Assembly: GCA_020912385.1 (NCBI GenBank)
Contig: CP087222.1
Span: 496,001-560,000, forward strand
DNA: 64,000 bases
Direction: 5' to 3'
From: Neofusicoccum parvum
Taxonomy: Eukaryota; Ascomycota; Dothideomycetes; Botryosphaeriales; Botryosphaeriaceae
Positions 1 through 64,000 of this stretch are shown here, piece by piece. The position numbers and the translations under genes were made by a program. Every line of letters begins with the position of its first letter. Positions within the stretch are counted from its first letter, which is position 1. Under the pieces are notes generated by a model, which had not been told where the DNA came from, made no database searches, and worked only from the letters and a program-made list of their open reading frames with translations.

Positions 1-705
1 CACCTGCGCCCGCACACGTCGCGCCCGCTGGATCGTGCCCCTCGCCCCTCGCCCCTCGAATCCACTTGCCCTTCGATCCGGCTGATCCTAACTAACCGCT
101 GCAGGCTATTTTCCCACAACTCTGTCTATTTCCATCGCCGCCCGAGATGCCCGCCGCTTTCTCAGATCAAACTCTGTCTTCCGGCTTCTCCTGAGCCCTC
201 GCTGCTTGCATGCGTCCGAGGCTCGTGCATCGTCTTGGCGGCCAAGGTCTTGTCGAACCACAAAGCGCATTGAAAACAAGTGGGTATGGTACCTTGCGGA
301 TTGCAGTGCTGCGGATCGCATTGTTCGCCTTGTTTGCTTTGGCAAGTATTGGCCCCGTCATTGACGCTCCGCATCCGGGTCAGGCCTGCTTCCCGCTCAG
401 GGGTTTGACCAAGGCATGGCCGCACTTATGCACTGGGATGTGAGCTTTTTGGACAGGCATTGTGTACAGCATGATTGCAAATACATTCGTCGTCGAACAC
501 CAAGGGATCGTCTAGCTAGGAGCGAATGTAGACGGCACCAGTGCGAAGAAACATAGTTTGTTTGTTGATATCAAAAGAAAACACGCTCCGCCAATCCATC
601 CTGAACGCCGTTTACATTATCGAGACCATCCGTTCTTTACCCAGTTTAATCGCGATGCCATTCCTTGAGTTGATCATTTTCGCCAAATACCTTCAGTTCG
701 CCGGT
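1..705. other. no gene recognised (0.7 kb)
   Basis: I see no supported coding region here. Short open frames occur on both strands but none shows family resemblance, signal peptide or splice structure. The right part is the downstream flank of the minus-strand gene ending at 706. Confidence 0.5.
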
Positions 706-1881
706 TTACAGCTGTCGGTCCTCGAAGCCCTCTTCCTCGGCGACCTCCTTCTCGGTGTAGACCGGGGGAGCCTCCTCGGGGATGTCTTCCTTGGAGATGG
801 CGCCCTCCTCATCAGCCGCAACAGCCGCGTAGCCGTTTCCGCGCCTGTTGTTGAGCTTGACCCACGCGAAGGCAATGATGCAGCCCAGCAGCCAGCCCAT
901 GGCGTAGGTGAAGGCACCGATCGAGATTCCGATGACGATAGGAATCATGATACGGCCGATAGTCTGGAAGAACCGGGCAAGAGGTCCGCTGCGATGATGA
1001 CGCATGATGCCGTGAGGACCGTGACCGTGATGCGGGCGGCGGTGGCCAGGAAGGCGCTCAGGGCGCTCTCCCTGCTCACCCTCACCCTTGACAGCACCGT
1101 TGGGACGGCCCTTCATGCACCCGCCCTTGACCTTGTTCAGGCCGCCCTTCATGCTCTGGATGCGGTCGGAGATCATAGCACGCCACTTGCAGAGAACAGG
1201 CCAGCTCTGGCACTCCTTGTCGCCCTGTTGCGGCTTGGTTCCGTGGATCGGGGCAGCAGTGGTGATGGGCATGATGGAGATTTCGCCTTCGGGGTGCTTG
1301 ATGAGCTTGACCGAGAGAGCGGGAACAGCGATGTGGTGGGCCTCGAGAGACGAGAGCTGAAGGGTCATGGGGACGAGCTCGTCGCCGGCCGAGCCAGTGA
1401 CGGAGGGGTCGATTTCCAGAGCATAGGCGGAGATGCGAAGAGGCTTGTCGGTGTACTTGCCGATATTGGCGCGGATGTCGGTCAACGGAATGTCGGCGCG
1501 GACCTGGTAGACGGGAATGGGCTGCGGGATGGAGTCGAACGACGGCGGGTAGAGGCGGACACCGTTCAGTTCAATGATGTGGCCGTCGACGACAGAAAAG
1601 TTCAGCAGCTGTGGGTTCTGTCAATGCATGTTTCACAAGGGCGACCACTGCGGGCTGCCTACCAGCGAGTTCTCAATGCCCTGCACCCACACCAGGTCCT
1701 CCTCGGATGAGCCGGCAAACGGGCAGCTGGGGCAGTCGAGAGTAAGCAGCTGTGATGTTGTGTCGACGAGGTTGAACTCGCGGTCGGGGATCACGCCGTC
1801 GACAGTCGAGGGAATCAGGAAGGCGGCGGAAGGCGCGGCGAGGGCCAGGGTGGCGCAGAGGCCAAGGGTGTGGGACTTCAT
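706..1881 (-). CDS. fungal type I membrane protein, function unknown
   Basis: Two exons, 1881-1663 and 1617-706, joined across a 45-nt intron (1662-1618, GTAGGC...ACAG); 376 aa. Residues 1-20 form a signal peptide (MKSHTLGLCATLALAAPSAA). A lumenal domain follows with a paired CPSCP motif near residue 50. Next comes a basic, His-rich stretch (HHGHGPHG), then one strong hydrophobic segment (about 32 residues, starting MIPIVIGISIGAF). The acidic cytosolic tail contains PPVY. The architecture matches a conserved ascomycete family of unknown role (possibly the one catalogued as DUF7728; recalled, not checked). PPxY in a short tail is the usual docking site for Rsp5/Nedd4 ubiquitin ligases, so sorting by ubiquitin is a reasonable inference. 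Splicing is well supported because the frame continues exactly across the intron. Confidence 0.8.
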
Positions 1882-3761
1882 GGCGAGCCCAGAGACAGGT
1901 GAAGACGCAGGGTGAGGCAGAGGTCGAGCACAAAGGAAGGGCGAGAGTAGGCGGCGGAGGCGATGTTTGCACAGCGTGGAGTGAGCAGGCCAGAGCGGAC
2001 AACGGAAGGGCTGCCCGCTGCTTCCTTATGCGCGCGCCCGCAGTGCCTGACGCTTGCTCAGCCCCCGGTCACGTGCGGGCTACGCGTCATGGATGATCGC
2101 CGGCGCCAGCAGCGACAGGGCAACACCCGCCCGCTGCAGTCCGGATAGCCAGCCACCCCCCAAAATCCGCCGATGGCCGTTTCACGACGCGTTTCACCGC
2201 GCCCAGCGTCCCGCGCTGCCCTCGACCCGCCGGCGCTGCTGCTGCTCTCCTGAGCTCCTGGCGGGCCCGCCGCGAGCGTCCGCTGCGCTCCACCGCCTGG
2301 CGTCCTGCCCCGCTGCCGCGCGGTTGCACAGCAAAAGGCCCCAAATTGCGATGGGTCGGCATTCGTCAACCAGCACCCTCAGCCCTGCGCTATCCCCTGG
2401 CAGTGCCCCGTGCAGCCAAGCGTACGTGTTCTTATCCTTATCGCCGGACGCCTATCCGTTTCTTGTTGATGGCCCCAGCCCGCGAAGTCAAACTGCATAA
2501 CAAACTCAGCCTTTCCATCTCTCCGGCATGCCGCCGTCTCACCGTCGCGGATGCGGAAACACTCAGCGCTTGCCCGTCTTGATCCGCCAAGATCGCCAAC
2601 CTACCAAGCTTTCGGTGGCTGCGCAGTCGGTGTGTTTAACCGTCATGCACCCAACAACCACCCGACTCCTCCAAACTTTCGGCTGCAGCTTTTGTTCGTT
2701 CATTTCGCCGATCATGCCGTCGACTCGCATGCTCATCCTGTTGCCCAATGCCTGACGCGCCGCTTCTGCCTGTTACTCCCCACGCGCGATTTCGGCCGAC
2801 ATCTCCGACGGCGTTTCGGACATCAGCAGGGCGAGTCGGCTGCCACACCGTTTGATCGAATGATGCTACCCTCGCTGGAACCCAGGACAGCAGCTTTCCT
2901 GCAAAGCTTAGCAGGCCTCTACGGCGGCATGACGCCATGATTAATGCTTGCATTGCCATCTGTTTCAGCTTGGCATTGCCGTCTCACGGCACACTTCCAA
3001 CCTACAACGTCTGATCTTTCGGCAGGTGTCGCTTGTTCTTCCTTCACGCTCGACGAATCCAGGAGCTGATTGAGGCTCATCCGGTCTCACTTCCTCTCCG
3101 TAGGCTCGACTTGCTTCTGGCCGGGCCTATCCAGGTTGTCGATCACTACCTCTCACACTTGTGCGTCCATAGCCCGGGAGGCTCGAACAGCTGGAGAAAG
3201 AGGTACCGTATCATCATTCGGGCGTGACACATTCGAGTGACTGCTGTAAGAGTAATAATGATTTTTCCAGCCAGAGATATCTTCTCCCCAACTCTACATC
3301 GAGTAGGGCAGGTAGTGCGAAAAGACGCAGACTTGTACAAGGAGGCTTGAGAACCTGTCTACTGAGCTTCAACCGCCCCAGTATTGTGCAGCCGGCTTCG
3401 CTCAAGCAGACCATTCGTCGACTACCAAACAATGCCGACCCGATCTTGAACAAGGCATATCTGCATCGCATCTGAACATGATACCGCCGCAGTGCCAAGG
3501 GCGGCAGGATCCGCAGCGATACCTGCTTCAGCACGATCCCGCGCCACCCCCGTCGACAGAAAGAAAGGTCAGTCCAGCCGACATCACGAGCGCAAGAGGA
3601 AAGGTATGGTCGAGGTTCGTGTCCTCTGTACCTGCCAAGATTTCCGCGCAAGTGGCGCTGCCGGCAGACGTTGAGCACCCCCACCTACCAAAAAATCTTC
3701 GACCATCGACATCCTCGCGACTGACCACCACCAAGCATGATGCACGAGGGCAAAAAGATAT
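1882..3761. other. intergenic, no gene recognised (1.9 kb)
   Basis: This interval holds the upstream region of the minus-strand gene starting at 1881 and the downstream side of the tRNA. Several 60-150 codon open frames exist on both strands, but they overlap each other, have arginine/serine-rich random-looking composition and no recognisable domain. Confidence 0.45.
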
Positions 3762-3805
3762 TGACGAGGGTGGGACTCGAACCCACGAGGATTGCTCCAC
3801 TAGTA

Positions 3806-3834
3806 ATCCGCTTCGGAACTCCCTTGAGAGATGT
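3806..3834 (-). other. canonical anticodon-loop intron of tRNA-Leu(CAG)
   Basis: This 29-nt sequence lies between tRNA positions 37 and 38. That is the standard site cut by the eukaryotic tRNA splicing endonuclease. Its removal brings CTAGT and ACTAG together as a 5-bp anticodon stem around a 7-nt loop. Confidence 0.85.
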
Positions 3835-3846
3835 CCTGAAACTAGC

Positions 3847-3902
3847 CTGTTGATGTTGTTAGATGCGATGCTGCTGGAGGTGTGCTGTGCAGAGGAACTT
3901 AC
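3847..3902 (-). other. non-canonical intron in tRNA-Leu, spliceosomal-like
   Basis: The 56-nt insertion begins GTAAGT (3902-3897), has CTAAC at 3862-3858 and ends ACAG at 3847. These are the donor, branch-point and acceptor signals of the protein-gene introns in this window, and the length fits them too (45-60 nt is common here). It lies between tRNA positions 25/26, where eukaryotic tRNA endonuclease introns are not expected. Removing it restores the D-stem/G26/anticodon-stem junction; a one-base shift (TAAG...CAGG) gives the same product. That the spliceosome removes it is inference. Confidence 0.7.
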
Positions 3903-3927
3903 GCCATAACCACTCGGCCACCTCGCC

Positions 3928-4598
3928 GACCGAAGGGGAAACCCCCTTTTGTGATGGAAGGAGCTCCGCCGGCGTAGCTTATGTTCGTTGCGGAAAAGAG
4001 GCGCAAATTTTGCTCCGCGCCTCGCTCGGCAGCCGGCGTGTGGGTGGGTGCAAATTGATGCTCACGGACCTCTCCATCTCCGCCGGGCTTCTTCCGAACC
4101 GACCGGCCCGACCACTTCCCTACCTTCTGAAGCTGCAGTATGCCATGGTATTCCAGAACTCATTGGCGCCTGGGTTCGTGCTGGGACCGACTTGGATGTC
4201 AGATGAGACCTGCGATCACTTCTGAGCTGCTACGATCTGCGCAAGGAGCAAAAAGGGATTGTCTGCACGCGTTCCCAAACATGAGCCAAAAACGTACCCG
4301 CTTCTCTGGGATGCACTAGGGCTCGTGTTCCTTTAAACATCTCGATGTTCTGCACGTTGTTGCAAAATAGGACTCGTTTAATGAAATTCCACACCGGAAA
4401 GTTCCCAGCATTTTCCACAACCGCCCTTTCCTCCTTCTCGGAATTAACCCCGCAACTCAGCATTCGCGGAACGTCCTCAAAGTGCCTTGTCTTCTTCAAG
4501 AGTCCAAATTCTTCATCAAGCAGCATTCTCGCATGTCGAGCCCTCGCATGTGGTCGGGTTTCCAAACTTCCATCTTCATTCCTCTCAATCGTCTGTTC
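3928..4598. other. intergenic between tRNA and CBM18 gene
   Basis: No gene recognised. It serves as upstream flank for both the tRNA (minus) and the CBM18 gene (plus). Confidence 0.5.
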
Positions 4599-4605
4599 TA
4601 TTTAA
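4599..4605 (+). promoter_or_regulatory. TATA-like element before CBM18 gene
   Basis: TATTTAA lies about 80 bp upstream of the start codon at 4684. A pyrimidine-rich stretch follows it. Position and sequence fit a core promoter TATA element; this is inference. Confidence 0.4.
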
Positions 4606-4683
4606 CCTGCTCGCACCTCTCCGCTTAAGCATTTGCATTGCGCCTTCCCTTCCTTTCTAATCTTCGAAGTATTATAATCAAAA

Positions 4684-6267
4684 ATGATTCAACACGCTCC
4701 TTTGGTTATCCCATTCAGCATCTTGCTCTTCATACGAGCGTGCCATGGCCAGCAGTCATCTCCTGTCCCGTCCGCCCCACCCACAATTGGCTCTGGGCCG
4801 CGCACCGTTGGAAACATCACCTATACAATCCTATGCGATCAATTGGACCAGAACTCCGTGGCGCCTTATGTGACCACGCACCTGCCAACCGATATCCAGG
4901 ACTTTGACGCTTGCATGACACTCTGCAACGATTTTGGCCCGTCCTGCGAAATTTCTCTCTGGGATCCTACTCAAGCCAACCCATGCACACTCCTAGCCGC
5001 CGTCTCCCCTGCACAAGCTCCACCAGTACCAACTGGTAGGTGCTATGCTGCGAAGCTTGGCGGACCACTTCCAGGATCCGTTTCACTGCCCGTTTCCCTC
5101 GCGCCAGGAACAGCAAACTCAATCCCTACGAGCATCCTGTTATCTCTTCCCCCTCTGTCATCCCAGAACGCCTCACTGCCAATACTTTCCATCTTCTCTT
5201 CCGAAGAGACTGCTACGTCGTCGTCTTCATCAACAGAAGAAACGTCTACTTCAACTTCATCAGAGTCCGAGGAAACCTCAACATCCACTGATACAGAGTC
5301 AGCAACATCTACCGACATCAGTCTGTCTGATCCCACCGGCGTATTATCGTCTTCCCAGCCGGAGCGTACCAACGCGCTCTGCGGTCCCAACTGGGGTGAT
5401 ATTCCCATCCCAGAATGTCCGCAGACTGACCCAACCTGGGGTCGCTGCTGCTCTCGTTTCGGATTCTGCGGGAACGAGACCGCATACTGTGGCTCTGGCT
5501 GCTTGACAGGGTTTGGATCGTGCGATTCGTCTGCACAGTCCGCTGTCATACAGGCATCATCCGTTGGACAGTCGATCGATTCGTCCCAGCCGATTGCTTC
5601 ACCTTTCCCATTCTTCCCATTCTCTCCTTTGCCTTCTGCCCCTTCGCCTCTCGCCGAGACACTCTACTGGCTGCCATTCATGCCAACTCTATGGGCTACC
5701 CCTGCCATCCCAGTGGTAACCTCTGCTCCATTCCCACAAATAATCACTCACGGATTCCCTGTTCCTTCCGCAAAACCGGCCCCATCCAGCATCGAAACCC
5801 CGAAGCCCATGCTGCCCGGCCCGCCTCTAGTGGATTTTAACTCTTCCAGCACCATTCAACTCGAGCCGTCATCCATGAAAACACCCAGCCCGATGCTGCC
5901 GAACCCGCCGCTCATAGATCTGAGCACCACTAGTACCACCTCTTCTGGTCTCGCCGCCGTTGAGATCCCCTCTGTTTACTTGCTTTCTGTCGAAATCCTT
6001 CCTGGAGTCGTTAATGTCGCGTCCACCGACCTCGCATCCGACAGCATCTCTGCTCCAACAGATGGCATCGTCCCTGCAACGCTTCCCCAGCTCACAGGAG
6101 AGCCACTTCCGTTGACTCTTCCTACGTCCTTGAGCGACGATGTGAGCTCGACGACGAGCGTGCTTTCTGAGTCTTCATTTATTACTCCTGTTCCATATGG
6201 CCCCAATCCGCCTGTTATTGATGTGGAGCCCTCGGCCAGCACAACTGCTTTGAGCTTCGTTGCTTGA
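4684..6267 (+). CDS. secreted chitin-binding (CBM18, hevein-like) protein
   Basis: A single exon encodes 527 aa. Residues 1-22 are a signal peptide ending before QQSS. A Cys-containing N-terminal module follows (about residues 48-120; CDQLDQ, CMTLCNDFGPSC, GRCYAAKL), which resembles the PAN/apple-like or C-rich N-domains of fungal wall proteins. After a Ser/Thr/Glu-rich linker comes a CBM18 hevein module (about 230-280) with the hallmark spacing CGPNWG...CC.RFGFCG...YCG.GC. The C-terminal half is Pro/Ser/Thr-rich and contains imperfect repeats around the phrase PMLPxPPLxD at 5806-5926, with a third, weaker copy near 6199-6228. CBM18 modules bind chitin; in plant-associated fungi they can be adhesins or shield hyphae from chitinases. 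No catalytic domain or clear GPI signal is seen, so the protein is probably released or wall-associated. Confidence 0.82.
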   Translation: MIQHAPLVIPFSILLFIRACHGQQSSPVPSAPPTIGSGPRTVGNITYTILCDQLDQNSVAPYVTTHLPTDIQDFDACMTLCNDFGPSCEISLWDPTQANPCTLLAAVSPAQAPPVPTGRCYAAKLGGPLPGSVSLPVSLAPGTANSIPTSILLSLPPLSSQNASLPILSIFSSEETATSSSSSTEETSTSTSSESEETSTSTDTESATSTDISLSDPTGVLSSSQPERTNALCGPNWGDIPIPECPQTDPTWGRCCSRFGFCGNETAYCGSGCLTGFGSCDSSAQSAVIQASSVGQSIDSSQPIASPFPFFPFSPLPSAPSPLAETLYWLPFMPTLWATPAIPVVTSAPFPQIITHGFPVPSAKPAPSSIETPKPMLPGPPLVDFNSSSTIQLEPSSMKTPSPMLPNPPLIDLSTTSTTSSGLAAVEIPSVYLLSVEILPGVVNVASTDLASDSISAPTDGIVPATLPQLTGEPLPLTLPTSLSDDVSSTTSVLSESSFITPVPYGPNPPVIDVEPSASTTALSFVA

Positions 6268-9200
6268 TTTCCATCTGTTTCTCGATTTCCTTCATTTCTT
6301 TGACTTGTATTGACGAATGTCTTTGATGATAATCAATACCTTTGCTTTTCGGTATGATAGTGTGGGTCTTCTGTACGGTACCCTCAGTAATTTCTTTAAC
6401 AATGGACGTCTTCATTATATGGTATACTTGCGTATGGGGAGTGTAACCTGATATTATGCACAGATAAGTATGTTTCCCTTCAACACAGCAGGTTCATCTA
6501 CTCCATGAAGTATTGAAACGCACTTCTTTTCTTTGTTTGGGATTTGTACGAGACCCTGATAAAGAATAATGAAGTCCAGTCTATCCTCCTTGACATCCTT
6601 GACTCCAGGCATCATTATATCTCAATGGTGGTGTCCACACACGACTCTTTTCTGGAGGTGTTCGGTATCTCTCGATGATGGCGGATGTAGCCAGGGACCA
6701 ATTGTAGTGCACTACAACATGTTCTCTTTCTTTACCGTGTGGTCTTATGTCGATGTTCACGGAGGTGTACGACACTCGCAAACAAGCACCCACAGTTTAA
6801 CTGTCCCATGATTCTACGATTTCTAATGTCCAAGGACACGTTTCGTGTCTGCCAAAAGATGGCTGAGAATTTGTTTGGATCTTTATCAAGTAGCTCTATA
6901 GCAGTACATGTGCCGATTTCCACCATTTCCCACCTGCCATCCGGCCAAATGCGCACTCTTTGAACGGCATCTGACTTGGAAATTTGAATCACACCAAACT
7001 GCACCATCTCTGAAATCCACACAGAAGAGCAGTGCGGTACATGGGTTCAGGTGAATTGGCTACCAATAACCAGCTGGGTGCACTTTCGACCGCTTGTAAG
7101 TTGGCTACGCAATATTGATTATATTGGCTTACCATCAGTTGCGACCACTGACTGGTGGAGAATGCCGAGTTTGCTCTGCGTCCCCACTGAGAGTCTCAGT
7201 GCATCCCATGAGCTTTCGAGTCTACTGTTTCCTTCTCCGCGAAATTGGTTGGGCCAGCAATGTAAGTGGGCCAGTGCTGGATATTGCAGCATCTCGACGA
7301 ACAATGCCGCCGCTGTGCTTCATTGCTTGATTATGTTACGCACCATTTAAATCCCATGCTGCTCGTTCCCAGTGCTCGAAGATTACACCAGCATAAGCAC
7401 ATTGGCGTTCTGTCTACACGAGCCAGAAGCTGGCAGAGGACACCACAACACGGAGCCCTTGTGATTTTAGTACTCATTTGGTTTTGTTGAAATTCAAGTC
7501 AGCCTCTACACCTGGGATCGTGTATCCAGACACTAGGATTTGGTTTAAGCTCCTACGACCCAAGAAGCATGTCTCACGACCGTTCATGGGTGCACTTTGA
7601 CTGCAGTAGGTGACGTAACTGCAGGGAGATGATTACGATTACCAATTTACACGTGTAGAAGCCGTATTCACAAGTGTTATACCAAGGTGAGCCCTCGCGT
7701 AGAAGCTATTGGTCACGGTTTTAAGCGAGCTGCAAAGACTTGTGAGCACTACTTTACTGCTTTATGAGAGAAGCCGGTATAACGAGGAGCTAGCACTCGA
7801 GGGGTAACTCTTGGGGATCGATTGCAAGATGGCTTCATTAGTGCATTTTGAGCCTTTCTTCCGTGGGAATTGGCGGCCCAGAAGATGTTGATATGAAAGC
7901 GTGGAGATCTCCAGCATGGGTTCAGCCATGACGGGAATGTGTATTCCTTCGTTGAAGGCGAGAGCTGCACTCCATCGTCATTTAGGGAATCATTGCTACA
8001 TCATTGATTCACTGAAGAACCGCCGGCTCTGCTTCGAGGTTTTTTTCTATTATTTTTTTTTAAACCAGAAATCAGGGGTGAGAACACATGTGGGAAATCC
8101 AGAGCGCGAGGAAAGCAGGTCAAACGGTAGGAGCCTTCCATTGAATCTACAAGGAGGTCCTGATGCTACAAAGTGGAGGATGGAGAACAGGACTTCACCG
8201 ACTGCAGTCAGGTTTTTATGCTGGTCAATACCAGACCAATGCCAAAACTCGCGGGATTCTTCCTTCCGCGCCGTTGACACCGGAGTCTCCTCAGAACCGT
8301 ACTCCACGACAATTCATCCGGCCAACACACGTCGAGACACCCAAGATCTCAGCTCAACCGTAAGGCTGAAAGCGAAGGAGAATGAGCGCGCGATAGCTGA
8401 AACAGTACGTGCCACGGTGTCTGATCTAGAGGAGCTGCCTGCGCCACCACCAGAAAAAAAAAATAGAATTCAGCCTCGTACCAAAAATGAAAATTGCCAT
8501 GCACCCATCCATTATCCCCGTTGACGAGCGCAGCGGCCAACATGTGTCTCGTATCGTCAAGCGAGATGGCACGAATATATTGGAGACCGAGACACCGGCA
8601 CGCCACAACCGCACACAACGCGGCGGAAGAGGATGGAAATGCAAAAACGGCAGAAAGAGGGAAATGGTGTGAGAATGCAAGCGAAAGCAGAAGCTGCGAC
8701 AAACGCCCTGCACTCCGTATCCCGCCGTGCCGCATTGCCGTGATCGCGGGTGGTTGAATGCAGTTGGGGAGTGCCAATCACACCGTCACTCGCAGTCGCG
8801 CGAGCACCAAAGCTGCGTACCGCACCAGGTCCAGAAGCGGCGCAGGAGGCGGCGCATCAAGCTACTCTCAACCCGCACGCACTCCCATCGCCCAATCGAG
8901 TGGGGGCGCGGCCGACCGACCGACCGAAAGCAGAGAGAAGCAGCACACCCTCATGTAAACGTGAAACCCATCGCGACTCCGGCACGCGAGAGAAAGCGGC
9001 ATGCGTGACCCGACGAAGTAGAAATACAGTTAGGCTCACCGTGCCAGCAACCCGCCATTGCTTTTTCCGGCAACCCCCCAGCACGTTGCGGCCACCCTAT
9101 CGAGCTCTACCACCTCCTCTCAAAGTACGGTAGCGCTCGAGCGTCCAGCTAGCCACCACAGCAGAACGTGACACGCGCCGCTCAACGACCACCGTCCTCC

Positions 9201-10981
9201 CGAACCGCCGAGAGAAAGAAAGAAAAAAAAAACCACAGAATACGAAGCGCCACCGCTGCCACGCCGCCGTCCCTCTCTCCCTCTCTTGGCCGCAGAAAGC
9301 CTCCAACCTGCAATTCCCACAGCAACCTCCCGCCCCGCGCGTCCCCCGCCAACCAGCCCCTTATCACCAAGCGCACCCCGTACCCGCACCCATCCGGACC
9401 CATCGCTCCGAGCAAAGCCGGCCGGCGCCGTGTATGTACAGCGCCCGCACCGGCTGGCGCAGCATCCGCGCGGACGCCGGCCGCACGGCGGGCCCCCCCG
9501 GGCCATCCCTACGCAGATTGACGAGACGCAGGTACGGAGGGGGGACCGCCTGCATGCAGCTCACCGGTTCCACCTCTCCGTCTCTCTGTCACCCCGATGA
9601 TCTACCTCCTACCGCGCGTGGGTAGGGCGGCGCGTGCTGCCGTAGGGCTGAAACGGACCTGAGGCAAGGATTTTCTTTTCTCTCGCAGCTTTGCCTCGCG
9701 GCGAGGCCGCCCGGCGCGGTGGAGAGACCTCCTCGCCGACCCATGTCCGATCCTTCCTAACCGTTCCGTAAGCCAAGCTGGCGGTGCGAGGGAAAAGTAA
9801 AGCAATCATGCTTAAGGCCAGGGTCGGGTCGTGAAATGACGTAAGGTGGGAAGACGCGCATGATAGCCCAAGTAATTGGGAGGGGAGATGCGATGAGATG
9901 GTTGGGTAGGACGGGGAGATTGGATGGGTGGTGGTTGAAGGGTTTGCCCATGGACTTGTGTCGCCGGCAGTCGTCACTGTCAATGCAGATGCATCGTAAT
10001 TCCAAATACATTAAGAAAAGGTGTTTCCCTTCGGTGGACTGAAAACTCAGGCATCCAATTCTCTCGCCTACGCCAATTTTTCGTCCTCCCCTTCCCTTTC
10101 CCTTCCCTTTTCTTCGCAGCGGATGTTTTCGGGGGGAGCTGAAGCAGTTACATGTGAAAGGCAAAAATGACTAGGAGTTCGCCAGGGGAGGTGGTAGGCG
10201 AGGTGGATAACATCCGCAGAGAGGCCGTTTCAGCGCCGCAGCAGTGTGAGTCTCCAAGCTCTCGACCCGGAAGTGGATTGAGACGCTTTCAGTCACAGCA
10301 GTGCCATGCAGATGTTTGGAGAGCAATTGCAAAACAAAAAGTAAGGAAAAGGGAAGGAAACCTCAACCAGCACTGCACTGTGCAGGCAAAACTCAAAAGC
10401 CCGGATATAGCCCATTCCGTAAACGCACATCTTCAGCAGAAACCAAAAAAAAGAGTAAAGAAAACCGGGGATGCTTGCTGTCGCCAATTTCGATCCGGCC
10501 AACAGACTCAGTCCGGACGTAGTAGAATAGTAAAGAAAGTCCGCAATGCTCGAATGGCCCGGTGCGGGATGGCCGCGGGCGCATGAGGCGCGTGGCATGA
10601 TTCGTCGTAGAGGATGCAGTGTATCCGTGGTTAAGGAAATTTCGTTGCCGAAATCCGAGTTGACGGTGTTAAACGAGTGGTTGTGGTCGGTGTGATTAGA
10701 ACCGATTTTTGTTACCCTTTTAAAAAGCCCAAGCCAGCGGGAATATCAGGAAAAGAGAACGGGTATCTAGCGGCGCAAAAAGGGTCTCCCATGGTCCAGC
10801 ACCCTTTGCTCCAAAGACGGACCCACGAGCCGAAGTCGTCGTGAAATCGATCCGAGCCGACGCGTGAACGGTCTCCAGATGGTGAAGGGCTTGTGTGTCC
10901 CAGAAATAAAAACCGAAGCCAGGCATCCGTGTAGCAAGAAAGGAAAAGCAGTCGTCCCAAGCGTGAGTGTCAGCTTTGCAT
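6268..10981. other. gene-poor 4.7 kb convergent interval
   Basis: This lies between the 3' ends of the CBM18 gene and sho1. The left 2 kb is more AT-rich than the rest. The right part (8.6-10.2 kb) is GC-rich with long purine/pyrimidine tracts. No intact gene is recognised; a possible spliced fragment at about 6.7-7.3 kb is listed separately. Confidence 0.45.
6732..7304 (-). CDS. possible spliced gene or gene fragment, unrecognised
   Basis: Two adjacent minus-strand open stretches join plausibly: 7304 to about 7133, then a donor GTAAGC, and from about 7010 (after TTTCAG) to 6732. The second stretch reads ISKSDAVQRVRIWPDGRWEM and has a more protein-like composition than surrounding frames. 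There is no confident start codon and no family match comes to mind. It may be a decayed gene remnant. Boundaries are approximate. Confidence 0.18.
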
Positions 10982-12060
10982 CTATAGCAGGATGAGGTAG
11001 TTGCTGGGCGCAATTCCCGTCTCGCCCGTCTGCTTCCTCGCCTGCCACCAGCGTCCGCTGACATCCGAGACCTCGAGGATTTCGTGCTTGGAGAAGCTGA
11101 TCTCGTTCGCATCTTCGGGGTTGGCCTCGTAGCTGTAGATAGCCTTGGCACGGTACGGGTAGTCGTTCGGCGCGGTCTCGGGCTCGGGCTGCGTGTTCGT
11201 GTTGATGGAACCGTTCATGCCGTTGCCGAAGCGAGGCATCGTGGAGTTGCGCTCGGCAGCGCCAGCAGGACCACCGTGGTAGCCGGACACCGGAGAGGAC
11301 GTCTCGAAGCCGTTGAGCTGGGCCGAAGTGTACATCTGGGGCTGGGGCTGGGTCGCGGTCGTCTGCGGGCGGGCACTGTAGTTGTTTGACATCGGGCGAG
11401 AGTTGCGCGCCGAGTGGCCTTCCTTGTTCAGCGCAAAAGAGTCGACGAAGGTGCGGTGCGAGGCCGAGGGCTGCGAACCAAAGTAGAAGATCCAGATAAT
11501 CTGACTGAGTTAGCTCAGTGAGTCTCAGGCGTCCAGGACTCGGAACTTACGGCAACCATGGACAGCAGGATGTAGCCGGCGGCGGCAGCCTCCTTCGCGC
11601 TATCATTCTGGTAGACGGTGGCATTGACGGCGGAGCTGGTGAACACCAAGCCAGCGGCGAGGTAGCTGGAGACCTGCTGAAGCGTTAGGTTCTCTCGCAA
11701 ATGCGGGGAGTGCAGGCGCGGGCTTCATACCGCGACTTGGTAGGTGTCCTCGGCCTGGGAGCCGACTACGATGATGACGCCGACGATGCAGCAGAAGAAG
11801 TAGACCAGAGCCCACCAGGTGTAGTTGGGAAAGTCGCCATGGAGGCTACCGATGACGGAGCCGACAAAGGCGATGATCCATGCGAGCTGTGCGACTGTCA
11901 GCGCTGACAAGCGGGCGCAGGTGGCGCGCAGGGTACTCACAATGCTGATCGAGGTGGTCGACAGGGCGAAGGGGTCGCCGAGGATGTTGTCGAAGCTAAA
12001 GCGGTTGCGGGCGCCGTAATTCATCTTCTTAAGACTGTTGGGCGACTCGAGCGAGGGCAT
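10982..12060 (-). CDS. sho1: high-osmolarity signalling adaptor/osmosensor Sho1
   Basis: Four exons (12060-11941, 11886-11731, 11673-11551, 11500-10982) separated by 50-57 nt introns; about 305 aa. The N-terminal cytosolic segment contains the phrase [11 protein letters not shown] typical of fungal Sho1. Four closely spaced membrane segments follow ([61 protein letters not shown]). A flexible linker leads to a C-terminal SH3 domain (last 58 residues; ALYDY-like AIYSYEA, WWQAR, GIAPSNY). In yeasts and moulds Sho1 recruits the MAPKK Pbs2 through this SH3 domain in one branch of the HOG osmostress pathway and interacts with mucin sensors. The third exon starts at a tandem CAGCAG acceptor, so one Gln may be optional. 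Length matches Aspergillus-type Sho1. Confidence 0.95.
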
Positions 12061-13778
12061 TTAGGTGCTGGCGGGGCGTCGGGTCGGGTGGGCTCGCGAG
12101 GCGCGCGGGTCGTGGTGGTGCTGTGGGCAGCAGGAGGACAGGGAATGCGCAGTGGGAGCGGACGGTGGGTGTGAGAGAAGAAGAGGAGTTCAAGAGAGTG
12201 GCGACGAGGAGAGTAGCGAATGAGGGTGGTTAGGCGCCTGGCCCTACGAGATGCGACGGGGAATGGAGAAAGCGGAGCCTCAGGTGCGGGCCGGGCAGCG
12301 TTCACGGCGGGTGCGCGGCGCGCGTCTTGATGCGGGTCTGGAGGTCGCAGCCGCGGGAGAGACGCTTGTGTTGGATGGTGAGAGAGGCTCCGGATCGTCG
12401 GGGTCGAGGCGTGTCTTTGGAGAGGGCGCAGCGATAGGAGAGCGGCGCGCGGTGTTTCGCGCATGGGCCGGGCACAAGCGCCCGAAGCTGCAGCGATCAA
12501 GCGCTTCTGTCCACTAATTTACCTGAAGCGAACCGCAATCAAGCGTGCGGGGAGCCCTCGCTGGCTCTGCCTTTATTGCTGCTCCGATCGCTATCCTCTG
12601 CCTGCGACCGCCTGCCTCAGACCTGCCGGCCTCCGCGCGGATCGTATGAGATTCCTGCACCGCCACGTAGCGAATGGACGAAAGCGCCTGCGCCCGCCGC
12701 CCGAAGGGGCCTGTCGCGGAGCGCCAGCAAAAAGCCCTCGACACACGTTGCCCCGTCGCGTAATCCGAAACACAGCCAGACGACGCAGCCTCTGCAGTGG
12801 CTGCGACCGGCGCCGGCTGTCGCGCACGCGTCCGAAATTTGTCGAGTTCTTGTCATCTCCCGCACCAGCCTCACCATTTCCCTAGCTGCCGTTAGACGCT
12901 GGGCCCATGCGACGGCTGCTGATCCTCGTTGGGCCGATGGGGCAGTGATGCGCGGCTTTGAAACACTTCCAACGTCTCGCCTCTGGCGCTGGCCACGGCG
13001 CCCGGGCCCAAACCAGAGCCCATGAAACCACAGAGCCTGCGAGCCCTCCGCCGCACACGACACCACCACCGCGCCCGCCTGTTCAGACGCCGCTTTAACT
13101 GGCCGTCGCACGCGTCAAGCTTCGCCTCCCTGCGGCCATCACAAAGCTTGTCGCCCGGCCATCCTGCCCGTCGCAGCAACGCCAGACACGGCCGCTGAAG
13201 AATCGAGCATTCCGGCCTTGCGCATTTCGTCATACGTTCCGTCCCCGGGCACAGCCGCTTCCGCGGCCGCCGGAAGCCAGGAAACAGGGAGTCTGCATAT
13301 TTGCGCCTCCGCGGGCACGCTTCATGAGAAAATCCACCCGTACTACGTAGGCGTTATCGCTGTCTGCTGTCTATCCTTGCCATCGTGACCCCAACTCCCG
13401 AGCTCTGGCAGCAGGGCTATTGCTAGCTCCGCGTTCATGCTGAAGCCGCTTTTACAAATGCTGCCCATTCCTCGGCCGGGCTGGCGACGTGGACTGTCTG
13501 GGCAGCGCGCCGAGGTCGCGTTCCGCGAGGAATGGCTGGACAAAAGTGTTTGCCTCCGCCACCTGTTACCGCCGTGATGCCTCCTCACAACCGTGCACTG
13601 AGGCCTCTGCCACACTTGCTCCTCATACCCCATGCCTCATGTAGACCCCGCCAGCCCCTCCAGCCACAGTCAAGTTTCAATTGTTGACACCCGCGCGGGA
13701 CGGGGCACGCGACCATCATAGTTTTGGCTCCTCCTTGAGACCTCCAAGAATCCTGACGCTCCTCGCCATGGGAGCTCC
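12061..13778. other. sho1 upstream region, no gene recognised (1.7 kb)
   Basis: GC-rich sequence upstream of sho1 (minus) and downstream of the RO-10 gene (minus). Open frames here are arginine-rich shadows in GC-rich DNA, with no domain recognised. Confidence 0.5.
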
Positions 13779-14468
13779 TCATATACCGCCAGATTCGCGC
13801 TCAATCTTGACCTCTTCCCTGCGAACCTCCCTCTCCGCTTTCCGGACACGCGAATCCCACTCAGCCCAGCACCTGCCTTGTCCTAGCACCATGACCTCGT
13901 GCCACCGCAACACGGCCTTGCCGCTCCTCTTCCTCAGGTCTGAGATTTCCCGCGCCTGGACCAGTTGGTTCTGTTCCAGCTGTGCAATACGCGGCGAGAG
14001 CGCAACCAGCGATGTGAAGGACTCCGTTGGCGGCAGCGGGAGGTCGTGTAACGATGTCAATTGCGACGCCGTGGCGGGGTATGCCGGGGCCTCGGTCAGG
14101 ACGGTACCAAGCTTGATCTCGGGCGTGGGGTCGTCACTGTTGGTGGGAGGAGGACGCGCGGGTGGCTCGGCCGGGGCGAAGATATCGGCGTGCTTCGATT
14201 CTGGCCGAACTTGTTAGGTAAATGGGGCCGCAGAGCCACATGGTTGTTGCGCATGCTTACGGAGCTGGAGGATATCGTTGATAGCGCGTGAATTGCCGGC
14301 GAGACTTGATAGCCGGCTCTCGAGCCTCTGTAGACGGGACGCGACGGGCGCGTCGGCTTGGTTCTTCTCGGGCGGGATGTTGCCGGCGAGGACGAACTCG
14401 ACGCGGCGGAGACGCCACTCGAGCATGTCCAGGGTCTGGAGCAACACCTCGTCCAGGTCGTCGGCCAT
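13779..14468 (-). CDS. ro-10: dynactin small subunit, nuclear distribution protein RO-10-like
   Basis: Two exons, 14468-14261 and 14200-13779, across a 60-nt intron (GTAAGC, ACCTAAC, CCAG); 209 aa. The start MADDLDEVLLQTLDMLEWRL and the following helical region (RLQRLESRLSSLAG.SRAINDILQL) match the family of fungal RO-10 proteins, equivalent to the p22/p24 (DCTN3) shoulder subunit of dynactin. A Pro-rich linker and a second helical region (SPRIAQLEQNQLVQAREISDLRKRS...LRWHEVMVLGQG..WAEWD) complete the protein. Dynactin activates cytoplasmic dynein; ro mutants of Neurospora mis-distribute nuclei. An in-frame upstream extension lacks conserved features, so I chose the ATG at 14468. The gene is divergent from the amino acid transporter, 321 bp away. 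Confidence 0.82.
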
Positions 14469-14789
14469 GATGGTGTTGGGCGGGGAACGCGGTGGGGTGG
14501 ACGTGGTGTTTGGGTGCAGCAGGGCCGGCAGCTGGGCGCCGGATAAGGCAAGAGAACCCTGGGGAACGGGAGGATCCGCGGCGTCGTGCGGCCAGCCAGA
14601 TGACACCTCCGCTCGCACGCAAGACCCTACAGCTTACACGCGACTCATCGCCATACCACCCGACAGCGTCGCCGCGCCGCACTCTGACTGCCTTGTCTTC
14701 TTAATGACTTGACTGCTAGTGAGGTGTGCACTGCCGGCTACCGCTGCCTCCTCCGCGCGACAACTCCTTGGACCCCAACCACTCCCAAC
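14469..14789. promoter_or_regulatory. bidirectional promoter region, ro-10 / AVT transporter
   Basis: These 321 bp separate two divergent start codons and must hold both 5' flanks. No clear TATA element was seen. Confidence 0.5.
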
Positions 14790-16647
14790 ATGGCTACCTA
14801 CGCGGCGATAAGCGCTGGACCGTCCGAGCACGAGGACAGGCCCGCGAGCGCAGCCTCGCAGAGAGGCAGACGGTCGGTCTCCGCGCCATGTTATACCGGA
14901 CAGTCCGCTAATGCGCCGCCTGTAGTTCGCGCCACGGCAAACGAGACATCGGCTTCGTCGGACAGGCGACATGGGCAAGCTCCGTCATCAACCTGGTTAA
15001 TACAAGTGCGCCTCTCTCGCAGCTCTGTAGACAGGCAAGGAAACATGCTGATAGTTGATCTGCGATGTAGTTCTCGGCGCGGGCCTCCTGGCCATGCCGC
15101 ATGCGCTGTCGCAAATGGGCATCCTTCTAGGCGTCTGCGTCATCATCTGGGCTGGCCTCACGGCTGGCTTCGGCCTCTACCTCCAAACTCGATGCGCCAA
15201 GTACCTCGATCGTGGAACCGCCTCGTTTGCCTCGCTCTCGAAGATCACCTATCCGAACGCTGCCGTCGTTTTCGATGCTGCGATTGCTATAAAGTGCTTT
15301 GGTGTCGGCGTTAGCTACCTGATCATTATCGGAGACCTCATGCCTGGAGTCGTGAGAGGATTCAGCGATTCTGCTGGAGAGATCGGGTTCCTGGTGGACC
15401 GCCAGTTCTGGGTTACAGCATTCATGTGCGTACCGGCCCTACTACATTGCTACTTTGGCTTTGCCACTTGATTCTGGAGAGCTACTGCTAACGAGGCCTG
15501 CAGGCTGATTGTCATTCCTTTGTCTTTCCTTCGCCGTCTTGATTCTCTCAAGTACACCAGTATCATAGCTCTGATCTCCATCAGCTATCTTGTCATTCTC
15601 GTTCTCGCCCATTTCTTCAAAGGGGATACTATGGCAGACCGCGGCGAGGTCCATGTCATCGCATGGTCCGGCCCTATAGCCGCACTCTCCGTCTTCCCTG
15701 TGGTTGTCTTTGCATACACATGCCACCAGAACGTGAGTATGTTGACCCCTAGCTAGAGGATCGAAACTAACAATCTTAGATGTTTTCGATTCTCAACGAA
15801 ATTTCTGACAACTCTCACTTCCGGACTACCTCTGTAGTTACTGCCAGCATCGGCTTGGCTTGCTCTCTTTACATTCTTGTCGGCATCACTGGTTATCTCT
15901 CTTACGGCGATAAACTTGGCGGCAACATCGTCAGCATGTGTAAGCTCACCTCGAATTTCCCATCCCGACTCATCTCACACATCAGTAGACGCCCCATCTG
16001 TTGCCTCTACTATCGGCCGCCTGGCTATAGTCATCCTGGTCATGTTCTCCTACCCTCTACAAGTTCACCCGTGCCGCGCCTCGGTCGACGCTGTCATCAG
16101 CTGGCGGCCGCAGCGGGCTCCTAAGTCTTCTCGTACGAGCACTGCCGAGACCTCTCCTTCGCGGGAACACAGCGCTCCGCTTCTCGGCCCGCCCAAGCCC
16201 AACAACGGACCTATCGCGCCTCTGCAGCCCAAGGCGGAACCGATGAGCGAGCTGCGCTTCGCTATCATCACAACTATCATCATCGTGCTCAGCTACATCA
16301 CTGCCATGACTGTCTCGTCGCTCGAGAAGGTTCTTGCGTACGTTGGTAGTACTGGTAGCACGGCAATCAGTTTCATCCTGCCCGGAATCTTCTACTACAA
16401 GATCTCGTCACCCGACAGTCCTCACCACCAACGGCTGCTCAAGGACGAGGACGATGAGGAAGAATACCAGTCCGTAGACGAGGAGAACATGACAGAATCA
16501 GGACTGCTGCTGAGGAATTTGGCGACGAAGACGCGGGACTTCAGGAGGGGTTTGCTCAGGAGACTGAGTTTGGCGCTGTCGATTTATGGCTTGATTGTCA
16601 TGATTGTGTGTTTGGGAACCAACACTTTCTTGATTGCAGCGCACTAG
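14790..16647 (+). CDS. AAAP-family vacuolar amino acid transporter (AVT5/6/7-like)
   Basis: Six exons: 14790-14872, 14926-15005, 15071-15425, 15504-15732, 15780-15939, 15989-16647; 521 aa. The family signature lies across the second splice (ASSVINLVNT then ILGAGLLAMPHALSQMG), the conserved first membrane segment of AVT/SLC38 carriers. About eleven hydrophobic segments follow, including a CFGVGVSYLIIIGDLMP block. A hydrophilic loop (about residues 355-405) and an acidic insert before the last segment (DEDDEEEYQSVDEEN) are visible. Yeast Avt5-7 move neutral and acidic amino acids across the vacuolar membrane, mostly outward. Frame and splice signals agree at every junction. The least certain part is the first intron (14873-14925), because the N-terminus is poorly conserved in this family. 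Confidence 0.88.
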
Positions 16648-17243
16648 TGGAGAATATCAATGGAGAGGGCACAGGTGATTTAGAGAAGGTTGAACTTCTT
16701 GTTTCGTTGGAGTTAGGGTCGGTGCATAGAGCAAGCGTTTTTCCATCAATCAATCATTAAACATTCTTTTGTTAATTAACCCCATTCAGAACCAACTGCA
16801 AGAACAGTACATGTGAGATCAAGACAACAGCACTGCGAGCCGTGATGGGAGTGTCGGGTGGGAGAGTATTTTTGTTGGGATGAGAGGTGTGGTGAAGGAG
16901 CGTTAAACGTTGAAGTGGTTCAAACATTGGACTTAAATCTTGGATTTTGACAGCGTGTTTAGGAGAAGCTAACCCGAGCCACGTTCTGATCCTGTTCTCG
17001 GGCTGCTCAAAGGCACGCGCTTGAACATTGCGAATAGAGCTGCTTCAATCGTGCCTTTTCCTGTACATGGTATTGGTACATCTGCATCTTGGTCAATGCA
17101 GCAAACAACGTAATCTTCTCATGGGCAATGAACCCATTCATTTCTCCCTAACGCCAATCCCAATGCAAACCAATCCCGCTTGAAATCCCACCATTCCGCC
17201 TCTTCCCTTTCTCCCCAGGAAACTTTTCGTGGCATGTTTTCCT
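16648..17243. other. convergent intergenic region (0.6 kb)
   Basis: This lies between the 3' ends of the AVT transporter and mrps16. It is AT-richer than its surroundings and probably holds both 3' UTRs. No gene recognised. Confidence 0.5.
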
Positions 17244-17996
17244 TTAGGCGCTCCCGGCCGGGGTGCGCTCCACATAAGGTTTCTGCTTATGCTTCTTATC
17301 CGCATTCACGATCTGCTCCTGGATTTGTCCAACACGGTACTTCGGCTCGAGGAGACCGGTCTGCAAATCAAGCATTCGTTAGTCCAAAACAGTTCCAAAT
17401 ATCTGCACCCGCCTCTCCCATGTTCATCTGGCCCTCCAGGTCTGACCCGCCAATCCACCGCTGTTCTATTTGTAGGTATTGCTCTTATCTGACGTACCAT
17501 CGAAAGCAGCCTCCAGCACGTATCACTCGGCTGCGCGCCAACACCGAGCCAATACTGGGCGCGCGACCTGTCAAGCTTGATGTCCTTGTACGGCCGGCCA
17601 TTAACGTCGCCCGGCTTCGGGGCTTTCGGGATGGGATCATAGGTGCCTTCGCGGGTTCAATGGTCAGCCAGCCGTCCGTAGCATCTTTTCCCGCAACGGT
17701 CCTCCATCTCTAGCTTTTCATCCTCTTGTAGCCCCACAAGTCCACCCCAGACCGTTTCTTCCTGGAGGCGAGTCGTGCGGCATGGAAAAGGGCGGGTGCG
17801 TACCGAGAACCTCGAGCGGCTTGCTGTCTCTCGCCGTCCTGCGCGCGGAGAGCTCAATTGTCAGCGGCGAGAGCTCTCGCTCGGTCGGCATCCGTCTGCG
17901 CGGCGGACGGGCGGCTTACCGGGCGTGGGCGACAACGATGTTGTAGAAGGGCGCGTGGCGCTTGCCGAAGCGCGCGAGCCGTATCTTGAGAACCAT
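17244..17996 (-). CDS. mrps16: mitochondrial small ribosomal subunit protein bS16m
   Basis: Four exons: 17996-17920, 17838-17804, 17646-17498, 17360-17244; 125 aa. The start MVLKIRLARFGKRHAPFYNI, followed by VVAHART, is the ribosomal S16 signature. Further conserved blocks are SKPLEVLGTYDPIPK, IKLDRSRAQYWLGVGAQPSD and the start of the C-terminal tail (YVERTPAG). bS16 stabilises the 5' and central domains of the small subunit rRNA; this eukaryotic copy acts in mitochondria. In fungi S16m often lacks an obvious cleavable presequence, as here. Intron 2 (17803-17647, 157 nt) must end in AAG to keep the conserved VLGTYDP in frame. The gene is divergent from nnr1. Confidence 0.95.
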
Positions 17997-18437
17997 TGTT
18001 GGGCTGCTGGCGGGTGGCAGGAGGGTCGTTGCTGGGTTGCTAATGGGCCCGACGCGCGCAATGGCCCGTCGTGATCACGACCGCCCTCGATTTCTGGAGA
18101 GCGGCGGGGAAACGTTGGGCCGGACGTGCAGGGATCCCGGTGCTTGTCGCGGCGCTGCGGCGATGGCCGCGTCGAACACCCTCGCGCGCTTCTGGGGTCC
18201 GCGGACTGTAATTTGTTGTGGAGCAAGGGTCGGCGGTGAATCAAGGAGAATCATGCAGCCGTGGAGAGAATTGCGATTTGCAGATTCGGATCATCGTGGT
18301 TTCCTCTTTGGGCCGCTGACATGATCAACGCGATGTGATGTAATGATGGTGCCGCCTGCTTTCGCGCGTCTTCCACACGAACCACCGGCACCACTTCCTG
18401 TTTCTGACGCTTGATGTTTCGGACCACCAGGAAATTG
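17997..18437. promoter_or_regulatory. bidirectional promoter region, mrps16 / nnr1
   Basis: A 441-bp interval between divergent start codons of two genes whose products act in or with mitochondria. Shared control is possible but not shown. Confidence 0.5.
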
Positions 18438-19522
18438 ATGATGGCACTCAAGGTGAGTGATTGTCGCCAGTTACAAGCTCCAGTTCTGACCCGTCTTCAG
18501 ACGCTTTCCGCAAAGAACGCCGCCGAGCTCGACAAGGAGCTCATGAGCTCTGGTGCCTTCTCCATCGACCAATTGATGGAGTTGGCTGGTCTCTCTGTCT
18601 CTCAAGCCGGTATCCACTAGATATTCCAGAGACCCGCGCAGCAAGAAATTGATCAAACACCAGTGTTCAAACTTCACCCTCTGAGTCAAGGCAAACGCAT
18701 TCTGGTGGCATGCGGACCCGGCAACAACGGTATTGCCCTACCGTGTGAACCCTGCCCCCAGCAATGAAACTCACAGCTCTCAGGTGGTGATGGTCTCGTT
18801 GCTGCTCGCCATCTCTGGCACTACGGCTACCAGCCCACTGTCTACTACCCCAAGCAGAGCAAGAACGAGCTCTACCAGGTGCGCCGAACCTCTCCAGTCG
18901 GCCACCAACCCGTCCTCTAACAACAGGAAGCGCCTCAAGAAACAGCTCGAGGACCTTGATGTCCCCTTCACCGATGACTTTGACGCCGTTCTCGGTGCCG
19001 CCGATTACGTCGTCGACGCCATTTTCGGTACGCGTCCATCTCTGCAAACCATGCCATTTACTTTCCCCACCGTCCCCATTCAAAGGCGTGACAGTTCTTA
19101 GCTGCAACCACTAACACGGTTCTCCTCGATAGGCTTCAGCTTCAGTGGCGAGGTCCGCGAGCCCTTCCCGAAGGTCATCGAGGCCCTGCGGGACACCAAG
19201 GTGCCCGTTCTGGCTGTCGACGCGCCGTCGAGCTGGAACATCGAGACCGGTCCACCTGACTCTGGCCCCGGCAAGGGATTCCAGCCGCCGGCCTTGATCA
19301 GTCTGACAGCGCCGAAGCCGTTGGTAAAGTGGTTCAAGGGAAGGCACTTTCTTGGGGGACGGTGAGTGGGGGTTTCTGATGTCTGCGTAGAGCCAACCAT
19401 ACTAACACAAATTGAATAGGTTCCTAAGCTCAGCTATGGCAGAGAAGTACGGCCTTGACATACCGCCCTACGAAGGCCTCGATCAGGTTGTCGAGGTGCC
19501 TGTGGAGGGCCAGAAGCTATAG
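18438..19522 (+). CDS. nnr1: NAD(P)H-hydrate epimerase (YjeF_N domain)
   Basis: Seven exons: 18438-18452, 18501-18609, 18664-18729, 18784-18878, 18931-19027, 19133-19361, 19420-19522; 237 aa. The domain begins [20 protein letters not shown] and carries the Rossmann-like phrase [19 protein letters not shown], split by an intron inside NNG|GDG. It continues with [32 protein letters not shown] and [20 protein letters not shown]. The enzyme interconverts R and S epimers of damaged, hydrated NADH/NADPH so that the S-specific dehydratase can repair them. The standalone epimerase form is usual in eukaryotes and is often dual-targeted to mitochondria. The very short first exon could start at either of two consecutive ATGs. 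Intron 4 (18879-18930) must end in AAG to keep frame. Confidence 0.94.
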
Positions 19523-20849
19523 AGGCGCGGGTGATGCGAATGAGTAATGAATGGTCACGACAAGAATGAAAAGTCTCTTTTTCTTTCATCTTCACTGCAT
19601 TCAGGTTTCAGCTCCATGGATTCTTTTTATGATGTTCCCAGTCTAACCCGGCATGATCAAGGATGATACAACCCAAGAGGTACTGTCGTGACTGGACACC
19701 AGCTTCCGAACTCCATGAAACAAGCAGGTATTGCTGTGTTCTTCACGACAGACATCTACTTGAAGCTTCTTACATTGAGATCAAGCAACAAGCTCGACAA
19801 TTCATGATCCACGCATGCTCTACGGCTTAAAGCGCGAGGCGAACAATCCTGATGGGTCACAGACTGATCGGTATTAAGTGGTCAACACCTTTTAGGATAA
19901 CCAAGGCTATATTTCCAAAGGTGGAGCTAGCAGGCCGCGAAGTGCGAATTCCGAGGGCCCGAAGCCCGAACACCGAAGCCGTCCATTGCCAAGCTGCCAT
20001 GGTCATAAAGAAGCTGGTTTCCTACGTCTTGGAGACAATTGGGTTATCCTGATCCGTCGCCTGCGGGTACACTACATCGGCCGACGCAGATGCAGCACAG
20101 TTCGCAACAATGAACGCACAAGCCATAACAGCAAATCGGCACGAATCACATACAGTAGCTACTTGAGGCGCACTCAGGCAATGCCAATGGGCAAGCACCT
20201 TTTCAGACCTGTGAAGGGGGCGGCGGGTGCGCGTATTTAAACGAACGAGGCTGACAAGATTCCGCAGTACTACGCCGAGCTGCTCCCTCTTTTGGCCCTC
20301 TCGGCCGACGAAAGGAGAGGTGCAGACGGAAAGTCCGGGCTGAAAGAGGCAAGACGCAGAGTATTTCTCAGCACGGAAGTCGCTGGGCCCGGAGCCGTGT
20401 TTCGCCTTATTCGTGAGAGCTCGCACAATACGCTGCTGACATATCGCGCAGCGCGTCGGCTCCTGGAGAGAGCGACGAAGGAAGCTCTGGTGTTGAGGTG
20501 CATAAGCAGCTTACCACGAGCTGGCGGCGCGTGTTCCTGCGTCGCTGCGCAGGGACGGGGTAGCGGGGCAATTCCGCAGGGCGCTGGCGGCGGCGAGGAC
20601 CCGATCCGTCGGATTTATCGCGCTGCCCCTCCATCGGCTGAGCGCCGCCCTCCGTCACGCAAGTCCGACACGACGTCAGCCACGCAATGGCGAATCCTAG
20701 CTTCACGACCGAAGACCCTGAGCCACCAGCGTGAGCTCTCGCGCGCGCCCCAGATTGGTTAACTGCGCGCACGCCCCGGCCTGGAGCTCGGCCGCAGACG
20801 CTGCCCCTCCAGCAGAAAAGGCAGCACCGGCCCGGTCCAGCTCGATTCC
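19523..20849. other. intergenic, no gene recognised (1.3 kb)
   Basis: This is downstream of nnr1 and upstream of the nitroreductase gene. The open frames present have no recognisable features. A TATTTAAA sequence occurs near 20235, too far from the next start to assign. Confidence 0.5.
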
Positions 20850-21775
20850 ATGCGATTCACGGCATTTCTATTCGGCGCGCTTGCTGCACTATTCGGGGCT
20901 TTCCTTCACGCGACCTTCTTTACAGACAATACCCCAAACATGCCAGCCCCACATCTGCTTAAGAATTCCTTACCAATCCTGTCCCGCCTGGCGTCGCGCC
21001 TGTCCTACAAAAGCGCCGCCCCCGCCGCTGCCTCGCTGCTGTCCAAGCCACCAGCTCCAGCAACACCCTACATCACCACCGCCCGTGCCTTCAGTACCTC
21101 GCCCACAATGGCCGCCAGCAAGTCCTTCCTCGACGCCGTCAAGGAGCGCCGCACCTTCTACCAGCTCAACAACACCTCGCCCGTCTCCGACGACCGCATC
21201 CAGGAGATCGTCAACGACGTCGTCCTGTCCGTCCCCTCGTCCTTCAACAGCCAGAGCACCCGCGTCGTCGTCCTGCTCAAGAAGGAGCACGAGAAGTTCT
21301 GGGACATCACCAAGGACGTCCTCAAGCCCCAGGTCCCCGCCGATGCCTTCCCGGGCACCGAGGCCAAGCTGAACGGCTTCAGGGCCGCCTACGGCACCGT
21401 AAGCACCGCCCGCCCATCCAATTGCCTTCCCCAACTAACACCAATCCCCCAACCCAGATCCTCTTCTTCGAGGACCCCGCCCCGGTCAAGGAGCTCCAGA
21501 GCAAGTTCGCCCTGTACGCGCAGCACTTCCCCGTCTGGTCCGAGCACACGTCGGCGATGCACCAGTTCGCGCTGTGGACCGGGCTCGAGGCCGAGGGCTT
21601 CGGCGCCAACCTGCAGCACTACAACCCCGTCGTCGACCAGAAGGTCCAGGCCGAGTGGAGCGTCCCGCAGGAGTGGGCCCTGCGCGCCCAGCTCGTCTTC
21701 GGCGGCCGCGCCGGCGACGTCGGCCCCAAGGACCAGAAGCCGCTCGAGCAGCGCGTCTTCGTCCACGGCAAATAG
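20850..21775 (+). CDS. nitroreductase-family protein (Hbn1/Frm2-like)
   Basis: Two exons, 20850-21398 and 21458-21775 (59-nt intron); 288 aa. The catalytic-fold region starts near residue 88 (SFLDAVKERRTFYQLNNTSP). It continues with the family phrases VNDVVLSVPSSFNSQSTRVV, FWDITKDVLKPQVP, ILFFEDPAPVKELQ, and MHQFALWTGLEAEGFGANLQHYNP. This is the small fungal nitroreductase-like group (yeast Hbn1, Frm2), flavin-binding reductases linked to oxidative and lipid stress. The N-terminal 86 residues contain a hydrophobic stretch and then a basic, Ser/Ala-rich segment with ARAFSTSP, which looks like a mitochondrial presequence. Starts at later in-frame ATGs (residues 31 or 86) would give a cytosolic form, so the true start and location are uncertain. 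Confidence 0.88.
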
Positions 21776-22464
21776 ACGGACGGCCATGTGGAATGGCTTT
21801 GATTGAAAACAAATGTTTGGCGTTGGGAGGCTTTCGACACACACATGGTCACACGCTGGGGGGTTGCTTGCTGCGCGCGTAGATACGTAGACAAGACCTG
21901 CGGAGCGAATTGAGACTTTTTCTGAGGACAGGTTTGCCGCCCGGATGAAGAGTGACGAAAGCTGGTCATGCCATGGCACATGTGATCCGGAGTCGGCAAG
22001 GTGCTCTACAAGAAATAAATCCACAACTCAATGTTCAGCTCTCCACGCGCGAGTAAATCGCACAGGGAGACTCGTTGAGGATCCCGTGAGAATTAACGAG
22101 CACTCTGGTTGCTCTAGCACAAAACATCATGAAACCATACTGTCCTGCGCGCTGTTGAATTCAATCCGAACCTACCGTTGAAGCTGGTTGATCAATCATT
22201 TATCATCCACAATGCTCTTCACTAACGCCCAATTTTGCCGGCATTCACCATTGTAATCTTAAGGTCATATACAGGGATTGAGTATCTTAAAATACATCCT
22301 GGGGAGAGTAGCATCTCGCCGTAGTTAGCCGCTCCTTGTGCCCGAAATGACGCAAAGAGGCGAGACAGTATCGACAAAGTGTCTGAAGTTGTTGCTGGAT
22401 ATTTCCGGGGGTCCAGGTCATGATTTTTACGCGGCCAAACGAATAACTCTGTTTCTGTTGAAGA

Positions 22465-22827
22465 TCAGGAAAGGCGAGGACGGTTGCGGAATATCTGCTC
22501 ATGAAGACGTACGGACATGATTGGTGCTGTCGTCATTTGGCTGTGTTTGTGCATCATGTTAGACATCTGCATGTGATCCTCGGGGTTTATGGCGTCATGC
22601 ATGCTGCTGACCATGATGCTGCCGATTGGTAGGAAGCCGCCTTTGCGGAACTTGACTGTGTGAGTGAGCGTGCAGCTTGGGTTTGGGACGTGTGGTGGGG
22701 GTTGAGAACCCGTCGTTGTGGCAGCTTCTACAAACCCAAACGAAATCACTCGTTGCGGAGATGAAGTGTAGATGGCGAAATCACCTTCGGGGATACTTTG
22801 TTTCAATCGAACGTCATCTCCGAGCAT
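22465..22827 (-). CDS. weak hypothetical ORF, 120 aa
   Basis: An ATG-started open frame of 120 codons (begins MLGDDVRLKQSIPEGD). Composition is ordinary for protein, including a Met/His-rich stretch (MQMSNMMHKH) before the C-terminus. I recognise no domain, and there is no splice or promoter support. It overlaps other open frames and may be chance. Confidence 0.2.
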   Translation of the reverse strand: MLGDDVRLKQSIPEGDFAIYTSSPQRVISFGFVEAATTTGSQPPPHVPNPSCTLTHTVKFRKGGFLPIGSIMVSSMHDAINPEDHMQMSNMMHKHSQMTTAPIMSVRLHEQIFRNRPRLS

Positions 22828-23721
22828 ACTTTTCTAAAGCTCCGCGGTGTGTTCACCGATATTCGTGTATATCAGTATTGATTAAAGTTTCAGCAAGATC
22901 GTTGCTGATTAGAGACAATTTGGATTGATGAAGATCTTCAGTGGCACCTGACGGTGACCTTATTATCACAACAAGGAATATGGAACATCGACTGGCAGGC
23001 TTGGGAGGTTGGAAGCGTCTGAACCGAGGGCAGTGGTACAGCCGTAGAGGTTCCCGAACAGTGGAATGGGATCGTTTTGTAATTAAAAAAAAATATGCCC
23101 TGATACATGCTGTGCAAGTTGCAGAAAAGGCGAGGAAATGCGTTGAATCTGTGTCTGTGGAGGAGTGCAGCTGCATGTCCCAGGTGACCGCCTGCCACAT
23201 GACTTTACACTGCACTTTTGCGCACATCAAGTCCAGTTGAGAAAATTTTCAACTTCACCTATGTTCCGCAAACCTAGATAATTAGTCAACCCGCAGTTAG
23301 CCGCGTTCTACTCTGCTTTTCTGCACGTCAGTACTTTCATCATTATCTTTCAAGCAATCTATACTGTTTGGAAGGACTTCTCTCTTCCAGTGGGCATCGA
23401 TACATTCACCTCAGCACGCTCTGTCACTGCTATTGGCTTCCCGAAGCCTCTGCCAGCAAACACATCTCTTCTAGTTGGCAGGCTCATCTCTGGTAATGTC
23501 AACATTGAAAACTGGTCTCCACGCAGAAACCTCCTTGGAACACAATGTACCCATCCAAAAGAGAAATTCTTAACTTTTGCTTTTTCTGGAGTCCCTGACC
23601 AAAGCGCCATGAATGAAAATAACTACACGTAACCACGTACACCCGGCCACAAACACATCTACAACCCCCCTTCAGTAATTGAAGCGGTAGTGATAGTATC
23701 CTCCAAGTCTCTAATCTAGCG

Positions 23722-23722
23722 T

Positions 23723-23755
<33 letters not shown>
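23722..23755. repeat. C34 homopolymer
   Basis: An uninterrupted run of 34 cytosines on the plus strand (34 guanines on the minus strand), 252 bp beyond the 3' end of the BEACH gene. Such tracts can fold into G-quadruplex or i-motif structures, and run length is often wrong in assemblies. Confidence 0.95.
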
Positions 23756-24006
23756 ATCATACCTTACCCAAGCCTCCAAGCGGAACACATACCACCTGCT
23801 AGTCGGCACTGGGCCCGCACGTGCCGCCCAAATGCATACCCCACACCCAAGCACACGAGCGCTCTCTTCTTCCGTCACTTCCCGCCTCATGATCTACCTC
23901 CTGTTCAGTGCCAGCCAGGTACATATCCCACACCCAGCCACCCGAGCTCTCCCTTTTCCTCTCGCGCGCTATCTTCTCTTGTCTGCGGTGTTTCGTCTCG
24001 GTGCGC

Positions 24007-27000
24007 TCACGCTCCGCCATGTCGTTGTACGCAATCCCACTCGAACTGTATTTGCACTACAGTTACCACAATGTGTCGATGGAGGTTCTCAAAATAAGAA
24101 GAAGCAAGCACAGGGTAAAGGAGAAAGGCTGGAGGTGGAATCAAGGATAGGGTGAACTTACAACTTTGCCATCGTCATCACCAGTGTACACCGTTTGTGC
24201 CATCGGCAAGATGCAAGAGATGGAGCCTGGGTAGTTCCCGCCGTCTTCGCGGCTCGGGTCGACATGGTTGAGGCGCTTGAGCAGTTCGAGAATCCACTCG
24301 CCGGTGCCGGGTTCGAGAGTCTTGTGCCAAACCTGTAAAGAAAAAAAAAGCGTCAGTCATATCCGGTATGTAGACACAGATTGATGGGAGCTTACATTGA
24401 CAACACCTCTGCGGTGACCCGTCAAGATGAGCTCCTTCTCCAGCCATTCATTCCCGACACCCTCATAGAAAGCGCATGAGTAGACCACATCGTCCGGATC
24501 GATGGTGTCGCAGACGTCCTGGTCCAGTAGGAGGCGGCCGTTAAGTGTGTACAGCATCAACCGAGATCCCGTGCAGAGCATGATATGTCCATTCAAGTTG
24601 TTGATCCTCGCGCAGCTGACCGGCGCATCGGCTTTGCCGATTCTTCTGACAAACTCCGATCTGTTCAGATCCCACAGGAAGACTTGTCCGCTTGAATCCG
24701 CAGAGAGGAACGTGCTGAATGCACGAGACGTCGCAAGAACACTCACGGGATGACGGTGTCCAAAAAAGCAGACCTTGGGAACGAGGTCGACTGTCTTGGA
24801 GTGGGCGATGACATTCCACACGGCGACGGTACAGTCGGTGCCCGCGGTGATGAGCGTCTTGCCGTCGACGAATGTAGCGCATGAGATCTGGCCTTGGTGC
24901 AGATGCTCCCAGAGGCCAATCAGCTTCTTGCTATCGGTTGCGTAGAACCGTACGCTGCCATCCGTGAAGCCCCATTCCATATATCGGTCGTAGCTTGGAG
25001 GGATATTGATCCTGAACGCCGCAGAGCAGAGGATGCGCTCTTGTTTAGGATGATAAGTCAAGCTTGACACAGACTCGTGTGCATCAAGAAGCGTGAACGG
25101 AAGCCGCGTCAGGGATTCGGCTGCGCTGTCGAGTCGCTTGGGCTTCTGCGGTTCACCACGAGGAGGATGAGGCTTCTGGAAGACCTGGTGAGGGGTCTGA
25201 CCAAAATTGTGGATAATACCGATTGTGGCCAGGCGCTCCACTGGATCGTCGATGGTGTCCAAGTCCTTCGCGCCGTGGTAGGACAGGTAGTGGAACACAT
25301 TGGTGGCCTCCACTGCAGCCTCGCCCTGTTGCTTGTACCCGAACACCAGATCGATCCATTTCTGGAGATTCTTGGTCACGTATGGACTCTCTAGAGCTTC
25401 TCTGTGCTTGGCAACGAAGATCTCAGGGTCTCCCTTCGCCCATGGAGGAAGGGCAACGTCGTTGATCTTCTCGCCCGTTACCTGCTTCTGGCCAAAATTG
25501 TAGCCATTCATGTTCTTGAGGAATTCGGGCAGGTAGAAAAACTCTGGAATCAGCTCACGGACGTCTGTCATGTTGTCTTTGGAGGCAGAGCTCCATGCCT
25601 TCTCAATCGAGTCGAACAAGCGGTCCGCATGATCAAAACTGCCTCCCTGAAGGAGAAGATAGGACTGTACGAATGGCTGCAGGCGGATGAGGTAGGAAGT
25701 GACAATCATTGCCGAGGAGTAGTGGGTGCCGTAATGGAATACAGGGTTCGTTCCGTCGCTCATCTCGGCAAAGGTCTGGTAACGTTCCTTAAACTCTGCC
25801 TCTCTCTGCAGCGTCTGGGCTCCCATGGGCTTGGACAGATCTCTGAAGGTCTTCGGGTCGTTCAGGTCCAACTCCTCGCTGGTATAGTCGGCCAGAATCC
25901 ATGGGAAAACAGGGTACTGTGTCAGGTCATTGAAAGTCCTGCCAGCCATGGTGTTGACGAGCATGAGGTAGTGAAAGTTGGAGATTTCACCCTTCAGCCA
26001 TTTCTTTGTTGCCGGGTTTTGAGCCATTGGATTGAAGGCGTTGACCCACTTGGAGGCCATCGACGGCGGGGCTTCTTCCGGGGTACGCAGGGACTCCAGC
26101 CGCCAAGCATCTTCCGACTGCAGGGCAGAAGGACTTGTCACTTGAGGAGCTCTAGACAGGAGTTTTGTGTGCAGTTCATCCCGGAGCTTAGGAGCGACCG
26201 CCGTAAGAAGGTAGCTTCGTCCATCGGTGAAGAAGATCTCGATCGCAACGTCGCGGAACAAGAAACGCCTCTTAGAGATGCTGATGACTTCCGGCCATTT
26301 CCAATGTCGCGTGGTTTGCTCGCCGTCAACCATCTGAGGCTTCCGTTCCGTTGCTTTCTTTCCGGAGATCATCTGGACGTAGTTATCTCGCTCTTCGGGA
26401 GGGGCTTGCCACACACGGATAATCTCTCCGTCGGACCGCTGAAAGAAGTTGTCCAACAGGTACAAGGAGTCTTTGCCCAGGATGAGCAAGCCCTCGCAAG
26501 CTTCCAGTCCCACGATTCGAGAGACATTAAAGACATGCTGTACCTGATCGCCTTGCTGCAGCGAGCGCATGACCTTTCGATTCTTATCCTCGAAACCATC
26601 CTCTCCCTCGTTCGGATCAGCGACAAACTCAAAGTCGTCCTCCGCATTCGAGTTTACGGACGACTGGCTGACAGAGCGGTTTCTGCCATTCTGTCCATTT
26701 GGATGGGCACTCGAAGGCGTAGCATTGGCAGCATCAGGAGTGGCAATTGTTGGGATATTCGTCATGAGGCTGAGTTTCGTCTTGGGGACAGCCTCAGAGT
26801 CTCTTCTTTTAGGCTGATAGTCATCATCTCGGCCTGTAGCTTTGTCTGGCAGAATTCGCATTCTCATCCTATTTCGTCCTTCGGTCTCGTCAAGTTGCCA
26901 TTTCGAGAACTCTTCCGACTCAAACAACGCACAGGGCTCCCGGAGTGACCGATCGAGTTTGTCTAATGCAGACGCGAGGAAAGTCAGGTTATCCTGCTGG

Positions 27001-30000
27001 TCCTGTTGTGCTCGCTGGTGTTTCAGGCGCTCAGCGGCGAATATATTGGCTCGCCAATGTGTTGTCGATACTTCGTGACGGTGCCAAGTGTTGTCTGCAG
27101 CTGCCTCTTCAGACTGCCATTGCTTCAGGCGTTCTCGACGCTTGCTGACTCTGTTCTTCGCGCTCTCCTCAGTCTTGCGGTTCTCGTCAACGACAAACTC
27201 TTCCCAAGACTTTGACATCGCGCCAAAGAACAAATTGTCCAATTCGCTGCGACGGTCGTCGACCCAGGCCAGGAAGGCATCATTGTCGAGCTCAGTAAGC
27301 TTCATGAAATCGGTGAAGAGCTTGCGGTCGTTGCTGGAGGTTGTCTGATTCAGCATCTGAGAGGTCTCCGCAGGCTTCTGCACAAGCATAAGCCTCCAGA
27401 AATCCGCAGCGGCGGCCCTCACGCGGGTGTCTCCGGAGACCAGCTTAGTGTAAAGAAGGTAGCACAAAAGCCGGAGATAGTTGCCTTCCAGATTCTCAGG
27501 AGAGAGGATGATCGTTTGCCAATATGTCATCTTGTGCAAGAACGCGATTGCCTCAGTCTCGTTATCCGGCTCATCCAGCTCGGACAGCCGGAGCAACGCG
27601 ACCCGGAAGAAGACCGTACGGATAGTGGAGATCGCTTGCGTGCAGAGTCGAACCCCCTTCAATTGAGCCACATCCGGGCGATGCAAGTAGTCCAGAACAG
27701 TTCCAATGAAATCAAGCAACGCTTCGGCACCATTCATAAACCATCCTTCGAAGACGGCTTCAGCCATGTGGAGCGTGTAGCGAGCAAGATTAGTAAGGAC
27801 TCTCGGTTCGGAGAGGAGCTCTTGGCGGAGCTGAAGCTCATTTGCGATCGTTTGCATGGTATGCAGGAGCACGTAGGATTCAAAGTAGGCTTGGTGTTCC
27901 TGAAAGCCCGGTGGAACTTTCAAGAACAGTCCAAATCCTGAGAAGTCCTTCTTGTGTAACAGCTGGTCCAGGAAAACGCCAATAACAAGCTCGAGCAAGG
28001 CTTGTACAACAGCATTGCCAACCTTCAGATCCACAGATCCTGACTTCTTGGGCGATAGGACAGTGTGCAACCGTGCAGAAGCTGCGGGATACTTGGCTTT
28101 GTCGGAGCTAATCAAGATGAACGAATTCCCTCGCCTCAAAGGCGTGGCTTTCGAAGCAGACGGGCTGCGCGGTGCCTCAATTGGTGTGGTGCGAACGATT
28201 GACGGTTGTGAATCTCCAGCACCCGAATGAGGATTGATGAGTACGTCCTGGCCTTCGAACGTCAATGCAGACCCGCGCGAATGAAGTTCCGTTTCTGCAG
28301 AGACGCTGTCGGACGTGACTATGACTGGGTAGAGGACGAAAAGAAGGTCCTGAATGTAGTTTGAGGCAACCGCAAACTCCCGGAAATGAGCGGACTTCAT
28401 GTGAACATCAGCGAGGAACTGAATGATAGTGTGCAGTATCGCTGCGTAGTCCACAAGCGTCTGCCTTGATGATGGTTGCTGCGGTTCTACGACTTGTCGA
28501 TGTCAGTCTCAAATTTCATCTTGTGATAGTGGGATGTATTTTACCTCGTGAGGCAAGCTCACTCTCCAATGACATGGAGCGTTTTCTGCCAGGCTCTTTG
28601 GTGAGTGGCGTAGACGATGCCTTGGAATTAGAGCCGTTCTCTCCCTGGCTTGTAGCTGGTCGGTCTAGTGCCTCCTGTTGCTTGACAACCACCCGGAGGC
28701 CAGTCTCAAGCATTGCGGTCATTGCTGGGAAAATGTCCGGATAAGCTATTGTGATCTGGCCACTAGAGGAGAAGGCATCCATCAAGTTGTAGAGATCAAA
28801 GTCCCTCTCGAAGCTGATTTTTCCGACATCGGCACCAAAGAGGATGGCAAAGCAAATGGTCCAGACAGGTGGTGTGTTCCACCAAGCCTTGAGCCTATGC
28901 TTCAAATTGGTAAAACCGCCATCTCTAGTGAATTTCTTAACGAAATGTGGGCCCTGGATTACCAGGAGACGAGCCAGTATCTGCATCGTGGGGACAATCA
29001 CGCGAGCATCGTTCTCGGCAAGAAGATACACCAGCCACTGGCCCAAATCAGCCATCTCATCCGACAAATCGAAGCAATGGCCTACCTTGTTGGTGACAGT
29101 CTTCGCAAAGCGTCGAATCTCTGTCGCGCTCGCATCATCACACAGGAAAGCTGCGTACGCTTCCAAAACCCTGATGCCCAGTTCCTTCTTGGATAATTTA
29201 TCCGATTCGGTCTGAAGATTTGGTGTCATAGGCCTTGTGGAAGGAGTAGAGTTGGGTAGCAATGGTTGCGTTGGGGCTCTTTTCAGTGGCCGTGCACTAC
29301 TGCTGGAACGCATCGGGCGATTAACCAGCGTTCTGCTCTCCTGCAGAGCAAAGGTGATGAAAAGTGCAATCGACCGAAGGATATCCGACGATACACTGCA
29401 CTTGAGAAGGGCCTTGAATGCATTGAGAAAATGAGGGAAAACTTCTTGTGTGAAGCTTTCCCCCTTCAGGGCGTCGAGAAGTCTCTTGATTATGCCTACG
29501 TATACATTAGAATTGTCAGAACAGAGAGTTTGTTTGGTACTTACGCATGCGAGTAAGACGTTTTGCGTTGAAGACATGGTATTTGCTGTCCTTGGCAAAG
29601 CATTCGAACTGCCGGTAATATAGCTTCTGAGTATCCGCTGAGCACTTCCGCCAAATGTCAAAGTCAATCAAGAGAGCCCTGTAGGCGAGAGGATTGATGA
29701 TCTTGGACTCCTGCGGTTTGTTCTCTTCAAAGCCAACAAACCCAAGGATGAGTTGCAGCAGTTCATAAGACAATGACTCGTGGTCAGGGTCGTCAATCTG
29801 CCCTGTTGTCGATCTGCCGAACACGGATCCTAGCCCAAGCTTGTCACGAAGAAGGGCAGCTAGAACCGCAAATCCATGTTCCCTCTCCATGGCCTCACTA
29901 TTTCTCCAGTTGTCATGGACCGATTCGAACATTACCTGGACGGCGATCATCAGAGCATTTCTCGTTGTGGCCAATTCGACGAGCTTCAGCCCAATGGCTG

Positions 30001-32182
30001 CATTTCCTCCGACTCTCCAGCTTGCATCGTCTAACGACTGAGGCACAACTACGACTGGGTCGCCTGCGAGAATGGCGACGCCGTTCACCTGGCAAAGGGC
30101 ATCGTTGATCGAAGGCACGGCAGCATTGATGGCAATCCGATGACCTGCCGAACGCGTGTAGTAGCGAAGATTCTTTGCGGCGGCCTTTGATAATGACTTG
30201 ACCAATTGGGTCTCGTCGATGTGGTTCCGGTCATCGTCATCCATGACGGCAGTTGGATAGATGCTAAGGAGGATCCGGCTCTCTGGCAGGATCGCACCGG
30301 CTTTGTGGCGCATGGCAGACAGAATTTCTGAGCGCTCTTCTTTGGCCGGGTGAAGCAGCTCGTTGTAGAGATTCAAGTCCGCTGATGCATGATATGTCAG
30401 GAAAGAACCAAGGCAATCCTGAAAATTGCCGTTGTACCTTGGGCCGAGCTTGTGATACACAGCGACTAACTCATCAGATAATGCATCCTGGAACAGATGG
30501 AATGACGCGATTGATAGCTTTGTGGCGACAACGTTCCTCCCCAAACGCGGAGAAATAGTATGAGGAGTACCAAGGAAAGCTTCAATCGGAGAGTAGGTGC
30601 GCTGATTCGAAGCAAATGCTGCAAAACTCTCGGTGCTGCTGCTAAAGCTCGGTGGGTTGGAAGGGAAGTTGCATTTCACTTGCTCAGCGAATTCTCCGTT
30701 GATGAAAAGGTGTGCACGGCTCAAACCGGCCACTTTTGGTCGACGGTGGACTATGGCAATATGGTACCAGACACCCTCTTTGAAGACTGCGGACTTGAAG
30801 CGGACACTAGGTCTTGAAGACGTTGTCGATGTCTGGAGGATCAAGTAATGGGAGCCCTTCTCCAGGTAGACCAGGACGAAACAGGTTTGGGTGGCATCAT
30901 AAGCGCCGAAGATCGTGGTGTGGAAGTCGTCGTCGTACTTGTCTACTCGAAGCCAAGCACTAATCGTGTACCCGCCGTTCTGAGAAGTTGGAGGAAATGT
31001 CCGCCCGAGGTCTCGCAACTCAATGGACGTGTAGCCGTGTAATGACATGTCAAGCTGGATGAAGGGAGATTGTCTCGACGACCGGATAGCTGACAGGAGA
31101 AATTCGGCAGCCTCCTCGGACTCAGCTGCCAGTCGGTACAGATACCGTGCATCCTCCAGATCATTGATGCCGTAAGATATGAGGTCCTCAGTGAGTCTGT
31201 GGAGAAGGAAACGCTCAGGTGACGCCTCCTTTGCCCCGAACATCAATGGCAAGAGCGTCCTCAGAATGCTGGTCCCGTGTGCTGCCAACTTGTTATGTGC
31301 AGACATGGCAATGATGCTTTCCAGGACCAGCAGAACTGAGGTGGACAGCTGTGGCGATCTTGAGCCAGTTGTCCCCTCCTGAAAAAGCATCAACCACGTA
31401 TTGATGATCACTGGGAGAATCTCTGGATTTTGAAGAACTTCATTCCCACTGAAGAAACCTCCCAGATGCTTTTGAAGGATGCCAATGGTAGGATCCTGGG
31501 GCTCTTTAGCCTCTTTGTCAGCATCTCCGGGCCGGGTGAGGGTCGTTTCATCGGCGACTGGCTTCTGGTCTCCATTGGTGGCATCTGCCTGGAGGCTTTT
31601 TACGTCACGGAAAATCCGCGTCATGTTCTCCTCAGCCAGAGCAAACGCCACAAGACAGCCAAACAGCTGCTCCTGACCTGCGTCGTCAAACGTGCTGTTA
31701 TCCTGAAAGCCGCCGCCAACACCAGTGCTTATGAGCGCCTGCTCCAACGCCCTCCAACCATCTTCCTCCACCTTCTTCCGGAAGAACCTGCGGTTGCCGG
31801 GGTGGTCGCTCAAGGCTTCCGAGAGCACAGCCAGCACAGCCTTGAGAAGCTCAAAGAACTCGGTTTGCTCATCTTTGGAGAGGGCTGAGGGGTTGTAGAA
31901 GCCTGAGACGGAGCGTAGCGTGTCGACTAGGGCGGTGAAGCCCTTGGCCTGGCGGAACGCGTCCTTGAGCTGGCGGAAATCGGGCGAATCTATCAACAGC
32001 TGGCGTATCCGACGAAGACAGTCGCATTGTGTTTGTATGGTCTCGGCGGTGGAGGAGGTCGAGCTCTGCGGGAGGGCGGCGATAAGGTCATCAACGAGGG
32101 CGTAGAGCTCCTTGAGGGTCGGGCTGTTTGTGCGGGAGGTCACGGAGGCAGCCCTAGACGAGCGGCGGGTTGCTTCGTCCAT
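24007..32182 (-). CDS. bph1: BEACH domain / WD40 protein (Bph1/LYST/neurobeachin family)
   Basis: Five exons: 32182-29545, 29495-28545, 28486-24396, 24332-24162, 24045-24007; 2,629 aa, in the usual size range for the family. The N-terminal half is helical, with a concanavalin-like lectin fold near residues 390-600 (GYTISAWLRVDKYDDDFHTT). A PH-BEACH domain lies near 1835-1990 (VSRIVGLEACEGLLILGKDS). The BEACH domain spans about 2010-2305 (ISNFHYLMLVNTMAGRTFND; YPVFPWILADYTS; FNDLTQ; IIHNFGQTP). C-terminal WD40 repeats follow to the end (EWDCVQRH). BEACH proteins are large cytosolic scaffolds in membrane traffic and vacuole/lysosome biology; yeast Bph1 affects vacuolar sorting and cell wall. 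The last two small exons are supported by frame and by completion of the last WD40 blade. Confidence 0.95.
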
Positions 32183-33210
32183 GATGATGGTACCTCCGGC
32201 TCAGCGCGGTCTAGGGTCCGAAGGGAAGGCGGGAGTGGTACTGGGCGGGCATCTCACCCCGGCGAGCGATCGCCGGCGGAGGTCTCAGGTCGGCGAAATG
32301 TCGCAAGGCCGGATCGTCATCTGAGGGCGCGAATACGCATGGGAGCTCAAAGCTGCGGGCGTCGAGCGCGGTGCTCGGGAACGTGTAGCGACGGGTCTGT
32401 TGCGGGTGATACGGCGCCGGGGCGGTCGAGGCGGGGCGCAGCGGCGCTGGAGGAGCGGGCGGCCTGAGCAACGGCGGCGGCAGCTATGGCAGAACACCCT
32501 CAGAAGCAGCCGTCAGCCCGCGGGACGGTGGAGGAGGTCAGGTGTAGGCTGCACGCGGGTGCCCGCAAAAGCGACCGTATGTAGCCAATTCAGGTAGGTA
32601 CGGGAGCTCTGCGCGTTGTTCCCCAGCTCGCGCGTTGTCCACACGAGCACCGCGACCTGAGACAGCCCGACTGAGTGATGCGCGCAAAGAGCACTGAGCC
32701 ACACGCACTAGCGAGCCATGACGCTGCACCTCCGCCTCAGGGACTCTCGGCGCGTAGCAGCGCCCCAAGTCCGGCACTGCCGCCTGCCACGGCAACTGGG
32801 CCAGCACGCGCCGGCGCCGCCGCGATGCGCTGCCCGCAAGTGCACCGCTGCTCGCGCCCGCTCCATGCCGCGCGAGAGCGCGATATGCCCTAAAAGAGCG
32901 CGTAGCATGGCTCGCATAGCTCGCCGCTGCCCCAGCAGCGTACCTGGATTGCAGCCTTGACTCCGGCGCCTTGCGCGTGACTGGACGCACCCGCGCCATG
33001 CCGCTTGCGGCTAGACCCTCGTCCCAGCCTCCGTCCCCAGCTCCTCTTCGTCATCCGCCGGCCCATTGATAAGAGCTCCAGCTCCAACGCCCTCGGCCTC
33101 ACCCTCCCATCACCCCCCATCCCAACCCATCTTCCCTCCCTCTCGTCTTCCCATCTCATTACACACCTTCGCTCTCTCGTTTTTCGCAGAATCCGGGCGA
33201 TCTAGCAACC
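32183..33210. promoter_or_regulatory. bidirectional upstream region, BEACH gene / subtilase
   Basis: About 1 kb between divergent start codons. It is GC-rich near the BEACH gene. The last 120 bp before the subtilase start is a C/T-rich leader, common before highly expressed fungal genes. Confidence 0.45.
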
Positions 33211-35060
33211 ATGAAGGCTGCCGCCTGCTTATCGCTGCTGCCCGTGCTGGCTTCAGCTTCCCCGGTCTTCAACACCGGCTCCATCCACAACGAGGCAGCG
33301 CCCGTCATCTCCTCGGTCAACGCCAAGGAGGTTCCGAACTCGTACATCATCAAGTTCAAGAAGCACGTCAAGCACGAGGATGCGACAGCCCACCACTCTT
33401 GGGTCCAGGAGATCCACTCGTCCAACGAGAACGAGAGGACCGAGCTGCGCAAGCGCTCGCAGTTCCCTCTCGCTGACGAGGTCTTCGAGGGCCTGAAGCA
33501 CACCTACAACGTCGCTGGCGGCTTCTTGGGCTACTCCGGCCACTTTGACGAGGAGGTCATCGAGCAGATCCGGAGACACCCTGATGTAAGTCTGCTGCAA
33601 CGTGCGACCGTCCGAAACCGGACACGTCCCTTGCGAGCCCATCGCACCACCAACACCCTCTCTTCTGTCGCTCGTTCTCCAGGCCAACAAGCGGTATCAT
33701 GTCGCTGTTGCATCTTCCCCTTGCCACGTGACGCATTCTGTTACGTCTCATCACGCCATACTGACGAGCTTCGTGCGTAGGTCGAGTACGTCGAGAGGGA
33801 CTCCGAGGTCCACACCCTGAAGGAGGACTACGAGGTCGAGAAGAACGCCCCCTGGGGTCTTGCCCGTATCTCCCACCGCGAGAGCCTTAGCTTCGGTACC
33901 TTCAGCAAATACTTGTATACTGCCGACGGTGGAGAGGGCGTCGATGTCTACGTCATTGACACTGGCACCAACACCGAGCACGTCGACTTTGAGGGTCGTG
34001 CTCACTGGGGCAAGACCATCCCCCAGGGTGATGTCGATGAGGACGGCAACGGCCACGGCACCCACTGCTCTGGCACTGTCGCTGGCAAGAAGTACGGTGT
34101 TGCCAAGAAGGCCAACGTCTACGCCGTCAAGGTCCTCCGCTCGAACGGCTCCGGCACCATGTCCGATGTCGTCAAGGGTGTCGAGTACGCTGCTGAGCAG
34201 CACTCAGAGCAGGTTGCCGCTGCCAAGACGGGCAAGGGCAAGAAGGGCTTCAAGGGTTCCGCTGCCAATATGAGTCTGGGTGGTGGCAAGTCTACCACTC
34301 TCGACCTTGCGGTCAACGCCGCTGTCGACGCTGGTATCCACTTCGCTGTCGCTGCCGGTAACGACAACGCCGACTCTTGCAGGTACTCTCCTGCTGGCGC
34401 CGAGAAGGCTGTCACCGTCGGTGCCTCCACTCTCGCTGACGAGCGTGCCTACTTCTCCAACTACGGCAAGTGCAACGACATCTTTGCCCCTGGCCTCAAC
34501 ATTCTTTCCACCTGGATCGGCAGCAAGTACGCTACGAACAAGATCTCGGGTACCTCGATGGCCTCTCCCCACATTGCCGGCCTCCTGGCCTACTACCTTT
34601 CTCTCCAGCCTGCCTCTGACTCCGCCTACTCTGTTGCGGAGATTACCCCGGCCAAGTTGAAGAAGCAGCTTATCTCCGTTGCCACTGAGGGTGCCCTGAC
34701 CGATGTCCCCAGCGACACCACCAACGTAAGTATCAGTCGCATCGAACTGTGTTACACATTTGCTAACCATTTTTGCAGGTCCTCGCCTGGAACGGCGGTG
34801 GCAAGTCCAACTACAGCGAGATCGTCTCTGACGGCGGCTACAAGGTTGGCTCCAAGTCGATTGACATCTCTCTCCCTTCGATGGAGGATATGGAGGCGGA
34901 GCTCGAGACCGTCGGCCACAAGGCGCACGCCGGCGCTGAGAAGCTTGAGTCCAAGATCGAGAAGCTCGCCGAGAAGTTCGAGGACTTTGTCGCGGACGAG
35001 ATGGAGGAGTTCTTCGAGGAGTTCAAGCACCACAGGGCTGCTCAGCGTGCCTCGATGTAA
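33211..35060 (+). CDS. pepC: vacuolar-type subtilisin-like serine protease (S8A, PepC/Prb1-like)
   Basis: Three exons: 33211-33585, 33781-34725, 34779-35060; 533 aa. Residues 1-17 are a signal peptide. An I9 inhibitor propeptide follows (SYIIKFKKHV...HPDVEYVERD). The S8 catalytic domain carries the triad Asp185 (VIDTGTN), His217 (GNGHGTHCSGTVAG) and Ser384 (SGTSMASPHIAG); the oxyanion-region AAGNDN is present. The C-terminal tail is highly charged and helical (ESKIEKLAEKFEDFVADEME), as in vacuolar cerevisin-type proteases, which are also major mould allergens (Alp2/Pen ch 18 group). It would mature in the vacuole and degrade proteins during autophagy and starvation. Intron 1 is long for this window (195 nt). 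The symbol is by family resemblance. Confidence 0.93.
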
Positions 35061-36413
35061 ATGTAGGGGTGTAATTCCGCATCAGGACATGGCAGATTGG
35101 AGGCGGCCCAAGCGGCGCGCCCCAACAGACACAATCAGGACTTTGTTACGGAGCAGACATGTTTTCATCTAGGATCACTGGGAGAGGGTCACGGCGGTTA
35201 GGTTATGGGTCATGGCATTCTTTGGCATAGATTGGGAAGTCCGGTCGCATATGCTCTACAGGTTCGCAATGCAAGCTTGAATTCGCAATGTTTCCTCACC
35301 AGCGACCCACAATAGTGGTTCATGTGCTCAACACTTTGGCTCGAACCCTCTGGTGGCGAGCCAGAGGCGTGCTTCTTGGCGCGATAAGAGCTCCCCAAAC
35401 GCCAATCAGCAGCGATACGGAGTAGGCTCGCAGCTGTCGTGTGGCCACGAAGGTGCATCTCACGGCGCAGTCATCCTGGGGCACCCTGGAAGCTTAGACC
35501 CTTATCGGCATGCAGATCATCCACTCTGGTCCACTCGGGTGTTCATACGGGCGGCGTCTCACGTGGGCCGCCGATCTCGCAAAACCGAAATTGCCGCCAA
35601 AAGAGGTCATCTGTGCATCAGCCTGCAAGGAACCAGTCACGCACTGGTTTCCGCGCTCTTAGCGGTCTTGCAACCGCGTTCCTGCAAGCTTGAGTTGCTT
35701 TTTGGCATGCGCGCCAGAGAAGGGCAAGCGTTGAGAGGCGAGATGGAGGCTGTTCCCCGCTGCAGTGGGCAGTTGTACCTGCTTGGTCGCCGCCACGCTT
35801 GATTAGTACTGGGCGCACCCGGAACCAACACCACAGCGACAGAACCCATGGTCTGCGCTCACGCCTAGCTGGAGTGCGCTTCTTGTCGAATGGTCGGCAA
35901 AGATTGGTTCGTTGAGAAACACGTCGCATCTGCAGAGGCCCGTGCCTGTTGCTGTTCATCTCACTAATCTACAGTGACGACGTGGTGTTTGTTTGAAGAG
36001 CGACGGGATCTCACGATCTCTCCGCATGCGTAGCAAAGGAATATATGTGCTCAACACTGGCAGGTGCATCTCGCGTTCACCCGTTTCCTCGCTCTCTCTT
36101 TCCAACTTGTCCCCAGATCTGTGATCTCTTTCGCCAATCTGCTTTCCATTCAGCTGGTAACTGCACCTGCCTGCTTGAGCATTGATGGGTGCCTCTTACC
36201 CTCATACCAAGCCCGCTTCTCACGGGCTTTCTCTTGCCCCCATCTCAGCCGTCATGATTCCTCCGCTTCGCTTCTTTCCTCACTGCATGATACCGTTGTT
36301 TGTTCCTCACCGTCGGATCCGCATACTTCATTTGAATCCGACATCTTGGATATCGTTGGCATTCGCCTGAGTACAACTGCTTCCGCAGTCTTCCGTTCGT
36401 ACTTCACCTGCAG
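35061..36413. other. intergenic, no gene recognised (1.35 kb)
   Basis: Between the subtilase and the large disordered protein gene. No supported coding region was seen. The right half is C/T-rich, fitting a 5' leader of the next gene. Confidence 0.5.
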
Positions 36414-39400
36414 ATGCTCTCGCGTGCCTCCAGCGACGCCGGAACACGGCTGCGGCACGCCAAGTCAACATCTTCGGTCCGGTCACGAGGGAAGAATGCT
36501 GCGACGGAGCCCTCCGATCCATTCATCGTTCGAGAGCATGCAACTGCCGCTGCTGTCCATGCCTTTGAGCGGGCATATGCCCTCGACCGCAGCCGATCCA
36601 GGCCTGACCGGAGTTTGGAATTAGCACGGCACAGGAGCAACGCGAGCAGGGGATCGCAGGGCTCACACTTTCCACCGCGCGGGTCCAGCCTTCGGCAGGC
36701 CGGAGATGATAGTGCGCTCAAACGTCGAAAGTCAACGCAGTCGCAGAAGTTCAGCCTTGAGAGACAACAGAGTAACAGGCCCAACGCTGTCGCGGCACCG
36801 GTTGCCACTCCACAGCACCATACACACGACATCATACCTACGTCTACCGCATCTGCCCCGCCACTCCCCAGGAGCATTGTTGCAATCGCAGCACCTGAAA
36901 ATGACCCGACCACGCCCGTCTCAAAGCAAGTTCGCAAATCACGCTCCATGTACACTTCGTGGAGTCTTGGTATTAGCAGCTCCCGTGAACCTCGTCAAGA
37001 TGCCTTTGCAGATATCAGCTTCGCGAGCCAAAGAGCAAAAGAGAACAGAGCTCCATCCACGTCCGACATGAGTCCTGGGGTCGACGCCACATCTCAACCT
37101 TCATCCAAACCACCAGCTGCGGAAGAGATAGCTGCCGCTCGAGATAAGTTCCTGCAGGACTTTCAGAAGAACAAGCTCAGAACTCGGCCGTCCTTTGTTT
37201 TTACCCCGTTCAAGAAGCGTCAGGAAAAGCAGCACAACCACCAAACAGCTCTTGATTACGAGACTGGTTTTTCTCCGCATGGAACTTCGCCAATCGGTAT
37301 TCCAGCGCCAACAGTTGCTCCAGCCAGACCCGAAGAGAAAAGAACCCTCTCAGGGTCATTGAAGAACAGATTCAAGAAAGTTTTTCGCAAGACTTCTAAG
37401 CCTGCAATTTCTCTACCAGTTCAACAAGTCGACGCATCGCGTGCTTACTTCGGGAATTCAATTCAGGCAACCCCTAGTAAAACTTCCCCGTACACAGACA
37501 CGGCCACACCTGTCGAGGATTCCACTTTGAAGGGCCTTCCCCGACCATCGTCGCGACAACGGGCATCATCGGACATATCGCACCACTCCCGGGAATCTAC
37601 TGATGACCACGACACCAACGACATCAGCAAGTCTCGTGTTACTAGTTGGACGAACTCCTCGGCAACAAACAGCATCAACAACCGTGATGCAAACCGGCTT
37701 TCAATGATCCCAGAGATTGAGCCTCAGCCTGTGAAGAAGCGGAGTTCGTCATCCCTCTTGGGTCGAAGTCCCTTCAGGAAAACCCCCCAGGCATCACCTC
37801 ATGGTTTTGCAAAGGGGCCTGACGCTTTTGATGTCTTTTCGGCACTGAAGAGTAGGCTTGAAAGAGCTGGGTTGGATGGTAATCTCGATCCGGATCTACC
37901 GAGACAGCCTTTGCATGACAAGACAGAACGAGCTACGCTGCCTTCTCAGACTCGGACCAGCTCCAATACGTCCTCCAAAATTAGTCGTGCAACCAAGGCT
38001 ACCATACGCACGGTAACGCCAGAAGTTTTCGGGAGGTCCAGATCGAAGGAGCGGGCGGGCGAAGGACACCACCACATCGATGACGATGATGAGTTGGAGC
38101 ACGATTCTCCTGATGATGATGACAGCGGACTTGTGCTTCCGCGTATCCGTCTTCAGCGTGCTGCAAAAGCGAGCATACCCACTCCAGATCAGATCGCGAG
38201 CCGCAAGAAGAAGTCAGAGAATCGCTGGCAGATTCAACTTCAACAGGGCCACTCTCCAGTCTTTTCAAACAATACCAAGAGGGCAATGACTGGTGCCAGC
38301 CCGTATGAAATGATGCCGCTTGATCAGTCTCCCAGTCCATCAAAGAGCATCGAGACCCCACCACGCACTTCCAGCCGCAAGCCTCAACAGCCTGTCGATA
38401 TGCTTAGCCCGGGTTGGCCGTCGAGGGCGGATATCATGTCCCCCAGTGTTTATTCACGGGATTCTTCTGGGGAATCCCCCGTCCGCAAGGAAAGTGATGG
38501 GTCGAATTGCCCTCCTGGCACTGTTGTCATCGTCTCCAGCACCTCTGCGAAAAGTTATACCTTGGGATCTCCGTCAAAGAAGGACAACGGCGTAAGATCT
38601 GTTCGCTCAAGCAAAGATTGGAAGTCATGGTTGTCGAAAGAAGTCTCTGAGCTCGATCTGAGCCAGGACTTTGACATGAGCATGACAGAGGAATGGCTGC
38701 TGAAGCCCACCACCGGTCACCAGCGAGAACATGCAGAAATTGTTGATGTGGGAGAAGACGAGGATGAAATCGTTGTTTTCAAGTCACGCCCGGCTTCAAG
38801 TTCCTTTCCAAACAGACCTGAAAGGCTTACTCTAGTTGATCCAACGACAAGCACGATTGAAAGATCTAAGCTCAGCGGACCAGACGAACCGAATCTTGAG
38901 CACGGAACCACAACTCCGAATAGCGGTAGCCTCACCGTTGATGCTGGAAGGAAAGCCAATACTCAAAGTGGGAAGAGCAGTGCGAGTCTCATGGGTGGCA
39001 AAATGGACAAGCACGGCGAAAGTGAACAGATCGGGGCGACAAGTGGCAGCAGCCCGGGCACACAGGGGCCTACCCGCGATGCAAGCAAAACAACTGAACC
39101 AGTGTCGACTCAACCGCCCGAGCAAGAGGAAAAAATCCCACTCAGCACCCTCACAGACCGTCCTGTCCGCAATTCTCGATCCTTCCACTCAATCCACCGC
39201 TCTGGCGGCCGCAGCCAATCCAGCTTGGCCTATTACACCACTTCTGCCGATGACCCAGGCATGCCGCAAGCACCCACGATCCCCACTCCCCCTGCTCCAG
39301 CGGCCCCTGTTGCCAACCCACCCTTCCGCTTCCGCCCCGCCGCCCACGTCACCCCGACCGATCCCTCCACGGCCGTCCCCGCCGCTAGGACTTCAGCCTT

Positions 39401-40181
39401 CTCCCGCCCCCGCTCCGCCTTCGACCTCCGCCACCAGCACAGCAGCGCCCAGCTCCGCCCCGCCATCCCCAGCAGCCCTCCAGCCGGCCCAGCGGCCACG
39501 AGCACGCAATCCACCGCGGGCGGCACCACGCTCCTCCCGCCCCCTCCTCACCACCCCCACCACCTCCGCCGCAAACCAGTCACCCTGGGCTGCCGCCGCG
39601 GCCGCACGACGCCCAGCCCGACGCCCACCGCCAGCCCGGAAGGGGAGGGCGAGACGATGCACATGATCATGCAGGGGCCATACAGCAGCGCCACGAGCGA
39701 CGGGCGCGGCGGCGAAGCAGGCGGCCGCACCTCGCCCCCGTGGATCCCTCCCCCACCCCCAGCATCGTCATCATCGTCGCCAGCCCCGGGCGCTCCCCCG
39801 TCATCGGCTCGCGCGCCCCGGTCCCGCGCTTCCCCGGCGCATCGCCAGCTCCACCATCCCCACCAGCTCGCGGCCAGGCAGTCGACGCCCGCGCTGCGCG
39901 TGACGCCGCGGCCGAGCGAGGCGAGGTTGAACGCCGCGGCGGCTGCGAGGGCGGGTGGGGCTATGGGGCGGGGCGTGGGGTGCAAGGAGAATGCGTCGCC
40001 GGCGGTGGTGACGCCGGTGGGGAAGAGTTGGGAGGCGGCCGCCGGGGAGGGGGCGTCGGAGGGGGAGAGGGAGACGCCGAGTCCCGGGCAGCTGATGGCA
40101 GAGAGGTGGCTGAGCGCGAGACAGCAGAGAGCTGCGGTGGAGGGCGCGAACGGCGTGAGTGGGAGCCCGGCGTTTTTGTGA
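36414..40181 (+). CDS. large disordered fungal protein, function unknown
   Basis: A single exon of 1,255 codons. The protein is Ser/Pro/Thr-rich and almost wholly disordered. The N-terminus is basic, Ser-rich and Ala-rich (SDPFIVREHATAAAVHAFER). A short helical, probably structured segment lies near residues 237-270 (AAEEIAAARDKFLQDFQKNK; FVFTPFKKRQEK). A basic patch (LKNRFKKVFRKTSK) and an acidic patch (HIDDDDELEHDSPDDDDSG) follow. The last 290 residues are extremely Pro/Ala/Ser-rich and end near MAERWLSARQQRAA. The short conserved-looking islands suggest a scaffold or regulatory protein. I do not recognise a named family. The start ATG directly follows CTGCAG, so an upstream exon cannot be excluded. 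Confidence 0.75.
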   Translation: MLSRASSDAGTRLRHAKSTSSVRSRGKNAATEPSDPFIVREHATAAAVHAFERAYALDRSRSRPDRSLELARHRSNASRGSQGSHFPPRGSSLRQAGDDSALKRRKSTQSQKFSLERQQSNRPNAVAAPVATPQHHTHDIIPTSTASAPPLPRSIVAIAAPENDPTTPVSKQVRKSRSMYTSWSLGISSSREPRQDAFADISFASQRAKENRAPSTSDMSPGVDATSQPSSKPPAAEEIAAARDKFLQDFQKNKLRTRPSFVFTPFKKRQEKQHNHQTALDYETGFSPHGTSPIGIPAPTVAPARPEEKRTLSGSLKNRFKKVFRKTSKPAISLPVQQVDASRAYFGNSIQATPSKTSPYTDTATPVEDSTLKGLPRPSSRQRASSDISHHSRESTDDHDTNDISKSRVTSWTNSSATNSINNRDANRLSMIPEIEPQPVKKRSSSSLLGRSPFRKTPQASPHGFAKGPDAFDVFSALKSRLERAGLDGNLDPDLPRQPLHDKTERATLPSQTRTSSNTSSKISRATKATIRTVTPEVFGRSRSKERAGEGHHHIDDDDELEHDSPDDDDSGLVLPRIRLQRAAKASIPTPDQIASRKKKSENRWQIQLQQGHSPVFSNNTKRAMTGASPYEMMPLDQSPSPSKSIETPPRTSSRKPQQPVDMLSPGWPSRADIMSPSVYSRDSSGESPVRKESDGSNCPPGTVVIVSSTSAKSYTLGSPSKKDNGVRSVRSSKDWKSWLSKEVSELDLSQDFDMSMTEEWLLKPTTGHQREHAEIVDVGEDEDEIVVFKSRPASSSFPNRPERLTLVDPTTSTIERSKLSGPDEPNLEHGTTTPNSGSLTVDAGRKANTQSGKSSASLMGGKMDKHGESEQIGATSGSSPGTQGPTRDASKTTEPVSTQPPEQEEKIPLSTLTDRPVRNSRSFHSIHRSGGRSQSSLAYYTTSADDPGMPQAPTIPTPPAPAAPVANPPFRFRPAAHVTPTDPSTAVPAARTSAFSRPRSAFDLRHQHSSAQLRPAIPSSPPAGPAATSTQSTAGGTTLLPPPPHHPHHLRRKPVTLGCRRGRTTPSPTPTASPEGEGETMHMIMQGPYSSATSDGRGGEAGGRTSPPWIPPPPPASSSSSPAPGAPPSSARAPRSRASPAHRQLHHPHQLAARQSTPALRVTPRPSEARLNAAAAARAGGAMGRGVGCKENASPAVVTPVGKSWEAAAGEGASEGERETPSPGQLMAERWLSARQQRAAVEGANGVSGSPAFL

Positions 40182-43100
40182 GGGTTTCTTGAGGGGTGGG
40201 TACACGTCAGGGTTTGGAGAGGGGAACACTGTTGGATGGTTGGTTCTTGTGCGCTCTTGGACGTTTCTTTTTTTTTTCTTTTTTTTTGTTTTCCCCCAGT
40301 CCCTGTGTGGGTTTGGGTATACTTGTCACTGAGCATGATCATCTGTTCGTATGTTTAGCTGGTGGGTCTTTTGGCCACCTCTCAGGTTTGGTGTTTGGGG
40401 ATTCTTTCCTCGGAGGGCACTCGGCATACTTTTCTGGCAGCACCTCTTAGGGCTCTTCTAACTTGGGTTCACTGCGCGGCTAATGTCTTTAGATAAATAT
40501 CTCTTATGTACTTGTCGTACATGGAGACAGTGAAGTAAGAGAACAACATCAGACTCAACATCGTCGGTCCATCAAGGACACATGGATACGGCATTGCTGA
40601 GAACACGACTGAGTCTCAATCGGGACCCATTGGCAGTTTCACAATCCCACCGCCATCAGTTCCGCCAAAAGCCCATCCACTCCGAAGCGAGAAGGACGGC
40701 TGCCCACCGTCACGGCCGTACACATGTCACCGACGAGACGACAAACGGCCAGCCAACCACCCGGCCAGCCGCGTCGTCGGGATAGACTCCGCCGCCAGCA
40801 TTATTCCCGCCGCGACTCCCTTATACCCAGGGATTCCAGGCACGCGCGACGGCCGGCCAGCACACACACAGACACCCAGACGATCTCGCGGCCACACGTG
40901 CGGCCCAAGCCCGGCAGGAACGAACAGGGTGTGGGTCCGCCTGCGGCGCAGGCAGAGAGAGAGAGAGTCCGGCAGCCGGAGTCCGGACCGGGCGGCACGA
41001 GCACGACGATGACGGAGACGACGGACGACGACGACAACGGGGGGGCGCCACCAAGCTTCTCCCCTTCATCTCCCTTTAATTCTCACCGTGCGTGTTCGAA
41101 ATGACCGGGCTCGGTTGGATGCTGCTGACGACGACGGCGGTCGTGGTATGACGAGAGCATGCGCCGCGCTGAGCAACGCAGACACGTGCAAGTGCTTATG
41201 TCTCTCTCCTACCCCCCGGGGAGGTGTCATCCAGCCATCACCGATCACGCTCGCATATTTTCGTCTATAACGTCTCACGGGCCGGCAGCCTCCGCGCCAA
41301 TGATGTGACGACACACACAAGCACACAAAGGGATTGGACTTGTTTTTTTCTTTTTCTTTTTTCTTTTTTGTTGTCGCTGCTCGAGAAAAAAAAAGCCACC
41401 AGCCCTTTTCCTTCCCTGTTCTTCCAACAGTTTTCTCACCCGCAGCCAGATCGTGAGATTCCCGTTCGCTGCCGCATCACGCCCGCCCCCCGTCCCCATC
41501 CCCCCGGGTCCCCATGCAATCCATCAGCTGGGGAGAAAAGGAGGGAAAATCACCCAGATATACGTGTGCCCAGATACGCACCCCAGGCAGATCTCGCGGA
41601 AGATGGCGTCGCGGAGCCGGGTTCGCTCGCGAGTGGATGGGAAGCAGGTTTGCCCTGGCCGTCAGCCTGGGGTGGGTTTTGTGATAAGCGGTAGCTGGGG
41701 GAGGTGGAGGGGGGGGTGGAGGGTCAGAGCCAATGGGAGGGAGCCAGACGAGCCAACGGGGGCCCCGATGGCAGGGTGGAGCGAGGGAGAGAAAGGCAGG
41801 ATCGAACGCATGGAGAAGCCGGCGCTGCAAAAGGAAGAAAGAAGAGAAATCAAAAAAGAAAAAAAAATGACCAGGCGGCAGCATGCAGGAAGCGGGTCGC
41901 GGCGCGGCACGGATCGGTCCCAAGTCTGCCTCGTCGTCGCGCTGCGTCACACACGCACGCACAAGCGCCTCGCCGGCAGGCTGCGACGAGCGACGAGGGA
42001 GCACGTTGCCGCCGCCCGCGCCGAACGGACCGAAACGGCGGTCCTTGGGAGGGGAGGGGAGAGGGGCGTCGGGTTGAGTGCGCCTGCGGCCGGCAGAGAG
42101 CAGCAGCAGTGTCGCCGCTCGCTGCTGCTCGTCGGGCTGAGCTAAGGCCGCCCGCCCGTCCGCCCGCTCCACTTTTCTCGTCGAGATCAACCGTTCGCCC
42201 TGCTTTTCCTTCGAGAAGCCGAGTTGTTATTGCGCGCGCTCGCTTGGCCTTCTATTGGGACCGAAGGCCTTGTTGGGGGGCCCCCGGATGGGAGCTCGGC
42301 AACCCACGGCTTTCGAGATACTTAGCGACCGCGGGCTTTTTCTCTCGCTCGCTCTCTGCGCTACGACTCTGCTCGGCGCAGAGCGGAGAGGCGGCGGGCC
42401 GTGCGCGCTCTGGGTCCTCACCTTCTCTCGTGGCGAGCGGAACCCGGTGGCGGACAGGAACAGCTGTGCTTTGATAGGCGGACGCGTGCTCGCTGCAGAG
42501 GTAAACAGATAGGAGAGGCGCGGTCCAGACTGCAGGGAGACCAGGCTGGGCATGATGGCATTGTACACAGATACTTACATACGCGAGCCGGTGGCAACGT
42601 CATGAGTCGAGGAAGGGCCGCTGCCGCACTGGTCACAGCGTATGACGACTATTATCCCGCAAGAAGGGGACCAGGAGTGGATTCAGGAGCGGAGCGGATG
42701 CAACCTTATTGCCCAAGGCGTGCGGGCAGGGTGAGCAGGGAGGCGCCGAAGGGTCCAGTACGAGCAGATGCGCAGAGCAGAAAGGGTCTGAGACCTCAGG
42801 GTCCCGCCCTTGATGCAGGAACGACCTTCCCGCTTGCTCCTTTGAGGTGATCGGACAGAGCAGAGGGAGGGAGTGACGGCAGCGGGGCGAGGCGAGACGA
42901 GGCGAATGGCGTGTGTGCGATGAGCCCGGAGCGTTGGACGGGGCTGGCGCGCGCGAACGTCTGCACACTCGGCATCGGGTAGCAAAATTGCCAGCTGCTT
43001 GCTACTTATTGGAAGCCAAGCAGGTGCTCGTCCCGGCTGCGCGCGGGCGGCGGAGCGCGAGAGGACGGACGGCGAATCGAGGCAGCGGAACGCGTCCCAC

Positions 43101-44918
43101 TCAGGCGGTGGGCGGACACATGAGGTTGGTGCGCGCGAGCTTGGCTTTTGACAGGGCTCAAGCAGCAGCGAGGCTAGCAGCAAAGCGCGATAGTCAGCCC
43201 GTTGGACAGGGGTGCGGCGAACGCACTGAGAGGCGGTGGCCTGACTTGCGGCAAGGCGGTGACGGGCGGGCGAGCGAAGCGCGCAGGCCCGAGGGCCAGC
43301 GAGACGCGAGAGATCTCCATTTGCCTGGCTGCCGGCCACCACTGGGTTAAGGGGAAGACGACGAGGCCGGGAGACGAGACGGCGAGAGGCGGCGTGCCGG
43401 CGCGGCGGGCACCCAGGACCCGGCCGCGCAGGGGAGCGCCAGAGGCATCGCGATTCGCGCCGTCCCAAACAAGACAGCATGGCAAAGTCACGATTCAGCT
43501 CCCGCACCGCTCCAGATCCTGAGACTGCTCCTGGCTCCCTGGCCCGCCGGCAGGCACGCAGACGCCATTTCTGCAGGCTGAGTAGTGAAACTGTTTCAGA
43601 TACACGGCGCCCTCACAGCCCAAGTGCCCCACGAGCTCCCCCACGGCGTCTTGAGCTGCTGCTCGTATAGTCACTATTGTGATGATGTCAATGTGTATCA
43701 GGTCAAGGAAAGCGTCGGGCGTCCACAGTCCCGCAGTGCCATCCCCGTCGGACCCGCTTCCCACGTAAATCTGGTCAACATGCGGCAATACGGCGACGGA
43801 AGCAGTCAAGTCTCGGCAGTGGGCAACGGCTTGGTATCGTGGTACTAGCATTAATGTAGGACTGCATACGTACGACGCATAGGGAAAAAAGCCGAAAGGC
43901 AGTTGCGCTCGCTTGCTCTCGGCCCACACGCAGTCAATCATCCTCATGCGCACGGCTGAGGCCAGAGATGGAACAGCCTGACCGGAGAACCAGTAGATGT
44001 CCGGAGGTGCCAGGTCGCGCAGGGCAGGGAGAACAGAGTCGCACGGACAGGCGGATGCTATGTACAGATGAGGCCAGAAAAGTCGTAGCACAGGTGGTAG
44101 ACAGGCGCAGTCATTTGTTTTTTGCTGCTTATAAACTACGGAGTGATCCGGCGTCTTTCCACCAGGAAAGAATGGGGCCATTAGGGCGGGCGTGCCACCC
44201 ATGGACAGGAAAGCATCGCTTTCCAGAGCACGGCAACGCAGTTGTGCGAATGCCAGACTACAATCCACGGGCTCGGTGGTGTTCCTCCTAGCGGGCTGTG
44301 AGAGCAGGCAGCAGAACTGGATATCGCCGAAAGCTGGTGGTGGGGCGCGAGAAGAGCAGAACGAGCAACAGCCGGAAACGGTAACATGTCCTGGTCAGAA
44401 GCAAGGTGTTCCTCCCTCACGAGACGCCGGACGCTAGTAATCGCCACGTAAACGGTATGACTAGACAAACGGGAAAGGAAAGAACGCAAGATGCCCCTAA
44501 AGAAAAAGCATTAAGTCATGTAGTAGCCATCACTCCATCCCTGTGCGCGCGCCATGCGGTAAAAGATGTGATCCACGGGAACCAAAACGGTGGACGAGAC
44601 GGGAGAAGGACAAACAATCCAGGCGGCTGACCAGGTCTAAGTCCGGCGTCTTTGCGGCTCCCAGCAAGGGCTCGGAGAAGGGAAAAGACAACTTGGACGG
44701 TGCTCGTGCCTCTCCAGCCCGGCCGGGCGAGAGGCTTCCAGAACGACGTTGGGCCAGTCTCCAGGAAGGAAGGCAGATGTGGAGGATTCTTCAGGCTGAA
44801 TCCGTGGAACAACCCCAGACCAGGCAAAGGGCCAGCAAAAGGAAGGCAAGACTCTACAAAGCCAGGAGGGTATGGTAAAAGAAACATCATTTTTGACAGG
44901 CAGAACATGGCTGCAAGA
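40182..44918. other. gene-free GC-rich convergent interval (4.7 kb)
   Basis: Between the 3' ends of the large disordered protein gene and the rfeG-like gene. Many long open frames exist on both strands (up to about 270 codons), but they are arginine/alanine-rich, mutually overlapping and typical of GC-rich non-coding DNA. T-rich tracts occur near 40266-40290 and 41340-41372. No gene is supported. Confidence 0.45.
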
Positions 44919-46000
44919 CTACTGCCGACGACGACGATCGTTAGCTTGAGGCGGGGGTTGCGTGGCTGCTACAGAGGGAGGCGTTAGTACGGTTGCTCGG
45001 CGCGCCCAGTCCAGCCAGCGGAAAACGTCATTCTAGTTCGACTTACCGCTTCTGCTGTCGGCGTAGTAGTACTGCTGAGTTGTACTACAGGGAAACTTAG
45101 CCAAATCCAAAACATCCGTGGGTATATGTTCTTCCATGAAATACCTTGGTTGCGGCGGGGCGTACACGCGTTCTGGCGGCGCCGAGGTTGACGGAGGGTA
45201 GCCGTATCTAGGCGAGTCCTGGTGGCTTGAGTAGTGCGACGGATGTGGCTCTGGTTCCCTGCCGGACGGCTGGCTGGAATATCCATAGGACGGGGCTGTC
45301 CTCACTTGGCCTTGTCCATATCCAGGGGCGGGCACATAGTGGGCTCCTTGCTGGGCATATCCTGACTGGGGCTGGGCATAGGTGTAGTCTCCTCCTCCTC
45401 CATAGGCACTTTGGGCGGGCGCCCGGTATCCCGACGAGGGCGGGTGGTCCGCATAAACCTGGGCAGCGGAAGGCGGGGCATAGCTCTGCTCCGGGGCCGG
45501 CGTACTGGGTCCATAGTACTGCCTGGACTGGTGCGTCCGTGAGTCTTGGTATGCAACTGCAGCTTTGTCAGGAGGCTTGGCCATCATCTTCGAGTCTCTC
45601 GCGAGTGGGCTACCTCGTCCCTGCTGGACCTCAGCACGCCACCGCTGAGAGTCCAACTTCAAGTCTTGCACCATTTGCTGCGAGCGACGTGTCAGCAGGC
45701 GAGGTCACCGGGGCAAGTGAGGGGCGGCGCGCGACGGCGCGACGACGGGACTCACCGAGGTCAGGGTGCGATAAGCAGTGATCCAATATCCCTCTACGCC
45801 CTTCAGACGGTTAGCAGGAGCAGGCGGGCTGCGCGGCCGCGATGACTGACCTCGTACTCTCCGGAGCCGATGCCCGGCTTGACAAGAGCGTCCGGGCCCA
45901 GGTAGCGCTGGATGTCAGCGGTGATGACCTCGCGGGCGATGCCCTCACCGGGCTGAAACCACTGGCGAGTGGGCGTCGAACGCGACATTGTCGATGGCAT
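44919..46000 (-). CDS. rfeG: RfeG-like conserved fungal protein
   Basis: Five exons: 46000-45851, 45791-45756, 45677-45047, 44968-44919 are four of the coding blocks I can join, giving 288 aa (so four coding exons, three 59-78 nt introns). The N-terminal conserved block runs QWFQPGEGIAREVITADIQR, then YLGPDALVKPG, then GYWITAYRTLTSQMVQDLKL and DSQRWRAE. This is the signature I associate with the fungal RfeG family. The rest is Tyr/Gln/Pro/Gly-rich low complexity, with a distinct motif YFMEEHIPTDVLDLAKFPC near the C-terminus. The tail is basic (NDRRRRQ). RfeG has been described as a transcription-linked factor in Aspergillus; the mechanism is unclear to me. Start could be at 46000 or four codons later (MSRS). 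The final intron has a CTAAC branch site; without it the frame stops after SGKSN. Confidence 0.78.
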
Positions 46001-47539
46001 TTGCTTGCGGATGGCGATGGGTGTGGTGGTGGTGAACGAGAGAAAAGTTCGCACTGATGTCAGCGTCTGAGGGAGACGAGTGCGGCAGCAAGGCTGGCCC
46101 GGGCTGGCGGCAAGGCAGCGACTGAGGGCTGGTTCCTAGACCAAAAAGCAGGCTTGCGTTCCTAGGAGCCTCGTGGGGTGAGGCGGGCGGTTCTGGGGTC
46201 CCTCCAAAGAAAACCAAAGCAGACGCTGGACAGCGGAAGAGGAAGAAGCAGGACGGCTGGGTGCGGGGCTGAGGAGTGGGCAGGTAATATCGTCGCGGCT
46301 GTCGGTGAGCGGCGCGTGGCGGCGGCGGCAGGGCTCGCGGCGGACAGGCCAGCTGGTTTGCGCTGAGCTTGAGCTTTTGCGGCTCTGAGCGGGCCTGCAA
46401 CGGCTGCAATTGGACAGGGCGGGGCGACGAGCGCGACGGCGGCGGCTCCTCGCAGTAGCAGCACACTGGCGGGCAGATGACAGCGCAGGCTGGTGCCCAA
46501 TGCGTAGATGTTTGCAGCGAGGCCGGGTGGAAGGGCGTCGCAGGCAGAGCGCGGAAACTGGGAGACGAGAGACGCCCTGCGCGGCCGGCTGCGTGCCTTT
46601 TGCTTTATCTTGCGCGGTGGTTGCGCCCTGCGATGGATCATGGATGCTCGCTGGGCCCATTCACATGAGGGCCGGTGGACCTGCGCGCGCGTTGGGCAGC
46701 GAGGCCGGCCAGGGCCCAACACCGAGCAAACACTGACGCCAGCGGCCTGCACGAACGCAGCTAGCCCCAGCCGACGTCTAGAATTCGCGCGTCAAGCTGC
46801 CCGTAGCGCTGGCGGCCGGGCGCACGCCTGTCTTGAGCGCCTGTGGCGGTGAGCGCGACCTTGGCCCTCAGCCAGGCCAGCGCGCTGCCAGGCCTGACCG
46901 GCTGCGCGAGCGGGCGCAGGTCGGGCTTAGGCCTTGGGTTTGGGCACGGCTGCAGCCCGCGGCGCCCGCAAATTCTGCGAGCGCACTACCGGCACCGCGC
47001 GCCCGCCGGGTCTTCCATGCGTGCGTCGTGGCCTCTGGCAATTGCCCGCCACCCCAGCACGTGTGCCGGCGACAATGACACCACGAGGCTCCAGCGACGC
47101 CGCCGTCCAGCGCTGCCTGTCGCGCGCCGCGCCAAACGCTGCGCTGGGCCGGCGCGCCCGGCGTGGTGCCAGGCCTGCCAGGATTCACCAATGCAATGAC
47201 ATCGCACCGCCGGGCTAGGTCTCACGAGCCCGTCCGAGGACGCATGCCCGACGTCCTGGCCTGACTAACGCCCGCGTGGGATGCCTCCTTCAATAATCCG
47301 ATGGCAATACGCCAATTCCCGGCGGCGTGGACTGCCCGCCTGCGTCCCTATTGCGCTGTAACCCTACACTCGCGCTTATCCGCCGTGCCGGTAATGCCGC
47401 CGTGCGCGCTTGATATCATCATCGCCCGGGTTGCTCCCACAACCGCCCGAAGCAAAACATCCAAGCCGCCACCAGCGCCAGGAAAGCCATCCGCCAGCAC
47501 CGTCCCGGCCTCGCCCATCGCGGCCGTGGCCTGGCGTCC
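46001..47539. other. rfeG upstream region, no gene recognised (1.5 kb)
   Basis: Very GC-rich DNA between the rfeG-like start and the 3' end of the GST-like gene. Open frames are arginine/alanine-rich shadows. It probably contains the rfeG promoter and 5' leader. Confidence 0.5.
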
Positions 47540-48712
47540 TCACAGCTTGGATGGCGCGCCGCCCGCCCTCACCACTCTGAAACCCCATCGCGGGAAATGA
47601 ATGTGCACCGCGTTCTGCGCGGCCGCCGTCCTACTCGCCAGCACGACCTCGTCCGGCGTCAGGCTGACCAGCGTACCCCGGTCATGGTGGTTGAACCCGC
47701 TGTCGATCGGCCACACTTCCACCTCCTGACCTTTCTCCAAGCCCAACGGATCAGCCGCATCAACATGGCCGCCAGATTCCGCAAGGTTGGCGCCAGAAAC
47801 GAACAAGACGGCCTGCGCCCCCTTCAACGTGACGGCCTTGGGGCCCGACGACTTGGCCGCCTGCACCGCTTCGCGAAACCTCTTGATCCACGCATAGACC
47901 TTGGGGAACTGCCGTTCTGATATCACGTCCGCCGGCAGCGCGCCCTTCATCTCGACCAGCCAGTCGAACGGCCATATTGCTAACTCGAGCGTCAGACCGG
48001 AGCTAGCCGCGGACTGGTGTCCGTCGCCACCACAAGGGACGGGTCGTCACGCACCTTCGATGTCTGCCAGACTGGGGCCCGATGTCTTAAGGATCCACTC
48101 GCGCCCGTCCGCTAGCAACGTGCTCTCCAGCAGCGCAAACGCGTCGCGAATGTGCACGACACCCTCCGGCCGCGCGCGCTGCATGGCCTCCTTCGACCAG
48201 CTCCGCCCCGAGAAGTCCTGTCTGTCCTTGGCAAACTTGGGGTCTTGAAGAGCAGGCATGGACGCGGGGATCAGCGTGGCCGCGCGTGCGAAGACTCCGC
48301 CGTCGACGGTCCAGCGCTCGAGTAGGCGCTCGATGGCCTTGTGGTCGCTGCCCGACGCTCCAAGCGCCCCGTCGGGGAAGCGCTCCTCGAGCTTACGGAG
48401 AATAAGCCGAGTGTCGCAGTAGACGTCGCGGCCGACGGCCATGAGCGGGATGCGGCGGTAGGCAATGCCCAATTCGCGGAGGTCGGGGCGAGGCAGTGTC
48501 ACCGGTTGTATCTATCTCGCGCGCGGGTCTAGTCAGCGTTCAGGGATCGCGGTAAGGCACAGGTGCTGACTGCCGCCGCTGGCGGCGGGCGGGAGCGGAC
48601 GCACACATTGCGCAAATGCTATGCCGCGGAGCTGCAGATACCAGATGACACGGCGGGCGTATGGAGAGAAAGGGTAGTGAAAGAGGACGATCTCGTTTGG
48701 CACCGACGACAT
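47540..48712 (-). CDS. glutathione S-transferase-like protein
   Basis: Three exons: 48712-48605, 48511-48055, 47979-47540; 334 aa. The N-terminal thioredoxin-fold half starts EIVLFHYPFSPYARRVIWYL, the GST_N pattern with Ser-Pro-Tyr at the active-site turn. It continues with RRIPLMAVGRDVYCDTRLI, the cis-Pro and SNAIL-like region. A helical GST_C-like half follows. The C-terminal third (from about 250) is a small extra domain ending RWGFRVVRAGGAPSKL, as in a fungal subgroup of GST-like proteins with an added C-terminal module. Role is probably glutathione-dependent detoxification, but substrate is unknown. The frame extends upstream of 48712 with no conserved sequence, so I placed the start at MSSVPNE. 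Confidence 0.82.
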
Positions 48713-49298
48713 GACTCGGGCGAATTGAGCGGGCAGCGGATACGAATTGCGGCTCTGGAGTTGGGCAGCGGGATTGTTGGTGGTTAAAAAGGCATTGGAT
48801 GTTGCTACTCGCTGGATCTGCGGTTGCTCCCTGCGGAGCGAGCTACGCAGCCAGGCGCTTCCCGGCCGCTTGCCTCGGTTCCCCCACACTCGTCGTCGCT
48901 CCAGGACCAACGGCTCAACGATCAAGACACAGAGACGGCCGGGATCAGCCTGGCCAACCACCGCCACTGCTCGCCGAGCTGCAAGAAATATCGCTGACAG
49001 GTCCAAAGACGATCAATGCGAGGCCAGGTAGATGGCAGAGCCACGTGAAGCGCGAACTGCCGGTTTGCCACCTGTCTGTGCGGATGAAGATTTCCGGAAT
49101 TTGGAAACAGAGCCATGTCCAAAGCGTAGGAGACATGCGAAAGTTAAAAAGCCCATCCCAATCACCTCGCCGCCCGATCCTGCACAATGCGACGCGCCAG
49201 GTCCTTATTGCTGGTGTCTCTCGTCGCGACCTCTCTTTGAGTAGTGCTCGGTCCTACGCGAGGTGTCAGAATTAGGCTTGCTGATCTCCGTTGATCAC
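48713..49298. other. intergenic, no gene recognised
   Basis: Upstream flank of the GST-like gene and downstream flank of the small membrane protein gene. Nothing else supported. Confidence 0.5.
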
Positions 49299-49568
49299 CT
49301 ACGTCTTCTTACCGCGATCAGCTCCTCCGGCCTTGCCTTCCAAGCGGTCCAGCGCCTCCTCGATCAACCCGACGTGCCCTCGCAGCGTGCCCTCTAATTC
49401 GTCCATGCGGGCTTCGTGCTCCTCCAGGTTGTACACGTGATGCGAGCGCAAGTACAGTGTTGCACCACCGATGGCCGAGAGGTTGAGGATGCCGAAGATG
49501 GCTGAAGGGTTCCGCAGGAAAGACATCATTGGAGCGTTTGCTGTGGTAGTACGAAAGAAGCCGAACAT
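49299..49568 (-). CDS. small single-span membrane protein, probably mitochondrial
   Basis: One exon, 89 aa, start chosen at the ATG giving MFGFFRTTTANAP. One hydrophobic segment (about residues 23-41; AIFGILNLSAIGGATLYLRS) is followed by a helical, charged C-terminus with heptad-like spacing (NLEEHEARMDELEGTLRGHV) and a basic end (DRGKKT). Size, lack of a signal peptide and a basic end suggest an inner-membrane or ER small protein. I do not recognise a family. It is divergent from the polymerase eta gene, 376 bp away. Confidence 0.6.
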   Translation of the reverse strand: MFGFFRTTTANAPMMSFLRNPSAIFGILNLSAIGGATLYLRSHHVYNLEEHEARMDELEGTLRGHVGLIEEALDRLEGKAGGADRGKKT

Positions 49569-49944
49569 TCTAAGAATATATATATGTACGGTGCACCTGC
49601 TGTGCGATGCAGGAGTCGATGATGACATCGTCGAGCGCTAGTATCGGTCGTCAGGGACGCCGCGCGCTCGAAGCGGAATATCGAGAAACAGAAAGGACCT
49701 GGAAGAAACAGCAAGGAAAAATAATACGCAAGTTCTAAAAGAAGCATTCATGCAGTGACAATGAACTGCCATGTGTTGTCGGCAGCCGTGCGGTCGGGCC
49801 TCTACGCGTCCCGCCAATGATGCGTGCCGCGCGCCCGCGCGCTTTCGTTCGCGACCTCCAACCACCACTGCCATGTTTGCTTACCCACGCCATGTCTCCC
49901 ACCCGATGAGGCGCGCTGCCTCGACGACTGCCTAGGCCCATACC
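49569..49944. promoter_or_regulatory. bidirectional promoter region, small protein / pol eta
   Basis: A 376-bp interval between divergent start codons. A TATATATA tract at about 49577-49585 lies next to the minus-strand start, inside the probable leader. Confidence 0.45.
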
Positions 49945-52107
49945 ATGTCGTCTTCGCAGCCATTCCTCGCATCGTCGCCCCTCTCCACCAGCAGCGGCCG
50001 CCGCCGAAAGTCCAAGTTTACCTTCCGGCACCTCTCGCAGCTCGGCACCTCCACGACAACTTGCCCGCTGCGAGTGATCGCCCACATCGACCTCGATGCC
50101 TTTTACGCGCAGTGCGAGATGGTGCGCCTGGGCGTGCCGGTGGACCAGCCGCTGGCGGTGCAGCAGTGGCAGGGCCTCATCGCGATCAACTACCCGGCGC
50201 GCGCCTTCGGCCTGAACCGCCACATCACGGCGTCCGAGGCGCAGAAGCTGTGTCCGCAACTTATAATGCAGCACGTGGCAACTTGGAAGGAGGGCGACGA
50301 GCGCTGGGCCTATCACGAAGACGCGTTCAAGAACATGGCGACGCACAAGGTCAGCCTGGACCCGTACCGCTTGGAATCCCGCAGGATTCTGGCCTTGATA
50401 AAGAACGCGTTGCCGGGGGATCTGCAGAGAGTGGAGAAGGCGAGCATTGACGAGGTGTTCATGGATCTCTCGGCCCAGGTGCATAGCATCATGCTGGAAA
50501 GATACCCTGAACTGGCCGGTCCGCCGCCGTATGACGATCCGACGGAGAATCTGCCGCGGCCGCCGACCACGGCGCTGGACTGGCAGACGGATCACCTGAT
50601 TGACTTGGACTCCACCGAGACCGAGGACGATGATCCGGATTGGGATGATATTGCTATCTTAATTGGATCCGAGATTGTTCGCGATGTCCGAGCGCAGATC
50701 TTCAGTGAGCTGAAGTACACTTGCTCCGGCGGCGTTGCGCGAAACAAGATGTTGGCCAAGCTTGGATCCGGCCATAAGAAACCAAATCAGCAGACCGTCG
50801 TACGCAACCGCGCTGTGCAGAACTTCCTAAATGACATGAAGTTCACTAAAATCCGCAACCTCGGTGGAAAGCTTGGCGATGAGGTCGTGGCTATGTTCAA
50901 CACAGACACCGTCAAAGAGCTCTTGGGCGTGCCATTGGGGCAGCTTCAGCAGCTGGGCGATGATACTGGCATCTGGTTACATAACATCATCCGAGGCAAT
51001 GACACCAGCGAGGTGAACTCCCGGATGCAGATCAAGAGCATGCTGTCAGCCAAGTCGTTCCGTCCGTCTATCAATACCTTCGATCAGGCTGTCCGGTGGC
51101 TACGCATTTTCTGCGCCGACATCTTCTCCCGTTGTGTGGAAGAACGCGTGCTTGAGAACAAGCGCAGACCGAAAACTATCAATTTGCACCATCGACAGGG
51201 TGCACAGACCCGCTCAAAGCAAGCTCCTATTCCTCAGGCCAGAACATTCTCTGAAGCATTGCTGTTTGAACTAGCCAAGGGCCTCCTTGCTCAGGTGGTC
51301 GTGGATGGACGGGCTTGGCCATGTGCAAACCTGTCTCTGAGTGTAGGCGGCTTTGAGGATGGAATCACCGGGAACCAAGGCATCGGAGGCTTCTTAGTCC
51401 GCGGAGAGGAGGCAAAGGCTATGCTTGCCGGTGAACGGGAATCATTGGCAAGCAAGAATGAAAGGACTAATGCAGTACCACCCCAAAAGAGACGTAGGAT
51501 CGACGAGGGGGGCATCCAGAGGTTCTTTGGTCCACGACAAAGCAGCCGTGAGGATTCTGGGAATGAGCACAGTCCACGCATGAGCAGGGAGAATAGCAGA
51601 GCTGCATCTGAGCAGGCTGAACAGGAGATTCCCTCAGACCTCCTAGACAGCGACCACCGGCCCGTCTCAGAGACCAACCTCGATCATGTCGGAGATAACT
51701 TGGATGAAGCAATCCCGTCGGATGTCCCACCGCCCTCTGCCCAACCACCATCACAACCCCCATTCCGGCAGTCTGAGCACCACGCTACGAAGACGACATC
51801 AGCCACTGTCCCTGACACTGCTGCCCAACCTTCTCACCAGACGACACTAGACACCTTTGTCTGTGAGCGCTGCTCTACCCGTCTCCCCGTCTCCCAGCAA
51901 GCCGAACACTCGGACTACCATGTGGCAAAGGACCTAGCAAAGCAGCTTCAAGCCGAGGACCGCTCCGCTGCACGGTCTCCTGCACCACCGCCACAGCCGT
52001 CCACGACGCCGCGTCCGCGCGGAAGGGGTAGGCCAGCCGGCTCGTCGGGGAATGCGGTCAAGGGGCCGGAGAAGGGTCAGATGAAGCTGGCCTTCGGCAA
52101 GGGTTGA
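49945..52107 (+). CDS. rad30: DNA polymerase eta, translesion synthesis (Y family)
   Basis: One exon, 720 aa. Palm motifs are intact: HIDLDAFYAQ with Asp49 and Asp51, and KASIDEVFMD with Asp169/Glu170. Also seen are INYPARAFGL (fingers), the insertion after YPELAGPPPYDDP typical of eta, the TCSGGVARNKMLAKLGSGHK block, the thumb helix-hairpin-helix and the little-finger domain (PKTINLHHRQG). The C-terminus holds a ubiquitin-binding zinc finger (about 645-664; CERC...HSDYH, pattern C-x2-C-x11-H-x3-H) and PCNA-interaction-like motifs: GIQRFFGP, QTTLDTFV and the terminal GQMKLAFGKG. Pol eta bypasses UV photoproducts accurately after PCNA ubiquitination. Length is normal for fungi. Confidence 0.97.
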   Translation: MSSSQPFLASSPLSTSSGRRRKSKFTFRHLSQLGTSTTTCPLRVIAHIDLDAFYAQCEMVRLGVPVDQPLAVQQWQGLIAINYPARAFGLNRHITASEAQKLCPQLIMQHVATWKEGDERWAYHEDAFKNMATHKVSLDPYRLESRRILALIKNALPGDLQRVEKASIDEVFMDLSAQVHSIMLERYPELAGPPPYDDPTENLPRPPTTALDWQTDHLIDLDSTETEDDDPDWDDIAILIGSEIVRDVRAQIFSELKYTCSGGVARNKMLAKLGSGHKKPNQQTVVRNRAVQNFLNDMKFTKIRNLGGKLGDEVVAMFNTDTVKELLGVPLGQLQQLGDDTGIWLHNIIRGNDTSEVNSRMQIKSMLSAKSFRPSINTFDQAVRWLRIFCADIFSRCVEERVLENKRRPKTINLHHRQGAQTRSKQAPIPQARTFSEALLFELAKGLLAQVVVDGRAWPCANLSLSVGGFEDGITGNQGIGGFLVRGEEAKAMLAGERESLASKNERTNAVPPQKRRRIDEGGIQRFFGPRQSSREDSGNEHSPRMSRENSRAASEQAEQEIPSDLLDSDHRPVSETNLDHVGDNLDEAIPSDVPPPSAQPPSQPPFRQSEHHATKTTSATVPDTAAQPSHQTTLDTFVCERCSTRLPVSQQAEHSDYHVAKDLAKQLQAEDRSAARSPAPPPQPSTTPRPRGRGRPAGSSGNAVKGPEKGQMKLAFGKG

Positions 52108-53402
52108 AGAACGGATACGTCAAATTTGCGGACCAGGTGAAGGTCTAGAACCAGGCCTTTTTGGAGATCTGGGAGCATCACCCAGGACCATGTGTATGGG
52201 AGCCCAACCGGACCTGCATTTTTCGTCAGGATAGCGTCGTCCAGGAGCATGGCGGCATATTGAGCAGCGCCACCAAGAGCGCAGGACGGCGAGCTGCCCA
52301 CTCAGCTGCGTTGTGGCATGGGCCACCTGCAAGAATTGGGCCTGTTCCTTGCTTTACCGCCGGCACAGCCCGTCGGGGGGTTGAGAATTGTCCCATCCCC
52401 TGGGAGCACACGAGTCCGGACGGCGTCTCTGATTGGCGAACGGTACTTTCTCCCGAGTGACGGGGTCCTGGGCGCTCAGGTCGTTGGTGTGGTTGTGGGG
52501 GCCGCGTTTAGGGTGCCTTGCAGTAGCTAGAACATCAACTCACACACACGGCTGGCCGGTCGGGCCTGGGCTGGGTAAGGCAGCATTGCGCGAGAGAGCA
52601 GAGAGAAAACTCACGCCACCACAGGCGTTAGCGGAAGTCTTCAAGCCGCGCCCGAGCGTGTCCGAGCGGAGGTAAGCCCCTTGCAGAATGGTGGCGTTTT
52701 CCACGGCGTGGGAAGTGCGTTGGGGGGAGTGGCGACCATCACGAGAAAGAGAGCGCGCTTGTTTAGCACGGGAGGATGGTGGCGCAGGTAGCTCAATTGA
52801 TCAGCGGTATGACGACGACAAAACGCGATCAGCAGAGGCGTTTGCTGTCAGGCTGGGGTGGGAGTTCTGCCGCACAGGAGAGGTGGAAAGGGTGCCGTGT
52901 CCCCAATTTCCTGCCCGATCGACGTGCCCAGCGATGGGTCGAGCCGCGCTCCGGATCAGCGTCACAGCGTCTGGGGAGATCTAGATCTCGACTGCCTGTT
53001 TGGGACGTCGTTTGGCCCCCACGGCCACGGCCTCGGCTCTTCGTCTTCAGCGCTCGAGTCTCTCTCCTCCGTCTTTGCTCCTTTCGACCGCGGCGCCGTT
53101 GAAGCGTGCTTGGACCCTCTCCTCCCTCAATAAATTGGAAAGCTGAGCGTTTGAGCTTTGTCTTGGGCAGACGACGCTGACAGGGCCTAGAACTTGCTTT
53201 GGACTGCCTGTTGGTGGGGCCGCCTCTACCTGCCGGACATGTCTTTTCTGTTGGCTCACGGTTGAGCACGCGCATTAGCTTCAAACCCTCCGACCCTTCT
53301 TCCCCCCATCCCGCGCCTGCCCGGCGCCGGTCGGCAGAACGGCCTCCGTCCACGCGCTCACTCCCCTTCCCGCTTGCCCCGGACCAGGCCCTTGCGGCCA
53401 GC

Positions 53403-53437
53403 CTTCCCTCCTTCCTTCCTTCCCTCCCTCCCTCCGC
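53403..53437. repeat. polypyrimidine CCTT/CCCT tract
   Basis: A run of CCTT units followed by CCCT units on the plus strand. Simple low-complexity sequence in a gene-poor interval. Confidence 0.8.
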
Positions 53438-53833
53438 GCCGAGGTGGCAGCGCTACGCAGTCGCGCGTTAGACCGCAGCTCCTTCGTCATGCCGCCGGAA
53501 AGAAGGTGCTACTGCCCGCCGTCTTGGCGCTGCCGCCGTCGCCGCAGCGCGTCCGCGCAGCTGCAATAGCAGTCACGGCCTTAATGTGACGGGTTCCGTG
53601 GCGCGGGACGCCGAACTCAAGTGGCGTCCTCTCTTCAGGCAGCCAGGCAGTAGCGCGTGCTCCCGACGTCGTCGAGCGAGGGGGACGCCAATGCTGGGCC
53701 GCTGCTTATTTGCTTCCCGGCCCCGGGAAGGCCGGTCCGGCGTGGGTTTGCTGATCACGCTTGGTCGAGAGGTGTGCGGTTGTGCGGTTGGGGGGTCCGA
53801 GAGGAAGGTTTTAGCCGTGCCGATCTCGCGTGT

Positions 53834-53857
53834 CTGGGCTGGGCTGGGCTGGGCTGG
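53834..53857. repeat. CTGGG short tandem repeat
   Basis: Four to five perfect 5-bp CTGGG units in a row. Ordinary microsatellite. Confidence 0.85.
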
Positions 53858-55105
53858 CGTGGCCGGTGGTGCTGCTGCGCTGATCAACGGAGATAGGACT
53901 GGGATGGGGAGGGCGGGAGGAGCCACTGGTGGCGGAGTGGGGCACGCATAACGTCATAGGGTCCTGCTGCGCGTTTTTGGAGTTTGGGCTTATGAGGTGG
54001 ATGTCTTGCCGGGAATGAAGGATGCGAGGTTGCAGCAGATGGTGGCATACGAGAGGGTTGTTTGGGCAAGATGGGTGTTTGGACGACGTGGATGGGTTTG
54101 CCACGTTGATGGTGAGAAGTGCCTTGTTCGATTGGAACTTCTTCTCCCTATCCGTGAACCCTTGGCATAATAGCCGTCCGGAACAGGAGAAGTGTAGTCT
54201 CTCTACCACTTGTCCTCTTCGAAACCTCCCGGTGCCCTAGTGAGAAGGTAAAGCTTGTGAAGTTACTCGTTGTGTCCAAAGAACGGCATACACGAACAGT
54301 GATGATGAGATGCTCTACAAATGAATGATGCAATTCATCACGAATGGAACTGGAATATCTGTTAAGCTGTGAATTACTTGAACATACTCAGGGCTTCCTC
54401 GGACAGTATTGGGAGTATCTTGAGATTGGACAACGGGGAACTGGGCTGACGAGCTTGCGTTTTGCCCTATTTCTCTGTCGAGCGGCGGAAGTCCTTATTT
54501 ACCAGTCAAGAGAACCTGGACTAGAGTGTAGAAATCACGAAGCAATAATATAGCGATGACAAGTGTGAATTCAATAATGAACACAGTGGAGAATTTTTCC
54601 GACGAAAAGGATCTTCCGCGGCTCCCACAGAACCATCCAGGAACATCTCTGCTTCTTTTCATAATGATAGACTTATTTTCAACCGAGCTCAGTCATTCGA
54701 GGGAGCTCCAGCACCTTCCTTAAACTCCTCCTTCATCATCAACCTGGTCCTACCAGCCGTTGGTATGCCTATCTCCGGGAGCGGCGCGGTCTGCTGTTCT
54801 TTGGAGAGGTTGTCCATGTTAGTGATACATATTGTGAGACCGGGGATTCAGCCGTACGTCTTGATAGGGTGGAGTAGCGTCAGGTGTTGATACTATCCAG
54901 GTGAGTTGCGGTCGAGTTGCCGGTTGGTATGGTGGGCACGGTCACTTTTGGGTGCTTGTGTATGATTTTCAGCAGGTGCGGGGGAAAGAAATGAAAGAAT
55001 GAGATAGAAAGCGGATATTAGACGGTATCTCTTACATGGTAGCAAGCTTGTCGAGGTCAATTTAACGATGCATCTCGTTTCTTGGGGCGGCCGTGTCATC
55101 ACCCA

Positions 55106-56218
55106 TCACGTACATACGTTGACCATGACATTGCGTAGACCGGTGACCTCGTTTTGCAAGGAGTTGTGCACAGCTCTCACTTCGTCGCGCACGACCTCTA
55201 TGGCCTCTAAGATCTCGCCTTCCCTTTTATCCAGCGCTGGATGTTTCTGAGAAATGTGGGAATGTTGAGAGTGAGACACGAGGTCGGATTCAGTCCCAAT
55301 GCGGGAGGAAAGCTTTTTGGCATTCGACAAAAGACGACCGTGGGTGTCAGTGCCTTGTACCTCAGTACCAGGCCCCGAGCTGCCCTTGAGATGTGCGTAT
55401 TGAGCGGGTATGACGGGCTCGGCTAGCTTGGGCCCCACTCTGGTCAACGTGCGGTATAGGTTGATGGCCCTGCTGATATCCTCTGCTGAGAATTGCAACT
55501 CAGCGGGGTTGGACTCCTTGAACAGGCCGGCCTGGCATTGCATCAAGCGAATCATACCAATGGCGCGACCGATCGTGCATACGCTGACGATGTGGTCCCT
55601 GTGCGCCGTCTGGCCCATGCCCTCGTGGTTGGGAGTCCACAGCTCGCCTTCGTGGTCGGGATCTCACAGCTCGCCCTCGTTGAGCTGGTCGAGACGGGCG
55701 CGCAGCTGCTTGGACATGCCGCCTCCGTCGTCGAAAAATGCGCTGTTGGCGTTATTGTGGCTCCACATGGTGTGTCCCCTGTTCGGCTTATTGCACTGCT
55801 CCATCCCCCAACGTTTGGAATCCTGCTGAAAGAGGTGATTGACGATGTCCGCGACCTAGCTGTCATCGTAGACCTTCTTAATCTCCGTAGTGTTGGCCAG
55901 GCCGAGGTATCCCGCAGCCCTCTGGTAATCTTTGTGTAGCACCTTGTTGGTCGGAATGAGGCGTACAACGTGCTGGCCGTCTGTGGACTTGAAATTATTC
56001 CGAGGGACAGGTCTGTCTATAATGACGACGAGATCCTCCGGGCGTTCTTTGTTCTGGTCCACTATGGCCTTCCGAATCCGGGCCCTCCACGCCCTCTTGC
56101 GATCCCGCGTCTTCTGACGCCTCAGCTCGTCGGCCTGAGCGGCAGTACCATCTGCGGCTGGAGTGTTCTGAGTGGCTGTGGGATCGGTCGTGGTGGCGTG
56201 GTTCGCATCTGTAGGCAT
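55106..56218 (-). pseudogene. unrecognised gene with two in-frame stop codons
   Basis: One minus-strand frame stays open from about 56370 to 55106 except for TAG at 55858-55856 and TGA at 55666-55664. All parts read like protein in the same frame: a Thr/Ala-rich start (first ATG at 56218, MPTDANH), a basic helical block (RRQKTRDRKRAWRARIRKAI), VVIIDRPVPRNNFKSTDGQH, then after the TAG VADIVNHLFQQDSKRWGMEQ. After the TGA it continues through RDHIVSVCTIGRAIGMIRLM to a helical end (GEILEAIEVVRDEVRAVHNS). No intron with usable signals removes either stop. The TAG could come from CAG by one C-to-T change. Nonsense decay is the simplest reading; readthrough is not excluded. Function unknown. A TATA-like element lies upstream at 56487. 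Confidence 0.6.
55622..55675 (-). repeat. 27-bp tandem duplication inside the interrupted frame
   Basis: Two adjacent 27-nt copies (55675-55649 and 55648-55622) differ at five positions. Copy 1 reads GELxDPDHE with TGA at x; copy 2 reads GELWTPNHE with TGG at the same codon. The duplication preserves frame. Confidence 0.85.
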
Positions 56219-56414
56219 AGTTGTCTTGGTGTTGACGTTGAGCGAGGTGGTGGATCCAGATGCGCTCGCCGAAGACAATTCTGAACCCTGCCCCTTCAGC
56301 TCACCGCTCTTCGGCTTGTCTGGGTTGGCCGTAGCGCCGACGGTTTCTAATGATGAACAAAAGTTGGAGTGCGAAGGGTTACTTGGTTAGCGGTTTTGTG
56401 TAGTGTAGAAGTGG

Positions 56415-56460
56415 AAGGAGAGAGGAGAGAGGAGAGAGGAGAGAGGAGAGAGGAAGAGGA
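56415..56460. repeat. GAGAGGA microsatellite
   Basis: About five units of a 7-bp purine repeat, within the probable 5' leader of the interrupted gene. Confidence 0.85.
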
Positions 56461-56480
56461 AAGGAAGGAACGAGGGACGC

Positions 56481-56487
56481 TTTATAC
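56481..56487 (-). promoter_or_regulatory. TATA-like element upstream of interrupted gene
   Basis: GTATAAA on the minus strand, followed downstream by a C/T-rich stretch, an ACACTACAC segment and then the open frame. It looks like a conserved core promoter, so the locus was, or is, transcribed (inference). Confidence 0.4.
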
Positions 56488-57249
56488 AGTCGCGCATGCT
56501 CCATCTACTCAGTAGGCAGCCACATAGAGATTGTAGTGAGTGCTAAGGATTCATAAGTTCACGTCAATCCAAATATGTGGAGAATCATATGTATATGTAT
56601 GTAGACCAGTCTTTCTATGATCAGCGTGAGAGGCGGATATACAGGCCGCCTCCCCTATCCCCCCTCTCAGCACAATGCCAAGACCTTACCTCACTGCAAG
56701 AAAGTCCAGCTTGCAACAAATATGTGGCCGATCGGTTAAGTTCAATGGGGTTGGACAGCAAGTTTCAAGTGCAAACCGCATAGCGGGTAAAGGCCGCTGA
56801 AATGAACCATATTTTCGGCAGCAGTTGTACCAATCAATTAGTCTACATTGCGTATTTACCAGCCTTACAGAATGGCCGGCATAATCTCAAAGTCCCATCA
56901 AAGCAACATAAGTCACCCGCAGGGATTTTTTTCGCAATGCTCAGGGACTATTCTTTCCGCCGTATATACACCCATAGTCTTGAGAAACGGAATCCTTCAT
57001 GTCCTTCTATCACCACACGGCATAGGATCGAGCTCTCTGAGGAGGAAAGTCAGCTCATCATCAGTTCTCAACCGGATCTCCCTAATCCTGGAGGGAAACC
57101 CCAGGATAGGAGAACGAGTATTTATGGAGTGGAGGAGCACCAGTGGGTTGTTCTCAATTTCTCATGCTCGTTGTAGATTTAGCTGTTGGAAAACAAGCTT
57201 ATTAATTCCAGTTGCTATTTTTATGTTTGTTTCTCTATAATGGTGGGAA

Positions 57250-57720
57250 CGGGCAAAAAGGGAGGGAAATTTGGAGTTGATGGGGACTCGTATTCTGCTT
57301 ACGCGTTGCCAACTGAATAAGATCTTCTTTCAATTTCTTGGACCATGCCTTCTGTGGCTTCGTGAAATTCTTTGATATCTTAAAAGATTTGACCCAGATG
57401 CTTCTTCAATGGCTCGGTGAATCTCGCCAATTTGTCCTCGTTTTGTTGTTTAACTTCACTGCTAACCAATGGTTAAACTTTTGAATCTCTCGAGCTATTT
57501 AGTCCAGGGAAGAATCATCTTTGACGACATTGGGCTGCCGTGGGGACTTTGAGGGATACTTGAGAATTCGGATCTCGAGCTATTTCATCGAGAGGTGAAG
57601 AAATGTCAAAAGTGGACTGTTGCGTCATCTTCGAGGACGTTACATAATTGTGTCGTCTGCTTTTCACATTACTGAAGTAGTCAAACATGGTATGAATGAT
57701 TGTTGTATTCACTGAGAGGC
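57250..57720 (-). pseudogene. decayed coiled-coil-like coding remnant
   Basis: Minus-strand pieces in more than one frame read like a helical protein: SSPLDEIARDPNSQVSLKVP, then an imperfect second copy of the same phrase (SSLD, stop, IAREI), then QQNEDKLARFTEPLKKHLGQ and DIKEFHEATEGMVQEIERRS with a stop between the last two. The pieces need at least one frame change and contain in-frame stops. No family recognised. It is probably a degraded gene; boundaries are approximate. Confidence 0.35.
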
Positions 57721-60700
57721 TAACGTGGCAATCATTACTGATTTCTGGCGGTGGAGGTTGATGTTCTCGCCAGATGACTTCAACAGCATTGGGCCGAGAA
57801 GACCTGGTTCCCTGTAGGACGACCAAAAAGTATCGTGAAATGCCAGAGTCTTCAAGTGAGCAACCGATCTGGCACTCAGTAGCATTGTTTCCAAGCACGC
57901 CGTACCCATACACGTCCTCCCGACCCACCTCTCCCAGACCCGAACCCCCACCAACCCACGCGCTTGGACACGCACCCCACCGCTCCACACACTCCCTCGC
58001 CCCCCAGGCACCTCACCTCGCCGCCAAGCTCCCCACCTTCCGGCAGGCGAGCCAGCAACCCGGCCTCCGTGGCAGCATCCGAAGCCACCAACCCTGCAAG
58101 AAGACCCGCCCTGCACGTCTATACCGACAACGGCTCGGACAGGCGATGTTCTGCCCGCCCGCTAGAGTTTCCGAGTTCCAACACTCGGCCCCATGTCCGT
58201 CCCGCGTGCTGTGTGGGTGGGGTGTGCCTGCCATGCTGAGGATGGCTTGGCCCCCGATGGTGCTATTTATAGCTCACTCAGCTGGAGATGTCGGACGACG
58301 ACGACAACGACGGAGATGATGGCGGGATTGGGGAATATGCGAGGAGCAGGTTGGGTCGTGGTCGTCGGCGTAATGGATGTTGGGGCGGCGGGGAAGGCGT
58401 GCGGGGAGATGCGGAGATGTGGTAGCTGTGGTGGTGCCGGACCGGCAGCGGTAGAGGAAGGGGTCGAGGTGAGTGTGATGATGCGCCATGATCTATCCAT
58501 TAGTCTGAGATTTGGAATTGGGAGAGAATTTGTGAGGATGTGGGCTGAATCGAGCGCCGGCGCGTCTGCGAGAGGACGGTTTAGTAATTATCCAGTGCCT
58601 ATGGACACTTGAAAAGGAGAGTTGGGGGCTTCGCAGGGTCAATCTGGTTGAGAGGAGAGTTTCAAAGAACCATTTTGATTGGTAACTATATGAAGCCGGT
58701 TAACGGAGCGTCCGGACAGCGACTCAAAAATAGTGCGCCTGTGATGCTGAACTCTGCTTGTTGGAGGAATCGCCCGTGTATGCTATGACTACGACTTGAC
58801 GGGTACTGAAGCTCGCTACGGAGTGCTGTTGGAGAGGCTCGCGGTCGTGTTGTTGAAGGCTGCGTGGAGGCTTGGAATTACCTCACTACGAGATCAATTC
58901 GCAGAGTATCGCGAGCCTTCTGCTGGGTGCCCGGTTCATTAAGCCTGAGAAACGGCCCCTGGAATGGATATCTTCAAGAAGGTATCAAAATGCCAGGTAA
59001 AGTGCAGATAGACCTGGTTCAAATGTGCTAGGAACATCTTCAGCGCATGTTGATCTCGAGTGGCATCTTGCGCGGACGACGGGCTCGCTTGTATAGCAAC
59101 ACAAGAATAGTCATCCTTGGAGTGCGTGCTGCACTGAGCAGGAATCATTGGTAATCATAACAAAGCAGAGCGTAGAATCGCAGAGATTCGCGTATCCTGG
59201 TATGCATGCAGGCCCGATGTAAACACGCCCAGGACGCGCTGCTGTGCTGGCTTGTTTACCTGCATTTGCCAGGCGGGGTCGCCTTACCAACCAACCACAC
59301 AACAGGCTGAGATTCCCGCCCAACCCAGCAGTGTGAGAAAGTGTTCGTCGCGTGAACACCTAATAAAGGCTCTATCGTCATGCAAACATCGACCCATGAC
59401 TGAGTCATTTCCCCCTCGTGCTCAGCCGCAACGCCCGCCCAGCTTGATGATGAGTCCGCGGACTCAACTCCTAACCCCTTAGGGTAGACACATATCGGTG
59501 ATGACGGACACGCCGCAGACCGGGTGTAAAGCAAGGAAACAGCAAGACTTACTCCGCACTTGAGGCTCTTGCGGATAAGTTGAGGCAATACAATTGGGCA
59601 TATTGACCTGGACGGCCTAGACTTTCAGCAAAGGAGAATGCTGACGCCATCGTGAAGGAGATCCTCATGCCAGGACGCCCGGTCCGACTGCTGCCTATTC
59701 CAATGCAGGGCAATGGCCCAATAAAGAAACACTTACCTTTCTGGTGTTCGACGCATCTGGAATGCGGTGGGAGGGGCGCTATCGGTCATCACCCGAACTG
59801 CTGTACGCCTCCCCCTCACCTACTGCCATCGCCCGTTCCCCAGACTACGCTTTGCTTTTTTCACTTGCCGTGATGGATCTGAAACACTGATCGCGCGCTT
59901 CTTCGCCATCGATTTCCAAGTGAAAGTTGCTTAAGCCCACGCTCTCAGTCGCACCGCATATGGCACGCTGCGGAGCTAGAGCCTGCGGAGCGACGTCAGC
60001 ACAGCTTGCCACGGCAACAGGCGGAAATACGAGCTGCGTAAATGTCCTTCTCCAAAATAGACTCCCTGTACCCTATCAGTCTCTTTATTTAGTTCTTTAG
60101 CCGGTGCGGTTAGCGTCAGAACCACTTGATAGCTGTGTAGCGTGGGCTGCATCGCCAGCCTGGCCGCACATATGACGATGCCGATGGTGGCAGTGTAATT
60201 TTCTCCATGCTGCCACGAGTCTCCGCCGATCATGACCGTGGTTCCCGAAGTCATGTGGATGCCACTGCTGCCCTGCACCCGCTTCCCCAAACTTCGCACG
60301 ACACGGCCGTAGCACCACAGAACCGAGGACGGATGCGTGCAGGCCGGCAAAGCGCCCACCGCTGCTGCTGATGTGCGTGCTGTTGTGACCACCAGCTACG
60401 GAGCACGCTGATAACGCGGCAGGGTGAAAATGGCAGGGCGGTCAGAAAGCTGGAGCCGAGGCGGCCTCAAGGTCGGGATGTGTTCCGCGTGGGAGAATCG
60501 CACACTGGATTCCTCGCCGTGTGTGTGCCGTTTCGAAATTGCAGGCAATATATGCAATAAAGGCCTGTTACCTAAAATGATGAATCTTTGGGATGCTTCT
60601 GCTGCGCCTGCCAATGCAAGCTCTACCGGTTTTCGCAAAGTCTGTTTCGCGTAGCCGGGCAATCGAATTCTGGTTGGAGGCCACAGTCGGTTTCCGCGGG

Positions 60701-63381
60701 ATCACGTACGGCACAGCCTGCCTGTCACTGGACAGCGTGAACGGCGACCAGTGCTGCTGCAGGTGAGGATGAAAACAGCCAGATCGTGATTACGATCGCC
60801 CATTCGAATGCTTCCGGTGTGGGCGGCCCGCCGCGGATTGGACTACGGCGTGCTCGGGGAGGTTGGGGACTCAACCCATCCAACTGCTGACGGCGACTGT
60901 CTTTCTGGGCCTATTCTCGCTTCCAAACTTCTGACGGTCTGACGGGTTGCTGACACGGTCACCGCTTGTCAGCTCGTTGTGCTTGCCACAGTGGTGACAT
61001 TCCGCGTAACTGCCGGAACGGAATCCGTCTTCCAGGATTGATTCAGTAGCTGCATTCTAGCATCATGAGGGTTCCCTATTCGCCGTCGTTGCACCAGTCA
61101 TCTGGTCTCGCCCAGCAAATAAGACCAGTCGAGAGACGGTACCCAGGGTATGCACATCGCCCATGCATAAATGTGGCTAGCATGCATGAAGAGGATCTAG
61201 GCGTGCCGGAGTGGTGGCAAGATACGCGGAGCGTCGAAGCATTCGTCCGTATGAGTCTGGCCTATCCGGCGCTGTCCTCGCCGCGTCGATGAAGCCAAAC
61301 AGGAAATGAAGATAGGAGATGTTGAAATTGCAGTTGCCAGACAGGGTTTGATCATGTGCACTCTCAGTTGACCGGCAACATGCTGCTGTGGCTATTCTAA
61401 GGACCGCAGGATCGTCCGAGCCGACAGGCAGACAAAGCGGCCGAGTGGAGAGAGCCATGTTCCAGACGGCTTGGATCCTCAGGCGAGCTCTGGCGGTCCC
61501 GGCCGGGCGGGAGTCGTGGGCCGTGTCGGGGGTTGCACAAAATCCACGTAGCCAGCAAACAGTGTAAGGTTGAGTTGTACTTGAAGACGTCTGATAGCGT
61601 GCTGGGATGGGCATAGTATTTTGGACAATCAGGGCGCGAGGAAAGAAGGCTGGGGAAGCTTTAGGCGCTTGATCTGGCCAGCTTCCCCGTATTTCCATGC
61701 AGATGCACCACTAAGCGGGAGGCCCAAATACCAAATCCTTCCCGCAGATTAGTTGGCATGTGGAGAAGTGCTGCTAGTGCTCCAACGTGGCTGGCTCTCG
61801 TGAGGCTCGACGGTTCTTCGGAGGTGGCCGCCTTTCTCTAGACGTAGCTCGGCCTGGAAGCGGACAAGTCAGGTACCTGAGCATTCCAGGGATGGGGCGA
61901 AACGGAGCTTCGCGTGTTCCTGATTGACATGTTTGCGTGCGGAGGCGTCGGGTCGTTGATGCGCTGGCAGGCCTGCGTTGGAGCCGCACAGGGGCCAGAG
62001 GCAAGATCATGTGTGCATCGCTGACGCCATCCCAGCAGCAGTGCCTTGACGATCCGAAGGGGTACCGGGCAACGGTTGCGGAGGCCGCATGTCATCTGAT
62101 GGGCGGCCGGAAGCCTCGCTTCATGGAGTTTCCGGGGCGGCGCGCGGCTGCGTGCTGCACCGCGCTCAAAGAGCCTTAGGCGGGCACGTCTGGCATGTTC
62201 GCCACCGCGCGCGTCATCCGTCGATATTGGAGAGCGGGCATTGTCGGAGCAGGGCGGCCGTTCTGTCGGGGCCGCATGAAGCGTGGAAGCTTGGTGAGCG
62301 GCGGATCGTGGGGCACACATTGGCCGCGCCGGTTCACCGGTCGACGGTGCTGGATTGGGGGCGTGGAGCGACGGCAGCCAACGCGAATTCCGGGGCAGGC
62401 AGGCGGCGGCGGCGGCGCGCAACGGGCGATGGGGCAGGCGCGAGCCCGTGACCGTGGTGTGCAGCATGCATGGCAGCCATCACTCACATCGCACTGCAAA
62501 CACGTCCGCGCTGCTGTGTCGTCCGGCGGCGGCTGCAGCGCATGCGTGGGCGTGTGAAGAACGAGACCGCGCTTTGCGCCGGGGCTGCGCGCGCATCGCA
62601 AGACTCGCGGGGCCAGCGGGCGTGGGGAGGTGGTGGTGCTGTGGTGCGCGTCGGGAGGTGTGGGAGGGCGCGCCGCCACAGGAACTGGGCAGGCTGCGAA
62701 TGGGCGCCAGATTCGCGCAGGGTGAAACGCGATGCTGGCCTTGGCCGTCGTCGGGCCAATGTGGGCTCGTGTGTGCGACTGCAGAGGTCTGCTGCTGGTG
62801 CTGCTGCCTCCGGAGCGACGCAGGCTCGCAGGCGGCGGTCCTGGCTGAGTGACTCGCCGACCCGTCAAATGGAAGCCCTGCCCGCCCGCTCCGTGTCTGT
62901 TTTCCCCTCGACCCTTTTTTCCCCTTCGCTCCAGGCTCTGCCCCGCGTCCGTCCTGTTCTGCCGGACATCGCTGCGGCTTGCGCGCTTTTCCGCTGCGTT
63001 CTGGCGGTGCGCCTTCATTTGTTCTGGCTTGCAGCAGCCCAACCTCTGTCCGCGGGCGCCCAACGTTTACGGCGGCCCCTCGTGCTCCCGCAGCCGGCTC
63101 AGCGTAAATTTATGCGGCGCCCCAAAAGTCTATCTGCCTCGCGACACCCCGCCCTCCTCACCGTCTCCGCCGGCTGATCCTTCTCGCCATGCCGCGGCGC
63201 GCATTGTTCGACTGCTGAGCACTCTCCACGACAAGTGCGCGCGCACACCGCCTGCTGCGACGAGCGCTCCCCGCCGTGCGCGACGTCGCCCGAGCCGCCC
63301 TCACTGATTGTCGCCGCTATCGATTACCCGAACCGAAACCCGCCGATCAGCCCTACTGCTCGCTCTCCTCTGCCGCGCACC
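57721..63381. other. gene-poor interval (5.7 kb)
   Basis: No gene recognised. Open frames are short or of random-looking composition. The last 1.5 kb is GC-rich and forms the upstream region of the gene starting at 63382. Confidence 0.45.
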
Positions 63382-64000
63382 ATGGCGACGCCGCGCCCAG
63401 CCTACTACGAGAGCGCAGGCGAGTCCGACGACGACGGCCACGCCGGCCGCTCCAAGCCTCGCTCCCAGTCCAATGTCGCCGTCAAGCGCTCCTCCCAGTC
63501 GTCCGACTTGGGCCGGAACAATGCCGCCGCCAGGCCGCCGGACCTCGCAAGTGATTCAGGGTATTCGAGCCGCACCGCCGCCACGAAGAGCAGCGCTGAT
63601 TCCGCCAAAAGCTCGAGCGACAGGAGAGGCTCGCCCGTGAAGACTGAGGCCCCGCCCGCCGTCCCAGACGCCCCGACGCCCACCAAGACGCGTTCCAAAC
63701 AATCGGAGAGCTCGAAGAAGAAGGCCGTTCAAGCCCGCGAGAGCTCCAAATCCTCCAAGACCACCAAGCCTTCCAAGTCATCCAAAAACATAAAGCCTGT
63801 GGTAGTGCGCCAATCCTCGACGAGAGATAGGACCACGTCTGTGAGCCGGTCACGACGCGACAGCGTCGGCGCCGAGTGCCGTGATCCCAACTGTGACAAG
63901 TGTCTGGGCAGGCCGAGAGTCAGGCCATCGCCATTGAACACTGCAATGGACATCAACTACCCTCCCTTTACTCCTCAATCACCTCGCCTGCCTTCCTCTC
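63382..64000 (+). CDS. Ser/Lys-rich basic protein, 5' part only
   Basis: Open from the ATG at 63382 (CACCATGG context) to the end of the window; 206 codons seen, so the gene is cut off at the edge. The product begins MATPRPAYYESAGESDDDGH and is rich in Ser, Lys and Arg (ESSKSSKTTKPSKSSKN; SRSRRDSV). A Cys cluster follows at about residues 172-180 (CRDPNCDKC), then a Pro-rich stretch with NYPPFTPQSPRLP. The composition suggests a disordered, probably nuclear or phosphoregulated protein. I recognise no family. An intron could lie beyond the window. Confidence 0.7.
   Translation, partial: MATPRPAYYESAGESDDDGHAGRSKPRSQSNVAVKRSSQSSDLGRNNAAARPPDLASDSGYSSRTAATKSSADSAKSSSDRRGSPVKTEAPPAVPDAPTPTKTRSKQSESSKKKAVQARESSKSSKTTKPSKSSKNIKPVVVRQSSTRDRTTSVSRSRRDSVGAECRDPNCDKCLGRPRVRPSPLNTAMDINYPPFTPQSPRLPSS

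Follow-up and report, generated by a model that had tools for sequence, protein, structure and literature searches.

At least 15 tRNA genes in a single fungal genome, representing eight isoacceptors, carry short introns of the spliceosomal type at six positions outside the usual place of tRNA introns. One of these genes lies in the window, that is, the whole 64,000-nucleotide stretch of Neofusicoccum parvum DNA analyzed here (contig C17, positions 496001-560000; the genome comprises 44 Mb in 18 contigs), where a tRNA-Leu(CAG) gene is interrupted by 56 nt. This insertion is very probably a U2-type spliceosomal intron in a gene transcribed by RNA polymerase III (Pol III), one of at least 15 such cases in the genome.

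The Leu(CAG) gene of the window is organized as follows, in window coordinates.

3762..3927, minus strand: tRNA-Leu(CAG) gene, class II, two introns, 166 nt (ARAGORN and pairing count)
3903..3927, minus strand: exon 1, positions 1-25, with the 3' end TTATGGC
3910..3920, minus strand: A box TGGCCGAGTGG, whole, upstream of the 56-nt intron
3847..3902, minus strand: spliceosomal-type intron at 25/26, 56 nt, GTAAGT ... CTAACAAC ... CAG (site and signals shared by the paralogs on C5 and C16)
3858..3862, minus strand: CTAAC, putative branch point of the 56-nt intron, with 12 nt of intron after the branch A
3835..3846, minus strand: exon 2, positions 26-37, containing the anticodon CAG
3806..3834, minus strand: canonical tRNA intron of the Sen type at 37/38, 29 nt (ARAGORN i(38,29) once the 56 nt are excised)
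3762..3805, minus strand: exon 3, positions 38-73, comprising the variable arm, the T arm and the 3' strand of the acceptor
3773..3783, minus strand: B box GGTTCGAGTCC, whole
3752..3756, minus strand: T5 run, the Pol III terminator of the gene

The initial annotation had described a complete class II tRNA-Leu(CAG) with intact A and B boxes, a T5 terminator and two introns, at 37/38 and 25/26, and the coordinates of the pieces bear this out, including the splice junction 3903/3846. The acceptor stem is paired in 7/7 positions and the T stem in 5/5. The GTAAGT, CTAAC and CAG signals claimed for the 56-nt intron are all present, but the distance of 15 nt given from CTAAC to the intron end needs correction: the motif is followed by 11 nt and the branch A by 12. 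No tRNA was found in the window by a first ARAGORN run or by Rfam at the gathering threshold. With introns allowed, ARAGORN called the gene Gly(CCC); after removal of the 56 nt, it was called Leu(CAG) with a 29-nt intron. An insertion at 25/26 that shares these signals and differs in its interior was detected in two more Leu(CAG) genes, on C5 and C16.

These three included, the following intron-bearing tRNA genes were identified across the genome.

C3 (L102): Ser(AGA), intron in the D loop, 16/18
C2 and C13 (L060, L126): two initiator Met genes, intron at 24/25
C4 and C1: two Trp genes, intron at 24/25
C17, C5 and C16: three Leu(CAG) genes, intron at 25/26
C3, C9 and C10: three Phe genes, intron at 30/31
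C16: Glu(UUC), intron at 30/31
C2 (L112) and C4 (L103): two Arg(CCU) genes, intron at 57/58, T loop
C4 (L132): Asp(GUC), intron at 59/60, T loop

The spliceosomal-type introns are thus located at 16/18, 24/25, 25/26, 30/31, 57/58 and 59/60, and none of them lies at the Sen position, 37/38. An additional 37/38 intron occurs in genes of six of the eight isoacceptors (Leu, Trp, Phe, Glu, Arg and Asp; assigned by eye in the C4 Trp and the Asp genes), while the initiator Met and Ser genes contain the spliceosomal-type intron only. The reading advanced for the window gene, that its tRNA needs two different splicing machineries, is supported and strengthened by its extension from one gene to 15, with eight isoacceptors and six positions, each intron having GT-AG ends, a branch motif and the length of an mRNA intron. 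An assembly error, which had been raised for the 56 nt, was considered unlikely, the format being common to 15 genes on ten contigs (C1-C5, C9, C10, C13, C16 and C17). Two of the genes on C3, the intron-bearing Ser(AGA) and Phe genes, are situated ∼0.6 kb apart, and on C4 (1074918-1075860) two Trp genes, one with and one without the intron, are ∼0.9 kb apart.

The genes were collected with several sequence patterns. An A-box pattern matching seven places yielded the Leu(CAG) genes on C5 and C16. A pattern of an A box followed by GTAWGT matched 26 places, versus 25 for the reversed pattern, and thus shows no enrichment by itself; six of the 26 places were tRNA genes, namely the three Leu genes, an initiator Met, a Trp and an odd Arg(CCU)-like gene. 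A second pattern combining an A box with a 5' site likewise showed no enrichment (158 places versus 229, with places given as far as C10). The places matched by further patterns were read in part, as 19 stretches (11 and 8), four of which came from the 158-place set; among the 11, L152-L156 were not tRNA genes and L150 was a degenerate Leu, and none of the other eight was a tRNA gene. A-box patterns free of any splice-signal requirement matched 60 places, of which 36, then three (L102, L107 and L108) and then eight were read, the rest being taken as known genes; the Asp gene came from the last eight. Together with the seven-place A-box pattern, these signal-free patterns match 14 of the 15 genes, and for those 14 the GT..AG format is therefore not built into the search. 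The Ser gene alone came from a scan that requires the signals, and for it the format is built in. The number of genes is a lower bound, as several isotypes lay outside the searches. Similarly, the tRNA inventory is incomplete, because the genome scan with RF00005 gave scores for 63 of its 860 candidates and recovered one of the 15 genes. The collections of viral and prokaryote contigs that were scanned gave no matches. MAFFT alignments of all families misplace the 3' halves, and only the Leu alignment was used.

In terms of intron format, the 15 genes are strikingly uniform. All of their introns begin with GT, end with AG and measure 52-65 nt. The 5' sites are GTAAGT in seven genes and one base off in the other eight (GTAAGC in three, GTAGGT in two, and GTACGT, GTTAGT and GTGAGT in one each); GTAAGT is the 5' splice site that pairs with U1. 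A branch motif of the form CTRAY is present in all 15 (CTAAC in 13, CTAAT and CTGAT in one each), and 10-15 nt of intron, in most cases 12, lie downstream of the branch A; in shuffled interiors CTRAY fell at the right place in 4.0%. Comparison was made with mRNA introns encoded in the window, as follows.

29496..29544, minus strand: mRNA intron of a BEACH-domain gene, 49 nt, GTAAGT..TCTAAT..TAG (gap in a homolog tblastn alignment, within 3 nt)
28487..28544, minus strand: second intron of the BEACH-domain gene, 58 nt, GTAAAA..CTGAC..TAG (by eye, between homology blocks)
24333..24395, minus strand: third intron of the BEACH-domain gene, 63 nt, GTAAGC..CTGAC..CAG (by eye, against the homolog)
34726..34778, plus strand: intron of a subtilisin-like gene, 53 nt, GTAAGT..GCTAAC..CAG (by eye, at a frame break)

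By length, the tRNA introns (52-65 nt) belong with these four (49-63 nt). Possible branch sites in the 49-, 53-, 58- and 63-nt mRNA introns are CTAAT (or CTGAC), CTAAC, CTGAC and CTGAC, at 11, 12, 16 and 20 nt, respectively. The likeness of the 56-nt intron to local mRNA introns, as originally claimed, holds for length and for the kind of signal, but not in full for the branch site: CTGAC is possible in three of the four mRNA introns, at 16-20 nt, in contrast to the nearly invariant CTAAC of the tRNA introns at 10-15 nt. Shapes of the form GT..CTRAY..AG numbered 17 in the window versus 5-13 in simulated sequence, a comparison unused as evidence.

The same format bears on whether these insertions are ectopic tRNA introns taken out by a Sen endonuclease that is less strict about its cutting sites, in the manner of red algae, nucleomorphs and archaea, their GT..AG look being incidental. 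Non-canonical introns are indeed known in archaea (25/26 included), nucleomorphs and Cyanidioschyzon, according to the part of the literature account available (PMC4090602). Anticodon-loop introns are also common in the present genome, with 43 ARAGORN calls. Among those 43 introns of other genes, however, GT..AG occurs in one (L129) and CTRAY near the end in two (L016 and L091), as opposed to both features in 15 of 15 here; the single GT..AG call, at L129, is interpreted as an Asp gene in which the boundary was misplaced. To our knowledge, Sen has no need of GT, CTAAC or AG, and a relaxed Sen alone would therefore not explain their presence. This account is accordingly judged highly improbable. 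A search for the 4-bp central helix of the bulge-helix-bulge (BHB) motif was without power, as it was negative both in the 13 genes tested and in six canonical controls. Among the other anticodon-loop introns, those of the Gly(GCC) genes L018, L019, L020, L026 and L131 are long (48-68 nt by ARAGORN), and L016 (C12:1306028-1306152, minus strand), called Leu(UAG) by ARAGORN, has a loop, TTAGCAC, that is Ala-like by reading, and an intron with tandem copies of TTCGAGTTAA.

Excision of the assigned introns restored recognizable tRNAs. The correct isotype and anticodon were called by ARAGORN in none of the 15 unspliced genes and in 14 of the 15 spliced forms. The exception was the Asp gene, the spliced form of which was called a tRNA with the four-base anticodon gtca instead of Asp; no choice among its 19 GT..AG pairs yielded Asp. 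When all GT..AG pairs 40-90 nt apart were compared (4-33 per gene), the assigned pair ranked top in 13 of 13 genes, Asp and Ser being outside this comparison. In the same 13 genes the excised segment was slid by up to 15 nt, and the assigned place was best or tied in 12. The exception was the Trp gene on C1, in which a shift of +7/+8 scored 108.9 versus 107.1; its boundary stands despite the sliding score, because it is fixed by an intron-free paralog.

The converse approach was an excise-and-call scan, in which every segment of the form GTNNGY..CTRAY..AG was cut out and ARAGORN rerun, over 166 sequences (326,856 bases with overlaps, the window included). The 304 candidate introns gave 16 improved tRNA calls, corresponding to 13 of the listed genes and three alternative Leu 3' ends, and contributed one new gene, Ser on C3. 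Reversed sequences provided 315 candidates and no calls. Among the matches listed, no place in the window appeared besides the Leu gene. Owing to its distance limit, the scan lost the Leu gene on C16 and the Phe gene on C9 at their true 3' ends.

Intron-free copies provide an empty site for all families except Leu. They include initiator Met L047 (C1), Trp L027 (C4), Phe L098 (C1) and L107 (C9), Glu L143 (C10), Asp L129, L131 and L134-L136, and Ser(AGA) L042-L044; in such copies the sequence is continuous across the junction and matches the predicted spliced form. For Arg, the empty site is supplied by the Arg-like gene L077, the T arm of which is uninterrupted. These copies fix the intron boundaries in all families other than Leu. 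The gene structure, the splice signals, the empty sites, the cloverleaf regained on excision and the preserved stems can all be read directly from the DNA.

L077 itself (G000:C10, ∼1506197-1506325, minus strand) is an Arg(CCU)-like gene with GTAAGT and CACTAAC after the GGTA of the D loop, and no AG at the expected resumption of the exon (TTCG|GCGC). It looks decayed, and may be a pseudogene, a gene whose splice site has been lost or a case of another kind.

The proportion of copies bearing an intron differs among the families. A DNA search with 3' exons gave 2 of 3 for initiator Met, 2 of 3 for Trp, 3 of 5 for Phe and 1 of 2 for Glu(UUC); among the copies seen, the share was 3 of 3 for Leu(CAG), 2 of 3 for Arg(CCU), 1 of 6 for Asp and 1 of 4 for Ser(AGA). 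These copy numbers are lower bounds, and the 3'-exon search overlooked two of the three genes resembling Arg(CCU). Such figures favor the rival reading that the intron-bearing copies are tRNA pseudogenes, or unexpressed copies, struck by insertions: the copies seen without an intron amount to 1/3 of initiator Met, 1/3 of Trp, 2/5 of Phe, 1/2 of Glu(UUC), 5/6 of Asp and 3/4 of Ser(AGA), and one Arg-like copy (L077) looks decayed. The Leu family argues otherwise. The pseudogene reading of the window gene had been tied to a supply of the anticodon by further Leu(CAG) genes that are intact; a genome search with the 3' half of the gene matched three places (a lower bound), and all three, as far as searched, contain the insertion. 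CTG accounts for 113 of the 422 Leu codons in six open reading frames of the window, not all of them confirmed genes. The Leu(CAG) genes are nevertheless not proven essential, because a tRNA-Leu(UAG), seen at L050, could read CTG through wobble.

The state of the genes also speaks against decay. Neither broken stems nor lost promoter elements, which would mark pseudogenes, were found. The acceptor (7/7) and T (5/5) stems are fully paired in 14 of the 14 genes counted, and by eye in Ser. Moreover, double changes that keep the stems paired separate related genes: three acceptor pairs between Leu C17 and Leu C16, three between initiator Met C2 and C1, one in Trp and none in Arg. Two structural versions of the initiator Met tRNA (L060 and L126 versus L047, with the three compensated pairs) thus seem to be kept in the genome. 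A run of at least four T within 30 nt follows 11 of the 14 genes counted, and Ser by eye; in the three intron-bearing Phe genes the T run lies at 45-47 nt, much as in the intron-free Phe genes (45 nt). The splice signals are intact in 15 of 15. In view of these features, an origin of the intron-bearing copies as pseudogenes or silent copies is considered highly unlikely, and the preferred reading remains that of spliceosomal introns in Pol III tRNA genes.

The intron interiors offer some indication of their history. The initiator Met genes on C2 and C13 are identical in 72 of 72 exon positions and retain the splice signals, whereas their intron interiors are 44% alike, versus 48% in shuffles. 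For Phe the interiors are 49-56% alike (shuffles, 49-52%), one of the three pairs standing out at the 3% level. Interiors exceed shuffles in Leu C17/C5 (66%), Leu C17/C16 (63%) and Trp (62%). The comparison of interiors with exons implies that the introns are either old, the exons having been kept alike, or partly separate insertions at the same site. Gain on more than one occasion is the best reading of these sequences.

The position of the introns relative to the internal promoter raises the question of which polymerase is involved. By reading, the A and B boxes are whole in 11 of the 15 genes; the B box is split by the intron in three (both Arg genes and Asp), and in Ser the intron cuts through the end of the A box. 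If the genes lay inside longer Pol II transcripts that underwent ordinary RNA splicing, with the tRNA as a by-product or a later use, both the split boxes of these four genes and the difficulty of an uncapped precursor would be removed. The whole boxes of the other 11 genes, together with T-run terminators in most, make this extremely unlikely. Within the intron of the C2 Arg gene (L112) there is a full B-box-like match, GTTCAAGTC, and the intron of the C4 Arg gene (L103) contains a match with one mismatch. As a speculation, GTTCAAGTC in the C2 Arg intron might stand in for the split B box.

Spliceosomal introns in Pol III genes thus remain the best explanation, and for their maturation the tRNAs probably depend on the mRNA splicing machine, in many cases together with the ordinary tRNA splicing enzyme. 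In the proposed pathway, Pol III would transcribe through the intron. The major spliceosome would then recognize GTAAGT (by U1), CTAAC (by U2) and AG, and the intron would leave as a lariat. Where a separate 37/38 intron is present, Sen endonuclease and tRNA ligase would remove it, and end processing and modification would come next. From the gene structures we infer transcription, removal by the spliceosome, the order of these steps and the function of the product. Several observations are counted against this explanation: all families but Leu include intron-free copies, the boxes are split in four genes, and exon 1 is short, 16-30 nt, in 12 of the 15. The same holds for the missing AG of L077, the four-base anticodon of the spliced Asp gene, the sliding score of Trp on C1, the lack of enrichment of the A-box patterns with a 5' site, and the CTGAC of the mRNA introns. 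In addition, the usual substrates of spliceosomes are capped transcripts of Pol II.

A precedent for splicing of a Pol III product exists in fission yeast. U6, a Pol III transcript, has an mRNA-type intron in Schizosaccharomyces pombe, and a Pol III transcript can therefore be spliced by the spliceosome, as the available part of the source describes (PMC10484740). The present introns resemble it as introns of spliceosomal format in Pol III transcripts; the S. pombe case differs, according to the same portion of that account, in concerning a single snRNA gene with an intron near the catalytic bases, thought to derive from reverse splicing, rather than 15 tRNA genes (PMC10484740). Canonical eukaryotic tRNA introns, removed by Sen and ligase, share with the present ones their location in nuclear tRNA genes but sit at 37/38 and follow no GT/CTAAC/AG rule (1/43 and 2/43, above), the present introns being elsewhere. 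Closer in position are the ectopic introns of the Guillardia nucleomorph, Cyanidioschyzon and crenarchaea, which likewise lie outside 37/38 and may number several per gene; tRNA-Pro of Pyrobaculum islandicum has an intron at 25/26 (both from the accessible sections of PMC4090602). In contrast to the present introns, those of the nucleomorph measure 3-24 nt and the archaeal ones are cut at BHB motifs, and the sections of these accounts available to us mention no spliceosomal signals (PMC4090602, PMC3978253, PMC4033280). In the available text on tRNAscan-SE 2.0, non-canonical introns are treated for archaea (PMC8450103), and the corresponding part of a review of budding-yeast genomes equates spliceosomal introns with introns of Pol II transcripts (PMC5499181).

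The tRNA introns also invite comparison with a phenomenon of the same fungal class. Repeated gain of spliceosomal introns is familiar in Dothideomycetes from introner-like elements, which occur as near-identical copies in protein genes. The likeness lies in repeated gain; unlike those near-identical elements, the tRNA intron interiors compared are 44-66% alike, and their hosts are tRNA genes. The initial annotation knew of no described nuclear fungal case, and literature searches, covering open-licence papers and no preprints, listed none that describes tRNA genes with spliceosomal introns.

Overall, the gene structures make it likely that spliceosomal introns have repeatedly entered nuclear tRNA genes of this fungal lineage, that the supply of Leu(CAG) and part of that of initiator Met, Trp, Phe, Glu(UUC), Arg(CCU), Asp(GUC) and Ser(AGA) matures via the spliceosome, mostly besides Sen, and that this class of tRNA intron has not been described before. 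The introns of nuclear tRNA genes and those of mRNAs are usually regarded as two separate worlds, each with enzymes of its own. If the present reading is true, translation capacity in this fungus would be coupled to the mRNA splicing machine, and some RNAs would need the cuts of two unrelated machines in order to work. If the introns are spliced as their signals suggest, the spliceosome would handle tRNA precursors that are made by Pol III, lack a cap and have first exons of ∼16-30 nt. Intron gain would, moreover, be displayed in host genes that have no reading frame, at sites marked by intron-free paralogs. The annotation of tRNA genes in such fungi would also be wrong, ARAGORN with introns allowed having misnamed or missed all 15 of the genes described here.
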